Shown: one piece after another, positions 1 through 64,000 of the stretch | Numbering within the stretch: the stretch's first letter is position 1 | How the letters are laid out: each line of letters starts with the position of its first letter | Assembly (NCBI GenBank): GCA_018261755.1 | Contig: JAGTRJ010000011.1 | Location: forward strand, 1-64,000 | Direction of reading: 5' to 3' | Length of the DNA: 64,000 bases | Origin: Burkholderiaceae bacterium | GTDB lineage: Bacteria > Pseudomonadota > Gammaproteobacteria > Burkholderiales > Burkholderiaceae_D | The notes under the pieces: model-generated | Database searches by the model: none | What the model was told of the DNA's origin: nothing | Seen by the model: the letters and a program-made list of their open reading frames with translations, nothing else | Position numbers and translations under genes: made by a program

Positions 1-1017
1 AGCCGAATTCAGGATCGCGATCTGCTTTTGCTGCATCTCGGCCACCGTTTCCGGCGTCTGCCGCCATTTGATGTCCGGATTGCGGCGCAGCGTGCCCAGC
101 CCGCTGCACGGCGCATCGACCAGCACGCGATCGAGCTTGCCGGCGAGGCGCTTGATGCGCGCATCGTTCTCATGCTCGATCCTGACCGGATGTACGTTCG
201 ACAAGCCGCTTCTCGCCAGCCGCGGCTTGAGCTTGCCCAAGCGCTTTTCCGAAATATCGAACGCATACAGCCGGCCGGTGTTGCGCATCAGCGCGCCCAG
301 CGCCAGCGTCTTGCCGCCCGCGCCGGCGCAAAAATCGGCCACCATTTCACCGCGCTTCGCACCAACGATGTGCGTCAGCAACTGGCTGCCCTCATCCTGC
401 ACCTCAATCGCACCATTCTTGAACAGCGGCAGGTTTTGCAGCGCCGGTTTCTTCTGCACCCGCAAGCCCAGCGGCGCATAGGGCATCGGCTCGCTCTCAA
501 TCGGTGCGGCTTTGAGCGCGCCGATCACCTCCTCGCGCGATGCCACCAGCGAATTCACCCTCAAATCGAGCGGCGCGTTCTGGTTCAGCGCCTGCGCCAG
601 TTGCTGCGTTTCCTGTTCGCCATACTGCGTAAGCAGACGTTCGTACAGCCATTGCGGCAGATTCGCGCGCACTTCCGGCGGCAGCAATCCGCGGTCGGTA
701 CCCATCACGCCGCGCAGCCACTGTTCCTCGCTTTCGCTCAGGCCGGGAACGGTATCGACGCCGACATGCTCGGCCAATCCAAGCAGCGCCAGCTGATGCA
801 TCGACGGCGTATTGCCGCTGCCGACAAAATCGGTGAAGAAGCGCTTGTTGCGCAGCACCGCGTACACGGCTTCGGCAATCGCGCCGCGTTCGCGCGAACC
901 GAGCTTCGGATGGCTGCGGAAATAGTACGACAGCGTGCCATCGGCCGGACCGGCAAAGCGCAACACTTCGCGCAGCACGTCTTCAATATGGGTCACGATC
1001 CAGGGAGGCAATCTCAT
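1..1017 (-). CDS. rsmB: 16S rRNA m5C methyltransferase RsmB-like (3' end cut by window)
   Basis: SAM-dependent RNA cytosine-C5 methyltransferase of the NOL1/NOP2/Sun family. Reading down from ATG at 1017 gives about 339 residues that run off the left edge with no stop. Visible motifs are the SAM-binding block VADFCAGAGGKTLALGA and motif IV LVDAPCSGLGTLRRNPDIKW; the second catalytic Cys (motif VI) would lie beyond the edge. The N-terminal part (about residues 1-150) is helical and lacks the classic NusB-like look of E. coli RsmB, so RsmF or another member is possible. It lies 46 bp downstream of purN on the same strand, and purN-rsmB is a common betaproteobacterial order. RsmB is the best guess; the family call is firm. 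Confidence 0.85.
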   Translation of the reverse strand, partial: MRLPPWIVTHIEDVLREVLRFAGPADGTLSYYFRSHPKLGSRERGAIAEAVYAVLRNKRFFTDFVGSGNTPSMHQLALLGLAEHVGVDTVPGLSESEEQWLRGVMGTDRGLLPPEVRANLPQWLYERLLTQYGEQETQQLAQALNQNAPLDLRVNSLVASREEVIGALKAAPIESEPMPYAPLGLRVQKKPALQNLPLFKNGAIEVQDEGSQLLTHIVGAKRGEMVADFCAGAGGKTLALGALMRNTGRLYAFDISEKRLGKLKPRLARSGLSNVHPVRIEHENDARIKRLAGKLDRVLVDAPCSGLGTLRRNPDIKWRQTPETVAEMQQKQIAILNSA

Positions 1018-1063
1018 GCGGGTTCCTAACTAAAAAAAGCAAAAAGTCACGACAGGGCCGCCA

Positions 1064-1666
1064 TCAGGCGCGGCTCACCCTGCCCTGCGAAACGGTCAGG
1101 CGGCCTTCGACAAAGTCGAGCACCGCCTGCGGGTAAATCAAATGTTCCTGCGCCAGCACGCGCGCGGCCAGCGTATCTTCGGTATCGCCGTCATTCACCG
1201 ACACCGCCGCCTGCGCGACGATTGGGCCGTGATCCAGTTCGGCCGTGACGAAATGCACGGTCGCGCCATGCAGCTTCACCCCCGCATCCAGCGCCTGCTG
1301 GTGCGTGTGCAAGCCCTTGAAACTCGGCAGCAGCGATGGGTGGATGTTCAGCATCCTGCCTTCGTAATGACGCACGAAAGATTCAGTCAGTATACGCATG
1401 AAACCGGCCAGCACCACCAGATCCGGCGCGTAACGATCAATTTCCGCTTGCAGCGCGGCATCGAACGCCTCGCGTGACGGAAATTCCCTGCTGGGCACCA
1501 CCGCCGTTTGAATGCCGTTGGCGGCGGCAAATGCCAGCCCGGCCGCATCGGCGCGATTGGCGATCACGGCCGCAATCCGCGCCGGCCAGTTGCCAGCCTG
1601 CGATGCGCGCACGATGGCTTCCATGTTGCTGCCGCGCCCGGAAATCAGGATAACGATATTTTTCAA
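1064..1666 (-). CDS. purN: phosphoribosylglycinamide formyltransferase (GART)
   Basis: Transfers the formyl group of 10-formyl-THF to GAR, the third step of purine synthesis, in the cytoplasm. The product is about 200 residues, close to the family length. The N-terminal KNIVILISGRGSNMEAI carries the phosphate-binding loop. LNIHPSLLPSFKGLHTH holds the catalytic Asn-Ile-His, and HFVTAELDHGPI holds the catalytic Asp. I chose the TTG at 1666, which places KNIVILISGRG at the N terminus and is preceded by GGGAG at six bases; an upstream ATG at 1678 would add four residues and overlaps that Shine-Dalgarno. The gene is followed by the rsmB-like gene and probably co-transcribed with it. Confidence 0.95.
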   Translation of the reverse strand: MKNIVILISGRGSNMEAIVRASQAGNWPARIAAVIANRADAAGLAFAAANGIQTAVVPSREFPSREAFDAALQAEIDRYAPDLVVLAGFMRILTESFVRHYEGRMLNIHPSLLPSFKGLHTHQQALDAGVKLHGATVHFVTAELDHGPIVAQAAVSVNDGDTEDTLAARVLAQEHLIYPQAVLDFVEGRLTVSQGRVSRA

Positions 1667-1690
1667 GATAACTCCCACTTGAATCTAAAA

Positions 1691-1716
1691 ACAAAAAGCC
1701 GACCTCGCAGTCGGCT
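1691..1716 (-). terminator. Rho-independent terminator after RNase/barstar genes
   Basis: On the minus strand a 7-bp perfect stem AGCCGAC/GTCGGCT with a 6-nt loop runs into TTTTT. It lies between the barstar stop and the purN start, so it should separate the two transcription units. Confidence 0.7.
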
Positions 1717-1741
1717 TGCGCAATTCAGTTCGCAGCCAGCG

Positions 1742-2188
1742 TTACTCGAACGAATAAAACACCCGGAACTGCACCTTCTTGTCGCCCCAGAAATCGGCGG
1801 CATCACGAAAAACATCAAGCAGCTTTTCCCGCGCCTCCTTGTCGAATTTGGCCGTCTCGGGCAAATGTTCCAGCACCACCACAAAACCAGGCTGAGCGCC
1901 GGCCTTGTGCGTCAGGTCGGTCAGGCAATCGGCCAGTGCATCGAAATTCTTGCCGAAATATTTCGGGAAGTGGAACGATTCGGCAATGCGCGTCAGCACC
2001 TGCTGCTTGGTGTTCGTGCCCGAACAGTGCGCATACAGGAAATGCTGCCCCAGCCTTGCCGCCTCGGCCTGCAAATCGGCCACGCGGAAGGCGCGGATCG
2101 ACTGCACCAAGTTCGGCGGCACGTTGGCAAACAGGCTTTCGCTGGAAAATTGAGCGGTTGTCATTAACATTGGACTGACCTTGGTCAT
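1742..2188 (-). CDS. barstar-family ribonuclease inhibitor
   Basis: Cytoplasmic inhibitor of a barnase-type RNase. The hallmark block FHFPKYFGKNFDALADCLTDL lies near residues 70-90. The product has no signal peptide, as expected for an immunity protein. The first ATG (2188) overlaps the stop codon of the upstream RNase gene as ATGA. A second in-frame ATG at 2170 has AAGG at a better distance, so the true start could be six codons later. The pairing with a secreted RNase just upstream implies that the inhibitor protects the cell from the enzyme before export. Family call secure; cognate pairing is inferred from overlap. Confidence 0.9.
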   Translation of the reverse strand: MTKVSPMLMTTAQFSSESLFANVPPNLVQSIRAFRVADLQAEAARLGQHFLYAHCSGTNTKQQVLTRIAESFHFPKYFGKNFDALADCLTDLTHKAGAQPGFVVVLEHLPETAKFDKEAREKLLDVFRDAADFWGDKKVQFRVFYSFE

Positions 2189-2553
2189 TCTCTTATGCGT
2201 CTGAAAGTCTGGTAATGATCGGCAGTGTAATAGTATTCGCCCGACAGTTGCGGCTGGCCACCGGCGATGATCCGGCGCGCGCCGCGGTTTCTCGCCCTGG
2301 GCGTTTTCACCGTGTATTCATGGTAATAGCCGCGCTTCTGCTTCGGCAATGCGCCTTCGTAATTGCCGAACACGGCGCCATCCTTCGCATACGGAAATGG
2401 CCCGCCACGCTTGATCAGCACCAGCGTCTGCTGCGCTTCCGGCGGCAATTCGCCAACTGGAATCTCGCCCGGCAAGCCCTTGGCCTGCACCGCCAGCGAA
2501 AAAAACGCCGCCGCCAGGAACAGCGACCATTTTCTGAAAAAAGCCTGATTCAC
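2185..2553 (-). CDS. secreted guanyl-specific ribonuclease (barnase/RNase Sa family)
   Basis: Small extracellular or periplasmic endoribonuclease of the microbial N1/T1 superfamily. The first roughly 24 residues form a signal peptide (basic start, hydrophobic LFLAAAFFSLAVQA). The mature part is about 98 residues. Putative catalytic residues, by family analogy to barnase Glu73, Arg87 and His102, are the Glu in YYHEYTVKTP, the Arg in RGARRIIAGG and the His in YYTADHYQTF. The start is GTG at 2553. The gene overlaps the downstream barstar gene by 4 nt, a translational coupling that would make inhibitor and enzyme together. Confidence 0.88.
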   Translation of the reverse strand: MNQAFFRKWSLFLAAAFFSLAVQAKGLPGEIPVGELPPEAQQTLVLIKRGGPFPYAKDGAVFGNYEGALPKQKRGYYHEYTVKTPRARNRGARRIIAGGQPQLSGEYYYTADHYQTFRRIRE

Positions 2554-2645
2554 ACTTGTCCCGAAACAGATTGTTGCAAAACGGCAACTTCAATATTCGC
2601 AAAACATTAGGTTAACTTGTTGCACAACAGGAATCAACCGCTTTG

Positions 2646-3533
2646 TCATATTGCGCGTTGCACTTGCAACAAGCCGCCGGTAACCCGCTCCAGCCCAGCC
2701 AGATCGCGCCAGCTTTGCACTTGCGCAAATTGCGCCGCCACCAGCAGCGCGCGCACAGCTTCCGCCTGATCGTAGCCATGTTCCATCAGCAGCCAGCCAC
2801 CGGGAACAAGGTATCGCGGCGCACCGGCAATGATGGCGCGCAATGCGGACAAACCATCCGCGTGGTCGGTCAGCGCATCGGGCGGCTCGAAACGCAAATC
2901 GCCCTGTTGCAAATGAGCATCATTTTGCTCGATATACGGCGGATTCGACACGATCAGCTCGAACCTCGCTCCATCCGGCAGCGCCGCATACCAGTCGCTG
3001 TGGATGAAATCGACCGTCTGCCGCGGCAGCAGCCGCGCCGCATTGCCGCGCGCCACCGCCAGTGCCGCTTCGCTGGCATCGACCGCCGTCACCCTCACAT
3101 CCGGCTTCGCGTGCGCTGTATCTGCGGCCATCGCCACCGCAATCGCGCCCGAACCGGTGCCGAGATCGAGCACGCGCCCGCCTGGCGGCAAGCGTTCGAG
3201 CGCCAGTTCGACCAGCAATTCGGTTTCGGGCCGTGGAATCAGCACGTCGGGCGTGACGCGAAACGCCAGGCCGTAGAATTCGCGCTCGCCGACGATATAC
3301 GCCACCGGCTCGCCCGCGATCCGGCGCGCCAGCAGCGCGCGCACCCGTTCCGCTTCGCCGGCAGTCAGTTGCCGTTCGGATTGCGTAATCAGTTGCACGC
3401 GGCTCAGTCCGAGCGCGAACGACAGCAGCACGCGCACATCCACCGGCGCCAGTGAATCGGACGCCGCCTGCCGCTGCACTTCGCCGACACGGATGCCGGC
3501 CACGATGTCAGCCAGCGGCACGCGGTTCCTCAT
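2646..3533 (-). CDS. prmC: release factor glutamine methyltransferase
   Basis: Methylates the Gln of the GGQ motif in peptide-chain release factors, here RF1 encoded about 0.8 kb upstream. The product has 295 residues. It has an N-terminal helical domain (about 1-90), the SAM loop VLDLGTGSGAIAVAMA, and the NPPY catalytic motif in ELIVSNPPYIEQN that binds the target Gln. The start overlaps the last 26 bp of dsbB in another frame, and no clear Shine-Dalgarno is seen, so it is probably translated by coupling. Confidence 0.96.
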   Translation of the reverse strand: MRNRVPLADIVAGIRVGEVQRQAASDSLAPVDVRVLLSFALGLSRVQLITQSERQLTAGEAERVRALLARRIAGEPVAYIVGEREFYGLAFRVTPDVLIPRPETELLVELALERLPPGGRVLDLGTGSGAIAVAMAADTAHAKPDVRVTAVDASEAALAVARGNAARLLPRQTVDFIHSDWYAALPDGARFELIVSNPPYIEQNDAHLQQGDLRFEPPDALTDHADGLSALRAIIAGAPRYLVPGGWLLMEHGYDQAEAVRALLVAAQFAQVQSWRDLAGLERVTGGLLQVQRAI

Positions 3534-4023
3534 GGCGCAACGCGAGCCAAATCAGCACGACGGTGAAAGCCGAAAACGACAGCAGGCCCCACATCGGCAG
3601 CGACAGCCAGAACAGGCGGAAAGTGTCGTCGGCGCAGTTCCCGTCCGCATACAGCATGAACGGCAACCAGTTCGCGCTCGGCAACCGGTTGACGAAGGTT
3701 TCCACCGGATCGAAGCCGCACAGCACGCCCGGCGTTGCCCGTACCCACAACTGGTACGACGCCAGCCCCAGGCCGGAAAGCGAGGCCAGCGCAGCCAGCG
3801 CAGCGCCAACGCGCGGCCAGCCGATAACCGCGCCGGAAAGGGAAAACAGCGCCACCGCCAGCAGCGCGTAGCGTTGCAGCACGCACAACGGACATGGCAG
3901 CACGTCCTTGAAATGCTGCAGCAACAGCGCGATGCCAAGAAAGCCGATGCAGGCCGCGCCAATCAACCCCAGCAGGTGGCGCGAGCGGATGCCGCCCTTC
4001 AGATAAGCAAAAATATACTCCAT
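3508..4023 (-). CDS. dsbB: disulfide bond formation protein B
   Basis: Inner-membrane quinone reductase that reoxidises DsbA in the periplasm. The product has 171 residues with four hydrophobic segments (about 19-37, 49-67, 72-92 and 143-163). The first periplasmic loop carries the CPLC redox pair (CPLCVLQRY); the second has Cys in GVLCGFDP and GNCADD, matching the second DsbB pair. It sits between prfA and prmC on the same strand. dsbA is not in the window. Its 3' end overlaps prmC by 26 bp. Confidence 0.95.
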   Translation of the reverse strand: MEYIFAYLKGGIRSRHLLGLIGAACIGFLGIALLLQHFKDVLPCPLCVLQRYALLAVALFSLSGAVIGWPRVGAALAALASLSGLGLASYQLWVRATPGVLCGFDPVETFVNRLPSANWLPFMLYADGNCADDTFRLFWLSLPMWGLLSFSAFTVVLIWLALRHEEPRAAG

Positions 4024-4112
4024 GGTGTATTTTCAATCAGCCTTGGGAATTGTGGCCCGGCAATGCATTTTCATTCCATACCCCCTCGTTTTCGCAAAAC
4101 AGGGCGAGATCG

Positions 4113-4240
4113 GCAAAAATAACTGACCGAAAAGTAATTTCGTTCAACAAGGCACAAAACATACTCCCCACAGTATTTTTAAACAACCAGCAAAACTGTG
4201 GCCCAGCGCAGTGTTTTGGATATATACCCCAGCTATATCC
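4113..4240. repeat. intergenic repeat, copy A (ATACTCC-box family)
   Basis: This fills the gap between prfA and dsbB. A block beginning AATAACTGACC is followed by an ATACT...AGTAT box at 4161-4176, then AACAACCAGCAAAACTGTGG, then a 7-bp inverted repeat GGATATA/TATATCC (4218-4240) flanking ACCCC. The same order of blocks recurs near 43.0 and 45.8 kb. No gene is apparent here. The flanks (4024-4112 and 4241-4308) show nothing recognisable apart from a CATACCCCC run at 4078. Confidence 0.75.
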
Positions 4241-4308
4241 AGACGATGGCAGCGCCATGCGACACGCGGACTATTCATCCATCCCGGCAGCGCGGGCTGG
4301 CAACCAGC

Positions 4309-5391
4309 TTACCCGGCTTCGCCCAGTTCCGCCAGCAATTCCGCCTGCCGCTCGGCCGCCAGCGCGGTCGTCAGCTCGTTCAAATCGCCATCCATGATGA
4401 AATCGAGCTTGTACAGCGTCAGGTTGATGCGGTGGTCGGTCATCCGCCCCTGCGGGAAGTTGTAGGTGCGGATGCGCTCGCTGCGGTCGCCGGAACCGAT
4501 CAGGCTCTTGCGCGTGGCCGCTTCCTTCGCCTGCTGCTCGCGCAGCTTGACATCCATGATCCGTGCCGCCAGCACCGACATCGCCCGCGCCTTGTTCTTG
4601 TGCTGGCTGCGATCGTCCTGACATTCGACCACGATCCCGGTCGGCAAATGGGTGATGCGCACAGCCGAATCGGTCTTGTTGATGTGCTGGCCGCCGGCGC
4701 CGGAGGCGCGGAAAGTGTCGATCCGGATTTCGGACGGATTGATGTCGACTTCATCGACCTCGTCGGCTTCCGGCATCACCGCCACCGTGCAGGCCGAGGT
4801 GTGGATCCGCCCCTGCGCCTCGGTCGCCGGCACCCGTTGCACGCGGTGGCCACCGGACTCGAATTTCAGCTTCGAATACGCGCCCAGACCGGCAATACGC
4901 ACGATCACTTCTTTGTAGCCGCCCAGATCGGACGCCGATTCGGAAATCATTTCCACCTGCCAGCGGTTGCGCTCGGCATAGCGGGTGTACATCCGCAGCA
5001 GGTCGCCAGCGAACAAAGCCGATTCATCGCCGCCGGTGCCGGCGCGGATTTCAAGAAAGATGTTTTTTTCGTCGTTCGGATCTTTCGGCAGCAGCATTTT
5101 CTGCAATTCGTCCGCGCTGTTTTCCATCCGCTCCTTCGCAGCGGTGATTTCATCCTGCGCCAGCTCCTTCATTTCCGGATCGGACAACATTTCCTGCGCG
5201 GTTTTCAGGTCGTCGTCCGCCTGGCGGTAGTCGTGGTAGCGCGCTACCAGCGGCGCCAGTTCCGCGTGTTCGCGGGTCAGTTTCAGGTATTGGTCGCGGT
5301 CGGAAGCGACACCTTCCTGCATCAGCAATTCGTTCACTTCAGCCAAGCGATCCGCCAGTTGATCGAGCTTGGCCAGCATCGAGGGTTTCAT
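4309..5391 (-). CDS. prfA: peptide chain release factor 1
   Basis: Recognises UAA/UAG in the ribosomal A site and triggers peptide release. From ATG at 5391 ([12 protein letters not shown], with AGGAAA five bases upstream) the product is 360 residues, the usual RF1 length. The GGQ motif is in [19 protein letters not shown], and the stop-codon tripeptide is PAT in [10 protein letters not shown], which marks RF1 rather than RF2. An upstream extension to 5559 in the same frame is not coding-like. It lies 76 bp downstream of hemA, the conserved hemA-prfA-prmC order, here with dsbB inserted. Confidence 0.97.
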
Positions 5392-5467
5392 AGATTTCCT
5401 GCGTAAAAAATGCGAAAACGGCGCGGCACTGCGCCACGCGGTGAAAAAGAAAAAAGAGAAAGCGGCG

Positions 5468-6745
5468 CTAGCGCCGGGTGCGGAACAGTTGCGGCAGCAG
5501 TTCGGCCAGACGGGCGCGCTCGTCGCCCTGCGCCTCGCGCAGCGCCCGCTTCGAACCATGCAGGAACTTGGCGCTCAGCCCTTTCGACAGCGCTTCGAGC
5601 ACGGCGTCAATATCGTCGCCACGCGCCAGCCGCTTTCGCGCGCGCGCCAGTTCGCGCAACCGCATCGCTTCGCCCTGCTCGCGCAGGCTGCGGATTGCCG
5701 GCACTGCGGCGCGGCTTTCGACCCAGTGCATGAACGACTGTACCCGGGTTTCGATGATCGCTTCGGCCTGCACCACCGCCGCCTGACGGGTTTCCAGCCC
5801 GGCGGCCACTTCCGCCCCCAGATCGTCGATGGTGAACAGCGACACGTTTTCCAGCCGCGCGATTTCGGCTTCCATGTCGCGCGGCACTGCCAGATCGAGC
5901 AGCAGCATCGGCTTGCCGCCGCGCGCAGCGATTGCGCGCTCGATCATGCCCAAGCCGATGATCGGCAGCGTCGCGGCCGTGCTGGAAATCACGATATCGT
6001 ACTGCGCGATGCGTTGCGGCAAATCAGCCAGCCGCATTGCGCTGCCGCCATTGCTGGCGGCCAGCGCCTCGCTGCGCTCCAGCGTGCGATTCGCAATCGC
6101 CAGCGCTGCCGGCTGCTGCGCGGCGAAGTGCGTCGCGCACAATGCAATCATTTCGCCCGCGCCGATGAACAGCACGCGCTTGCCGGCCAGATCGCCCAAT
6201 GTGCGCTGCGCCAGCTTGACCGCCGCCGCCGCCAGCGACACATTGCTGGCGCCAATGTCGGTCGTGCTGCGCACTTCCTTCGCCACCGCGAACGTGCGCT
6301 GGAACATCCGGTTGAGGTAAACCCCCAGCCCGCCCGCTGCCTGCGAACGGCGCACGGTATCCTTCATCTGCCCGAGAATCTGCGGCTCGCCCAGCACCAT
6401 CGAATCCAGCCCGGAAGCAACCCGAAACGCATGGCGCACTGCATTCTGCTGCGGTAGCACATACAGATGAGGCCGCAGCCGGTCGGCCGGCAGCCGGTGG
6501 AAATCCGCCAGGAAACGCACGCCTGCGCCCAGCGGATCGGGCGCAGCGCAAGCGGCATACAGTTCGGTGCGGTTGCAGGTGGAAAGAATCGCCGTCTCGC
6601 ACGCGCTGCCGCAGGCATCGCCACGGCCAAACCAGTCGCGCGCCGCCGTCACCGCCGCGCCAATCTGCTCAGGCGCTAACGCCACCTGCTCGCGCAAGGC
6701 GAGCGGCGCAGTGGTGTGATTGAGGCCGACGGCGATGAGTTGCAT
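5468..6745 (-). CDS. hemA: glutamyl-tRNA reductase
   Basis: NADPH-dependent reduction of glutamyl-tRNA to glutamate-1-semialdehyde, the entry to C5-pathway haem synthesis. The product is 425 residues from ATG at 6745 ([19 protein letters not shown]). The catalytic Cys lies in [12 protein letters not shown]. The nucleotide-binding domain shows [17 protein letters not shown], and the C-terminal dimerisation helix is present. A TTG at 6778 in frame would lie inside a TATAAT sequence, so I prefer 6745. No good Shine-Dalgarno is visible. It is followed by prfA. Confidence 0.96.
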
Positions 6746-6777
6746 TCCGCGAGGGGGATTGTTTATCAATGTTTTCA

Positions 6778-6783
6778 ATTATA
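6778..6783 (-). promoter_or_regulatory. candidate -10 element for hemA
   Basis: TATAAT on the minus strand lies 32 bp upstream of the chosen hemA start. No matching -35 is seen at 16-18 bp, so this is only a partial promoter. Confidence 0.35.
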
Positions 6784-6814
6784 TCGGCAAGCGGCTGGCT
6801 GCGTATGGCGCGCT

Positions 6815-7495
6815 TCAGCCGGGAATCTGTTCCAGCAGATAGCCGTAACCATAAACCGGCGCCAGGCGCCAGCCATTGGCCGGCCGCAAGCCAAGCTTGG
6901 CGCGCACGCGCGACACGTGCGTATCGATGCTGCGGAAAGTCGCTTCCTGCTCGCCGCCCCAGACCGATTCGAGTATCGTCGCGCGCGACAGCGGTTGCCC
7001 CGCGTGGCGGAAAAACAGCAGCGCCAGCGCGAATTCCTTTTGCGTCAGCTCGACCGGCCTGCCATCCACGCTCGCATGGCCTGTTTGCGCATCGAGCAGG
7101 CATGTCCCCAGCCGCAACTGTTCCTGCTCCGCCCGTTCAGGCCAGGCACGCCTGAGCAGCACCCGCACGCGCGCCAGCAAATCGCGCTGGCGCACCGGCT
7201 TGAGCAGGTAATCGTCCGCCGCCAGCGCCATCTCCGCCAGCATCGGGTCGGCATCGTCAAGCAGCAGCATGATCGGCAGCACGCCACCCGCCGCCGCCCT
7301 GGCATCCCGCAGCAGCGCGAGCGCAGCCTGTCCGTCTGTGGCATCGGCAACCAGCAGTTCGCAGGCGTCAACAGACAAGCCCTCGAGCAATGCCCTGACG
7401 CTGCGGTAGGCGGCGCAATCAAACCCGGCCGCGCTCAATGGTTCGTACACGGCGCGCACGCCAGCATCAGCATGGTGGAATATGGCAATTTTCAT
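6815..7495 (-). CDS. OmpR-type response regulator with degenerate receiver
   Basis: 226 residues: an N-terminal receiver-like domain (about 1-115) and a C-terminal winged-helix DNA-binding domain (about 128-222, with the segment ELTQKEFALALLFF and the recognition region RSIDTHVSRVRAKLG). The receiver looks atypical: the acidic pair after the first strand is replaced (IAIFHHADAG), and the Thr/Ser position is Leu (IMLLLDD). An Asp (VADAT) and the switch Lys (LLKP) remain. It may therefore act without ordinary phosphorylation. No kinase is adjacent. It lies 69 bp upstream of hemA on the same strand and is divergent from homospermidine synthase; targets are unknown. Confidence 0.85.
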   Translation of the reverse strand: MKIAIFHHADAGVRAVYEPLSAAGFDCAAYRSVRALLEGLSVDACELLVADATDGQAALALLRDARAAAGGVLPIMLLLDDADPMLAEMALAADDYLLKPVRQRDLLARVRVLLRRAWPERAEQEQLRLGTCLLDAQTGHASVDGRPVELTQKEFALALLFFRHAGQPLSRATILESVWGGEQEATFRSIDTHVSRVRAKLGLRPANGWRLAPVYGYGYLLEQIPG

Positions 7496-7658
7496 CGTCT
7501 CAGGCCAGCCGCCTTGCGCCAGCGGAAAAGTTTTTTGATTGCGCGTGGCATTTGCCGCTTAACAGCCGCGATTGTAACCGTTACTATTATCGATGCTGTC
7601 CTGAATTTCAAACAAGAAGGAATCCCTTATCGAACGTTTTTTTGACAGGTAAACCAAA

Positions 7659-9077
7659 TTGGATAATCACATCAAGCACGCACAATTTTCCGGCAATCTG
7701 GTGATGGTCGGTTTTGGCAGCATCGGACGCGGCGTCCTGCCGCTTTTTCTGCGCCACCTGCAAATGGATCCATGGCAAATCATCATTTATGCGCCTGAAG
7801 GCGATCCGGAAGGGATTGCCCGCAAATACGGCGCCACATGCGAACGGCTTGCCATTACCGAAGAAAACTACAGGAGCGTGCTGGAACCGCATCTGAACAA
7901 GGGTGATTTTCTGGTGAACCTGTCGGTCAACGTTTCCAGCCTGGCCTTGATCGAACTGTGCTGGCAGCGCCATGCGCATTACATCGACACCTGCATTGAA
8001 CCGTGGGAAGGCGGCTATACCGATACTGCGCTCACCGCCTCGCAACGATCTAATTACGCGCTGCGCGAACAGGCGCTCGAATTCAGCCGCGGCAAGCACA
8101 AGGGGCCGACCGCCGTCATCTCGCAAGGCGCCAATCCCGGCCTCGTCTCAGCGTTCGTCAAGCAGGGCCTGATGAATATCGCGCACGACAATGATCTCGA
8201 GATCGAACGGCCGGATACCGCCGAAGACTGGGCCAGGCTGGCGCAACGACTCGGCATCAAGGTAATCCACATCGCCGAACGCGACACGCAAATCCCATCG
8301 CTGCGCAAGCGCCGCGGAGAATTCGTCAATACCTGGTCGATCGACGGCTTCGTCAGTGAAGGCATGCAGCCGGCCGAACTAGGCTGGGGCAGCCATGAAA
8401 AACAGTGGCCGGAAGAAGCACGCCGCCACGACTACGGTTGCGACGCAGCGATCTATCTCGACCGCCCCGGCATTCACACCCGCGTCCGCAGCTGGACGCC
8501 AATCGAAGGACCGTATCACGGCTTTTTGATCACGCATAACGAAGCGATTTCAATCGCCGACTATTTCACGCTGAAGGATGGAGATACAGTCATCTACCGC
8601 CCGACCGTGCATTACGCCTATCACCCGTGCGACGACGCGGTGCTGTCGATCCACGAAATCGCCGGCAAGAACATGCAGATGCAGGCTGGCACACGCCTGA
8701 TCCGCGACGAAATCGTCAGTGGCACCGACGAACTCGGCGTGCTCCTGATGGGCAACAAGGAAGGCGTGTACTGGTATGGTTCACGCCTGTCGATTGAGCA
8801 AGCGCGCCAGCTCGCGCCGCACAATAATGCGACCAGCCTGCAAGTCGCGGCCGGCGTGCTGGCCGGCGTGGTCTGCGCGTTGAAGGATCCGGATCTCGGC
8901 GTGGTCGAACCGGATGACATCGACGAGGAAGAAATGCTCAAAGTGGCCGAACCCTACCTCGGCGACATCGTCGGCGTGTATGGCGACTGGACCCCGCTAC
9001 AAGATCGCACCGCGCTGTTCGACGAAGATATCGACCGCGACGACCCGTGGCAATTCAAAAATATTCTGGTGAAATGA
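7659..9077 (+). CDS. hss: homospermidine synthase
   Basis: NAD-dependent enzyme making sym-homospermidine from putrescine. The product is 472 residues, matching the bacterial family. The N-terminal Rossmann segment is NLVMVGFGSIGRGVLPLFLRHL, and other conserved stretches include HYIDTCIEPWEGGYTD and SQGANPGLVSAFVKQGL. The start is TTG at 7659, the first possible initiation codon after an in-frame TAA at 7650; AGGT lies a few bases upstream. It stands alone, divergent from the degenerate regulator and convergent with the CitE-like gene. No other polyamine gene is nearby. Confidence 0.93.
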   Translation: MDNHIKHAQFSGNLVMVGFGSIGRGVLPLFLRHLQMDPWQIIIYAPEGDPEGIARKYGATCERLAITEENYRSVLEPHLNKGDFLVNLSVNVSSLALIELCWQRHAHYIDTCIEPWEGGYTDTALTASQRSNYALREQALEFSRGKHKGPTAVISQGANPGLVSAFVKQGLMNIAHDNDLEIERPDTAEDWARLAQRLGIKVIHIAERDTQIPSLRKRRGEFVNTWSIDGFVSEGMQPAELGWGSHEKQWPEEARRHDYGCDAAIYLDRPGIHTRVRSWTPIEGPYHGFLITHNEAISIADYFTLKDGDTVIYRPTVHYAYHPCDDAVLSIHEIAGKNMQMQAGTRLIRDEIVSGTDELGVLLMGNKEGVYWYGSRLSIEQARQLAPHNNATSLQVAAGVLAGVVCALKDPDLGVVEPDDIDEEEMLKVAEPYLGDIVGVYGDWTPLQDRTALFDEDIDRDDPWQFKNILVK

Positions 9078-9108
9078 CCGCCTGAACCTGCCGGCAGCGC
9101 ACTGCCCG

Positions 9109-9930
9109 TCAGCGCCTGCCGGCCCGCGCCAGTATCCCTTCAGCCTGCAGCAGCACCGGCTTGTCGACCATTTTGCCATCGACCTGCACCGCACCCTGCA
9201 CACTCGATACCATTGCCACCGCTGCCACCACGCGCTGCGCCCAGTCGATTTCCTTTTCTGTCGGCGCCATCGCGCGTTCGGTGGCGACAACCTGCCGCGG
9301 ATGAATGCACAGCTTCGCACCAAAACCGAAAGCGCGCGCAAACGCCAAGTCGGCCAGCAATACCGCTTCGTCGTCAATCGCCAATGTCACGCCAGCCACT
9401 GGCGCGGCAATGCCGGCGCAACGCGATGCCAGCGCAATCTGGCTGGCCGGATAAATCAGCCCGCGCTCGTCGCCGGACAGGTTCATGTCCAGCGCATAAT
9501 CGATCGTGCCAAACACGATCCGCTGCACGCCAGCCGCAGCGGCAATTTCCTCGACACGGCGCACGCCGCGTGCGGTTTCGATCAGCGGCAAGACTTCGCC
9601 GTCTTGCGGCAGAGCTGCCAGCACAGCGACAACGTCATCCGCCGATTCGGTTTTCGGCAGCATCACCAGCCTGATCCGGCTGTCGCGCAGCAGCGCCAGA
9701 TCGTCGGCAAACCACGGCGATTGCCGGTCGTTGATGCGCAACACGATATTGGCGGCATCGTTTTGTGACGAACACCAGCGGGCAATCTCGTCGCGTGCCG
9801 CCGCCTTGCTGTCTGGCGCGACCGCATCTTCCAGATCGAGAATGATGGCCCCCGCTCCGGCAGCCTGTGCCTTGACAAAACGCTCCGGCCGGTTGCCGGG
9901 AACAAACAGATAGGTAAACGGAAGCATCAT
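9109..9930 (-). CDS. HpcH/HpaI aldolase family, CitE-like CoA-ester lyase
   Basis: 273 residues of the citrate-lyase-beta-like TIM-barrel family, whose members cleave malyl-, citramalyl- or citryl-CoA-type esters with Mg2+. Conserved pieces are LFVPGNRPERFVKA at the N terminus, IILDLEDAVAP, the metal-ligand Glu region LPLIETARGV, and KLCIHPRQV near the C terminus. The substrate cannot be read from sequence, and no other citrate lyase subunits are present, so this is a stand-alone lyase. Its ATG overlaps the stop of the upstream PAS/Fe-S gene (ATGA type), implying coupled translation. Confidence 0.88.
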   Translation of the reverse strand: MMLPFTYLFVPGNRPERFVKAQAAGAGAIILDLEDAVAPDSKAAARDEIARWCSSQNDAANIVLRINDRQSPWFADDLALLRDSRIRLVMLPKTESADDVVAVLAALPQDGEVLPLIETARGVRRVEEIAAAAGVQRIVFGTIDYALDMNLSGDERGLIYPASQIALASRCAGIAAPVAGVTLAIDDEAVLLADLAFARAFGFGAKLCIHPRQVVATERAMAPTEKEIDWAQRVVAAVAMVSSVQGAVQVDGKMVDKPVLLQAEGILARAGRR

Positions 9931-10841
9931 TTTTGCGACTTGAAACCAATCCGTTGATGGCTGTTATCGCAAAATGGCTGGTTGCCGGTGCCACCGCAGC
10001 GGCACAGCGCCGCGCGGCCGGGGGTCGCGATTTCCGTGCCGCCTTCATCCTGCAGCGTGAACTGCCCCTGAAGCAACAGCGGCCCGTTGCGGCTCGCCTG
10101 AATCGCCGCACCGGTCACCGCTTCGACGGTGGTCTTCTGTTCCGCGACGCCTTCGCGCAGATAGGTCAGCGCACCAGACGGACATTTTTCGATGGTTGCC
10201 ATCACTTCCTCGACCGAAGCGGCGCCGGGCAGCACCCACGGCCGGCGATGGACATCGAACACCGCCGGCAAGGTTTTCAGGCACACCGCCGAGTGATAGC
10301 ACAGATTCGGATCAAAATTCACCGTGATTCCCGTCGCGCTGTACGACTGCAGCGGCTTTTTCGGCGCAGTTGCCGATTTTGCTGCCGATTGTGTTACCGG
10401 TTGTGTCACCGATTGCGCCACCGTTTCCTGCTGCCGGCTCTTTTCCTTCAGGTAGCGCTCGGTCGCATCGCGCGCAACCGCGGACGAACCGATGACTTCA
10501 CCTGCCCCGTTTTTCACGATGGCGAAACTGACGTCGATGTACAAACGCTCTCCGCTCTTGCTCAACGCACGGGTGATCATCGAACCGCCCTTGTGCCGCG
10601 TTTCGCCGTGCGCAATCGCCCGGCGGTAGCCATTCCAGTGCGCGTCGCGCATCGCTTCGGGAATGATCAGATCCAGGCTGTGCCCGATGGCCTCGGTCGC
10701 ATCAAAGCCGAACAGCGATTCCGCGCCATGATTCCAGATGCGGATGATGCCCTCGCGATCCGCCAGAATCAGCGCTTCCGGCATTGCAGCCAGCACATCC
10801 CGGTAAACATTTTCGATTTCATTGCCGCCGTGGTCTGCCAT
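9927..10841 (-). CDS. PAS domain fused to YjdI-type 4Fe-4S and CDGSH domains
   Basis: A 304-residue soluble protein with three parts. An N-terminal PAS domain (about 10-130; WNHGAESLFGFDATEAIG) is followed by a low-complexity Gln/Thr/Ser/Ala linker (about 142-165). Next is a single-cluster ferredoxin-like domain of the YjdI/Fer4_19 type (about 170-230; NFDPNLCYHSAVCLK and EKCPSGAL), then a C-terminal CDGSH zinc-finger-like Fe-S motif (CRCGGTGNQPFCDNSH, with Asn for Gly). The start at 10841 has GGAGAA at seven bases; an upstream ATG at 10871 lacks one. No kinase, cyclase or DNA-binding domain is present, so output is unknown. It is coupled to the CitE-like gene and lies 75 bp after the flavin reductase. 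Redox or oxygen sensing is inference. Confidence 0.88.
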   Translation of the reverse strand: MADHGGNEIENVYRDVLAAMPEALILADREGIIRIWNHGAESLFGFDATEAIGHSLDLIIPEAMRDAHWNGYRRAIAHGETRHKGGSMITRALSKSGERLYIDVSFAIVKNGAGEVIGSSAVARDATERYLKEKSRQQETVAQSVTQPVTQSAAKSATAPKKPLQSYSATGITVNFDPNLCYHSAVCLKTLPAVFDVHRRPWVLPGAASVEEVMATIEKCPSGALTYLREGVAEQKTTVEAVTGAAIQASRNGPLLLQGQFTLQDEGGTEIATPGRAALCRCGGTGNQPFCDNSHQRIGFKSQK

Positions 10842-10916
10842 GCTTCGTTCTCCAGAAATTTTCGACGCCATCGAAACGCATTCTGCCAGCAGGCTGGCGC
10901 AGGACGTTGCGTCCGT

Positions 10917-11474
10917 TCAAGCCTCGAATGCCGCGCCTGTCGTGAAAAAACTGCCGCCGGCAACGTAATGGATGGTTTTCATTTCCTCGGCCGGGAAAGT
11001 CCAGCGGCCATCGTTGAATACGCGCGGATCCGCCCAAGCCGCGACAATCTCGCCAAAGAGCAAATCGTAGTGCTGCTGGTTGTGCGCCTCAGGAATGAGA
11101 CGGCACTCAAGCCAGCCAACGCAACCATCAACCAGCGGCGCGCCGACTTTCGACGCTGGCTGCGTGCCAATCGCATATTTCGTGAATTTGTCGACATCCC
11201 TGCCTGACTCGGAGCCGACCGACAGCACGCTGGCTGCCATTGCTTTCGATGGGATGTTGACCACAAATTCGCCGCTGGCCTCGATCAGCTCCCGGCTATA
11301 GGCGGCGCTGCTGATCACAACCGCTACCTTTGGTGGAGAGAAATCCAGCGGCATGGTCCACGCCACCGCCATCACATTCTGTTTGCCGGCATGCGCGCTG
11401 GAAATCAGCGTCACCGGCCCATGGTTCAACAGCAGGTAGGATTTTTCCAAAGGAACCGCTTGTCTGGCAGACAT
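10917..11474 (-). CDS. flavin reductase family protein (FMN-binding)
   Basis: 185 residues of the flavin reductase/flavoredoxin FMN-binding split-barrel family. Characteristic segments are PVTLISSAHAGKQNVMAVAWTMPLDFSPPKV near the N terminus (residues about 20-50) and ELIEASGEFVVNIPS. Such proteins bind FMN and reduce flavins or pass electrons. The gene is 22 bp downstream of a GDSL esterase gene and 75 bp upstream of the PAS/Fe-S fusion, all on one strand, so the four genes probably form an operon. Electron transfer to the Fe-S protein is a guess from context. Confidence 0.85.
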   Translation of the reverse strand: MSARQAVPLEKSYLLLNHGPVTLISSAHAGKQNVMAVAWTMPLDFSPPKVAVVISSAAYSRELIEASGEFVVNIPSKAMAASVLSVGSESGRDVDKFTKYAIGTQPASKVGAPLVDGCVGWLECRLIPEAHNQQHYDLLFGEIVAAWADPRVFNDGRWTFPAEEMKTIHYVAGGSFFTTGAAFEA

Positions 11475-11496
11475 TTATCTTCCTTTCCATTCAGGT

Positions 11497-12120
11497 TTAA
11501 TGCAGGCCGATTTTCTTCAGCCCGGCGAACAGGCCGCTTGCCATCTCGCGATAGCCTTTGGCATTCGGATGAATCGCATCCGCGCGCAAATCGGCTTGCG
11601 CCAGCACGTTCGAAAACACGTCGACAATCACCGGCAATTTTTCTTCCTTGCCAAGCTCGGCGTAAATGGCGGCATCGGATGGACGCTTGGCCACCGCCGC
11701 CATCAGCGACGGTTCCGGCACGGCAACCAGCACGGCTGTTGCACCGCTTTGCCTGATGGTCGCCAGAATCGCGCGAAGATCATCCTTCACCGCTTTCTGC
11801 GGACGCCCGCGAAGAAAATCGTTGCCACCAATTTCAACTATCACCAACGCCGGCCTATGCTCGTCGAGCAAAGCCTTAATCCGGCCCTTGCCCGCGTCCG
11901 CGGTATCGCCGGGAATGCCGGCGTTGATGATCCGCCAGCCGGTCATGCCGGCCAAAAGCGTCGGCCAATCCTCGCCCTGCGATGCGCCGGTGCCATAAGT
12001 CACGCTATCGCCGAACGCCAGTACGGTGCTGCCGGCCGGCACAGGCGCAAGCTTAGGCGCACGTGAACATGCAGCAAGCATCAATACGGCGAACAGGAAA
12101 GCAAAGTGGCGATAAAACAT
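11497..12120 (-). CDS. GDSL-type esterase/lysophospholipase-like lipoprotein (TesA/arylesterase family)
   Basis: 207 residues, SGNH hydrolase fold. The N terminus is a lipoprotein signal peptide with lipobox LAAC at about 16-19, so the protein is membrane-anchored in the periplasm. Catalytic blocks are visible: VLAFGDSVTYGTG (Ser nucleophile), INAGIPGDT (Gly block), IVEIGGNDFLRG (Asn block) and DAIHPNAKGY (Asp and His). Acyl-ester hydrolysis is expected; the true substrate is unknown. It is the first gene of the presumed operon with the flavin reductase. Confidence 0.88.
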   Translation of the reverse strand: MFYRHFAFLFAVLMLAACSRAPKLAPVPAGSTVLAFGDSVTYGTGASQGEDWPTLLAGMTGWRIINAGIPGDTADAGKGRIKALLDEHRPALVIVEIGGNDFLRGRPQKAVKDDLRAILATIRQSGATAVLVAVPEPSLMAAVAKRPSDAAIYAELGKEEKLPVIVDVFSNVLAQADLRADAIHPNAKGYREMASGLFAGLKKIGLH

Positions 12121-12183
12121 GGGCAGTTGCCGCTATAATCGGGAAATTGCAGAATTCCCACTATAACAAACTGGCGAAAGCAT

Positions 12184-12441
12184 ATGAACACATTCCGTTT
12201 CAAGAACAACGAACATTATGAAGGTGAAACCTTGTTCGGCGGCTGCGGCTACGTCAACCGCAATGTCATCCATTTGCTGAAAAGAACCAAGAACTACATC
12301 ATTTATCGCGATCAGTGGGGCAAGACGTATAAAACCCGCCGCATGTACCACATCAAATGTGAGTTTTTCAGCAACAACTTCGAGAGCTTCTACGCTGATT
12401 CGATTGGCGAACACATGCGGTTCAAACTGGACGAGGCTTGA
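12184..12441 (+). CDS. small conserved-looking hypothetical protein
   Basis: 85 residues, rich in Asn, Tyr, Phe and basic residues (MNTFRFKNNEHYEGETLF, then NYIIYRDQWGKTYKTRR). No signal peptide, membrane segment or family was recognised. The codon use is AT-richer than that of neighbours. It begins seven bases after a GCGAAAG sequence and is divergent from the GDSL gene. The compact gap and absence of a competing ORF on the other strand suggest that it is real. Confidence 0.6.
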   Translation: MNTFRFKNNEHYEGETLFGGCGYVNRNVIHLLKRTKNYIIYRDQWGKTYKTRRMYHIKCEFFSNNFESFYADSIGEHMRFKLDEA

Positions 12442-12573
12442 TGATCGTTCGCCGGTAGAACAAGGATACACACCATATCCCAGGACGACGTTCCAGCGCC
12501 GCACGCGCATGTGCTGCCAATGTTTACGCCGTCCTGCTCGCCACTCTTAAGCCGTCAATCAAGCATTCAGACG

Positions 12574-14034
12574 TCACCACTGCCCGCCGATGGCGGCGAT
12601 CAGCGCCACGTTGGCGATGTACTGCCTGTTCTTCACTGTCCACAACGTGTTTTCCGCCGTGATGCGGCTGTTCTGCGCCGTCAGCACGTTGATGTAGCCG
12701 ACAACGCCAGCGTTGTACTGATTCAACGTAATTTCTTCCGAACGTTTGGCCGCAGCCAGCGCCGCTTCCTGCAACTCGGCCTGCTGTTTGAGCATCGTTT
12801 GCGCGCTCAGATTGTCTTCGACTTCCTGAAAGGCCGTCAGCACCGTCTTGCGATAACTGGCCACACTGGCATCGTAACTGGCGATCGCCTGATCGCTCTG
12901 CGCGTTACGCAAACCCGCATCGAAAACCGACAGCGCCAGTTGCGGCCCTATCGACCAAATACGGTTGGGCAGGCTAATCAAATTGGCCAGCGTCGAATTG
13001 CGGTAGCCGCCGCTGGCCGACAAGCTTAACGTCGGGAAGAATGCGGCCTGAGCCACGCCGACCTGCGCGTTGGCTTGCGCAACTGTACGCTCGGCGCTGG
13101 CGATATCCGGACGCCGTTCGAGCAAGGTCGAAGGCAAACCCGGCGGAATAAGAGGCAAATGCGGCGCATGTTGGCTCACCGGCAGCGAGAAACTCGCTGG
13201 CACCTGCCCCAGCGCAACCGCAATTGCATGTTCCAGTTGTGCACGCGTCAATCGCTTGTCGACCGTTGCCGCTTGAGCCGTCTTCCACTGGCTCTCGGCC
13301 TGAGCCACGCTGGCATCGGAAACGTAACCGGCGTTGTACTGGTTGCGCGTAAGTTCCAGCGTTTCCTTCAACGCGTTTTCGCTGGCCTGCAATTGTCCGA
13401 TTTGCAGATCGGCCACCACCAACTGCAAATAGGCTGTCGCCAACTGTGACTGACTGCTCAATCTCACCGCCGCCAGTTGTGCGGCGCTGGCTGCCGCCTG
13501 GGCTTCGCCGGCTTCGACGTTCCGGCGTATGCCGCCCCACAGATCCAGTTCCCAGCTGACATTGCCGCTGACGGAATACTGCGAAGTCACGGCTGAGCTG
13601 GAACTGGACAGCGTACCACGCGTCTTGCCTGCAGAAACTGACAGCGACGGGAACAGACTAGCCTCTGCTTGGCGCAACAATGCCTGCGCCTGACGGTATT
13701 GGGCTTCCGCCTGTGCGATGGTTGGGCTTTGCCTGTTCAAGGTATCCATCAGCTTGTCGAGTTGAGTATCCTGATAAATGCGCCACCATTCGCCACGCTT
13801 GATTTCGTCATTTGGCCTGGCGGTTTTCCACAAGCCATCTTCCTTGTATTGGGCGGGAACATCCATTTTCGGTTTGACGTAGTCCGGCCCCGCCGCGCAG
13901 CCGCCCAGCGCCAGCAGACAGGTACCAAGCACCAACGCGCCCCAGGCGCCGACCTGTCGCATTGGAAAAAATGGGCCACTCTCGGGCGACAGCCTGTTCA
14001 GCGTTTCGCGTGTCGTACGCGCAGGGATTTTCAT
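12574..14034 (-). CDS. outer-membrane efflux lipoprotein, NodT/OprM family
   Basis: 486 residues. This is the outer-membrane channel for the RND pump encoded just upstream. A lipoprotein-type signal occurs at about residues 26-47 (GALVLGTCLLALGGCAAGPDYVKP), followed by the usual NodT start and two OEP repeats (about 95-280 and 300-480). LLERRPDIASAERTVAQANAQVGVAQAAFFP is the repeat-2 hallmark (segment at about 305-335). The start at 14034 lies five bases after the MdtC-like stop and has AAGGA upstream. It is the last gene of the regulator-kinase-pump operon. Confidence 0.93.
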   Translation of the reverse strand: MKIPARTTRETLNRLSPESGPFFPMRQVGAWGALVLGTCLLALGGCAAGPDYVKPKMDVPAQYKEDGLWKTARPNDEIKRGEWWRIYQDTQLDKLMDTLNRQSPTIAQAEAQYRQAQALLRQAEASLFPSLSVSAGKTRGTLSSSSSAVTSQYSVSGNVSWELDLWGGIRRNVEAGEAQAAASAAQLAAVRLSSQSQLATAYLQLVVADLQIGQLQASENALKETLELTRNQYNAGYVSDASVAQAESQWKTAQAATVDKRLTRAQLEHAIAVALGQVPASFSLPVSQHAPHLPLIPPGLPSTLLERRPDIASAERTVAQANAQVGVAQAAFFPTLSLSASGGYRNSTLANLISLPNRIWSIGPQLALSVFDAGLRNAQSDQAIASYDASVASYRKTVLTAFQEVEDNLSAQTMLKQQAELQEAALAAAKRSEEITLNQYNAGVVGYINVLTAQNSRITAENTLWTVKNRQYIANVALIAAIGGQW

Positions 14035-14039
14035 AGCAT

Positions 14040-17000
14040 TTATTCCTTATTCTCGGCCATGCGGGCGTAACGTCTTGACTCACGCCATTGCAGGCACCAC
14101 AGACGGAAACGATCGAGGTAGATGTAAACCACAGGCGTGGTATACAGCGTCAGCAACTGGCTCAGCAACAGCCCGCCGACAATCGAGATGCCCAGCGGCG
14201 TTCTCATCTCGGCGCCGTCGCCCCGCCCCAGCGCCAGCGGCAGCGCACCGAACAGGGCAGCCATCGTCGTCATCAGGATCGGACGAAAACGCAACTGGCA
14301 GGCTTGCAGAATGGCTTCCTCCGGTTTGAGTTTCTGCTCCCGTTCGGCCACCAGCGCAAAATCGATCATCATGATCGCATTTTTCTTGACGATGCCGACC
14401 AGCAGCAAAACACCAATCAACGCGATCACGCTGAAATCGGTTCGTGCAATCATCAATGCCAGCAACGCACCAACGCCGGCCGACGGCAGTGTGGACAGAA
14501 TCGTGATCGGGTGCACCACGCTCTCATACAGCATGCCAAGCACGATATACATCGCCACGAAGGCAGCCAGAATCAGCAGCGGCTGATTCTTCAGCGATTC
14601 TTGGAAAGTCTTGGCCGTACCCTGGAAGCTGCCGTAAATGGAACTGGGCAAACCAATATCGGCCACTGCATGCTGGATGGCGTTGGTCGCATCGGACAAC
14701 GAGGCGCCTGGCGGCAGATTGAACGATATGGTGCTGGCGGCAAACTGGCTTTGATGGTTGACGGACAGCGCCGTATTGGCCGGTTCCCAGCGTGCAACGG
14801 CCGACAACGGCGTCGCTACACCGCTGGATGTTTTCAGGTAGATATGACGCAACGCATCAGGATTTTGCCAGTATTCCGGCGCCACACTCAACACGACACG
14901 ATACTGATTGAGTTCATTGTAAATCGTTGAAACCTGACGCTGTCCGAACGCATCGTTCAGAACGTTATCGACCTGCTGCTGGGTCAAGCCTAGACGCGCC
15001 ATCGCATCCCGATCGAACACCAGTGTCGTCTGCAATCCCTTAACTTCCTGATCGGTATTCACATCGACCAGCATCGGCAATTTGCTCAGCGCCTGCTGAA
15101 CCTTGGGCGTCCATTCGCGCAATTCATCCAGACTGTCGCCTTGCAGCGTGTACTGATACAGTCCGCCACTTGAACGACCGCCGACGCGAATGTCTTGAAC
15201 GGCTTGCAGGAGCAGGGTCGCACCTGCTTCGCCGGACAGTTTCTTCCGCAACCGTGCCATGACCTCATCAATGGTATCGCTGCGCTGACTTAACGGCTTC
15301 AGGCTGACGAAGACATTGGCGACATTTCTTTGGCTGCTGCCGGTCGAACCCATCGCCTGATCAACTGCCGGATCGGCACCGATGACAGAAACCACCCGCT
15401 GCAGCTTCTTCTCCATCGCCTGGAAAGAAATACTCTGGTCGGCACGGATCATGCCAACCATGCGCCCGGTATCCTGCTGCGGGAAAAATCCTTTTGGTAT
15501 TGCGATGTACAGACAGACGTTGAGCGCAATCGTCCCCAGCATCATAAGCATCATGCTGCGCTTATGGTTCAGCGCCCATTTGAGCGAGCGATGATATGCC
15601 GCCTGCATGGAAGCGAAGAGCCGTTCGCTGGCTGCGAACAGGCGCGTCTGTTTGCGCTCGTCATGCGGTTTCAGCCAGAGTGCGCACAGCATCGGAGTCG
15701 TGGTCAGTGAAATCACCAGCGACACGAGAATGGCTACCGACAAAGTCAGCGCGAATTCACGGAACAGCCGGCCGATGATCCCGCCCATCAGCAGAATCGG
15801 GATAAATACGGCAATCAATGAAATGCTGATCGACATCACGGTAAAACCGACTTCACGCGCGCCCTGCAAGGCGGCATCAACCGGGCCCATCCCGTTTTCG
15901 ATGTGCCGCGAAATATTCTCCAGCACGACAATCGTGTCGTCCACCACGAATCCGGTCGCAATGGTCAGCGCCATCAGGCTGAGGTTATTAAGCGAAAACC
16001 CGGCTAGATACATGATGGCAAAAGTACCGACCAGTGACACAGGTACCGAGATGGCCGAAATCGCCGTCGCACGGGCATTCCTCAAAAACAGGAAAACCAC
16101 CAGAATCACCAGCGCAACGGAAATGATCAGCGACAGTTCAACGTCGGCCAGAGACGCACGAATGGTCGAGGTGCGATCCATCGCAACATGCATATCGATA
16201 GCAGCGGGAATTGACGCCTTCAGTTGCGGCATTATCGCCTTGACACGATCGACCGTTTCAACGATGTTGGCTCCGGGCTGGCGAAAAACCACCAGCATGA
16301 TCGACGGCTTCTCTCCGAACAACCCAGCATTGCGCACATCAAGCACGGAATCCTGAACTTCCGCGATGTCTGACAGCCGCACCGCCGCACCGTTCTTGTA
16401 GCTGACAATCACCGGCAGATAATCGCTCGCCTGTCGCGCCTGATCGTTGGCATGAATCTGCCAGTGGTGCTGCTCGCCGTCAATTCCCCCCTTGGGACGA
16501 TTAACATTGGTACTGACAATAGCAGAGCGCACCTCCTCAAGGCCAATGCCGTAATGACTGAGCTGCATCGGGTTGACGTTCACGCGAACGGCCGGCTGTG
16601 ATCCACCGCCCATGGTAACGTTGCCGACACCTTCCACCTGCGCCAGTTTCTGCCCGATAACGGTATCCGCCACGTCATACATTTGACCGCGTGTCAGCGA
16701 ATCGGATGTCAGCGCAATAATCATGATGGGCGCGTCGGCCGGGTTCACCTTGCGATAAGTCGGGTTCGACGGCAATCCCGTCGGCAGCAAAGCCCGCGCT
16801 GCATTGATTGCGCTTTGAACATCGCGCGCCGCACCATTGATGTCGCGATCCAGATCGAACTGGAGGGTAATGTTGGTCGACCCCAGCGAGCTGTTCGAGG
16901 TAATTTCCGTTACGCCGGCAATTCTCCCCAACGCGCGTTCCAGCGGCGTGGCCACCGTTGCCGCCATCGTTTCCGGGCTGGCACCCGGCAGTCTGGCACT

Positions 17001-17141
17001 AACGGAAATGGTCGGGAAATCAACCTGCGGCAGCGGCGAAACCGACAGCAGCCGGAAAGCGACAAAACCGGCCAGCAAAATCGCCAGCGTCAGCAAGACA
17101 GTCGCGACCGGTCGGCGAATGAAAGCGGCGGAAAAGTTCAT
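14040..17141 (-). CDS. mdtC: RND efflux transporter, MdtC/MuxC-like
   Basis: 1033 residues, a proton-driven inner-membrane drug exporter with twelve predicted membrane segments and two large periplasmic loops. TM4 carries the proton-relay Asp pair in [13 protein letters not shown]. The N terminus is [19 protein letters not shown]. It overlaps the upstream MdtB-like gene by 4 nt (ATGA). By analogy to E. coli, MdtB and MdtC form a mixed trimer with MdtA. Substrate range is unknown; bile salts, novobiocin and metals are known for relatives. Confidence 0.93.
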
Positions 17142-20100
17142 GCTTTGACGCCATTGCCGGATGCCGCGTCCTTGCCGCGCCCGAAGCGGAGCGACATTCT
17201 GTCGAACGCCAGATAAATGACGGGCGTGGTAAACAACGTCAACACCTGACTCAGCATCAGCCCGCCAACCATCGTAATGCCGAGCGGATTACGCAATTCT
17301 GAACCCATGCCCCTGCTCAGCATCAGCGGCAATGCGCCCAGCAGCGCGGCCATGGTCGTCATCAGAATCGGACGGAAGCGCAGCAGGCAAGCCTGGTAAA
17401 TCGCTTCGCGCGGACTCAGCCCCTGATCGCGCTCTGCTTCCAGCGCAAAATCGATCATCATGATCGCGTTTTTCTTGACGATGCCGATCAGGAGAATGAT
17501 GCCGATAATCGCAATCATGCTCAGATCGCTTCTGCAAACCATCAGCGCCAATAACGCGCCAATCCCGGCCGACGGCAAGGTCGACAGAATCGTGATCGGG
17601 TGAATATAGCTTTCGTACAGCACACCGAGCACGATGTACATGGTGACGATGGCGGCCAGAATCAGCCACAAGGTGCTGCTCAATGAACTTTGAAAAGCCA
17701 TTGCTGCCCCCTGAAAGCGCGTTTCGATGCTGGCTGGCAGATTAAGCTCCCTTTCTGCCATGCGAATCGCATCCACCGCACCGCTTAATGATGCGCCATC
17801 CGCCAGATTGAAGGAAACGGTCGCGGTCGGGAATTGTCCGAGATGATTGATGGTCAATGCGGTCGATCGCTGCTCGACACTGGCCATTGTTTCCAGCGGA
17901 ACCGGAACGCCGCTTGCGGTCGGCACATAGATGCCTTTGATCGACAGCGGATCGCGCTGTTCCTGCGGCGACACTTCGAGCACCACGCGATACTGGTTGG
18001 TCTGGGTAAAGATCGTGGACACAAGCCGTTGCCCGAATGCGTTATACAAGGCATTGTCTATGGCGGCAGTGGTCACGCCCAAACGTGCGGCCGTATCGCG
18101 ATTGATATTCACATATGCCTGCAGCCCTTTTTGCTGCAAATCGCTGGCCACATCAGTCAATTCCGGAATTTGCCGCAAACGCTCGATCAGCTGGGGCGTC
18201 CAACCGGACAATTCCTCCAGGCTCGTTGCCTGCAAGGTGAACTGGTATTGGGTACGACTGGACTGGCTGTCGATGCTGATGTCCTGCACGGGCTGCAGAT
18301 ACAATGCCATGCCGGGCATATCTGCAATGCTTTGCTGCAGACGCGCCATGACCGTGCGAATGTCGTCACGTTCATTCTTCGGCTTGAGATTGATAAGCAG
18401 TTTGCCATTGTTGAGAGCAGCATTCGTGCCATCGACCCCGATGAACGACGACAGGCTGCTGACGGCCGGGTCCTGCAGCAGCTTGGTGGCCAATGCTTCC
18501 TGCTGGCGCGACATCGCGCCAAAGGAAGTCGTTTGCGACGTTTCGCTGACCCCCTGGATGACGCCAGTATCCTGCAGCGGGAAAAAACCTTTGGGGATTA
18601 ACACATACAGCAGTGCTGTCATCACCAGCGTTCCAACCGCGACTGCCAGCGTTAATTTTTGCCGCTCTAGCACCCAATTCAGGCATTTTCCATATTCGCC
18701 GATGATGCGGTCGAAAATTCTGCCGCTGGCATGGTAGAAGCGGCTCTGTTTTTCTTCGGGTATGTGTCGCAGCATCTTCGCGCACATCATTGGCGTCAGC
18801 GTAAGGGAAATCAGCGCCGAAAGGAGAATCGACACCGCCAGGGTGACGGCGAATTCGCGAAACAGACGTCCGATCACATCGCCCATGAATAGCAGCGGGA
18901 TCAAGACCGCTATCAGCGATATCGTCAGTGAAACAATGGTGAAGCCGATCTGCTTCGAACCTTTCAGCGCTGCCTCCATCGGCGCCTCGCCTTCTTCGAT
19001 GTAACGCGAAATATTCTCAATCATCACGATGGCGTCATCGACAACGAAACCGGTCGCGATGGTCATAGCCATCAGTGTCAGGTTATTGATGGAAAAACCC
19101 ATCATGTACATGATGCCGAAAGTGCCCACCAGCGATAGCGGCACGGCAACGGCAGGAATGATGGTGGCCGGCACATTGCGCAAAAAAAGGTAAACGACCA
19201 TGACAACCAGGGCAATCGACAGCATCAGTTCGAATTCGACATCATCGACCGAGGCGCGAATGGTTACCGTGCGGTCGCTGAGCACCTGCACGTCCACCGA
19301 TGCCGGCAAACTGGTCTTAAGCTGCGGCAGCAGTTCCTTGATGCGATCCGTAACCTGGATCACATTGGCTCCAGGCTGGCGCTGCACATTCAGGATGATA
19401 GACGGCGTGCTGCCAGCCCACGCGGCCAGCCGGTTGTTTTCCGCTGAGTCGATCACGGTTGCCACATCGATTAATCTGATCGGCGCACCATTTTTGTAGG
19501 CAATGATGACGTTCTTGAATTCATCCGCCGATTTGAGTTGATCGTTGCCATCAATGGTCGATCCCTGCAAAGGGCCGTCAAGGCTCCCCTTTGCCTGGTT
19601 GGCATTGGCAGCAACAACCGCGACGCGAACGTCTTCCAGTGTCAAGCCCTTGGCCGCGAGCGCCTTGGGATTGCCCTGAATGCGCACGGCCGGCCGCTGG
19701 CCGCCGCTAATGCTGACCAGGCCGACGCCGGGGACCTGCGATATTTTTTGCGCCAGCCTAGTATCGACATAATCTTCCAGCTTGGTCAGCGGCAGCGTCG
19801 GTGAACTGACGGCGATGGTCAGCACAGGCGTGTCTGCCGGGTTGACCTTGCTGTAAATCGGCGGATTCGGCAAATCCGATGGCAGCAGGTTGCTGGCGGC
19901 ATTGATGGCCGCCTGCACTTCCTGCTCTGCCACATCCAGCGTCAGCTTCAGATTGAATTGCACCGTAATGACCGAGGCACCGCCTGAACTGGTGGAGGAC
20001 ATTTGCGACAATCCCGGCATTTGCCCCAGTTGCCGCTCCAGCGGCGCCGTAATCGACGAAGTAATGACTTCGGGACTGGCACCCGGATAGAGCGTGACTA

Positions 20101-20239
20101 TCTGGATGGTCGGGTAATCAACTTCCGGCAAAGCCGATACCGGCAAAATGCGCCAGGCCACCAACCCCGAAAGAAACAGCGCCACCATCAGCAACGTCGT
20201 GGCAACCGGCCGGAGAATAAACGGACGTGAGGGATTCAT
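17138..20239 (-). CDS. mdtB: RND efflux transporter, MdtB/MuxB-like
   Basis: 1033 residues, a paralogue of the downstream pump subunit. The N terminus [27 protein letters not shown] and TM4 [13 protein letters not shown] (both proton-relay Asp present) place it in the HAE1 RND family. Two adjacent RND genes with one adaptor are the signature of MdtABC/MuxABC systems. The gene starts 14 bp after the adaptor stop and overlaps mdtC by 4 nt. I assign B and C by order. Confidence 0.93.
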
Positions 20240-20253
20240 TCCGCTGCTTTCGA

Positions 20254-21507
20254 CTAATTGGACGACGATGCGCGGCTCTGGGCGCGGGCATCTGGCCCGC
20301 TGGCCGCATTGCGTTTATCCGGCGGTGTGCCCGCTTGCGCGGAAGCTGATGCGTTGTTTTGTGATGCTCGTTCAATGACCTTTATTTTTGCGCCATCACG
20401 CAATTTGTCCAACCCATCGATGACGACTTTCTGTCCTGGAGCCAGCCCTTCTTCGATGATGGTGTTGTCACCCGACGTTGCTCCCGTCTTCACCTTGGCG
20501 AGGCTGACTGTCATGTCTTCATTGACGGTGTACACATAGCTGCCGACCTTGCCCAGTTGAATGGCGACAGTCGGAACGGTAATCGCATTGAGTTGCGCCC
20601 CCAGCTGCAAGTGAACATTGACGAACTGGTTGGGAAACAGTTCCTGCTTGTCATTAGCAAAAACCGCCTTGATGCTGATCGTGCCGGTGCTGGTGCTGAG
20701 CTGGTTGTCGACCGCCATCAACTGGCCATCGGCCACTTTCGCACGGTTTTCGCGATCCCACGCCTCCACCTTAAGCGGCTGCTTTTGCGCTGCCTTGGCC
20801 TGAAGCACCTGAGTCAGACTGACTTCGGGAATCGCAAACACGACATTGATCGGCTGGACCTGGGTAATCACCACAATACCGTTGGTATCCGTCGAATGCA
20901 CGATATTGCCGAGGTCAACTTGCCGCAGGCCGACCCGGCCGCTGATCGGTGCCGTGATACGGCTGTATGCCAACTGCAGCCTCGCATTGTCCACTGCGCC
21001 TTTGTCCAGTTTGACCGTACCCTGATATTGACGCACCAGCGCCGCCTGTGTATCGACCTGTTGCTTGGCGATGGATTTCTGCGACAGCAACAACTCGTAA
21101 CGGGTCAAATCCAGCCTGGCGTTTTGCAACAAGGCGGTATCACGCACCAGTTGCCCTTCAGCCTGCGTCAACGCGGCCTGATAAGGACGTGGATCCAGTT
21201 CAGCCAGCAGTTGCCCTTCCTTGACCAACTGACCTTCCTTGAAATGGATTTTCATCAATTGCCCATCGACCCGGCTGCGCACGGTTGCGGTATAGGTCGA
21301 ATTCACAGTCCCCAGCGCATTGATTTGGAGCGGCGCATCCTCTTTTTGTACTGTGGCGACACTGACGGCAACGGTGCGCACACCGTTCTGCTGCCCTTTT
21401 CCATACTTGAAGATAAACCAGTAAAGACCGGCGGCGATGAAAAGCAAAATCAGAAGGGAAACCGCGATGATGAGGATACGGCGTTTTTGTGGGTTCAATT
21501 CCAGCAT
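20254..21507 (-). CDS. mdtA: RND periplasmic adaptor, MdtA-like
   Basis: About 417 residues from ATG at 21507, which has GGAA eight bases upstream. An upstream in-frame ATG at 21558 would add 17 non-conserved residues. One membrane anchor ([22 protein letters not shown], about 9-30) is followed by a lipoyl half-motif, an alpha-hairpin (about 115-180), a second lipoyl half and a beta-barrel. The C-terminal tail is Ala/Ser/Pro-rich. It bridges MdtB/C to the outer-membrane factor. The gap to the kinase stop is 137 bp, long enough for an internal promoter, but none is convincing. Confidence 0.9.
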
Positions 21508-21644
21508 TTTCAATTCCGTGAATGGCATGACATCTTTGTTATGGCCGCATATTCGCATCAGCCATTTTCTTGATATCCGCTATATTAGCTTTGACATTGT
21601 TTCAAAGAATTTCACTGCTGCGACAAACGCATGCATTCGACCGT

Positions 21645-22985
21645 TTAGTCAATCCTATGGGCAGCACTTTCAGGAAAACGCATAATCACTTCCAGTCCGC
21701 CGCCGATTGCATCATCGAGCGCCATTTCACCATGGCACATTTCGACTATGCGATGTACGATTGCCAATCCAAGACCGCAACTTCCTCGCGTAGCCCGCGC
21801 TGGCTCGATTTGAACGAACGCATCAAGCACGCATCGGCGATGTTCAGGCGGAATTCCCTGGCCGTGGTCACGTATCCGTAATGTCACGACACCTGACTGC
21901 TCCACGGCGAGGGAAACATCTACCGGGGGCGCACCATATTGGAGTGCATTATCAATCAGATTATCCAGGATGCGCTGCAGGTTCCCGCGGTCGATCATGA
22001 CCTTGCTGGCCACAGCTGAAGCGCTGACGTTCAGATTGACCTGTCGTCCCATGTCTCGATGGCGCGCCAACTCATCATCAACTGCGGTCGCCATCGTCAA
22101 AGGATCTGAAGCTCTTGTGCCATGATCTTCGCTGCGCAAAAAAGCCAGACATTGGCCAACAATGCGCTCCATGTCATCTGCATCGCGCATCAGGCCATTC
22201 GCTTCATCCTCATTTTCCAGCAATGCCAGTCGCATTCGCAATCGGGTCAGCGGCGCACGCAAGTCATGCGTCAAACCAGCCAGCATTTCACGGCGCTCCG
22301 CATCGGCTTTGGCCAATTGCGCAACCATTGCATTGTGGCATTCGGCCAAACGCCGCACTTCTGTCGGGCCTTCTGGCACGGCTGTGTGCAGCCGGCCATC
22401 TGCCGTTGCGTTCACAACTTCAGCCAGACGAGCCAGCGGTTTGATTATGCTAAGCACGAACAAGCCGGCAAACAACATGAGTGACGCCAGCGAGAACGCC
22501 AGCCATAGCCACATATCGTACGGGATATCGTACTGCTCAAAATTCCGCAAGGGCCAAACCAGCCACCAGCGCTCCTCTCCGGCCGTGAATCCAATCCACA
22601 GACTGCGCTGCGACTCACGGCAATCCAGACGGATGACCGCTGGAACGTCGAGCAATGGGTCGAGCGCGGCAACAAATTTTTTAACAAAATCGGAATCCGG
22701 CTTCTGGTCAGGTACAGAGTCATTGTCCGTGTGCAACTGCAGTTTGCGTTCGCCAAGCTCAAAGCCTGATAGTCGCTGGTGCGTTTCACGATCGACACCT
22801 GGCAATATGACTTGCAATATCCTTATCTGCCCAGCCACAAGCCTTGCCGCCTTATTGGCATGCTCCACTTTCCTGTTGCCCATGAACAGCGCGAGTGTAG
22901 CCATCTCGGCGATAAGCACCACAGCAATGACCAGCAGCACGGTACGTGCGACCAGCGAAGAAGGAATCAGCCTGGACAAGGTCAA
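21645..22985 (-). CDS. sensor histidine kinase, EnvZ/BaeS-like
   Basis: 446 residues. Two membrane segments (about 12-35 and 160-180) flank a periplasmic sensor region. A HAMP domain follows (KPLARLAEVVNATADG), then the HisKA domain with phospho-acceptor His in LAGLTHDLRAPLTRLRMRL, and an HATPase domain with N box LQRILDNLIDNALQYG and G box IRDHGQGIPPEH plus RGSCGLGLAI. It overlaps the response regulator by 4 nt, so the two are partners. The E. coli MdtABC pump is likewise linked to a kinase/regulator pair (BaeSR), though in a different gene order. Confidence 0.93.
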   Translation of the reverse strand: MTLSRLIPSSLVARTVLLVIAVVLIAEMATLALFMGNRKVEHANKAARLVAGQIRILQVILPGVDRETHQRLSGFELGERKLQLHTDNDSVPDQKPDSDFVKKFVAALDPLLDVPAVIRLDCRESQRSLWIGFTAGEERWWLVWPLRNFEQYDIPYDMWLWLAFSLASLMLFAGLFVLSIIKPLARLAEVVNATADGRLHTAVPEGPTEVRRLAECHNAMVAQLAKADAERREMLAGLTHDLRAPLTRLRMRLALLENEDEANGLMRDADDMERIVGQCLAFLRSEDHGTRASDPLTMATAVDDELARHRDMGRQVNLNVSASAVASKVMIDRGNLQRILDNLIDNALQYGAPPVDVSLAVEQSGVVTLRIRDHGQGIPPEHRRCVLDAFVQIEPARATRGSCGLGLAIVHRIVEMCHGEMALDDAIGGGLEVIMRFPESAAHRID

Positions 22986-23704
22986 GTTTGCACTCCTGCG
23001 CCATTTTCTCCGGCGTGTACAAATACGTAACCAACCCCTCGCACTGTTTGCAAATAACGTGGCTGAGTCGAATCGACCTCAATCAGCCGTCGCAGACGAT
23101 GCACCTGCACATCGATAGCCCGGTCGAAAGACTCACTATCATCACCATGCGTCAACTCAAACAGACGTTCACGCTTCATCGGCCGATTGACATTGGAAAC
23201 CAGTACGTTAAGCAGCGCAAATTCGCCGCTGGTCAAAGGCACCTCTTGTCCGTTGCGGGAAAGCTGGCGGGTCGAACGATTGAGCGCCCAATCACCAAAA
23301 CAGAAAACTCCACCATGAGCAACCGGTGCCGCTGCCGGCTGCGTTCTCCGGCGCAGCACGGCAGACACGCGGGCAACCAACTCACGCGGATCGAACGGCT
23401 TGCCAACATAATCGTCCGCCCCCATTTCCAGGCCAACAACACGATCTGTCGGCTCATCACGCGCCGTGAGCATGATGATCGGCAACGATGCATCCTTTTC
23501 GCGCAAACGTCGGCAGGCGGCCAAACCGTTTTCGCCCGGCATCATCAAATCGAGTATGACGAGATGCGGTTGGTAGCGTTCCAGATAAGCATCAATCTGC
23601 CTCGTATCGGGCAGCAGCAGCGCATCGTATCCGTGACGCCCCAGATAAGTCGCAAGCAACTGGCGCAAGTCCGGATCGTCATCGACGATAAGTATCTTTT
23701 TCAT
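22982..23704 (-). CDS. response regulator, OmpR/BaeR-like
   Basis: 240 residues. The receiver (about 1-115) has an intact site: acidic pair in ILIVDDDPDL, phospho-Asp in LVILDLMMPGE, Thr in IIMLTARDE and Lys in YVGKPFDPRE. A winged helix occupies about 140-235 (LTSGEFALLNVLVSN, then RAIDVQVHRLRRLIE). It is the first full gene of the kinase-pump operon. Its ATG has no adequate Shine-Dalgarno of its own; a strong GGAGG lies 23 bases upstream, in front of a five-codon ORF that overlaps this start. Local activation of the pump is likely. Confidence 0.93.
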   Translation of the reverse strand: MKKILIVDDDPDLRQLLATYLGRHGYDALLLPDTRQIDAYLERYQPHLVILDLMMPGENGLAACRRLREKDASLPIIMLTARDEPTDRVVGLEMGADDYVGKPFDPRELVARVSAVLRRRTQPAAAPVAHGGVFCFGDWALNRSTRQLSRNGQEVPLTSGEFALLNVLVSNVNRPMKRERLFELTHGDDSESFDRAIDVQVHRLRRLIEVDSTQPRYLQTVRGVGYVFVHAGENGAGVQT

Positions 23705-23718
23705 GCTTCAACCGGCAT
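23701..23718 (-). CDS. five-codon leader ORF (MPVEA) overlapping the regulator start
   Basis: ATG at 23718 follows GGAGG at good spacing and reads Met-Pro-Val-Glu-Ala-stop. Its TGA overlaps the ATG of the response regulator (ATGA), in another frame. Because the regulator lacks its own ribosome site, termination and reinitiation at this mini-ORF may set its translation. This comes from sequence alone; expression is unproven. Confidence 0.5.
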   Translation of the reverse strand: MPVEA

Positions 23719-23740
23719 CTTATCCTCCAAAGATATTCAT

Positions 23741-23764
23741 TCTATAGCGACAAGAGGTCGACAA
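23741..23764 (-). promoter_or_regulatory. direct repeat TTGTCG-5-TTGTCG with -10 element upstream of efflux regulator
   Basis: On the minus strand two identical TTGTCG hexamers are spaced 11 bp start to start, the period typical of OmpR-family tandem sites. They end one base before TATAGA, a possible -10. The position suggests autoregulation of the operon by its own response regulator. This is inference; the site occupies the -35 region. Confidence 0.45.
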
Positions 23765-23847
23765 CCGGTGGATGAAACATTTTGAAATGCAATGTTGGCA
23801 ATAGGCGTTTTTGAGAATAACAAAGCTCTATGCGCTGCTGCCATCAG

Positions 23848-26662
23848 CTAACCGCAACTGCCTATCGCACCGCAGGCGGTGCAGAAATCGCAACCATCCT
23901 TCCTGATCAAGGCCATATTGCCGCACTCGCGGCACAGCTTGCCATGAATCACTGGTGCCGGCCTGGCGGTGTGATGTTTCGGATCTTCGGTCACGACGCC
24001 CATCTTGATCACAGGCATCCCTTCTTCATCCAGAATGCCGAGCATCGCATAACGGTGAATCACCAGTTGCGCCATATAGGCGACCGTCGATGGATAGCTC
24101 GCCATCTTTTCGCTTCCCGGCACACGAGCGAGAAAATCGCCGCGAGGTTCGGCATAGTTCAGAAGCTTGCGCAGCTTCATGCCGATCCATGCCGGATCGA
24201 TAATGCGCATATCAACCGACAACAACTTGCACAGACCATCGAGCGTGCGCGGATGGCCGCCGGTCAGTCCCATGCTGTATGGCCGGCGCGTGCCATCCGG
24301 CATTTCCAGTTCCTTAAGCATCAGCACAAAATCATCGTCAGTCGATGGATTGCGCACGTCGGCCACCCATGCCAGCGTGCCATCGGTGCCGGTTTTCGGC
24401 TCGTGCGGCGAAAACAGCGCATCCAGCACCGGCGTCGAATCGCTGTCGCTGTAATCCAGCGCACCGAGCTGGTTGTAACGCCACTTGACCAGTTTCGCCA
24501 GCGCCGCGGTCGCGCTCGGCACCTGCACCATTTCGCCATTCGGCGGCATCGGCATCACGAAAGGATCGCCATATGCCTGCTCCAGCATCGCAAACCGTTT
24601 GCTCAGCCAGCCACGATCATTCGCGCGCATGTCGGTTGACAGTGTCTTGGCGATCGCATCCAGCCCGCGCGGCGGCTGCCCGCCCAGCACCCAGACTTCG
24701 AACGGAATACCGCCGTGATCAGAAACAACGACCGCAAACTCGCCCTGCGGCGTCATGATCTGCTCGCTGACCCAGCCTGTCGCTCCGGCAGGCAGTGTCG
24801 GGCGCGAAGGCCAGCGCAACGAGGCCAGCGGCGGCGACATCACGACCTCCTTTAGTATCATCCGCCGATCCTGCTCGGACAGCATCAGCGACGGCGCTGT
24901 TTCCTGTGCAGTCTCGGCCACCGGCACCGACAGCACCGCCCCCAGCACGCTGTTCGGACGGTAGGTAGTAATGCCTTTCAAGCCCTTGCGCCACGCTTCC
25001 AGATACAGATTCTTGAAATCTTCGTATGGATAATCCTCGGCCACGTTCACCGTTTTCGAAATTGCTGCATCGATATACGGTGCAACCTCTGCCACCATCG
25101 TCATGTGATCGATGGCTGAAATTTCCAGCGCCGAGACGAATGCCGGTGGCAGGTTATCGGTATCGTTGCCAAGAGCGCGATAGACGCGATACGCATGATC
25201 CTCAACCGTATAATCCTTCTTGCTGCCGTCCGGCATCCGCTTGGTGCGGTTGTAGAACCAGGAAAATGCCGGTTCGATGCCGTTCGAGGCATTGTCGGCA
25301 AACGCGAGCGAAATCGTGCCGGTTGGCGCGATTGAGGTCAGATGCGAATTGCGTATGCCGTGCAGGCGAATGCCTGCCTTGATGGCTTCCGGCAAACGCG
25401 ACGCAAAACCGCCTTTCAGATATTTCTCGACCTCGAGCAGCGGGAACGCACCGCGTTGCACGTGCAATATCTGCCGCCAGTTTTCGCCCGGCTTCCGAAT
25501 CGTAGCGCACGCCAAGCATGATCAGTGCATCACCCAGCGCGGTGAATCCGAGGCCGACACGCCGCTTCGCTTCCGCTTCCTTCGCCTGTTCCTCCAGCGG
25601 CCACTTGGTTGCGGTCAGCACGTTGTCCAGCATCCGCACCGCCACGCCAGTCACCTTTGCCATCAACTCGAAATCGAATTCCGGCTTGGCCGAAAACGGC
25701 GCTTTCACATACGCGGTCAGGTTCAGGCTGCCAAGACAGCAGCAACCATAATCCGGCAGCGGCTGCTCGCCGCACGGGTTGGTCGATTCAATCAATTCAC
25801 AGTAGGCCAGATTGTTTTCCTGATTCACGCGATCCATGAACAGCACGCCCGGCTCGGCCGCGTTATAGGTGCACTGCATGATCAGATCCCAGACTTCGGA
25901 AGCACGCAATTTCTGGTAAACCCATTTGCCGTCATTGCGACGGTAAGCACCGCCTATTTTCAATTCATCGTTCGGCTCTGCCTCGTGCGCTAGTTCAAAA
26001 TCGCCATCGATCTCGACCGCGCGCATGAACTCGTCGGTAATGCCGACCGAAACGTTGAAATTGTTCAGCTGTCCCTTTTCCTGCTTGACGGTGATGAATT
26101 GCAGGATGTCCGGATGGCTGATGTTCAGCACCGCCATCTGCGCGCCGCGGCGCGCGCCGGCCGATTCGACCGTTTCGCACGAGCGGTCGAACACCTTCAT
26201 GTACGAAATCGGGCCGGATGCGCTGCTGCCGGTCCCCTTGACCTTCGCGCCTTTCGGCCGGATGGCGGAAAAGTTGTAGCCGACACCACCGCCGCGCCGC
26301 ATCGTTTCCGCCGCCTGCGCCAGCGCGGTGTAAATGCCGGGCTTGCCGCCAGCATTATTCGTGATCGAATCGCCAACCGGCTGCACGAAACAATTGATCA
26401 AAGTAGTTTCAAGACCGGTGCCAGCGGCGCTGGAAACACGTCCGGCGGGAATGAAACCATGCTGCATTGCCCAATGAAATTCTTCCGCATGTTTTTTACG
26501 GCTTTTGACCGGCTCAACTTCGGCCAGCGCCCGCGCCACGCGCGCGATCACCTGCTCGGTGGTGGTTTCGTCACCCTTTGCGTATTTTTCGATCAGGACT
26601 TCGGTCGAGATTTCCTGCGGCTCTGCCAGGGCGGCAATGGTGGCACTTGTCTTGTCGAGCAT
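23848..26662 (-). pseudogene. nrdJ: class II (B12-dependent) ribonucleotide reductase, frame broken by a short deletion
   Basis: Adenosylcobalamin-dependent reduction of ribonucleotides. The 5' part runs from ATG 26662 (GGAG seven bases upstream) with the redox Cys in TTLINCFVQP, a class II active site STNPCGEQPLPDYGCCCLG, and GLGFTALGDALIMLG. After DIARA (about 25460) the frame is lost. The rest (RGAFPLLEVEKYLKGGF, SIAPTGTISLAFADN, and a C-terminal CXXC zinc-ribbon-like end) continues in a second frame to 23848. By family comparison about 15 codons (IRDAAYEASAELAEE-like) are missing at the junction, so roughly 44 nt were lost. It may be a true pseudogene or an assembly error; the intact NrdR boxes upstream favour a recent event or an error. 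Confidence 0.8.
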
Positions 26663-26744
26663 TCATCACTCCTTCAAACATGGTGGAACGGGCTGTTTTT
26701 AATGCATGAAGCGCTAGTGTAATGCGAAACAAAAAACAATGCAG

Positions 26745-26791
26745 ACACAAGATGTAGTGTTTTTTTCCAAAGCAAATACTATATATGGCAC
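26745..26791 (-). promoter_or_regulatory. NrdR-box pair upstream of nrdJ
   Basis: Box 1 (26745-26760, minus strand ACACTACATCTTGTGT) closely matches the palindromic NrdR consensus. A weaker match containing CTATATATGG lies at 26776-26791, 31 bp away, about three helical turns as usual for NrdR pairs. This predicts ATP/dATP-dependent repression of the reductase gene by NrdR. It also supports the identity of nrdJ. nrdR itself is not in the window. Confidence 0.75.
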
Positions 26792-26847
26792 AGAAAGCGG
26801 GGTTTCGCTGCTACGCTCCTACGCATGCCAAATATTGGGCGCGAATG

Positions 26848-26881
26848 AAAAAAGCGCGCCGAACATGGTTCAGGCGCGCTC
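26848..26881 (-). terminator. Rho-independent terminator of etfBA
   Basis: Minus strand: 7-bp stem GCGCGCC/GGCGCGC with a 12-nt loop followed by six T. It lies 25 bp after the etfA stop. A run of A on the other side means it could also act weakly on the plus strand. Confidence 0.8.
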
Positions 26882-26905
26882 AAAAAAATGACAAGAAAGA
26901 CGGGA

Positions 26906-27838
26906 TTAACCGAGCTCGGTCAGCAGTTGCGGCAGGATTTCGAACAAGTCGCCGACGATACCATAATCAGCCACAGCAAAAATCGGCGCTTCCGGATCCT
27001 TGTTGATGGCGACGATGGTTTTTGCATCCTTGATACCCGCCACGTGCTGGATCGCGCCCGAAATACCGACCGCGATGTAAAGCTGGGGCGCGACGATCTT
27101 GCCGGTCTGGCCGATCTGCCAGTCGTTCGGCACGTAACCGGCATCGACTGCGGCGCGCGAGGCGCCGAGCGCACCGCCGAGCCTGTCAGCCAGCTTCACC
27201 AGCAATTCGAAATTCTCGGCTGAACCAACGCCGCGCCCGCCGGCAATGACTACCTTTGCCGCCGGCAATTCCGGCCTGTCTGATTTCGCCACTTCACGCG
27301 CAACGAAGCGAGATTTGCCGAAATCGGCCACTGCATCGACTGATTTGACTGCCGCCACGCCACCAGTTGCGGGCGCCGGCGCAAAACAGGTAGTACGCAC
27401 CGTCAGCACCTTGACCGCATCAGACGACTGCACGGTCGCAATCGCATTGCCGGCATAAATGGCGCGATCGAAAGTGTCCGGTGAATGGACTTTGAGAATT
27501 TCCGAAATCTGCTCCACATCCAGCCTCGCCGCCACACGCGGCAGAACATTCTTGCCAAAGGCTGATGCCGGCGCGAGGATGTGCGAATAATTGCCAGCGA
27601 CTGAAATCGCTTGCTCGGCTACATTTTCGGCCAAGCCGTCGGCCAGATACGGCGCATCGGCAACCAGCACCTGCGCCACACCAGCAATGGCAGTAGCAGC
27701 CTGTGCCACGGCGGCACAATCGTGACCAGCGATCAGCAGATGGATGTCTCCACCACACTCAGCGGCCGCGGTAACGGTATTGAGGGTGCTTGCTTTCAGC
27801 AAAGCATTGTCGTGTTCGGCGATAACGAGTACGGCCAT
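26906..27838 (-). CDS. etfA: electron transfer flavoprotein alpha subunit
   Basis: 310 residues. With EtfB it carries electrons from acyl-CoA and other flavin dehydrogenases to ETF-ubiquinone oxidoreductase. The N-terminal domain begins [15 protein letters not shown]. The C-terminal FAD-binding domain has [37 protein letters not shown] and [16 protein letters not shown], followed by [21 protein letters not shown]. It lies 49 bp downstream of etfB. The dehydrogenase partners are elsewhere. Confidence 0.97.
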
Positions 27839-27887
27839 GTTTTTTTCCTGAATTGATGCGGCAGTGCCAAAGCACCACCCGCGATGA

Positions 27888-28637
27888 TTAGATGACTTGC
27901 GTCTCGGTTTTCAGCTTGCCGACCAGCGTCGCGACATCCGGCACGATGACACCGGCGGAACGGGCCGGCGGTTCACAAACCTTGAGCGTTTTCACGCGCG
28001 GCGCAATATCCACGCCCAGCTCAGCCGCAGGAATAGTTTCGATCGCCTTTTTCTTCGCTTTCATCATGTTCGGCAAAGTCACGTAGCGCGGTTCATTCAG
28101 ACGCAAATCGACTGTAACGATCGCCGGCAGCGTCAATTCCAGTGTTTCCTGTCCGCCATCGACTTCGCGCATCACCAGCACCTTGTCCCCGTCAATCACG
28201 ACTCTGGAAACAAACGTTGCCTGCGGCCAGCTAAGGAGCGCTGCCAGCATCTGACCGGTCTGGTTGGCATCGTCGTCCGTCGCCTGCTTGCCAAGAATAA
28301 TCAGCTGCGGCTGCTCCTTCTCCGCCACAACCTTCAGCAGCTTGGCCACGGCCAGCGGCGTCAGTTCAGCCTCCGTTTCAACCAGAATGCCACGATCAGC
28401 ACCAACAGCCATCGCCACGCGCAGCGTATCCTGCGACTGTGTGGCACCGCACGAAACTGCAACCACCTCGGATGCCTTGCCACCTTCTTTCTGGCGCACC
28501 GCTTCCTCGACCGCAATTTCGTCGAACGGGTTCATCGACATCTTCACGTTCGCGACGTCAACGCCGCTTCCATCGGATTTGACACGCACCTTGACGTTGT
28601 AATCGACCACCCGCTTGACTGGCACCAGAATTTTCAT
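27888..28637 (-). CDS. etfB: electron transfer flavoprotein beta subunit
   Basis: 249 residues, full family length. It binds AMP and pairs with EtfA. The sequence starts [20 protein letters not shown], has the conserved [23 protein letters not shown] segment (about 30-52), and ends with the signature [28 protein letters not shown]. It is first in the etfBA operon, with a good promoter about 50 bp upstream. Confidence 0.97.
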
Positions 28638-28684
28638 TGTTTTGCCTCTAGAACTTATATGAAACCGAAAAGTAATTCCGCCGC

Positions 28685-28713
28685 ATTATAAAAAGAGATG
28701 TCACATTCGTCAC
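28685..28713 (-). promoter_or_regulatory. sigma70-type promoter of etfBA
   Basis: Minus strand GTGACG (four of six -35 positions) is 17 bp from a perfect TATAAT, about 50 bp upstream of the etfB start. Confidence 0.6.
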
Positions 28714-28934
28714 TTGCCCCACACACTGGAAGCAAAAGACAAAAAAAACACCATCAGCAGACAAATTCACGCATTACGTCTTTATCTTCAGCCTTTTGGC
28801 GGCAAAATAACGCCAGAAGCAAGGCCGCTGACCCTGATATTCTTTTGTAATAAGCAAAGAACGAGCCAATAGATAGAAATGCGCTCACCTCAGCCAGCAC
28901 AGCCTGAATAACACCTGTAAGCCGGATACAAAAA

Positions 28935-29015
28935 GGCCAGATATATACTCCGGCAGGTATATTTACACCACCGCAGAATATCTGGCCCAGAGGGGTATTT
29001 TTGTCACATACCCCT
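28935..29015. repeat. intergenic repeat, variant copy D with two hairpins
   Basis: In the 430-bp gap between etfB and tusA. A 10-bp perfect inverted repeat GGCCAGATAT/ATATCTGGCC (28935-28944 and 28978-28987) encloses an ATATACTCC...GGTATAT box. Next to it is an 8-bp inverted repeat AGGGGTAT/ATACCCCT (28991-28998 and 29008-29015). It shares the ATACTCC and ATACCCC boxes with copies A-C but not their middle block. The rest of the gap (28714-28934) holds nothing I recognise. Confidence 0.65.
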
Positions 29016-29067
29016 GATTAATGCGCAATGATGCCCGACTGTTCGAATGTTTGCTGCAGTAGCAGGA

Positions 29068-29250
29068 TTATTTGCGGCGCAAATAAAACTCGTACTCGTT
29101 CTCGCGTTCGTCCTGCTGCAACAACTCGTTGCCGGTCTGCTTCGCAAATGCCTGAAAATCGCGCAGCGACCCTTTGTCGGCTTTTTTGGCCCGCAGGATC
29201 GGCAGCGGGCAACTCAAGCCGCGCGCATCCACATCAACGTCGAATTCCAT
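29068..29250 (-). CDS. tusA: TusA-family sulfur carrier, internally shortened
   Basis: TusA/SirA-family proteins relay persulfide sulfur, for example to tRNA 2-thiouridine. From ATG at 29250 (GGGA upstream) the product is only 60 residues. The active Cys motif DARGLSCPLPILRAKKA is intact, as are the end pieces GSLRDFQAFAKQTGNELL and YEFYLRRK. By family comparison about 15 residues between KKA and DKGS (the LxxMxSGxVLKVxAT strand) are absent, in frame. The fold is therefore probably damaged. An alternative ATG at 29286 overlaps the end of alaS. It follows alaS and is likely co-transcribed. Confidence 0.75.
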   Translation of the reverse strand: MEFDVDVDARGLSCPLPILRAKKADKGSLRDFQAFAKQTGNELLQQDERENEYEFYLRRK

Positions 29251-29278
29251 GCTGTTATTCCCGTGCCATGCCAAATTA

Positions 29279-31891
29279 TTAGCCAACGCGCTCGCCGACC
29301 CATGCCGCCACGCCTTGCAGCGCCGCCGCCAGACCGGACGGATCAGTGCCGCCTGCCTGCGCCATGTCCGGCCGGCCGCCGCCTTTGCCGCCGACCTGCT
29401 TGGCGACGAAGTTCACCAGCTCGCCCGCTTTCACCTTGGCCGTGGTATCGGCCGTCACCCCCGCAATCAGGCTGACCTTGCCGTCAGAAACGCTGGCCAG
29501 CACGATCGCCGCCGTTTGCAGCTTGTCCTTCATCTTGTCCATCGCCGTGCGCAGGCCGGCCACATCGGCGCCGTCAAGCGTTGCCGCCAGCACTTTCACA
29601 CCATTGACGTCGACCGCCTTGTCCAGCAACTCGTCGCCCTGGCTGGACGCCATCTTCGCCTTCACCGTCGACAGTTCCTTCTCCAGCGATTTCATCTGGT
29701 CCTGCACTTGCAGGATGCGCGGGATCAGCTCGTCCGGCGCGGTGCGCAATGCAGCCGCTGCCTCGTTCACGCGGCGTGACAGATCCTGCACCAGATGCAT
29801 CGCGTTCATGCCGGTGACCGCCTCGACCCGGCGAATGCCGGCAGCAATGCCGCCTTCGCTGACAATCTTGAACAGGCCGATGTCGCCAGTGCGGGCAACG
29901 TGCGTGCCGCCGCACAGTTCGCACGACGAACCAATGTTCAGTACCCGCACCTGATCGCCATATTTCTCGCCGAACAGCGCCATCGCGCCGTGCTTGACCG
30001 CATCGTCGAACGCCATCACCTGCGCCATCGTCGCCTGGTTTTCCAAAATCTCGCGGTTCACGATTTCTTCCACCTGACGGATTTCATCCGCCGTCATCGG
30101 CGCGTTGTGGCTGAAGTCAAAGCGCGTGCGCTCGGCGTTCACCAGCGAGCCTTTTTGCGCCACGTGCGTACCGAGAATCTGGCGCAGTGCCTTGTGCATC
30201 AGGTGCGTGGCCGAGTGGTTGCGCACCGTCTGCTCGCGCTGAAGCACATCAACAGTCGCGCTCACCTTGTCGCCAACCGACAGCGTGCCCTTGGTCAGCA
30301 AGCCATGGTGGCCGGACACTTCCGGCTGGATGCGCTGCGTATCTTCCACCGCGAACGCCGCGCCAGCCGACACTATCACACCAGCATCACCGCACTGACC
30401 ACCGGATTCAGCGTAGAACGGGGTCGTATCGAGCACGACCATGCCGTGCTGGCCGGCTTCGATTTTCTGTACCGGCACGCCATCAACGTATAACGCGATC
30501 ACCTTGCCTTCGTGCGCCAGCGATTCGTAACCGACAAACGCCGTTTTTTCGCCATGATACTCAACCCCGGCTGCCATCTTGAACTTGCCGGCCGCGCGCG
30601 CGGTCGCACGCTGACGCTCCATTGCGGCTGCAAAACCGGCTTCATCGACCGCAATCTCGCGTTCGCGGCAAATGTCGGCCGTCAAGTCAAGCGGGAAGCC
30701 ATAGGTGTCATACAGCGTAAACGCGGTTTCGCCGTCGAGATTTTTCTCGCCTTTGGCCAGCGCCGCTTCCAGAATCTTCATCCCGTGTTCCAGCGTCTCG
30801 CCAAAACGTTCTTCCTCGTGTCGCAGCACGCGCTCAACCTGATGCGCAGCTTCCGTTAGTTCCGGATAGGCCGCACCCATTTCCTTGACCAGGTCATTCA
30901 CCAGCTTGTAGAAAAACGGCTTCGGCTGGCCCAGCTTGTGGCCGTGACGCAGCGCGCGGCGGATGATGCGGCGCAGCACGTAGCCGTGGCCTTCGCTGCC
31001 CGGAATCAGGCCATCGACGATCATGAACGCGCAGGCGCGGATATGGTCGGCAATCACCTTGAGCGAATTGTTGGTCAGGTCGGTGGCGCCAGTTTCGCGC
31101 GCAGCCGCCTTGATCAGATTCTGGAACAGATCGATTTCATAGTTGCTGTGCACATGCTGCAATACCGCCGCCAGACGCTCCAGCCCCATGCCGGTATCGA
31201 CGCACGGCATCGGCAGCGGATTCATGTTGCCCGCTTCGTCGCGGTTGAACTGCATGAACACCAGATTCCAGATTTCGATAAAGCGATCGCCATCCTCTTC
31301 CGCGCTGCCCGGAGGGCCGCCCCAGATGTCCGCACCATGATCGTAAAAAATTTCCGTGCACGGGCCGCACGGGCCGGTATCGGCCATCTGCCAGAAATTG
31401 TCCGACGCATAGCGCGCGCCTTTGTTGTCGCCGATGCGGATGATCCGTTCTTTCGGCACTCCGACTTCGTTCGCCCAGATGTCGTACGCTTCGTCATCCT
31501 CATGGTAGACCGTGACCGTCAACTTTTCCGCCGGCAGCCCATATACCGTGGTCAGCAAATCCCACGCATAGCGGATCGCGTCGCGCTTGAAATAATCGCC
31601 AAAGCTGAAATTGCCGAGCATCTCGAAAAACGTGTGATGGCGCGCGGTATAACCGACGTTTTCCAGATCGTTGTGCTTGCCGCCGGCGCGCACGCAGCGC
31701 TGCACCGAAGTCGCGCGGGTATAGGCGCGCTTGTCGGTGCCGAGGAACACATCCTTGAACTGCACCATGCCGGCATTAGTCAACATCAGCGTCGGATCGT
31801 TGGCTGGCACCAGCGAACTAGAGCGCACCACCGTGTGGCCCTTGGATTCAAAAAAGCTCAGGAATTTCTCGCGGATTTCGGACGATTTCAT
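29279..31891 (-). CDS. alaS: alanine-tRNA ligase
   Basis: 870 residues. Charges tRNA-Ala. The N-terminal class II catalytic core begins [19 protein letters not shown] with motif 1 region [23 protein letters not shown] and motif 2 [20 protein letters not shown]. The editing domain has the zinc-site [11 protein letters not shown] and [16 protein letters not shown]. The C-terminal domain ends [15 protein letters not shown], the C-Ala segment. Length and motifs are normal; no gap like those of nrdJ and tusA is seen. Confidence 0.97.
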
Positions 31892-32160
31892 GTTTATGCA
31901 GAAAATGAAGGCAAAACAGCCAAAGGGAAGATTATAAGGGATGCTTGCGCCGGATTAGCCACTCATGCATAGAATCACCCCATGATGCAAACAAAATGCT
32001 TACAAATACGCATAACAGGGTTCAAATTCAGCCCGCCGTCTGCGCAAAGGCGCTTTTGGCGTCATAAAGACCGGACACCAACACAACCGTTGCCGCAAAG
32101 CAACAATCAAAAATTCGCGGCAAACCACATCTCAAGCCGCCACGCAATTCCCCCAAAGCG

Positions 32161-32240
32161 ACATACTCCCATCAGTATATTTTCTTGCCCAACAGAAACC
32201 ATAGCTAAAACCAATAATTTTAAATATACTCCTGAAGAAC
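32161..32240. repeat. ATACTCC boxes in the alaS-HDOD intergenic region
   Basis: The 627-bp gap 31892-32518 is AT-rich and has no plausible gene. It contains one full box (ATACTCC...CAGTATAT, 32163-32180) and a half box (ATATACTCC at 32224). The middle block shared by copies A-C is missing, so this is a degenerate member. A TTGACA near 32275 has no clear -10 partner. Confidence 0.5.
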
Positions 32241-32518
32241 ACTGTTCAAACCGAGGACAAGGACTTGCCTAGGCTTGACAAAAGTTGCAAAAAATCAACT
32301 TGTGATTAAAGGCAATCCGCGAAACAATTTCGCTTTACTGAACACAGTTTTACCTCAGCCAAGTGAAATTATTTTTTGATATGCATTTGAGTTTTTTCTA
32401 TCTGGAGCGTTCATTGATGCACGCGCTACGCAAGACCACCTTGCCGTTTGCATGTTTCCAGATAGAAATTTCATCAGCAGGCAGCGTTTCCCCTTTCTAA
32501 CAAGGATGCGCAACTGAC

Positions 32519-34630
32519 ATGCACGGCTCCTCCGACATCCGCAAGCAACTGCTGACAGCACGCCTGCCCGCCCTGCCGCAGATACTTGCCAAGCTGATCG
32601 AATATTGTCAGGAAGATGACGTCGGCATGGACAAGCTGGCGGAACTGATCGGCAAAGATGCGGCTATCACCACCAAAATTCTGACGACTGCCTCCAGCAC
32701 GGCATACCGCCGCAGCAATTCTTCCAAATTGCAATTGGAACAGGCGTTGATTTCACTCGGCACCGATCTGATCCGCACACTGGCAATCAGCGAATCCATC
32801 TTCCAGACCTTCGGGCGCTTTGCCGGCTCAAGCATCGCTGACCTGCGACGCTTCTGGAAGCATTCACTGACTGTTGCCGCCATCGCGCGCGACATGGCAA
32901 AAGCGATTGGCTACCTCAACATTGACGAAGCCTATCTTGGCGGCCTGCTGCACGATATCGGCCGTCTGGCTTTCCTCGCGGTGGCGCCAAGCAAATATGC
33001 ACCGACGTTCCATCTGCCCGACAGCGACAGCCTGTGCGCAGCCGAACAGTCTGCGCTGCATATTACCCATCAGGAAGCAGGCGCTTGGCTGATCGAGCGC
33101 TGGAAACTTGAATCCTGCCTGACCGACAGCGTGCTGTATCACCACGAGCCGATTGCACGGGTTGAAACCGCCCATCTGCTGGTACGCATTGTTCATGCGG
33201 CTCACCTGCTTTGTTGCAAAGGGGCAAATGATAAACTGGCACAACAGTCAGGCGCGTTGTGCGGGCTGGATGCCGACATACTTCACACCATCAGCAACAA
33301 CGCTGGGGCAAAAGTGCTGCAAGCGGCCGAATTCCTCGGCATCGACCTGACCGGCATTGACGATGCGCCCGCCGAAACGGCGGAACCGCCGCGCGCTCAG
33401 CCACAGATGGACAACGAGTTGCACAACATTGTGCTCGCATCCGAAGCCGGCCGGACTTTTGCGCTGCAAACCGACAAGACCGAACTGTGCGAAACCGTCA
33501 CGCGTTCGGCCTGCATCCTGTTCAACCTGGATGATGCCATCGTGTTTGAACTGGATCATGAAACGCAAACGCTCATTCCAGCCGATGAACGCCGCCAGCG
33601 CCTTCCACGGCTGTCACTGCCATTGTCGAGTGGCGGTTTGGCAGCGGAAGCCGTGTTGCGCCAGCGCCCCGTATTCGCCAGCCGCGAGCAAACCCTGATC
33701 GGCATTGCCGAAGCGCAATTGCTGCGCACGCTGAATGCAGAGTCACTGGTCTGCGTGCCGCTAGTCGTCCGCCGATATTGCACGGGCGTGCTGATTGGCG
33801 GCGCTTCGACGCTGCAAATACACAAGCTGGAACAGACGCCACGCTTTTTGCTTTCCTTCGCCTCGCAAGCGGCTTCTGCCATGCGCGCACTGAATGCAAA
33901 ACAGCAGACGGCCACACTGCAAGCGGAGCAGGAAGCAGAGGAATTCCGCCTCTCCTCCCGCAAGATGGCGCACGAAATCAACAATCCGCTGGCCATCATC
34001 AAGAATTATCTCAGTCTGCTGAACGATAAACTGATGAAGCAGGAACCCATCGGCGGCGAGATTGTGATGCTTGATCAGGAAATTGACCGCGTCAGCAAAA
34101 TCCTGCGCCAGTTCGTCAATCCTGTTCCACCCGGCAGGAAACAGGCTTCCGACGTGAATGCGATCATCCGCGAAGTCGTCCGACTATTTGATGACACCGG
34201 CTTCACCTCGCCGGACATGCAAATCATCGCGCAGACGCAGAACCAGCTGCCGCACGCAGACTGCGATCAGGACATGCTGACGCAGATATTGACCAACCTG
34301 ATCAAGAATGCCATTGAAGCAATGCCGCAAGGCGGCCAGCTGCGCATCACCAATACCGGCCATGTGCAGCGCAACGGCAAACTTTTCTTGCGCCTGACGG
34401 TTGCCGATACCGGCCCCGGCATCCCGACCGACATCCTGGAAAATCTATTCCACCCGATACGCAGCATCAAATCGGTCGAGCAGCATCGCGGTCTTGGCTT
34501 GTCCATCGTGTACGACCTGATCAACAAGTCAAACGGGCAGATTGCCTGTCATAGCGACCAAAACGGCACCACATTTGAACTGCTGCTGCCGTCCAGCAGC
34601 CGCGCGATGGCCGCGCCGGAGGCATCATGA
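32519..34630 (+). CDS. HDOD-GAF-histidine kinase signalling protein
   Basis: 703 residues, predicted soluble. An N-terminal HDOD domain (about 12-205; ARLPALPQILAKLIEYCQ, GGLLHDIGRLAFL) is followed by a GAF-like domain (about 315-460). The HisKA segment carries acceptor His in SRKMAHEINNPLAIIKNYLSLL, and the HATPase domain has LTNLIKNAIEAMPQGG, VADTGPGIP and HRGLGLSIVYDLI. The start has AAGGA upstream. Its stop overlaps the next gene (ATGA), a Rec-PAS-GGDEF-EAL protein that is its likely phosphorylation target. HDOD domains act in signalling and protein interaction; the input signal is unknown. Confidence 0.9.
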   Translation: MHGSSDIRKQLLTARLPALPQILAKLIEYCQEDDVGMDKLAELIGKDAAITTKILTTASSTAYRRSNSSKLQLEQALISLGTDLIRTLAISESIFQTFGRFAGSSIADLRRFWKHSLTVAAIARDMAKAIGYLNIDEAYLGGLLHDIGRLAFLAVAPSKYAPTFHLPDSDSLCAAEQSALHITHQEAGAWLIERWKLESCLTDSVLYHHEPIARVETAHLLVRIVHAAHLLCCKGANDKLAQQSGALCGLDADILHTISNNAGAKVLQAAEFLGIDLTGIDDAPAETAEPPRAQPQMDNELHNIVLASEAGRTFALQTDKTELCETVTRSACILFNLDDAIVFELDHETQTLIPADERRQRLPRLSLPLSSGGLAAEAVLRQRPVFASREQTLIGIAEAQLLRTLNAESLVCVPLVVRRYCTGVLIGGASTLQIHKLEQTPRFLLSFASQAASAMRALNAKQQTATLQAEQEAEEFRLSSRKMAHEINNPLAIIKNYLSLLNDKLMKQEPIGGEIVMLDQEIDRVSKILRQFVNPVPPGRKQASDVNAIIREVVRLFDDTGFTSPDMQIIAQTQNQLPHADCDQDMLTQILTNLIKNAIEAMPQGGQLRITNTGHVQRNGKLFLRLTVADTGPGIPTDILENLFHPIRSIKSVEQHRGLGLSIVYDLINKSNGQIACHSDQNGTTFELLLPSSSRAMAAPEAS

Positions 34631-36834
34631 CCGACAGAAAATTTCCTGTCAGTTTTCCGCTGCCATACGGGTTTGGCATGCCTGCGCTACCTGAAATCGA
34701 CCGGCCACCGCGACTGTTGCTGGTGGATGACGATCCGGGCATCCTCGGTAGCCTGAGAGAATTGCTGCACCCGCACGGGTTTGAACTGGTGACGGCATCA
34801 AACGGCGAAGATGCCACCCGACAAATAACCGAACAACGATTCGATCTGGTACTGCTCGATCATGGGCTACCAGACATGAGCGGTCTTGATGTCATGGATT
34901 TCATCAAGCGCGAAAACATTGAAGTCAGCGTCATCGTCATCAGCGGCGATACGGAAATCGATACCGCGATTGGCGCGCTCGAACGCGGTGCGTTCAACTT
35001 CCTGCGCAAGCCTTTCCCGCCGGAATCGCTGCTCAAGACCATCAACAATGCGCTGCAGAAACGGACGCTGGAAAAACGCAACCGGCAAATCGGCTGGCAA
35101 CTGGAATACTCGGAAAAACTGTACCGCAACCTGATCGACAACTCGCCGGACATCATCTGCACGTTCGATCAGGCTGGCCGTTTCACCTTCGTCAATGATC
35201 GTGTACAGCAAACGCTTGGTTACCGGCCGAACGAACTGCTCGGCAAGCATTATTCGCTGCTGGTGCATGAAGATGATCTGGGGCGCGCGCATTACCTGTT
35301 CAACGATCGGCGAACAGAAGCACGCGCACAGCGCAATATCGAATTGCGTTTGCGTGGCAGACACAATATCGCCGACGAGCGCATCTTCGACCTGACGCTG
35401 ATGACGGTATCGTTCAATTCGACCGGCATGTACATTCCGGATACCCTGGGCAATGAACGCGAATATTCAGGCGCCTACGTCATCGCGCGCGACGTATCCG
35501 ACAGAAAACGCGCCGAAGAACTGATTTCATACCAGACGCACCACGACATCCTGACCGACCTGCCGAACCGCCTACTGTTCAAGGAGCAGCTCAGCCTGGC
35601 CATCATCCAGGCCCGGCGCAAGGAAACGCTGCTGGCCATCATGATGCTCAATCTGGATCGTTTCAAGCTGGTCAACGATACACTGGGGCACGTCAAGGGT
35701 GACGAATTGCTGCAACAGGTCGCCTACCGCTTAAGGCAATGCCTGTGCGAAGAAGACATGCCGGCCAGACTGGGAGGGGACGAATTCGGCCTGATCCTGC
35801 CCTGCCTGACCAACCGGGAAGAAGCATCCGCGAAGGCGGGCAAAATTCTCGCCAGCCTGAATCAGCCTTTCGTGCTCGACGGCTTTGATGTCCACATTTC
35901 CGCCAGCATCGGCATTGCCATCTACCCTGAAGATGGCGAATCGTCCAACGACCTGATCCGCCATGCCGATATCGCGATGTACCAGATCAAGGCACAAGGC
36001 AAAGATGGCGTCGGCTTTTACGACGATTCAATGCAGGATCTGTCGCATGAAACCATCACGCTGGAAAAGAAACTGCGCAAGGCGCTGGAAAACGGCGAAC
36101 TGGAAATGTATTACCAGCCGCAAACTGAAATTTCCACCGGCAAAATCCTCGGCGTCGAAGCATTGATGCGCTGGAACCACCCTGAACGCGGGGTGGTGTC
36201 GGCGGGCGAGTTCCTGCCCATCGCGGAAGAATGCGGCTTGATGCTGCCGCTAAGCGACTGGATGCTCGGCGCCGTCAGCCGCGATATCCTCGCCTGCCAG
36301 GCAGCAGGCTGCCCGCCAATCCGGTTCGACGTCAACGTTTCGCCACAATCGCTGGAACACCGTGATTTTTGCGAAAAACTGAACACAACCTTGGATCGGT
36401 ACAGAATTTCGCCCGAACGCATCGGCATCGAAATTACCGAAAACATCTGCATCCGCAACCCGCAAAACGCGATTGAGCAACTGAACAAACTGTCGCATCT
36501 CGGCATCAATGTCGCGATTGATGATTTCGGCACCGGTTACTCGTCGCTCGCCTATCTGCACCGTTTTCCGATCGGCACCATCAAGCTCGACCAGATGTTC
36601 GTGCGGGAAATTCAGTCGGCGGAAGGTCATTTCCCGGTCGTGCTGGCCATCATCTCGATTGCCCGTGGGCTGGGCCTGCGGCTGGTGGCCGAAGGCGTCG
36701 AAACGGAAATCCAGTCACGCTATCTGGAACAGGCCGGCTGCCAGGTCATGCAGGGCTACCTGCTGCATCGCCCGATGCCGCGCGGCAAACTGATCGAACT
36801 GCTGCTGTTGCAGGCGACCAGTCAGTCGAACTGA
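34627..36834 (+). CDS. response regulator with PAS, GGDEF and EAL domains
   Basis: 735 residues. A receiver (about 25-145; phospho-Asp in LVLLDHGLPDMSG, Lys in FLRKPFPPE) is followed by PAS (about 165-290), GGDEF (about 300-465; RLGGDEFGL) and EAL (about 480-730; GVEALMRWNHPERG, then DDFGTGYSSLAYLHRFP). Both catalytic motifs are intact, so synthesis and breakdown of cyclic-di-GMP are both possible. The product-inhibition RxxD site five residues before GGDEF is missing (CEED). Translationally coupled to the HDOD-kinase upstream, implying a phosphorelay into c-di-GMP turnover. Confidence 0.92.
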   Translation: MTDRKFPVSFPLPYGFGMPALPEIDRPPRLLLVDDDPGILGSLRELLHPHGFELVTASNGEDATRQITEQRFDLVLLDHGLPDMSGLDVMDFIKRENIEVSVIVISGDTEIDTAIGALERGAFNFLRKPFPPESLLKTINNALQKRTLEKRNRQIGWQLEYSEKLYRNLIDNSPDIICTFDQAGRFTFVNDRVQQTLGYRPNELLGKHYSLLVHEDDLGRAHYLFNDRRTEARAQRNIELRLRGRHNIADERIFDLTLMTVSFNSTGMYIPDTLGNEREYSGAYVIARDVSDRKRAEELISYQTHHDILTDLPNRLLFKEQLSLAIIQARRKETLLAIMMLNLDRFKLVNDTLGHVKGDELLQQVAYRLRQCLCEEDMPARLGGDEFGLILPCLTNREEASAKAGKILASLNQPFVLDGFDVHISASIGIAIYPEDGESSNDLIRHADIAMYQIKAQGKDGVGFYDDSMQDLSHETITLEKKLRKALENGELEMYYQPQTEISTGKILGVEALMRWNHPERGVVSAGEFLPIAEECGLMLPLSDWMLGAVSRDILACQAAGCPPIRFDVNVSPQSLEHRDFCEKLNTTLDRYRISPERIGIEITENICIRNPQNAIEQLNKLSHLGINVAIDDFGTGYSSLAYLHRFPIGTIKLDQMFVREIQSAEGHFPVVLAIISIARGLGLRLVAEGVETEIQSRYLEQAGCQVMQGYLLHRPMPRGKLIELLLLQATSQSN

Positions 36835-36903
36835 TCAGATTCATTTTCATCACACTATTCGGCAAAACGCCGCTGTTCGGCCAGATGATCCAAGGCCCCA
36901 ACA

Positions 36904-36922
36904 GATACTCATCCCGATATAT
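36904..36922. repeat. isolated ATACTC...GATATAT box
   Basis: A degenerate member of the intergenic box family (GATACTCATCCCGATATAT) in the 404-bp gap before the carbonic anhydrase gene. The remainder of the gap holds the hairpin at 36995 and no gene. Confidence 0.4.
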
Positions 36923-36994
36923 TTCCCGCGCACCTGGTTGATGCAGGCGTCGCCATGCCCCCTGCAGCCCCGCCTTGCGCCTGATTGCCACTGG

Positions 36995-37022
36995 TTGCGG
37001 CTGACGCGCTTGTCAGCCGCAA
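36995..37022. other. perfect 11-bp hairpin upstream of carbonic anhydrase
   Basis: TTGCGGCTGAC/GTCAGCCGCAA with a 6-nt loop. It is followed on the plus strand by A residues, not T, so it does not fit an intrinsic terminator on that strand; a T run on the minus strand precedes rather than follows the stem. It may be an operator or an RNA structure. Confidence 0.5.
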
Positions 37023-37238
37023 AAAACGGGTGCGCGATCGCATAATTACATGTATATTAAAACATGTGTATTGCTGTTTTGACGCATGCACGTCGCAGTA
37101 CCCCCTTCCCCGTCATCTTGCCTGTGTGCTGACGAATGCATGACATTCGCCCGGCGCGCTCATGCTGAGCCTGACGCGGAAGGCATTTGGCAACACCCGT
37201 TTTTCCAATAACTTTTCATCACAACAAAGGATTCACGT

Positions 37239-37994
37239 ATGCTGTTCAAACGCTCGCTTCTTTCCGCCGCCATCGTTTTGGGCCTGTTCGCCGGCCATGC
37301 CGCGGCTGCCGATCACGGCGCACACTGGGGATACGAAGGCAAGGAAGGTCCTGCCCACTGGGGCGACATGAAGGCTGAATATGCAACCTGCAAACTGGGC
37401 CAGGCGCAATCGCCGGTCGATATCACTGGCGCCGTGCCGGCAAATCTGGATTCGATCAAGTTCAGCTACCAGGCCACGCCGCTGAAACTGATCGACAATG
37501 GGCATACGATCCAGGCCAACTACGGCAAGGGCAGCTCGATCACGGTTGATGGCAAACAGTACGATCTGATCCAGGTGCACTTCCACCAGCCGAGCGAAGA
37601 GCTGGTCGATGGCAAGGCCTATCCGATGGATGCGCACCTGGTGCACAAGAGCAAGGATGGCAAGCTGGCCGTCGTCGGCGTGCTGATGAAAGAAGGCAAG
37701 GAAAACCTGTTCCTGCAAACGCTGTGGGAAAACACGCCGAAGAAACAGGGCAAGGAAGTTGCAGTGAAGGATGTCCAGATCCATCTGGAAAACCTGCTGC
37801 CGAAAACGCGCTCGTATTATTCGTTCGCCGGTTCGCTGACCACGCCGCCGTGCAGCGAAGGGGTGAAATGGATGGTCATGACCACTCCGGTCGAAATGTC
37901 GCCGGAACAAATCAAGTTCTTCGGCAAATACTACAGCCACAACGCACGTCCGGTTCAACCGCTGAACGGCCGTGTAATCCAGGTCAGCAAATAA
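37239..37994 (+). CDS. periplasmic alpha-carbonic anhydrase
   Basis: 251 residues. Zinc enzyme interconverting CO2 and bicarbonate. A signal peptide occupies about 1-23 (LLSAAIVLGLFAGHAAAAD). The mature alpha-CA core has HWGYEG..PAHWGDM, QSPVDITGA, zinc histidines in LIQVHFHQPSE and DAHLVHKSKDG, and YSFAGSLTTPPCSEGVKWMV near the C terminus. Two Cys (YATCKLG and PPCSEG) match the usual disulfide. AAAGGA lies eight bases before the ATG. Stands alone with its own terminator. Confidence 0.96.
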   Translation: MLFKRSLLSAAIVLGLFAGHAAAADHGAHWGYEGKEGPAHWGDMKAEYATCKLGQAQSPVDITGAVPANLDSIKFSYQATPLKLIDNGHTIQANYGKGSSITVDGKQYDLIQVHFHQPSEELVDGKAYPMDAHLVHKSKDGKLAVVGVLMKEGKENLFLQTLWENTPKKQGKEVAVKDVQIHLENLLPKTRSYYSFAGSLTTPPCSEGVKWMVMTTPVEMSPEQIKFFGKYYSHNARPVQPLNGRVIQVSK

Positions 37995-38012
37995 TCCCTG
38001 CAGCCACAAACC

Positions 38013-38039
38013 AAACGCCCCGTAACGCGGGGCGTTTTT
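38013..38039 (+). terminator. Rho-independent terminator of the carbonic anhydrase gene
   Basis: 8-bp stem ACGCCCCG/CGGGGCGT with a 5-nt loop runs into TTTTT, about 20 bp after the stop. Confidence 0.85.
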
Positions 38040-38099
38040 CATTGGGAAGCATTGAAACAATGCCTGAACGCGTTGCCATCGATTGGCTCACCAGCCGAG

Positions 38100-38771
38100 T
38101 TACTTTTTACCGTAAGCCGCCAGGAAAACGCTGACCGCGTTTTCGACCGTACGCGCCAGCACCTCGTCAGTCACGGTTTCATCGACGCCATACAGTCGCC
38201 GTTCCTGCACATCCGCCTCGAGCAAGCCGCGGAAATGCGCGGCGGCAATACTGGCATCAGCTTCGCGCAGGCGTCCCTCATCCATCGCGCGGCGAAAGAA
38301 TTCAGCAATCCGTTCCATGCCTCGCTTCGGGCCGCTTTCATAATAGAAACGGCCGATGTCGGAACGCCCGGCCTCGGCAATCAGCAGGCGGCGGATTTCC
38401 AGCATTTCTGGCGCGCAGATGAACTGGAGCAATTTTGCGCCAAAACGGCGCAAGGCGACGGCGATATCCTCGTTCGGGTGCTGCAATTCCAGAAACAGTT
38501 CATCAACCTTGTGCTGGCAATCTTCGGTCAGCGCCGGGAACCGTACCTCAAGAAATGACACCACCTGTTCTTCCTGCTTCGAGGCAAGCTCGCGCACCAC
38601 TTCGAGGAAGATTTCGCTTTTGGACGGGAAATAGTTGTACAGCGTCGCTTTCGAGCCGCCCAGCCGCGCAGCGATCTCGTTCATTGACGTATTCTGGAAT
38701 CCCATTTCGCGGAATACCTCGGTCGCAACCTTCAGGATGGCCTGTTTTTTTGCTTCTGTCTTTTTCCTCAT
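38100..38771 (-). CDS. TetR-family repressor of the divergent efflux operon
   Basis: 223 residues from ATG at 38771 (MRKKTEAKKQAILKVATEVF), preceded by AGAAAAGAG. An upstream in-frame start at 38828 would lie inside the shared operator region. The HTH is at about 25-50 (SMNEIAARLGGSKATLYNYFPSKSEIF); the rest is a ligand-binding helical domain with a TetR_C-type AefR-like look. It is divergent from the outer-membrane factor/EmrAB operon, with about 96 bp between them, so it very likely represses that operon and itself. Confidence 0.9.
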   Translation of the reverse strand: MRKKTEAKKQAILKVATEVFREMGFQNTSMNEIAARLGGSKATLYNYFPSKSEIFLEVVRELASKQEEQVVSFLEVRFPALTEDCQHKVDELFLELQHPNEDIAVALRRFGAKLLQFICAPEMLEIRRLLIAEAGRSDIGRFYYESGPKRGMERIAEFFRRAMDEGRLREADASIAAAHFRGLLEADVQERRLYGVDETVTDEVLARTVENAVSVFLAAYGKK

Positions 38772-38786
38772 CTCTTTTCTGAACCA

Positions 38787-38855
38787 GCCTGTACAGTTTT
38801 TTGTTGACAACAAAAAATCTCCATACAATAATTATACCGTACAGTACAGTTATGC
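38787..38855. promoter_or_regulatory. divergent promoter and operator region (TetR/efflux)
   Basis: A near-perfect palindrome with 10-bp arms TTTTTTGTTG and CAACAAAAAA around one base (38797-38817) overlaps TTGACA at 38804-38809, a plus-strand -35. AATAAT follows at 17 bp. CTGTACAG at 38789-38796 and two overlapping GTACAG copies in CCGTACAGTACAG (38838-38849) are further candidate operators. Which of the two is the TetR site cannot be decided from sequence. Confidence 0.6.
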
Positions 38856-38867
38856 AAAAGGAATTCT

Positions 38868-40328
38868 GTGTTTATCCCCCGACGTTATCCCTTGTTTGCC
38901 CGTCCCAGACGGGCTTCTTTTATATTGCTTGGCCTGTGCGCGACGTTGGTTGCCGGTTGTGCGCAACTGCCGCCACAGGATAAAGCGCCCGAACTGAAAG
39001 CTGCCAGCCAGTATCCGGCTGAACAGACTTTCTCCGCCGCCTCAAAGCCGTGGCCGCAGGAAAGCTGGTGGCAATCCTATGGCGATGCGCAGCTGGACGC
39101 GCTGATAACCGAAGGTTTGAAGGAATCGCCGAGCATGGCGATTGCCCTCGCCCGCCTGAAACGCGCCGAGTCGATGACGCAAGTAACCGGCTCGGCCTTG
39201 CAGCCGCAACTGGATGCGCACGCGAAGCCGACGATGGAAAAGCAAAGTTACAACTATCTGTTCCCGCGCTCGGCCGTGCCGCAGGGCTGGAATGATTACG
39301 GCCAGGCGACACTGAATTTCAGTTGGGAAATCGATTTCTGGGGCAAGAACCGCGCCGCGCTGGCCGCCGCGACCTCGATGCAGCAGGCAGCGGCAGCCGA
39401 CGCGGCACAAGCGCGGCTGACGCTGACCACCTCGATCGCCGCCGCCTATGGCGAACTGGCGCGGCTGCATGCAGCGCATGACACCGCCAGCGCCGCAGTG
39501 AAGGTGCGCCAGAAAAGCATGGAACTGTTCCAGAACCGCTTCCAGCACGGGATGGAAACGCTGCTGAGCGTAAAGCAGGCGCAAGCCAGGCTGGCCGGTT
39601 CGGAAGAAGAACTGCTGGCGCTGGATGAACAGCTCGCGCTGCAGCGCAACAAGCTGGCGGCGCTGCTGGGCACCGGGCCGGATCGCGGGCTGACGATTGC
39701 GCGGCCAAAACTCGATGTTGCCGCCGGTTTCGGCCTGCCGCCGCAATTGCAGCTTGAATTGCTCGGACGGCGGCCTGATGTAGTGGCCGCACGCCTGCGG
39801 GCCGAGGCATCCGAACAAAGCGTCGAGAAGCAGCAGGCTGAGTTCTATCCGAATGTCAATTTGTCGGCGATGATCGGCGTGCAAACGCTTGGTCTGAACA
39901 TGCTGACCAAATCGGGTTCCGACCTGGGCAGCATCGGCCCGGCGATTTCGCTGCCGATCTTCAATGGCGGCCGGCTGCGGGCGCAACTGTTTGGCGCGCG
40001 AGCCGAGCATGAAGAAGCCATCGCCAGCTACAACCAGACCGTAACGCAGGCGCTGCAGCAAGTGGCCGATGCCGCCGTCAGCCAGCGTTCGCTCGGACTG
40101 CAACTGGCCACGGTTGCGCGCGCCACCGATGCCGCGCGCGAAGCGTACCGCATCGCCAGGAGCCGCTACGATGGCGGCCTGTCGAACTACCTCGAAGTGC
40201 TGACGGCCGAAGAAACGCTGCTGGCCAGCCTGCGCACGCAAAGCGACCTGCAGTCGCGCTCATTCACGCAAGATGTGGCGCTGATCAAGGCGCTGGGCGG
40301 CGGCTATCGCGCGCCATCGAAGAATTGA
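38868..40328 (+). CDS. outer-membrane efflux lipoprotein, NodT family
   Basis: 486 residues from GTG at 38868, with AAGGAA five bases upstream. Lipoprotein signal at about 14-31 (FILLGLCATLVAGCAQLPPQ), then two OEP repeats; LLGRRPDVVAARLRAEASEQSVE marks the second (segment about 300-322). It forms the outer-membrane channel for the EmrA/EmrB pair encoded next; first gene of that operon, 19 bp before emrA. Confidence 0.92.
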   Translation: MFIPRRYPLFARPRRASFILLGLCATLVAGCAQLPPQDKAPELKAASQYPAEQTFSAASKPWPQESWWQSYGDAQLDALITEGLKESPSMAIALARLKRAESMTQVTGSALQPQLDAHAKPTMEKQSYNYLFPRSAVPQGWNDYGQATLNFSWEIDFWGKNRAALAAATSMQQAAAADAAQARLTLTTSIAAAYGELARLHAAHDTASAAVKVRQKSMELFQNRFQHGMETLLSVKQAQARLAGSEEELLALDEQLALQRNKLAALLGTGPDRGLTIARPKLDVAAGFGLPPQLQLELLGRRPDVVAARLRAEASEQSVEKQQAEFYPNVNLSAMIGVQTLGLNMLTKSGSDLGSIGPAISLPIFNGGRLRAQLFGARAEHEEAIASYNQTVTQALQQVADAAVSQRSLGLQLATVARATDAAREAYRIARSRYDGGLSNYLEVLTAEETLLASLRTQSDLQSRSFTQDVALIKALGGGYRAPSKN

Positions 40329-40347
40329 ACATTGAAGGAAAGTAAAA

Positions 40348-41307
40348 ATGACTGACAAGGCACTCAAGGTACCTGAGCCGGGCGAAGGTTCCCGCCGCAA
40401 GAAACTATTTCTGACGCTGGGCGGCACCGTCGCCATCTGCGCGCTCGCTTACGGCGCATACTGGCACTTCTTCGTCTCGCGCTATGTCTCGACCGACAAT
40501 GCCTACACCGCAGCCGAAGTGGCGCAGGTGACGCCCTCGACCGGCGGCACGGTAAAGGAAGTGAAAGTGGTCGATACCCAAAGCGTGAAGCAAGGCGAGG
40601 TGCTGGTGGTGATTGACGACACCGACGCCAAACTGGCGCTGGCACAGGCGCAGGCCGATGCCGAACGCGCCGCAGCGCAACTGGCAAGCGCGGAGGCTGA
40701 TCATGCACGTGCCACGGTCGATCTGAAGCGGCGCGAAGCGCTGGTCGGTTCCGGTTCGGTTTCCGGCGATGAATTGACCAAGGCGCAAAATGCATTCACC
40801 TCCGGCAAGGCGGCCATCGCGGCGGCGAAAGCGGCAATTGCACAGGCAAAAGCGAAAGTGGATCAGGCGAAGGTCGATCTGGCCCGCACCACGGTGCGCG
40901 CGCCGGTCGATGGCGTGGTGGCGAAACGCACTGTGCAGGTCGGCCAGCGGGTGCAGGCTGGCGCGCCGCTGCTGGCGGTGGTGCCGGTGCAGGACATCCA
41001 CGTCGATGCCAACTTCAAGGAAATCCAGCTTGAGCGCGTGCGCGCCGGGCAAAAGGCGGAACTGATCACCGACGTGTATGGCAAATCGGTGGTCTATCAC
41101 GGCACGGTTGAAGGCTTTTCCGGCGGCACCGGCTCGGCCTTTGCGCTGATTCCGGCGCAAAACGCCACCGGCAACTGGATCAAGGTAGTGCAGCGCCTGC
41201 CGGTACGCATCCGGCTTGAACCTGAAGAACTGAAAGCCAATCCGCTGCAGGTCGGGTTGTCGATGACGGTTACGATTAATACCCGCGACAGCGCGCAAGG
41301 CAAGTAA
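40348..41307 (+). CDS. emrA: EmrA-type periplasmic adaptor with short hairpin
   Basis: 319 residues, shorter than the usual 380-400. A membrane anchor (LFLTLGGTVAICALAYGAYWHFF, about 20-42) is followed by the lipoyl half YVSTDNAYTAAEVAQVTP, an Ala/Lys-rich coiled-coil hairpin (about 85-180), DLARTTVRAPVDGVVAKR and the beta-barrel ending in NPLQVGLSMTVTI. Both hairpin arms look shortened compared with typical EmrA, which suggests a balanced shorter hairpin rather than damage. It connects EmrB to the outer-membrane factor encoded upstream. Confidence 0.9.
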   Translation: MTDKALKVPEPGEGSRRKKLFLTLGGTVAICALAYGAYWHFFVSRYVSTDNAYTAAEVAQVTPSTGGTVKEVKVVDTQSVKQGEVLVVIDDTDAKLALAQAQADAERAAAQLASAEADHARATVDLKRREALVGSGSVSGDELTKAQNAFTSGKAAIAAAKAAIAQAKAKVDQAKVDLARTTVRAPVDGVVAKRTVQVGQRVQAGAPLLAVVPVQDIHVDANFKEIQLERVRAGQKAELITDVYGKSVVYHGTVEGFSGGTGSAFALIPAQNATGNWIKVVQRLPVRIRLEPEELKANPLQVGLSMTVTINTRDSAQGK

Positions 41308-41312
41308 TCCTC

Positions 41313-42854
41313 ATGCAAACCGGACTGGAAACGGCGACCAAACAGCCGCTGAAAGGCAACATGCTGTGGTTTGCCGCGCTGATACTGGCGGCGGCCAACT
41401 TTATCGCGGTGCTGGACATGACGATTGCCAACGTCTCGGTCGCCAGTATCGCCGGCAACCTGGGCGCGACCACCAGCCAGGGCACCTGGGTCATCACGTC
41501 ATATGCGGTGGCGGAAGCGATCACCGTGCCGCTGACCGGCTGGCTGGCGTCGCGCTTCGGCGCGGTGCGCGTGTTTGTGACCGCGATGGGCATGTTCGGC
41601 ATCTGCTCGGCGCTGTGCGGCTTTGCCGATTCGCTCGGCCTGCTGGTTGCGGCGCGCGTGCTGCAAGGGCTGGCCGGCGGGCCGATGATGCCGCTGTCGC
41701 AGACGCTATTGATGCGTATTTTCCCGAAGGAAAAGGCAGCGGCCGCGAACGGTCTGTGGGCGATGACCACGCTGGTCGCGCCGGTGGTCGGGCCGGTGCT
41801 CGGCGGCTGGCTGTGCGACAACTATTCGTGGCCGTGGATTTTCTACATCAACGTGCCAATCGCGCTCGCCTGCGGCTGGATTGCATGGCAAATGCTCAAG
41901 CGTTATGAACAGAATCTCGACCACTCCCGGATCGACAAGGTCGGACTGGGGCTGCTCATCATCTGGGTTGCCGCGCTGCAAATCATGCTCGACGAAGGCA
42001 AGGATCTCGACTGGTTTTCGTCACCCATCATCGTCGGGCTAGCGATTGTGGCCGTGGTCGGATTCGTCGCCTTCCTGATCTGGGAGCTGACCGAAAGGTA
42101 TCCGGTGGTCGATCTGCGCGTGTTCCGGCATCGCGGCTTTTCCGCCAGCGTGCTCACCATCAGCCTCGCGTTCGGTGCCTTTTTCGCCGCCAACGTGCTA
42201 ACGCCACTATGGCTGCAAACCAACATGGGCTACACCGCCACCTGGTCCGGCAAAACCACCGCCTGGAGCGGCGTGGCGGCGGTCACGGTGGCGCCACTGG
42301 CCGCCTTCCTCTCGACCAAAATCGACCCGCGCAAGCTGGTATTCTGCGGCGTGCTATGGCTCGGCATGGTCACCTTCGGCCGCAGCATCCTGACCTCGGA
42401 CGTGAACTACTGGTGGATTGCCGCGCCAATCTTCCTGATGGGATTCGGCCTGCCCTTCTTCTTCGTGCCGCTGACCGGGCTGGCGCTGGCCAGCGTCGAT
42501 GAACCGGAAATGGCCTCGGCCGCCGGGCTGATGAACTTCCTGCGCACACTCTCGGGCGCGTTTGCCACCTCGCTCGTGAATACCGCGTGGGAAGACAAGA
42601 CCAACTACAACCACGCCGAACTGTCCGGCCTGGTTGATGGCGCCGGCGTTTACGGCCACGCGATGACGGAGGCCGGCATGACGCCGGAGATGGCGCGCGG
42701 CTTGATCGACCAGCTCACCACCAGCCAGAGCGTGATGCTGGCGACCAACGAAATCATGATTTATGCCAGCATCGCGCTGGTGATCGCCGCGTTCGCCATC
42801 TGGCTCGCGCCGAAACCGACGCGCGTGGTCGATGCATCGCAGGCGGGGCATTAG
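41313..42854 (+). CDS. emrB: EmrB/QacA-type MFS multidrug exporter (DHA2, 14 TM)
   Basis: 513 residues with about fourteen hydrophobic segments. Proton antiporter of the DHA2 family. Motif D1 region AVLDMTIANVSVASIAGNLG in TM1, STTQ-type loop ATTSQGTWVITSYAVAEAI, and motif C-like PVVGPVLGGWLCDNYSWPWIFYINVPI. It starts five bases after the emrA stop and ends the operon. With EmrA and the outer-membrane factor it should form a tripartite exporter for hydrophobic toxins or aromatic acids; the substrate is not predictable. Confidence 0.94.
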   Translation: MQTGLETATKQPLKGNMLWFAALILAAANFIAVLDMTIANVSVASIAGNLGATTSQGTWVITSYAVAEAITVPLTGWLASRFGAVRVFVTAMGMFGICSALCGFADSLGLLVAARVLQGLAGGPMMPLSQTLLMRIFPKEKAAAANGLWAMTTLVAPVVGPVLGGWLCDNYSWPWIFYINVPIALACGWIAWQMLKRYEQNLDHSRIDKVGLGLLIIWVAALQIMLDEGKDLDWFSSPIIVGLAIVAVVGFVAFLIWELTERYPVVDLRVFRHRGFSASVLTISLAFGAFFAANVLTPLWLQTNMGYTATWSGKTTAWSGVAAVTVAPLAAFLSTKIDPRKLVFCGVLWLGMVTFGRSILTSDVNYWWIAAPIFLMGFGLPFFFVPLTGLALASVDEPEMASAAGLMNFLRTLSGAFATSLVNTAWEDKTNYNHAELSGLVDGAGVYGHAMTEAGMTPEMARGLIDQLTTSQSVMLATNEIMIYASIALVIAAFAIWLAPKPTRVVDASQAGH

Positions 42855-42870
42855 CGCCGCCGTGAATCGC

Positions 42871-43100
42871 ACATACTCCCGTGGGTATTTATGAAAACCA
42901 AGAAAACATGAGGACGGGAAGCTGATTTTTTCTCATACTCCGTCAATTTCAGCCCAAAGATGACCGGTTTTGGCAAAATAATTGACCCGAAGTCGATTTC
43001 GGGTCAGTTAGGCCAAAAAAATATACCCCCTCCAGTATTTAAAAACAACCAGCAAAACTGTGGCCTGGCTGGCTGTTTTCACTATATACCCCAACATATA
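42871..43100. repeat. intergenic repeat, copy B (ATACTCC-box family)
   Basis: In the gap between emrB and the NarL-type regulator. It has one box at 42873-42888 (ATACTCCCGTGGGTAT), a half box at 42935, then the long shared unit. That unit consists of TTGACCCGAA with an inverted partner TTTCGGGTCAG (stem of about 9 bp), ATATACCCCC...AGTAT (43021-43038), AACAACCAGCAAAACTGTGG and CTATATACCCC. The block order equals that of copy A. The remaining 43101-43323 holds no recognisable gene. Confidence 0.75.
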
Positions 43101-43323
43101 ACATTCGGCTCTTGGTGATTTACAGTGGGTAAATTGCCAGTTGGATGGTGCTTATTCAGCTTGCGCCCTGGCTGAAGTGCAAGCAGCCTGGTTGCCGCCG
43201 GTTTTCATCCGCTTGCGACGCTGCCGATACCCACTATTTGTTAACGCCATAGGCTTGAGGAGCTATCCGCTTACCCACACCAAACCACCAAGAGCCCAAC
43301 ATTCCCGGCTGTATCGCAATGGG

Positions 43324-43965
43324 CTATTGCGAAAAATCGTCCAGCGAACGGAAATGGAGGATGGCGAACCGGCGCAACTCCTTCATACCAGACAGCCCCA
43401 GCTTGTCGTTGATGCGGGCGCCGTAGCTTTCGACCGTGCGCACGCTCAAGTCGAGCGCCTCGGCGATGTCGCTGTTGCCTTTGCCTTCCCCCAGCATTTT
43501 CAATATTTGCAATTCGCGCTCGCTGCAACGTGGCAGCGACGACATTTCGCTGGGGCGGCTTTTGATTGCCTGCCGGATGCGCGGGCTAAGGTAATCGCGG
43601 CCCTGAATCACTTCCATGATGCCGTGCAGCAGCGTGTCGGAATCCTCGCGCTTGCTGATGTAGGCATTGGCGCCGCATTCAAGGCTGCGGTCAATGTGGC
43701 CGCCATCTTCGTGCATCGAATAGACCACCACCGGTATCCGCCGTTGATGCAGGGCGGCGATCAGGTCGAACCCCTTGTCGCGCTCGAAAGAAAGATCGAC
43801 CACCGCCAGATCGATTTCCAGCGACGGCAGGCGCTGCATCGCCTCTTGCGCGCAATCGGCCTCCACGCTGGCCGCGAACCCGTGGCGTTCGAGCAGCAGC
43901 GACAGCACTTGCCGCATCGCCGGATGATCATCAACCAGAAACGCGCGCCACGGCTGCTCATTCAT
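43324..43965 (-). CDS. NarL/FixJ-type response regulator
   Basis: 213 residues from ATG at 43965, which has GGAGGG eight bases upstream; a 17-residue upstream extension is unlikely. Receiver about 8-125 (FLVDDHPAMRQ, phospho-Asp in LAVVDLSFERD, Ser in VVVYSMHED, Lys in AYISKRED). LuxR-type HTH about 145-205 (CSERELQILKMLGEGKGNSDIAEALDLSVRTVESYGARI). It is 91 bp downstream of a matching NarX-like kinase gene; the two are probably partners. No target is apparent. Confidence 0.92.
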   Translation of the reverse strand: MNEQPWRAFLVDDHPAMRQVLSLLLERHGFAASVEADCAQEAMQRLPSLEIDLAVVDLSFERDKGFDLIAALHQRRIPVVVYSMHEDGGHIDRSLECGANAYISKREDSDTLLHGIMEVIQGRDYLSPRIRQAIKSRPSEMSSLPRCSERELQILKMLGEGKGNSDIAEALDLSVRTVESYGARINDKLGLSGMKELRRFAILHFRSLDDFSQ

Positions 43966-44056
43966 ATTCGGATTCCCTCCAAGGAAGCGGATGGTCTTGA
44001 TCGCCCATTGTGGCAAATTCCTGCGCGCCGCGCGAGAGTGGTTTCCCGGACAGCGC

Positions 44057-45496
44057 TCACCCGGCGCGTGCCAGCACGAAGCGAACGCAAGTGCCGCCCT
44101 CCGGCCGCGACAGCAGGCTTAGCGTGCCGCCAATGAAATCGGCATGGTGCGCCATGATCTTGCTGCCCAGCCCGCCCTTGCTGGGCGCGGCCGCCCGCAG
44201 GCCGATGCCATCGTCTTCCACCAGCAGTTGCAGCCGCGCGCCCATCCCGTCGGGAAAATGGCGCAGGCTGATGCGGGCATGCCGCGCCCGCGCATGTTTG
44301 ACGATATTGCTCAGCGCTTCCTTCGCGATCAGGAACACATGCTCGCGCTGAGCCTGCGACGGCGCAAAGCCATGCATCTCGTGCTCCACCGTCACGGCAA
44401 TGCCATGCTCGGCCGTCAGCTTGTCGCCCAGCTCCTTCAGCGCGCGCGGCAAATCCGCGATCTCCATCCCGACCGGCCACACCCCGCGCGAAAGTTCATA
44501 CGCCTGATCGACTGCGCCTTCCAGCAGCTCGGACAGCTTGCGCAACTCGGTGCTGGCGCGCATCTCCGGCGCGGCAGACTGCAATAGCGAACAGCGCAGC
44601 CGCGCCGCCGTCAGCTCCTGACACAGGCCATCGTGCAAGGCCCGGCTCATGAAACGGCGCTCTTCCTCGCTGACGGTATTCAGTTTCTGCTCCAGCCGGT
44701 TCCTCTCCGCGATTTCCTGCCTGAGCGCGCTGTTCTGCCGCTCCAGTTGCGCCGACAACTGTTCGGCCGCGGCAAACGAACGCGAAAAACGGTAAGCCAG
44801 CAGGCCGGACTGGCACAGTATGAACGTCAGTGTGCCCAATGGCGTCAGCCAGATGCTGTCGATCACGCCTTTCGCCAGCAGCAAGTCGTTGATGCCGCTG
44901 GCCACCATCGCCAGATAGCCCAATAGCAGCACCGCCGCGCCGGATTCGCGCGCAAACGATGCCCGCGCCAAGTTGACGATGGAATAAACCGAAACCAGCA
45001 GCGTGTAGCCAAACAGCAGGCTGACGGCCAGGCCGGTGATGCCATATACCAGCTCGAACAACAGGCAAACCATGCCAGCGGCAATCAGACCATACAACCC
45101 CACGAGCGGAAATTGACGCGGCAGCACCTGACGGAAAAACGCCTGCAGAAAAGAAAACGACAGGGTCAGGCCGAGTAAGCCAATCATTCCCGCCAACTCC
45201 ATGTCGAGTGAAGGCATGAAGAACAGAATGCCCCAGCCGCTGCCTTCCGAAAACAGCGAATTGACGGTGCGCAGCAAGCAATAAATCGCCAGAAACAGCG
45301 AAGCCCAATGGCTGCCGCGCGAAATGAAGATCACCAGGTGATACAAAAACATCATGAACAGCGCGCCGCATACCAGCAATGCGCCGTGCCGGTACGAAGG
45401 GCTGAACGCCGATTCCGCGTGCGCCACCGCCGGCAGCAGAAGCGCATGCAAAAACAGAACGCAAAGAGCGGCAAAACGGCGGAGTCGCTGAATCAT
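44057..45496 (-). CDS. 7TM (7TMR-DISM-like) sensor histidine kinase, NarX-type catalytic core
   Basis: 479 residues from ATG at 45496, which puts a signal-like segment (LCVLFLHALLLPAVAHAES) at the N terminus; the upstream extension to 45760 has no coding character. About seven membrane segments fill residues 35-260. After a coiled coil (AAEQLSAQLERQNSALRQEI) comes HisKA_3 with acceptor His in SRALHDGLCQELTAARLRC and an HATPase with HVFLIAKEALSNIVKHARA and VEDDGIGLRAA. This architecture pairs with NarL-type regulators such as the one downstream. The signal is unknown; lipids or small hydrophobic ligands are possible for this class. Confidence 0.88.
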   Translation of the reverse strand: MIQRLRRFAALCVLFLHALLLPAVAHAESAFSPSYRHGALLVCGALFMMFLYHLVIFISRGSHWASLFLAIYCLLRTVNSLFSEGSGWGILFFMPSLDMELAGMIGLLGLTLSFSFLQAFFRQVLPRQFPLVGLYGLIAAGMVCLLFELVYGITGLAVSLLFGYTLLVSVYSIVNLARASFARESGAAVLLLGYLAMVASGINDLLLAKGVIDSIWLTPLGTLTFILCQSGLLAYRFSRSFAAAEQLSAQLERQNSALRQEIAERNRLEQKLNTVSEEERRFMSRALHDGLCQELTAARLRCSLLQSAAPEMRASTELRKLSELLEGAVDQAYELSRGVWPVGMEIADLPRALKELGDKLTAEHGIAVTVEHEMHGFAPSQAQREHVFLIAKEALSNIVKHARARHARISLRHFPDGMGARLQLLVEDDGIGLRAAAPSKGGLGSKIMAHHADFIGGTLSLLSRPEGGTCVRFVLARAG

Positions 45497-45789
45497 GGTT
45501 GGGACGAGGAATATCGAGGGCCGTGCTGGAATCGAATGCCCATCATACCAGCCCATTACATCGTTCTTGCGCGCTGATGCCACCTTCACCGCTGCCCAAT
45601 GCCTAGATTCCGGCACGAACAAACCCACGTGCGAACCGCAAACAAAAAAGGAAGCACGCCCATGCGGTTCGCCTGATGAATGCGGCCATTCACAGGAATG
45701 CATCAAAACAGCGGTTTGTTTCCCTTGCAAAGCATGACGCTGACCGCGCCGCGCGAACATGCAGATGCGCTGACCTAGGGCCTCATCCC

Positions 45790-45906
45790 CAAATAACTGA
45801 CAAAAATGACTTTGGGGTCAATAAGTCTGAAAAATATACTCCCGCCTGTATCTAAAAACAGCCAGCGAAAATGTGGCCCAGCGCCGTGTTTTTACCACAT
45901 ACCCCA
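45790..45906. repeat. intergenic repeat, copy C (ATACTCC-box family)
   Basis: Between the kinase start and the end of the diguanylate cyclase gene. It repeats the unit of copies A and B: AATAACTGAC...GGGGTCAATA, ATATACTCCCGCCTGTAT (45834-45851), AACAGCCAGCGAAAATGTGG and CACATACCCCAGC. The rest of the 471-bp gap (45497-45789) shows no gene or motif that I can name. Confidence 0.75.
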
Positions 45907-45967
45907 GCCAAATTCTGCTTTGGCGCAGGCCGCGCATCCGATGCCAGCCAATGCGCGCCACGCGGCA

Positions 45968-47512
45968 TCACTCAACCACCAGCCGGTTGCGCCCTTCCCG
46001 CTTGGCCTGATAGAGCGCATCATCCGCACGGCGCAGCAGTGCGCGCATGGCGAGGTCGTCCGCCTGCATCGTCGTCACCCCGGCGCTGACGCTGAAGTCG
46101 AGTTGGCTGCCATCCTCGATTGCCACCCGCGCGGCGCTGACCGCATCGAGCAGACGCAGGCCCGCCTGCCGTGCGGCGGCGCTGTCGGCCTGCGGCAGCA
46201 ATAGCGCAAACTCCTCGCCGCCGAGCCGGCCAACGCAATCCGAGGCACGCGATTGCGCCGTGAGGATGGCCGCCAGTGCCAGCAGTACGCGGTCGCCGGC
46301 TTCATGGCCGAGGGTATCGTTGACCAGCTTGAAGTGGTCGATATCGACCATAATCAAACTGAGCGGCTGGCCGTAGCGCCGCGCGCGGTCGATTTCCTCC
46401 TCCCCGCGCGCGAGGAAATGGCGGCGGTTGAACAGACCTGTGAGCGAATCGGTGGTCGCCAGCCGGCGCAGTTCGGCTTCGAGCCGCTTGCGTTCGGTGA
46501 TTTCGCGCCAGACCAGCAGCCGTCCGGAAAAACGGCCGTCGGCATTGTTCAGTGGCGCCACGCGCACGTCGTAAAAATGTTCGCCCAGCGCCACTTCGCC
46601 GCGATGCTCGCCGGCCGCGCTTCGCAGCAACTCCCGCGCCTGCGGCAGCAGCACCGCCAGCGGCTGACCGATGTTTTCCATCGGCGATGGCGGCAGCAGG
46701 TGGTGCGCCGGCCCGTTCAAATCCTGCAGCCGGTCGGCATCATCAACCACGAATACCGCATCTTCCAGACTGCGGTAAATTTCGTGCGCGGTCACCGGCG
46801 CGAGTTCGAACATCCGCTCGCGCTGCAGGCTGCGGATGAACACGAACACGACCACAATGAACGCCGCCGGGGTCAAATCCATGTTGCGCATCGGCACCAG
46901 CCGCATCATGTACAGCCCGTTGGCGACCAGCGGCAGCGCCAGCGAGGCAATCAGCAGGTAAATCTGCCGCCGCTGCGGCGGCTGCAATTCCCCCAGGCGA
47001 CGGGCGAGAAAACCGCCCGTTACCAGCGCCAGCAGGTTGCAGTAGGCGGCATAAATCCACAGCAGCGGGCCGTGCGTGTTGGCCAGCGTCGGGATCGGCG
47101 TGCTCATGTCCATCTTGACCGTAGCCCAGATCCAGCCATGCCATTCGTTGGTCCATGCTGCCAGCAGCGTCGCAACCGGCAGAATCGACAGCGACAGCAC
47201 GCGGCGAGTCGTCAGCAGGTGGCCATGGCCGACATATTCGATCGCAAACAGCACGGTGACCAGCGGCGTCAGCGCCACGCCGAAATAACCGATTTTCCAG
47301 ACGAACAGGATGCCGCCCGGCGGCAAGCCGACAAAACCGGCACCTTCACCAAACGCCCAGCAGACCGCCGTGACCGCCACCAGCCACAGCAGCAGGCCGC
47401 CGCGCTGCTTGCGGAATCGCCACACCAGCATCGCAACAAATGCCATGCCGAAACACGCCAGCAGATTCGGCAAGACATAGGCAAAGCGCCACAGTGCGAG
47501 GTTGTCGGTCAT
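45968..47512 (-). CDS. membrane diguanylate cyclase with PAS domain
   Basis: 514 residues. About seven N-terminal membrane segments (residues 10-220, histidine-kinase-7TM-like) precede a PAS domain (about 235-345; DAVFVVDDADRLQDLNGPAH) and GGDEF (about 350-512). The active loop is RLGGEEFALLLPQ and the metal/phosphate region is DIDHFKLVNDTLGHEAGD. A complete I-site RASD stands five residues before GGEEF, so product inhibition is expected. It makes cyclic-di-GMP. Monocistronic by context. Confidence 0.93.
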   Translation of the reverse strand: MTDNLALWRFAYVLPNLLACFGMAFVAMLVWRFRKQRGGLLLWLVAVTAVCWAFGEGAGFVGLPPGGILFVWKIGYFGVALTPLVTVLFAIEYVGHGHLLTTRRVLSLSILPVATLLAAWTNEWHGWIWATVKMDMSTPIPTLANTHGPLLWIYAAYCNLLALVTGGFLARRLGELQPPQRRQIYLLIASLALPLVANGLYMMRLVPMRNMDLTPAAFIVVVFVFIRSLQRERMFELAPVTAHEIYRSLEDAVFVVDDADRLQDLNGPAHHLLPPSPMENIGQPLAVLLPQARELLRSAAGEHRGEVALGEHFYDVRVAPLNNADGRFSGRLLVWREITERKRLEAELRRLATTDSLTGLFNRRHFLARGEEEIDRARRYGQPLSLIMVDIDHFKLVNDTLGHEAGDRVLLALAAILTAQSRASDCVGRLGGEEFALLLPQADSAAARQAGLRLLDAVSAARVAIEDGSQLDFSVSAGVTTMQADDLAMRALLRRADDALYQAKREGRNRLVVE

Positions 47513-47641
47513 CTGGATGGCTATGAGGAAAACGGCGGCAGGCAGTCCGCCGCGCGATTATGGAGGGGAAAAATGGAATTATTCTACGAAATGATTCCGC
47601 GCAACAAGAAAATTTGGCAATCAAACCGCGCCGGGGCCGCT

Positions 47642-48643
47642 TTATTTCACGCCGCGCAGCAGCACGTCGGCATAGGAAAACAGCGCTGGGCCGCCGCCGG
47701 TGTGCCAGAACAGCACATTATCGCGCGATGAAAATTCCTTTTGCCGGATCAGGTCGATCAGCCCAGCCATTGCCCGGCCGGTATATACCGGGTCGAGCAG
47801 AATGCCTTCGTGCCGTGCCAGCAGCGACACCGCTTCGCGCTCGGCCTCGCCGACCACGCCATAGCCCGCGCCGGTGTATTCGGAGCGCAGCCGCACGTCA
47901 TCCGGCGTGAATCGCGCCCCGAGTTCCAGCCTTGCCGCGACCGCATTCGCCAGCGAGAGGATCGCGTCGATAAAATCCAGTTCGTCCGCCACCGGCTGAT
48001 CGATCCGGATGCCAATCACCTGGCAATCCTGCGCGCACAACCGCCGGCCAGCAAGCAAGCCGGCATGCGTACCGCCGGAACTGGATGCAAACACCATGTG
48101 CGACATGCGCTCACTCATTTCGGCCTGCTGCGCAAACAATTCCTGCGCCGCCAGCACGTAGCCAAGCGCGCCGACCGCGCTCGAACCGCCGTAAGGCACG
48201 ATGTACGGCTTGCGCCCGGCCGCTTGCAGGCGTTCGCAAATCAGCGGGATATCCTCGCCCTTGCGCTTTTCGCCGCACCAATGCACCTGCGCCCCCAGCA
48301 ACTGATCGAGCAGCAGGTTGCCGTTGATCTCGTCCGGCGCATGGCCCCCCAGCGCCAGATGGCATTCAAGGCCGGAGGCAGCGGCGGCAGCGGCGGTTTG
48401 CCGGCAGTGGTTCGACTGCGCCGCGCCACCGGTCACCAGCGTGTCCGCCCCTTGCGCCAGAGCATCGCCCAGCAGGAATTCGAGCTTGCGCGTCTTGTTG
48501 CCGCCGAATGCCAGCCCGGCCTGGTCGTCGCGCTTGATCCAGATGCGCGGGCCACCCAGCAAGGCCGACAGGCGCTTGAGTTCAACCAGCGGCGTCGGCA
48601 GAAAACCGAGCGGCTGGCGCGGCAGTTGTTGCAGAATTGTCAT
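47642..48643 (-). CDS. D-cysteine desulfhydrase/ACC deaminase family PLP enzyme
   Basis: 333 residues from ATG at 48643 (MTILQQLPRQPLGFLPTPLVEL). The PLP lysine is in AGLAFGGNKTRKLEFLLG; the Ser/Asn pair follows in GGAAQSNHCRQTAAAA; the phosphate loop is FASSSGGTHAGLLAG. Such enzymes degrade D-cysteine to pyruvate, sulfide and ammonia, or deaminate related amino acids. D-cysteine desulfhydrase is more likely than ACC deaminase by overall similarity, but the two are hard to separate by eye. Adjacent genes give no help. Confidence 0.85.
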   Translation of the reverse strand: MTILQQLPRQPLGFLPTPLVELKRLSALLGGPRIWIKRDDQAGLAFGGNKTRKLEFLLGDALAQGADTLVTGGAAQSNHCRQTAAAAAASGLECHLALGGHAPDEINGNLLLDQLLGAQVHWCGEKRKGEDIPLICERLQAAGRKPYIVPYGGSSAVGALGYVLAAQELFAQQAEMSERMSHMVFASSSGGTHAGLLAGRRLCAQDCQVIGIRIDQPVADELDFIDAILSLANAVAARLELGARFTPDDVRLRSEYTGAGYGVVGEAEREAVSLLARHEGILLDPVYTGRAMAGLIDLIRQKEFSSRDNVLFWHTGGGPALFSYADVLLRGVK

Positions 48644-48682
48644 TGCGTATCGTTGCCCTTCATGCTGCACCACAACCGGAGA

Positions 48683-49114
48683 TTACTCGGCCGGGCAGAC
48701 AGCGGCAGCATCGTCGCGCGCATCGCGCACCAGCACTACCGTCAATTTCTCTTCCACCTTCGTTGCCGTTTTTTCGACCGACTTCGTCACTTTCCGGCCG
48801 GACTTGTCCAGAAAGGTCGCCACGGTGCAAACCGTCACGTCAATTTCGGCCGGCTTGGCCACGCCCTTCACCTTCGCACGAAACGTGTACGGCCCCATGC
48901 GCGCGCCCCCCAGATGCACGAACTGGTTGCCGAAACGGATTTCGGCATCGGCGGTTTCCGGCAATACCAGTGTCGATGTCAGCCACTGCTGCGTCACCGG
49001 CTGCGCGCGGAGCAGCGATGCGACATCCTCAAAGGCGACCGATCCGCCCGCATGGCACAGGCCGGAAACGAAAACAGCCAGCAAGGGAAACAGCTTATGT
49101 CGAAAACTAATCAT
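48683..49114 (-). CDS. exported hypothetical protein
   Basis: 143 residues from ATG at 49114 (GAGG nine bases upstream). A signal peptide occupies about 1-22 (HKLFPLLAVFVSGLCHAG). The mature part has two Cys (VTVCTVATF and AAVCPAE) that could form a disulfide, a motif GNQFVHLGGARMGPYTFRAK, and a Lys/Glu/Thr-rich stretch near 110-120. I do not recognise the family. It lies 39 bp upstream of the PLP enzyme on the same strand and may be co-transcribed. Confidence 0.7.
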   Translation of the reverse strand: MISFRHKLFPLLAVFVSGLCHAGGSVAFEDVASLLRAQPVTQQWLTSTLVLPETADAEIRFGNQFVHLGGARMGPYTFRAKVKGVAKPAEIDVTVCTVATFLDKSGRKVTKSVEKTATKVEEKLTVVLVRDARDDAAAVCPAE

Positions 49115-49402
49115 GGTGTATGCCTCGATTGAACATTGAAGTTGAACAGCGGCCGCCTGTGCGACCATGCAGTGGCGCGGAACCATCATAAGTGCGCGCA
49201 CTGTTCTTGTCCATCAGGCTGACGACAACAGACGCTCGCAATCCTGCCGCCGCCAGGCGCAATGAGGAACATGTAAGAAAGTGTGAAAATGAGCATCAAA
49301 TGTAAGATGGCGCCAACCGTGGCAGGAAGCTGCCTATAATTCCCTTGCAGTCCGGTTCGAATCATCCGCGCCCCGACAACACTTCTGCCACGAGATACCA
49401 TC

Positions 49403-49678
49403 ATGAAAAAAATCCTGTTCGCACTTGCCGTCCTGTTCTCCGTCAATGCACTGGCTCAACCCGTTCCCCCGCCACCACCGGAGCATCACTATTATCGCCA
49501 CGGCCTGCGCAATGACCGCTACCCGGCACACCTGTATTACTACCACCCGGCAGAGAGGCGCTACTATCGCCGTGTCTATATTCGCTCCCACCGTCATGCA
49601 CGCTGCATGGATGGCGTCGTGCGTCCGGCCAGCCCGAGCGCCTGCCGCTATCACGGCGGCGTGCGCTATTTCTGGTAA
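49403..49678 (+). CDS. small exported Tyr/His/Arg-rich protein
   Basis: 91 residues. A clear signal peptide (KKILFALAVLFSVNALAQ, cleavage after ALA) is followed by Pro-rich PVPPPPPEHHYYRH, then Tyr/His/Arg-rich sequence with two Cys (HARCMDG and SACRYHGG). The composition suggests a small periplasmic protein, perhaps binding metal or surface, but no family is recognised. TATAAT at 49335-49340 is a possible -10 with no good -35. Confidence 0.7.
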   Translation: MKKILFALAVLFSVNALAQPVPPPPPEHHYYRHGLRNDRYPAHLYYYHPAERRYYRRVYIRSHRHARCMDGVVRPASPSACRYHGGVRYFW

Positions 49679-49764
49679 CGGACAGGCGTCCACGGTTCCG
49701 GCAAAATTCATCGGCGAGCGCACAGAAAAATACGCGCTCGCCCGACAGCAACCCATACCGCCAC

Positions 49765-51057
49765 TTATGCACGCGCCAGCGGCAATTCGTCCCAGCTGGT
49801 CGTATAGCGCGGCGTGCGGTTTTCTGAACGCCCCTGCCAGCGCCGCTCCAGACCGGGCGAACCAAGACGAAGCATATCCCGGCCATAACGCGCATTGACC
49901 GCATCCAGCGCCACCATCAACTGTGCCGAACGCGCATCGTCAACCACAGGGCTGAACAGGCGGTGCTGACATACCGACGAGGGCGACAAATCCAGCAGCA
50001 CCACGCCAGCCTTCCTGTAACGACAGCCATCACGGAAAATGCGCGCCAGACCTGACAACGCCGCGCCAGCCAGCGCACGGCTATCGCCGGTGGCTTCAGG
50101 CAAGGCAACCGTGATGCCATTCAGGTACCTTTGTTCGGTGTCGGCAAAGCGGCTGGTGGCAATATTCACCTGCACCGCACCGCACACCAATTGCTGCCCA
50201 CGCAGGCGCTCTGCCGCGCGCGACACATGCGTCGTGATCGCTTCGCCAAGTTCTTCGACCGTTCTCACTGGCACGCCGAACGAACGCGATGCGATCAGTT
50301 GCTGCCGCGGCTGCTCGACCTCCTCCAGCGAAAGGCAGGGAATGCCGCGCAATTCGCTGACGATGCGTTCCATCACGATGCCAAATCCGGCGCGCAAGCG
50401 TTTCAGCGGCGCAGCGCGCAATGCGCCCGCCGTCACGATACCCAGCCGTTGCAGCCGATCTGCCATCCTGCGCCCGATGCCCCAGATTTCGCCAACCGCG
50501 ATCTGCGACAATTGCTGCTGCAGCATGGATTCCGTCATCGCAGACAAATCGCACACACCATCAAAATGCGGTTGCGTCTTCGCGATATGGTTTGCCAATT
50601 TCGCCAGCGTCTTCGTCGGCGCGATGCCGACGCAGACCGGCAGGCCGGTGCATTGCAACACGCGACGACGCATCGCCTGCCCGGTGGCAACCGGCGATTC
50701 AGCTCCGGCACAAGCGCCGCCCAGACCGACAAAACTTTCATCGATCGAATACACCTCCACTTCGTCGCTGAACTCGCGCAGCACTGCCACCACGCGATCG
50801 CTCATGTCGCCGTACAGCACGAAATTCGACGACAGCGCAACGATGCCGTGGCGACGCGCGACATCCTTCATCTGAAACCACGGCGTTCCCATCTTCACGC
50901 CCAGCGCCTTGACCTCGTTCGAGCGCGCCACCGCGCAGCCATCATTGTTCGACAGCACCACCAGCGGCCGATCGTGCCAGCGCGGGTTGAACACCCGTTC
51001 GCACGAGACGAAAAAATTGTTGCAATCTACAAGTGCGATCAATGCCGGCGCACTCAT
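49765..51057 (-). CDS. umuC: translesion DNA polymerase V subunit UmuC
   Basis: 430 residues, Y-family polymerase. The catalytic acids lie in ALIALVDCNNFFVSCERVF (first Asp) and VYSIDESFVGL (Asp-Glu). GIAPTKTLAKLANHIAK and IWGIGRRMADRLQ follow in palm and thumb, and the little-finger and C-terminal UmuC region are complete. It overlaps umuD by 4 nt. With UmuD' and RecA it copies past DNA lesions during the SOS response. Confidence 0.96.
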   Translation of the reverse strand: MSAPALIALVDCNNFFVSCERVFNPRWHDRPLVVLSNNDGCAVARSNEVKALGVKMGTPWFQMKDVARRHGIVALSSNFVLYGDMSDRVVAVLREFSDEVEVYSIDESFVGLGGACAGAESPVATGQAMRRRVLQCTGLPVCVGIAPTKTLAKLANHIAKTQPHFDGVCDLSAMTESMLQQQLSQIAVGEIWGIGRRMADRLQRLGIVTAGALRAAPLKRLRAGFGIVMERIVSELRGIPCLSLEEVEQPRQQLIASRSFGVPVRTVEELGEAITTHVSRAAERLRGQQLVCGAVQVNIATSRFADTEQRYLNGITVALPEATGDSRALAGAALSGLARIFRDGCRYRKAGVVLLDLSPSSVCQHRLFSPVVDDARSAQLMVALDAVNARYGRDMLRLGSPGLERRWQGRSENRTPRYTTSWDELPLARA

Positions 51058-51536
51058 ATCCGGTATTTCCGCACCATGCCGACCACCACGCCCCAGATGC
51101 GCAACTCCTCTCCTTCGCGCAACCTTATCGGCGCATAGGACGGGTTTTCTGCGCGTAATTCGAGCGTGCCGCCACGTCGATAAAGGCGCTTCAGCGTGTA
51201 TTCGCCATTCACCACCGCCACCACGATATGCCCATGCAGCGCCTCGACCGAGCGATCCACCAGCACCTTGTCACCGTCGAAAATGCCTGCGCCGCGCATG
51301 CTGTCGCCAGCAACGGTAAAGTAAAACGAGGCGGCACGGTGGCGCACCAGATAATCGTTGATGTCCAGCGCATATTCGCCACAGTCGGCTGCTGGCGACG
51401 GAAAACCCGCCGGCATCTTTTGCAGCGGCAAAGGCAAGGAACAAGGCATCGTCGTTTCGGATACCGGCATGCACCGCTGCGCCAGTGACTTATGTGATAC
51501 CGACGAATCAGGCAACGATGGAGGAAAAGAAATCAT
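51054..51536 (-). CDS. umuD: SOS mutagenesis protein UmuD
   Basis: 160 residues, S24/LexA-like. The autocleavage site is Cys-Gly in AADCGEYALDIN, as in E. coli UmuD. The Ser nucleophile is in TVAGDSMRGAGI and the Lys base in GEYTLKRLYRR. The N-terminal arm is longer than in E. coli (about 51 residues before the site rather than 24), so a later start is possible, for instance the Met in KSLAQRCMPVSE. RecA-stimulated cleavage yields UmuD'. A LexA box is about 15 bp upstream of the start. Confidence 0.94.
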   Translation of the reverse strand: MISFPPSLPDSSVSHKSLAQRCMPVSETTMPCSLPLPLQKMPAGFPSPAADCGEYALDINDYLVRHRAASFYFTVAGDSMRGAGIFDGDKVLVDRSVEALHGHIVVAVVNGEYTLKRLYRRGGTLELRAENPSYAPIRLREGEELRIWGVVVGMVRKYRI

Positions 51537-51550
51537 GATCGCACCAATAA

Positions 51551-51570
51551 CACTGTATTTATTAACAGTA
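51551..51570 (-). promoter_or_regulatory. LexA (SOS) box of umuDC
   Basis: CTGT-N8-ACAG with AT-rich centre (minus strand TACTGTTAATAAATACAGTG), close to the E. coli-type consensus. It lies immediately upstream of umuD and predicts SOS induction of umuDC. Confidence 0.9.
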
Positions 51571-51650
51571 TAAAGGTACGCGATACAGCCAACAAGGGAA
51601 AGGGAAATACCGCCTGCTCCGGCAGGCAGAAATGTTCATCTCAAGTGAAA

Positions 51651-51674
51651 GAAGCCAGCACAATGGCTGGCTTC
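51651..51674 (-). terminator. hairpin after the chemoreceptor gene, possible terminator
   Basis: 9-bp perfect stem GAAGCCAGC/GCTGGCTTC with a 6-nt loop; on the minus strand it is followed by TTTCACTT, a poor T run. It could end the chemoreceptor transcript. Confidence 0.5.
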
Positions 51675-51810
51675 CGGTATTGGTGTTGGTATTTATCATC
51701 CCGCCAACTCCGGTTGAATAAAAAGATTTTAAGCGGCATTCATGACTGGCTGATGACTGCCACCGCACCAATACCCATGTGCAAACAAAACAGGCATAAA
51801 AACAACCAAT

Positions 51811-53532
51811 CTAAAATTCGTCCCAATCCTCGCCTTTGCCGGCACCGGTTCTGTTTGCCGCGAGTTGCAGTACGTTCGCCGGTGCCGCCAATTCTGCCGC
51901 CGGTTTGGCTACCGTTACCGATTTTTCAGCCTGTTTTGCGACTGCCTTGGGCGAGGCCACACTTCGATGAATGGCCCTGGCCGCCACATTTTCCTGGCCG
52001 GTCTTGAACATGCTGACCACTTGCACCAGATTCGCCGCCTGATCCTGCAACGATTCCGCCGCCGCAGCGGCTTCTTCCACCAGTGCCGCATTCTGCTGCG
52101 TTACCCGATCCATCTGGCTGACTGCCTGGTTCACCTGCTCGATGCCTTCGCTCTGCTCACGGCTGGCAGCCGTGATCTCGCCCATGATGTCGTTTACCTG
52201 CTTGATGCTGGCCACCACTTCTTCCATCGTCGCGCCAGCCTGTTCGACCAGCTTGCTGCCGGTATCGACTTTTTCAACCGAATCGTCGATCAATGTCTTG
52301 ATTTCCCGCGCCGCCGATGCGCTGCGCTGTGCCAGGCTGCGTACTTCGGTTGCCACCACCGCGAAACCGCGTCCCTGTTCGCCTGCGCGTGCAGCTTCAA
52401 CCGCCGCATTCAGCGCCAGAATGTTGGTCTGGAATGCAATACCATCAATCACATTGATGATGTCGGCCATCTTGTGTGACGATTCGTTGATGGCGTTCAT
52501 CGTTTGCACAACTCGCAACACAACCTCCCCGCCCTTGCTTGCGACATCGGACGCATTCACCGCCAGCTGGTTCGCATGGCGCGCATTGTCTGCGTTCTGA
52601 CGCACGGTCGAAGTCAGTTCCTCCATCGACGATGCTGTTTCTTCCAGCGAACTGGCTTGTTCCTCGGTGCGCGATGACAGATCCTGGTTGCCTGCGGCAA
52701 TCTGCGCCGACGCAGTCGCGATCGTGTCGGTGTCAGCCCGCACTTTGCCGACGATGTTGAGCAAGCTGTCGTTCATGTTTTTCAGTGCCTGCATCAAATG
52801 CCCCGTTTCGTCGGTCGAATGCACTTCAATCCGGTGCGTCAAATCGCCTGACGATACCGTATCGGCAATCCTGACCGCTTCATGCATTGGGCGTGTAATC
52901 GAGCGGGTTGAAACAAACGCCACCACGGCAGCCATGGCAACAGCAATCCCTCCTAGCACCAGCAACAGAATGCGAGCCACTTTATAGGTATCCGTTGCCT
53001 GCTGCTCTGCCTTCTTGATCAGGTTTTCCTGAAAAGCGATGAACTGTTCCAGCACCGCAAAATAGGCGCTCTGCATTTTCCGGATATCCTTCAACAACAA
53101 ATCTCTCGCCTCGTCCTTCTTGCGCTCGTCCATCAATTTCATGAAGCGCCCAACTGCTTCCACATACGGAGCGCGAATATCGGCCAGCTTCTTGAATATC
53201 GCCCGTTCTTCTTCCGTCGTCGCCTGCTTTTCAAGCTTGAGCATCAGATCGGCGATCGCCTTTCGCGATTTTGCCATCCTGTCCAGCTCAAATTTGACTT
53301 GTTCTGGTTCAGTCACCAGCAAAATATTGCGATTACCGCGCGCAATCAGATTCAATTCATCCTTCACATCCCGCGCCATATCCACTTTCGGCAGCCGCTC
53401 CTGAACAATATGCGTTGATGAATCGTTCACAAGTGCCAACCGGTTGATGCTGACTCCAATCACTACCATCAACAACAAAACAACCAGCGCAAACCCTATT
53501 CCCAGTCGAGTACCAATTTTCCAGTTTTTCAT
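51811..53532 (-). CDS. methyl-accepting chemotaxis protein
   Basis: 573 residues from ATG at 53532 ([14 protein letters not shown]); the upstream extension to 53613 is unlikely. TM1 about 10-30, a four-helix-bundle ligand domain about 35-185, TM2 about 190-210, HAMP about 212-265, then the signalling domain with the hairpin tip [32 protein letters not shown]. The C-terminal tail is Ala/Lys-rich and ends DWDEF, resembling the NWETF pentapeptide that tethers CheR and CheB. Periplasmic ligand unknown. No che genes nearby. Confidence 0.94.
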
Positions 53533-53760
53533 TTTTTTCTTACGAGTAACAGAATGCCAAATTGTAACAAATTCGTTTCCCCAAAGAAATGTTTTATTGT
53601 ACTTTGCCTTCAATTATCTCGCTGAAAAAACATGAGAACCGAGCAACGCCATCCGCCAGGCATGCTCACACGATGGATTGCGCAAAGGAATTTGAGTGGG
53701 AAAATCAGCGTATCGGTTTGATGTATCAACTCATGGAACGCAAACCGATTTTCGGACGTA

Positions 53761-53792
53761 TAAAAAAAAGCGCCCGCTAATCGCGGGCGCTT
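53761..53792 (-). terminator. Rho-independent terminator of tRNA-His
   Basis: 10-bp stem AAGCGCCCGC/GCGGGCGCTT with a 5-nt loop followed on the minus strand by eight T, just downstream of the tRNA gene. Confidence 0.88.
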
Positions 53793-53798
53793 AAAAAC

Positions 53799-53875
53799 TG
53801 GGGTGGCTGATGGGGATCGAACCCACGACAACAGGAATCACAATCCTGGACTCTACCAACTGAGCTACAGCCACC
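53799..53875 (-). tRNA. tRNA-His (anticodon GTG)
   Basis: 77-nt cloverleaf on the minus strand, starting GGTGGCTGTAGCTCAG and ending GCCACC plus encoded CCA. The anticodon loop TTGTGAT gives GTG (His). The T arm GGGTTCGATCC is standard. The extra 5' G typical of tRNA-His is present. Confidence 0.97.
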
Positions 53876-53904
53876 AATGGTGCCCTCAACTGAGGGAACT
53901 TGCA

Positions 53905-53934
53905 ATTATACCGAAAACTCACGCATGATGACAA
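53905..53934 (-). promoter_or_regulatory. promoter of tRNA-His
   Basis: Minus strand TTGTCA and TATAAT separated by 18 bp, about 30 bp upstream of the tRNA start. It lies in the short gap after tolC. Confidence 0.7.
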
Positions 53935-53945
53935 GTATTACGCTA

Positions 53946-55244
53946 TCAATGCTTGAGCAAACCATTCACCCGAACCAAATCATCTTCTTTCAGAATTCCG
54001 GCCGCGGATTTCAGCTTCAATCCATTCATGATGGCATCATACCTTGCCTTCGCCAGATCCTTGCGGGTTGAATACAGCTGCTGCTGTGCGTTCAGCACAT
54101 CGATATTGATGCGCACACCGACTTCGTAGCCGAGCTTGTTCGAATCGAGCGCCGACTGGCTGGATACCTCTGCCGCTTCAAGCGCCTTGACCTGCGCCAA
54201 ACCACTGGTCACGCCAAGGAATGCCTGTCGCGCACCATGCGCGGCGCTGCGCCGCGTATATTCGAGATCGTTGCGCGCCTTGTCTTCCAGCGCTATCGCT
54301 TCACGCACCTTGCTGCTCACGCCCATGCCGGCAAACAGCGGCACCGTCCATTGCACGCCAATCGAATTGGTAAAACCGCTGCCGCTGACATTCGCGCTAC
54401 CGGGTCCGGTGTATTCGGTATTGCCGCGCTTCGCCACCAAATCAACTGTCGGCAAATGACCTGCGCGCACTCTGGATATTTCACGCTGCGCGATTTCCAG
54501 CACCAACTGCGCCCCAATCACGCCGAAATTCTGCTTTTCTGCATAGCCAACCCAGGCATCGATTTTCATCGGATCGGGCGAACTGATTGTGATGCCGGTT
54601 CGCAGCGGAGACAAATCGCCAGGCACTTTGCCGATAATCTGGTGCAATGCATTACGCTTGACCTCCAGATCATTGATGCCGGCAATTTCCTGCGCCACGG
54701 CAAGGTCGTAACGCGCCTGCGCCTCGTGCGTATCCGTGATGGTGGCCGTACCGACTTCAAAATTGCGTTTGGCGGAAGCAAGCTGCTCGTCAATGGCCGC
54801 TTTTTGCGCCTGCACGAACGTAATCACGTCCTGCGCCGCCAGCACATCGAAATAGGCCTGCGCGACGCGCACAACCAGATCCTGCTGTGCCTGCGCAAAC
54901 GCCGTTTCGCTGGCGGCAGCGACAAGTTTTCCTTGCCGGTATTGCTGGATATTCGCCCAGTTGAACAACGGCTGCGTCAGCGCAACCCCGTAAGTGTTGG
55001 CGTTATAGCGCGGAAGGTTTTCCGGCGTGATGCGGGTATAACTGCCTGATGCGCCAACCACCGGCAGCAAGCCCGACAATCCCTGCCACTCCTTTTCCTG
55101 GCCAGCAGCAAAGCTGGCGCGCGCGCTGGCATACTGTGCATCGTTGGTCAGCGCTTCCTTATACACCTGCAACAGGTCAGCCGCCTGTGCGTTCAGTGCA
55201 AGAAAAGCGCCGGCAATCAGCGAGGCGACGAGCGATTTACGCAT
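53946..55244 (-). CDS. tolC: TolC-family outer-membrane channel
   Basis: 432 residues. Signal peptide about 1-21 (LVASLIAGAFLALNAQAAD), no lipobox, so a true TolC-type protein. Two OEP repeats; typical pieces are DLLQVYKEALTNDAQYASARA at the mature N terminus, YNANTYGVALTQPLFNWANI, and ALDSNKLGYEVGVRINIDVLNAQQQLYS near the end. A shared channel is likely needed by the nearby RND and MacAB systems, which have no channel gene of their own in this block. Confidence 0.95.
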   Translation of the reverse strand: MRKSLVASLIAGAFLALNAQAADLLQVYKEALTNDAQYASARASFAAGQEKEWQGLSGLLPVVGASGSYTRITPENLPRYNANTYGVALTQPLFNWANIQQYRQGKLVAAASETAFAQAQQDLVVRVAQAYFDVLAAQDVITFVQAQKAAIDEQLASAKRNFEVGTATITDTHEAQARYDLAVAQEIAGINDLEVKRNALHQIIGKVPGDLSPLRTGITISSPDPMKIDAWVGYAEKQNFGVIGAQLVLEIAQREISRVRAGHLPTVDLVAKRGNTEYTGPGSANVSGSGFTNSIGVQWTVPLFAGMGVSSKVREAIALEDKARNDLEYTRRSAAHGARQAFLGVTSGLAQVKALEAAEVSSQSALDSNKLGYEVGVRINIDVLNAQQQLYSTRKDLAKARYDAIMNGLKLKSAAGILKEDDLVRVNGLLKH

Positions 55245-55296
55245 GATGTTCTCCGCGATGATATCTGCTTGATCTCAAATATGTGGTCAGCCATGT

Positions 55297-55953
55297 TCAC
55301 AGCCGAAACAACGGCGAATGCTCCGCCTGCCGCAACGGTTTGACGCATGTATCGAATAATGTCACCGTTTCATAGGTCGAGCCAGAAACGCGTGTAACAA
55401 GCGTAGCCGCCATCAATGGCGCCGAACCAATAAACGCCGCAACCCTGCCACCGATCTTGACTTGTTTCAAGAATGATTGCGGCAGTGCCGGCAACGCGCC
55501 GGATATGACAATGATGTCGTATGAGTCCGCCGCATCACCCCATCCTTGCGCGCCATCGCCCAGTACCACCTCGACATTCACCACACCATAGTCCGCCAGA
55601 TTCTTTTCGGCCAATTCCTTCAGCGCAGGCTCGATCTCGACCGTCTGCACATGGCGTGCACGATGCGCCAGCAGCGCCGCCATGTAACCCGAACCAGTAC
55701 CGATTTCGAGCACGTTTTCATGGCTCTTGACAGCCACCGCCTGCAAAATCCGCGCTTCGCACAATGGCGTCAACATGTTTTCGCCGCACGGCAACGGTAT
55801 TTCGATATCGGCAAAGGCCAGATTGGCCAAGGCAGATGGCACGAAATGTTCCCGCCGAACGACCGTGAACAGATCCAGCACCTCCTGTGCGCAAACGCCC
55901 GCGGGACGAAGCTGCTGTTCAATCATGTTGAAGCGGGCCTGCTCGATGTTCAT
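55297..55953 (-). CDS. protein-L-isoaspartate O-methyltransferase family protein
   Basis: 218 residues, PCMT fold. The SAM motif is NVLEIGTGSGYMAALLA; PLPCGENMLTPLCEARILQAV precedes it, and LGDGAQGWGDAADSYDIIVISGALPALP follows. The usual PIMT substrate loop around the first motif differs, as is common for the form encoded beside tolC in betaproteobacteria, so true isoaspartate repair is not certain. It ends 52 bp before the tolC start, probably one transcript. Confidence 0.85.
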   Translation of the reverse strand: MNIEQARFNMIEQQLRPAGVCAQEVLDLFTVVRREHFVPSALANLAFADIEIPLPCGENMLTPLCEARILQAVAVKSHENVLEIGTGSGYMAALLAHRARHVQTVEIEPALKELAEKNLADYGVVNVEVVLGDGAQGWGDAADSYDIIVISGALPALPQSFLKQVKIGGRVAAFIGSAPLMAATLVTRVSGSTYETVTLFDTCVKPLRQAEHSPLFRL

Positions 55954-55992
55954 TTCTGAAGTCCCGGAGAGGAAAAGCCAGCGGACATTCTA

Positions 55993-58900
55993 TCAAATGC
56001 CTTCCTGTTCCTGCTGCTGTTTTTCGCCAAACCACTTGCGCTTGCCCCACTCGGCCCAGTCATCCAGATAGGTGTACAGCACCGGCACGACGACCAGCGT
56101 CAAGAGCGATGACGTGATAATGCCGCCAATCACCGCCTGCCCCATCGGCGCGCGCTGTTCCGAACCTTCCGCCATGCCGAATGCCAGCGGCACCATGCCG
56201 AAAATCATTGCCAGCGTGGTCATCAGGATCGGCCGCAACCGCACGTCGGCTGCCTTCAGCAGCGCTGCGGAACGCGCCATGCCTTCCTTGCGCGCCTGAT
56301 TGGCGAAATCGACCAGCAGGATCGCGTTTTTAGTCACCAGCCCCATCAGCATGATGAAACCGATGATCGAGAACATGTTCAGCGTCGAACGGAAAAACAG
56401 CAATGCCAGGAATACGCCGATCAGGGTCAGCGGCAACGATGACATGATGGCAACCGGCTGCAGGAAACTGCCGAACTGCGATGCCAGAATCATGTAAATG
56501 AAAATGATCGCCAATAGCAGCGCCGATACCGCATAGCCGAACGATTCGTTCATGTTCTTGGTTGCCCCGCCAACCTGGAAGCGATAGCCGGGCGGCAATT
56601 CCATCTGTGCCAGCGACTGTTTGATGTCGGCACTCACCTGCCCGGCGGAACGACCAACCACGTTGGCCGACAATTCAATTTCCCGGTTCAGGTCGCGCCG
56701 GTTGATCTGGTTTGCTCCCAGAGACGGCACGATATTAGCCACCTGTCGCAGCGGCACCATCCTCGTCGTTCCATCCGCATTCTGCTGCGAACTGGCGATC
56801 ATCAGTCGCGACAGATCGTCGATGTTGACGCGATCCGCCGGCGACAGGCGCACCTTGACGTAATAGTTTTCATCGTCCGGCCCGCGCCAGGTGCTCGCAT
56901 CCTCGCCCGCCAGGAACGGCCGCAACGCGGTGCCGATCTGCGCCACGCCTGCACCAAGATCCGCGCCTAAATCACGCTTAGGCTCAATCGAAATCGTCGG
57001 CTTTTCCGCCTTCAGGCTGGAATCGATATCCACGATGCCGGATATCGCGCGCATCCGCCGCTGCACTTCGTCCGAAATCGACGCCAGCTGCTTCAAATCC
57101 GGCCCGAGCACGCTCAGGCGAATCTGCTTGTTGTCCCCCCCGACACCATCGAGCGATCCGATGTGCGTGATGGTGATGCCCGCAATTTGCGACAGCCGCT
57201 CGCGGATCGGCTGCGCCATCTCGGTCGTGCTGCGGTCCCGCTGGTTGCGTGGCTTCAGGCGCACGAACACCGACGAGTAATTCTTGCCCTGCAGCGAACC
57301 GGTGTTGATGCTGGCATAGGTATCGAGCACTTCCGGAAATTCGCGCAACACGGTTTCGACCTGACGGGCCTTGCTTTCAGTCAGTTCAAGCGAAGACCCG
57401 ACCGGGGTATTGAAGGTGACGCCAGTTTCGGAATAATCCGCCTGCGGCACGAACTCGGAGCCAATCAAACCGCTGGCCGGCATCAGCAGCCCAATCACAA
57501 ACGAAGCTGCAGCAATCACCATCGTCATGCGGCGATGTTCGAGCGACCATTTCAACAGTACCTGATAAGTATCCGACAACCATTGCACGAAACGATCGAA
57601 TGCCACCAACACGCGCCCGATGGTTTTTTCATACCAGCCATCGCGCTTGCCGCCTTCGCCATGCGTATCCGGATCGGGCCAGACCGATGACAGCATCGGA
57701 TCGAGCGTGAATGAAACGAACATTGAAATCATCACCGCCACCGTGACCGTGATGCCGAACTGATGGAAGAAGCGGCCGATGATGCCGCCCATGAAGCCGA
57801 CCGGCAGGAACACGGCCACAATAGAAAACGTGGTCGCTAGCACCGCCAGCCCGATTTCCTGTGTGCCGTCGAGCGCTGCCGTCTTGTGATCCTTGAACTT
57901 GGCATCGACCATCATCCCTGCATGGCGGACGATGTTTTCGCGCACCACGATCGCATCGTCAATCAGCAGACCAATGCACAGCGACAGCGCCATCAGCGTG
58001 ATCATGTTGATGGTAAAACCGAACGCATACATGAACAGGAAAGTGCCGATCAGCGCAATCGGCAAGGTCAGCCCGGTGATCACGGTCGAGCGCCATGAAT
58101 TCAGGAACAGGAAAACGATCAGGATGGTCAGCACCGCGCCTTCAAGCAGCGTGCTGCGCACGTTGTCGACGCCGACGCGAATCTGCCGCGAACCATCGCG
58201 GATCACCTCGACCTTCACGCCGGGATACAGCGCCTTCAACTGCGGCTCCAGCTCCTTGATGGCCACTATCAACCCATCGGTCACGTCGATCGTGTTTTGT
58301 CCTTGCGCCTTCAGGATATCGAGCGCCAGCGTGCGTTTGCCGTTATACAGCGCCAGGCTTTCCTGCTCTTCCTGTCCATCGACAATGGTTGCCACCTGCG
58401 ACAGGAATACCGGCTGCGAACCGCGCCGCGCGACGATGATGCGCCCGAAGTCGGCCGGATTCTTGATCCGTCCCTGTACCTGCACCACCTTTTCGTTCGC
58501 CAGCGAACGCACTGCACCCGCCGGCAGTTCCTGATTTTCGTTGCGCACAGCATTGATCACCTGCTCGACGCCAATGCCAAGCGATTCCATTTCGCGCGGC
58601 TTGACGTAAATCTGGATTTCACGCTTGATGCCGCCCACCAGCGTGACCGAACCGACGCCGCGCACGTTCTCAAGGCGTTTCTTCACCACCTGATCGGCCA
58701 CCGTGGTCAAATCGCGAAAACTGCGCTGCTTGACGTTTTCATCATTCGTCACCGAAATCGAAAAAATCGGCCGGTCCGCCGGGTCATAACGCGTGACTTT
58801 CGGCTCCTTGACTTCCTTGCGGAACGCAGACTTGACCAGCGCCACCTTTTCGCGCACATCCTGCGCCGCCTGCGCCGGATCAACTGTCAGCACGAATTCA

Positions 58901-59178
58901 ATGATCACCACCGAAATGCCTTCGTAAGAACGCGATGTCAGGCTGTTGATGCCGTTGATGGTATTGACCGATTCCTCAATCTTGCGCGAAATGTCGGATT
59001 CGACCGATTCCGGCGAAGCGCCCGGATATTCGGTCTGCACCACCACCACCGGGAAGGTCACGTCGGGAAACTGGTCAACCCGCAAACGCTGGTACGAAAA
59101 CAGGCCCAGCACCAGGAGCGCGGCCATCATCATGGTCGCAAACACCGGATTGTTGATGCTGACGCGGGTAAACCACAT
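55993..59178 (-). CDS. RND multidrug exporter, HAE1 family
   Basis: 1061 residues with twelve predicted membrane segments. The N terminus is [27 protein letters not shown]4 has the proton-relay pair in [15 protein letters not shown], though with Arg where most AcrB homologues have Val. The two periplasmic halves are complete ([26 protein letters not shown]). It follows its adaptor with a 3-bp gap and a TetR regulator. An outer-membrane partner is not in this operon; tolC 0.75 kb downstream is the candidate. Confidence 0.94.
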
Positions 59179-59181
59179 GAT

Positions 59182-60399
59182 TCACTTGCCCGTTGCGGAT
59201 GATGCGGCAGACGAGCCAGCAGTTGACGCAGCCGGTGCCGGCTCAACGGATTTGGCAAACCGCACCGGCGTGCCGCCCAGCAGGTTGCCAAGGTTCACCT
59301 TCACCACCTGCGCATCCTTTTCCAGTCCGCTGACGATCTCGACCGCATTGCCTTCGCCATCGTCGCCGCTGATGCCAACCGTCACTTCCTTCTGTGCCAG
59401 CCTGCCGTTCTCAATCGCATACACGATCGGCTTGCCCGCTTCGGTCTGCACCGAGGTTTCAGGTACGCTCAGCACGCCGGAACGTTTGGTCAGCGTCAGC
59501 TTGCCCTCGGCGAACATGCCCATCTTCAGCGTGCCTTGCGGATTGTCGATCTGGATGTAGGCCAGAATCGAACGCGAGCCAGTCTGGATCGACGGGTTGA
59601 TGCGCACCACCTTGCCGATAATCATGTCCGGCACGCCTTCGATTCGGAGCTGCATCTCCTGCCCAACGGCGACGTTCACGATATCAGCTGCAGGCACGGC
59701 CGCTTCCATTTCCATTTGGCGCAGGTCGACAATTTCCAGCAGCTTGTTATCGGTCGCAACCTTCTCGCCCGGCTGCACCGCACGAATACTGATCTGACCG
59801 GAAATCGGAGCACGGATTACGGTATCGTCCAGCGCCTTTTTGGCTACATCAAACGCCCCTTTGGCGGATTTCACGTTCGATACCGCAATCTGGTACTGGC
59901 TTTGCGCATTGTCGAATGCGTTTTTCGAGATGAAATTTTTTTCCAGCAGTGCCTTGTTGTTGTTGCGGGTCTGAGTCGCGATGTCGAGCTGGCCTTGGGC
60001 TGCCTGCCATGCGCCCCTGGCTTGATCAAGTTTGGCCTGGTATTCGCTTGCATCCATCCGGATCAACACTTGGCCCGCCTTGACCGTTTCGCCTTCGCGC
60101 ACCAACACTTCGCGCACCTCGGCACTGACCTTGGCCTTGACCGGCACCTGATTGACCGCGCGCAACGAACCGGATAATGGCAGCGTCCGGCGCAGATCAC
60201 CCAGCCTGACCTGCGTCACATCGGCTGGCTGGAATTCAAGCGCGGCCGGCACCTTTGCCTGCGCCGATGCCGCCTCAGTTTTGGGCGAACGCTTCAACCC
60301 AATCAGAACAGCACATACCAGCAACAGCAAAACGGCAATGCACAACCATTTCTGCCGACGCGTCAGCTGTTTCACTCTCGACAGCAATGGGAATTTCAT
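59182..60399 (-). CDS. RND periplasmic adaptor (membrane fusion protein)
   Basis: 405 residues. Membrane anchor about 17-35 (WLCIAVLLLLVCAVLIGL), lipoyl halves (VPVKAKVSAEVREVLVREGETVKAGQ, about 85-110, and APISGQISIRAVQPGEKV), alpha-hairpin between them and a beta-barrel. The tail is Ala/Ser-rich. It lies 2 bp after the TetR gene and 3 bp before the RND gene, so the three form one operon. Confidence 0.92.
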   Translation of the reverse strand: MKFPLLSRVKQLTRRQKWLCIAVLLLLVCAVLIGLKRSPKTEAASAQAKVPAALEFQPADVTQVRLGDLRRTLPLSGSLRAVNQVPVKAKVSAEVREVLVREGETVKAGQVLIRMDASEYQAKLDQARGAWQAAQGQLDIATQTRNNNKALLEKNFISKNAFDNAQSQYQIAVSNVKSAKGAFDVAKKALDDTVIRAPISGQISIRAVQPGEKVATDNKLLEIVDLRQMEMEAAVPAADIVNVAVGQEMQLRIEGVPDMIIGKVVRINPSIQTGSRSILAYIQIDNPQGTLKMGMFAEGKLTLTKRSGVLSVPETSVQTEAGKPIVYAIENGRLAQKEVTVGISGDDGEGNAVEIVSGLEKDAQVVKVNLGNLLGGTPVRFAKSVEPAPAASTAGSSAASSATGK

Positions 60400-60401
60400 G
60401 A

Positions 60402-61055
60402 CTATCCGGTTGCTTTTTCATTCAGCAAACCATGCAGACAGAGGTCGATGAAACTATCCATGTACGGTTCTGGTGATACCGGCGCAGCATGATATGCGCT
60501 GGCAGAATGCCGCCACATCATGAGCATCACGATGGGTGCAACGATAATCTGGGTCAGCTGTTCGGTATCCACTGCGCGGAAATCGCCGCGTTCAATGCCA
60601 ATTTCCAGCACATTCCTGATCATGGCCCGGCCGCGGAAAATATATTCGTCGTGGTAAAAACGCGCCAAATCCGGAAAATTCGCGGCCTCGAGCATCATCA
60701 GGCGGCTGATGCCAGCCAGTTTGGTATTGCCGATGCGCTGCCACCAACCCATGATGATGGTACGAAACAATTCAACGCTGCTCATGTCATTGTGCGCGAC
60801 CATTTCTTCCGCGAAATCGAGTACTGACACCAGATTTTCCCGCACAACCGCCTTGAACAGTTCTTCCTTGCCAGGGAAATACAGGTAAAGTGTCCCTTTC
60901 GACACACCAGCGCGCTCGGCAACATCTTCAAGCCGCGTCGTCGCATACCCGTGTTCGACGAACAAATCCAGCGCAGCGGCAAGAATTTCTCCCGGTCGCG
61001 CTCCCTTGCGCCGTGACCAGCGCGGCGTTTTCTCGGTTTTCGACGAATCAGCCAT
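60402..61055 (-). CDS. TetR-family regulator of the RND operon
   Basis: 217 residues. HTH at about 35-65 (TTRLEDVAERAGVSKGTLYLYFPGKEELF), C-terminal domain of the TetR_C type with TKLAGISRLMMLEAANFPDLARFY. First gene of the TetR-adaptor-RND operon, so it probably autoregulates and controls the pump. No Shine-Dalgarno precedes the ATG at 61055; instead a 14-bp AT palindrome ATTTAAATTTAAAT (61059-61072) lies three bases upstream, a possible operator or a sign of leaderless translation. Confidence 0.9.
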   Translation of the reverse strand: MADSSKTEKTPRWSRRKGARPGEILAAALDLFVEHGYATTRLEDVAERAGVSKGTLYLYFPGKEELFKAVVRENLVSVLDFAEEMVAHNDMSSVELFRTIIMGWWQRIGNTKLAGISRLMMLEAANFPDLARFYHDEYIFRGRAMIRNVLEIGIERGDFRAVDTEQLTQIIVAPIVMLMMWRHSASAYHAAPVSPEPYMDSFIDLCLHGLLNEKATG

Positions 61056-61216
61056 GGCATTTAAATTTAAATAACCCAGAAGTCAGAAATATATGACCAC
61101 CAGTTCCAAAACGTCAAGATATTTGTAGCGAGAGGCAACAGCTTGTTACAAAACATCAAATCACGTTTGATACCATCCATTACAATCCAAGACTCACGCA
61201 CTCTTTTCGTACGCAC

Positions 61217-62734
61217 ATGAAATTCGACCCAAGCTGGTTACGAAAATGGCAGTTCTGGCTGGCGACTGGCGCCATTACGCTGGTCGTGATCGTTGGCCTG
61301 ACGTTTGCCTTGTCCGGCAGTTCGGGACCGGAATACAAGATCGCGAAAGTCGAAAAAGGCGCGGTAACCGCAACGGTTTCCGCTTCCGGCACACTGAATG
61401 CGGTCGTGTCGGTGCAGGTCGGATCGCAGATATCCGGCCAGATCAAGGAACTGTTCGCCGATTTCAACAGCGAGGTGAAGGAAGGTCAGTTGATCGCCCG
61501 CATCGATCCGGAAACTTTCGAATACAAGGTGCGCCAGGCACAAGCCGACCTCGACGCCGCGCGGGCGCAAATCATGATGCAGCGTGCCGAAGCGACGCGC
61601 TACCAGGTCAATGCCGCCAATGCAAAGCGCGATTATGAACGCAACCAGCAACTGTATGAAAAGGGTTTCATCTCGATTGGCGCACGCGATACCTCGCACA
61701 CTAATTACAGCGCAATGGCCGAGCAGGCAAAGAGCGCCAAAGCGCAGGTGGCAGTCACAGAAGCTGGCCTGAAGCAAAAGGAAGCGGTGCTGGCGCAGGC
61801 AAAGGTTGATCTCGGGCGCACGGCCATTCGCGCACCGGTCAATGGCGTCGTGATCAAGCGCAGCGTGGACCGAGGCCAGACCGTTGCCGCCAGCCTGCAA
61901 TCGCCGGAACTGTTCGTTATTGCCGAAAACCTGGCCGACATGCAGGTGGACACTTCCATCGACGAAGCCGAAATCGGCCGCGTACGCGAGGGGCAAAAAG
62001 CCACGTTCACCGTCGATGCATTCCCCGGCCGTACGTTCGAAGGCACGGTCAAGCGCATCCGCAAATCGGCGCAGATTGCATCAAACGTCGTTACCTATCT
62101 GGTGGAAATCGCCACCGCCAACCCGGACAAGGAATTATTGCCGGGCATGACCGCCAACGTGCGCATCGTAGCTGATACTCGTGAGGATGTGCTGCGCGTG
62201 CCAAATGCTGCCCTGCGTTTCCGGCCGGCCGGCACATCGGCCAAGACGGCTGCCAGCGGCAATGCCGGCGCGGCGCAGATGAAAGCGCAGCGCGAGCGGC
62301 TGGAAAAGGAATTGCAACTGAGCGACGAGCAAAAGACCAAGCTCGACGGCATGTTCAACACGATGCGACAGAAGATGGGCGCAGCGCGGCAAGCGCAGGA
62401 AGCCGAACGCAAGAAATTGATTGAGCGCGCGCGAACCGAAATGAATGCACAGATTGCCGAAATGCTGACGCCGGAACAGAAAGCAAAGTTCGATGAAATC
62501 AATGCCGAAGCCTCCAGCCGGCGGCAGGGAGGCGGCACGACCGCCGGACGCATCTACGTGATGGAAAACGGCCGACCGAAGGAACTGGCGGTACGTGTCG
62601 GCCTGACCGACGGCACGATGACCGAAGTGAACGCACCCGAGCTGAAGGAAGGCATTGAAGTGATTGTCGGCACGGTGCAGAAACAGTCCAGCTCGACAAC
62701 GGCAACGCCGCCTGCCGGTCCGCGGATGTTCTAA
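61217..62734 (+). CDS. macA: MacA-type periplasmic adaptor with Spy/LTxxQ-like insert
   Basis: 505 residues, about 120 more than a usual MacA. Anchor about 12-33 ([20 protein letters not shown]), lipoyl halves ([20 protein letters not shown] and [21 protein letters not shown]), hairpin about 105-195 and beta-barrel to about 340. Residues about 355-435 form a charged helical insert with two LTxxQ-like repeats ([15 protein letters not shown] and [13 protein letters not shown]), like Spy/CpxP periplasmic chaperones. The last part ([23 protein letters not shown]) is the membrane-proximal domain. It works with the ATPase/permease encoded next, probably through TolC. Confidence 0.9.
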
Positions 62735-62753
62735 CGTCTTTGCACCTGCCGCC

Positions 62754-63494
62754 ATGTCAGCGTTGATCGAAACCAGTCACTTGATCAAGGAATACGTGAT
62801 GGGCGAGCATCACGTATTCGCGCTCAACGATGTGTCGATTGCCATCGACGAGGGTGAATTCGTTGCCATCATGGGCGCTTCGGGTTCCGGCAAATCAACC
62901 TTCATGAACCTGCTCGGCTGCCTCGACGTGCCCACCGCCGGCGACTATTTCCTCGCTGGGGAAAAAGTATCCGATCTGGACAACGATGCACTGGCCGCAA
63001 TCCGCAACCGGCGGATCGGTTTCGTGTTCCAGCAATTCAACCTGCTGCCGCGCACTTCGGCGCTGGAAAACGTCGAACTGCCGCTGCTGTATTCGAACGT
63101 GCCCGCGCCGGAACGCAAGCAACGTGCGCGACACCGTCTGCAACAGGTCGGTCTGGGCGAACGGATGGCGCACACGCCAGCCGAACTGTCCGGCGGACAG
63201 CAGCAGCGGGTTGCGATTGCGCGCGGGCTGGTGAACAATCCGTCGCTGATCCTGGCTGACGAGCCGACCGGCGCGCTCGATTCACGCACCAGCGTCGAAA
63301 TCATGGCACTGATGCAAAAGCTCAGCCATGAAGGCATGACCATCGTCATCGTCACGCATGAACGGGAAATCGCCGAATTCGCGTCGCGCATCATCACCTT
63401 CCGCGATGGCCGCGTGGTCAGCGACGCGCCGAACGAGCCTGAAGATGCGGAAGCCATGCTGGCGAAAATATCACATCCGGGGACACAGCCGTGA
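62754..63494 (+). CDS. MacB-type ABC transporter ATPase
   Basis: 246 residues from ATG at 62754. Walker A is [18 protein letters not shown] loop [11 protein letters not shown], signature [15 protein letters not shown], Walker [13 protein letters not shown], switch His in [10 protein letters not shown]. Closest to the LolD/MacB group. In E. coli MacB the ATPase and permease are fused; here they are separate genes, overlapping by 4 nt. It starts 19 bp after macA. Confidence 0.93.
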
Positions 63495-64000
63495 ACCTGA
63501 GAGCCACATTCCGGATCGCGATCATCGCCTTGCGGCTGAACAAGCTGCGCTCGTCGCTGACGATGCTAGGCATCATCATCGGCGTCGCGGCCGTAATCGT
63601 GATGATCGCAGTCGGCGGCGGCGCGCAGGAACGCATCCAGAACCAGATCAAGAGCCTGGGCTCTAACCTGATGATCATCCTGCCCGGCTCGACCACCGCT
63701 TCCGGCGTGCGCCTCGGTTCCGGCGCCAACCTGAACCTGACTGAAGATGACGCGGTGGCGATCGCGAAGGAAGTGTCCGAAGTGCAGTTCGCCGCACCAT
63801 CGAACCGCGGCGGCGCGCAAATGATCGCCGGCAACAACAACTGGTCAACGCAGGTTCAGGGCGTCACACCGGATTACTTCGATGTGCGCGAGTGGCCGCT
63901 GGCCACCGGCCGGATGTTCGAGCAAAACGAACTGGCCGGCTCAGCCAAGGTGGTCATCGTCGGCCAGACAGTCGCGACACAACTATTTGGCGATGCCGAT
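63491..64000 (+). CDS. MacB-type ABC permease (3' end cut by window)
   Basis: 170 residues are visible from GTG at 63491, overlapping the ATPase stop as GTGA. It begins [41 protein letters not shown] (membrane segment about 22-44), the typical FtsX/MacB N terminus, then [14 protein letters not shown] and the start of the periplasmic core domain ([22 protein letters not shown]). It continues beyond the right edge. It should form a dimeric mechanotransmission exporter with the adaptor upstream. Confidence 0.92.

Follow-up and report, generated by a model that had tools for sequence, protein, structure and literature searches.

The window, meaning the whole 64,000-nucleotide stretch that was analysed (positions 1 to 64,000 of contig JAGTRJ010000011.1, assembly GCA_018261755.1, Burkholderiaceae bacterium), harbors at 12120-9109 four minus-strand open reading frames (ORFs) in tight order, which encode a GDSL lipoprotein, a PF01613 flavin protein, a fusion of a PAS domain with two iron-sulfur (Fe-S) domains, and a CitE-like lyase. 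The genes and their flanking features are as follows:

12184-12441 (+): conserved 85-aa ORF, a synteny anchor found at the same boundary in the third genus member, G041 (ORF and synteny)
12160-12188 (-): promoter-like site TTCATA-17-TATAGT with an extended -10, putative operon promoter (weak)
11497-12120 (-): GDSL/TesA-like esterase lipoprotein gene, 207 aa, lipobox LAAC (ORF and Pfam)
10917-11474 (-): PF01613 flavin reductase/flavoredoxin-like FMN protein gene, 185 aa (ORF and Pfam)
9927-10841 (-): PAS-Fer4_19-CDGSH fusion gene, 304 aa (ORF and Pfam)
9109-9930 (-): CitE-like HpcH/HpaI acyl-CoA lyase gene, 273 aa, overlapping the fusion stop by ATGA (ORF and Pfam)
7659-9077 (+): saccharopine-dehydrogenase-like (homospermidine synthase-like) gene, conserved convergent neighbour and the other synteny anchor (Pfam and synteny)

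The original prediction had described these four genes, with a 75-bp gap between the flavin reductase and fusion genes and translational coupling of the fusion to the lyase, and the ORFs confirmed this layout, the coupling being a 4-bp ATGA overlap and the GDSL-flavin gap 22 bp. The start of the fusion was placed at the ATG at 10841, which has GGAG ahead of it; the longer call from 10871 is mechanical. Pfam scores are all well above the curated cut-offs, both for the domains of the fusion (PAS_4, 43 bits; Fer4_19, 79.5; CDGSH, 56) and for its neighbours (Flavin_Reduct, 99; HpcH_HpaI, 123; GDSL, 96). The GDSL ATG is preceded, at a distance of 40 bp, by the promoter-like site, which is near chance level (2 sites found vs 1.1 expected), and no other promoter-like site was found on the minus strand inside the four genes, which are likely co-transcribed. 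The 85-aa ORF has no Pfam match, and PADLOC returned no match to a defence system. A response regulator gene (6815-7495, minus strand) is divergent from the homospermidine-synthase-like gene, and this pair is kept in all three genus members; its DNA-binding domain is intact, the receiver scores 16.7 vs a Pfam cut-off of 30.2 bits, and there is no acidic pair near the receiver start.

The fusion is also present in a second MAG of the genus (G068), at 86% identity, where its neighbours are the same and the gaps similar in size. Between the two genomes, dN/dS was 0.15 for PAS, 0.05 for Fer4_19, 0.07 for CDGSH and 0.66 for the linker, indicating that both ends of the fusion are maintained by purifying selection and that the following segment is free:

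10353-10430 (-): Q/T/S/A-rich linker, which differs between the two fusions in length and sequence (dN/dS 0.66, 12-aa gap)

As the window comes from a draft genome of 47 contigs, an assembly chimera or a mispredicted ORF was considered; the second MAG at 86% identity, with its spacings kept, and the purifying selection rule out such an artefact, a frameshift included. The combination of a PAS domain with two Fe-S modules and no standard output domain, which had been called unusual, is thus real and under selection, and it is absent from all the other genomes searched. Whole-protein searches covered 195 genomes of the family, 399 of the order and 398 of the phylum, with some overlap, as well as the genus; among these ~1,000 genomes the fusion was found in only two of the three genus members, both closely related soil bacteria. 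The searches of ~400 genomes scored the five best candidates per genome, by which a poor relative could be missed. No third fusion was found in the family, order and phylum searches, where each of the remaining listed matches is to one half alone, PAS or Fe-S. A profile search with the Fe-S half reached 62 further Pseudomonadota genomes among the 398, mostly in frames of 210-255 aa, and the N-terminal extensions of several of the longest frames, on inspection, carry no PAS and are ferritin-like (one read) or uncharacterised. Phyla outside Pseudomonadota were sampled by a peptide pattern scan and plasmids only: the scan of the species-genome collection matched close relatives only, and no plasmid record covers both halves. 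A check proposed with the original prediction, the recurrence of the same domain order in relatives, therefore largely failed outside the two genomes, and the general weight of a finding limited to two genomes is modest.

The third genus member, G041, encodes at the same locus a ~150-aa Fer4_19-CDGSH protein alone, its gene flanked by the homospermidine-synthase-like gene on one side and the small conserved ORF on the other; between these two anchors G041 has no PAS, flavin protein, lyase or GDSL gene. In the trees, the Fe-S half is sister to the free-standing G041 protein (94/95), and nine free-standing PAS proteins from the same family form the sister group of the PAS half (94/88). The halves have separate histories and are elsewhere separate genes, and the fusion, on its narrow distribution, is very young and restricted to one small Burkholderiaceae lineage. 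The simplest history would be that the locus had an old Fe-S gene, to which a free-standing PAS gene became fused head to tail. With three genomes only, the flavin protein, GDSL and lyase genes either arrived with this change or were lost in G041.

The Fe-S half comprises two domains:

10155-10343 (-): Fer4_19, a divergent single-cluster ferredoxin domain with invariant Cys181, His183, Cys187 and Cys220 (Pfam and alignment)
9954-10088 (-): CDGSH (NEET) [2Fe-2S] domain with Cys280, Cys282, Cys291 and His295 (Pfam and alignment)

The ligands of both domains are invariant in 27 aligned sequences, and the Fer4_19 profile is matched over nearly its full length (positions 1-63 of 64). Two different Fe-S modules had been predicted, one of them 4Fe-4S; both modules are present, but the classical four-Cys motif (CxxCxxC...CP) is absent, all 27 sequences having C-x-H-x3-C...CP, that is, three Cys and a His. 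The His two residues after the first Cys (codon 10293-10295) is invariant in 27/27 Fer4_19 domains. The alignment suggests an unusual 3 Cys + His cluster site across the whole Fer4_19 family. Such a site may hold either 3Fe-4S or 4Fe-4S, the latter with a non-Cys ligand, and "4Fe-4S" is to be read as a family name only. The CDGSH domain has the three Cys and one His of the motif C-x-C-x2-(S/T)-x3-P-x-C-D-x2-H (CRCGGTGNQPFCDNSH; Pfam 56-60 bits) and is most likely a [2Fe-2S] site of the NEET type. A profile of the Fe-S half weakly reaches single-cluster ferredoxins, including ferredoxins I and II of 1dwl and 1fxd (E 0.002-0.1), and its predicted structure, modelled separately from the PAS half and with intermediate confidence (pLDDT 76), matched no fold at E <= 0.001.

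The pairing of Fer4_19 with CDGSH is an old one and has been described before, in a paper that does not mention PAS (PMC5859297). Bacterial and archaeal Fer4_19-CDGSH proteins, annotated as "CDGSH iron-sulfur domain-containing" or "(4Fe-4S)-binding protein", have the same domain order as the C-terminal half of the fusion and keep all the ligands. Most of the relatives found have two CDGSH domains, whereas the fusion has one, and in the genomes searched their N-terminal additions are ferritin-like or of an uncharacterised kind and include no PAS. The best-known CDGSH protein, mitoNEET, shares the CDGSH domain with the fusion, and its [2Fe-2S] cluster is reduced via FMN by NADH/FMN/flavin reductase in vitro (PMC9490426). 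Unlike the fusion, mitoNEET is eukaryotic and membrane-anchored and has neither Fer4_19 nor PAS, and its reductase is Fre, not a PF01613 protein like the flavin neighbour.

The first reading of the locus had missed that the PAS half, by profile and fold, looks like a heme PAS. The features concerned are as follows:

10452-10790 (-): PAS domain of the FixL/DosP heme-PAS type (Pfam, profile and fold)
10638-10640 (-): His68, aligned counterpart of the proximal heme ligand in FixL, DosP and FG214 and invariant across the PAS family (alignment)
10578-10580 (-): Met88, at the distal position (FixL Arg220/DosP Arg97), kept in both fusions (alignment)

In profile searches, DosP, FixL and FG214 come out as the best relatives of solved structure (E 6e-20 to 2e-12); 3lyx, a structural-genomics PAS whose cofactor is not stated, falls in the same range, and the next group, phytochrome and other PAS domains, starts from 1e-7. 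The predicted PAS model (pLDDT 91) has FixL, FG214, 3lyx and DosP as top fold matches, with the FAD-PAS of NifL and LOV folds lower in the list. His68, on the F-alpha helix, is invariant in 49 aligned rows; its column is that of the proximal heme ligand in FixL and DosP (PMC10468136) and aligns with the proximal ligand of FG214, His156 (PMC13060918). The same His is present in 18 of 20 PAS domains of larger sensors, which were picked by similarity, and in a survey the F-alpha His occurs in only 60% of the FixL/DosP cluster (PMC10468136), so the His is not a strong discriminator here. With an aligned F-alpha His and with heme PAS domains as its nearest relatives in both profile and predicted fold, the domain is assigned to the FixL/DosP/FG214 heme-PAS group and probably binds heme. 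FixL and DosP carry Arg220 and Arg97, respectively, at the distal position, whereas the fusion lacks this G-beta Arg of FixL-type O2 sensors and has Met88 there in both genomes, adjoining the column of the distal His175 of FG214. As Met88 is kept at the distal position, the alignment suggests a six-coordinate His/Met heme rather than FixL-like oxygen binding.

The closest relatives of the PAS half are free-standing PAS S-box proteins of ~150 aa from Burkholderiales and other Pseudomonadota, which are up to 61% identical to it and among which it nests; their residue at the Met88 position is mostly Thr, Leu or Arg. Unlike the fusion, they are single-domain genes with no Fe-S neighbours. The fusion also differs from FixL, DosP and FG214 in having Fe-S modules in place of a kinase, GGDEF/EAL or HTH output.

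Outside the two genomes, the neighbouring genes are not conserved. Across 97 family genomes, homologues of the flavin protein (best 60% identity outside the genus) and of the lyase (best 61%) are on separate contigs or at a large distance from each other, and not beside PAS or Fe-S homologues; at the threshold applied, G041 lacks a lyase homologue. Around the close free-standing PAS genes no recurrent neighbour was detected, and around the Fe-S genes recurrence is confined to one family. Since the flavin protein and lyase homologues do not cluster elsewhere in the family, the operon appears to be a local arrangement, and a pathway read from it is without comparative support. Conservation of the flavin reductase and lyase neighbours, the other check that had been proposed, does not extend beyond close kin. 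The lyase belongs to the HpcH/HpaI family, its best solved relatives being acyl-CoA lyase beta chains, and scores below the NCBIfam cut-offs of the CitE and RipC equivalogs (145.8 vs 443 and 151 vs 375 bits). Several solved relatives of the PF01613 neighbour are flavoredoxins, that is, FMN proteins; the closest, 3hmz, has a flavin reductase domain and no stated role. By analogy, the flavin neighbour could be an electron donor or acceptor for the fusion.

Taken together, we tentatively favour the reading that the fusion is a heme-PAS-gated Fe-S redox or cluster-transfer protein of the NEET type. A free-standing FixL/DosP-type heme-PAS protein of ~150 aa would have become attached to the N-terminus of the Fer4_19-CDGSH protein already at the locus, giving a soluble heme-gated redox protein. 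We infer that the PAS would bind heme b through His68 and that Met88, as the candidate distal ligand, would be displaced by O2, CO, NO or a redox change. The resulting dimer rearrangement would change how the ferredoxin-like Fer4_19 cluster and the CDGSH [2Fe-2S] cluster transfer electrons, or how labile they are. The PF01613 FMN protein would be the most plausible redox partner, whichever the direction of electron flow. The long, unconserved linker argues against a tight mechanical coupling, and heme gating is countered by the distal Met, which is not common to most free-standing relatives, and by the neighbours, which are unconserved outside the two genomes. It is less likely than not that one polypeptide has all three metal sites, a heme PAS, a 3 Cys + His ferredoxin-like cluster and a NEET [2Fe-2S] cluster, with heme-based sensing of a gas or of redox state directly gating the transfer of Fe-S electrons or clusters.

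These same observations bear on the alternatives. The fusion may instead be a constitutive Fe-S redox or cluster-transfer protein with unchanged NEET function, whose cofactor-free PAS serves dimerisation or docking only. That the third genus member manages with the Fe-S half by itself, that PAS evolves faster than the Fe-S half (0.15 vs 0.05-0.07) and that the linker is unconstrained all agree with it, but the invariant His, the distal Met of both fusions and the mostly known heme PAS domains among the nearest solved relatives make it somewhat unlikely. Less probable still is a PAS that binds a flavin or a small metabolite: the cofactor of PAS domains does change, a different one being present in some members of the FixL/DosP cluster (PMC10468136), and NifL FAD-PAS and LOV folds are among the matches, albeit below the heme PAS domains, which come first by sequence and fold, and the key position is a His, not the F-alpha Trp of FAD-PAS. 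The pathway originally proposed, in which the flavin reductase reduces a redox-sensing fusion that controls or supplies the CitE-like CoA-ester lyase, draws on the tight operon with its ATGA overlap, kept in two genomes, and on the feeding of the mitoNEET CDGSH cluster by a flavin reductase (PMC9490426). It is nevertheless improbable, given the scattered flavin protein and lyase homologues of the 97 family genomes and the lack of a detectable lyase homologue in G041. Lyases of the HpcH/HpaI type, moreover, need no electrons. An effect on the CoA-ester lyase reaction thus has nothing in its support beyond likely co-transcription, and as far as the evidence goes the lyase is possibly affected through co-expression only.

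The locus represents a lineage-specific joining of two known families, with a concrete heme prediction. No function of bacterial Fer4_19-CDGSH proteins was found in the literature, and their natural fusion to a heme-type sensor hints at a redox- or gas-regulated role, which the fusion, as one soluble protein, allows to be tested. A heme-PAS-type module would here have been recruited to an output beyond kinases, cyclic-di-GMP enzymes, chemoreceptors and DNA-binding domains; if true, the fusion would pair a heme sensor with an Fe-S module as its output.

Some observations concern other PAS relatives. A link of the fusion to oxalate metabolism, prompted by a more distant group of PAS proteins, was considered and rejected: the genome of the window has an oxalyl-CoA decarboxylase above the NCBIfam cut-off (C33:10823-12484), and no PAS homologue occurs within the 16 kb read around it. 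In 10-11 of 19 Burkholderiaceae loci, these more distant free-standing PAS proteins (35-40% identical, His invariant) adjoin oxalate genes, read by eye as formyl-CoA transferase and oxalyl-CoA decarboxylase; a predicted heme-PAS-type protein thus sits inside an oxalate operon there. On a Variovorax plasmid, the stretch matched by a PAS relative (NZ_LR594664.1:287216-287626) also touches an annotated hemerythrin-domain gene.
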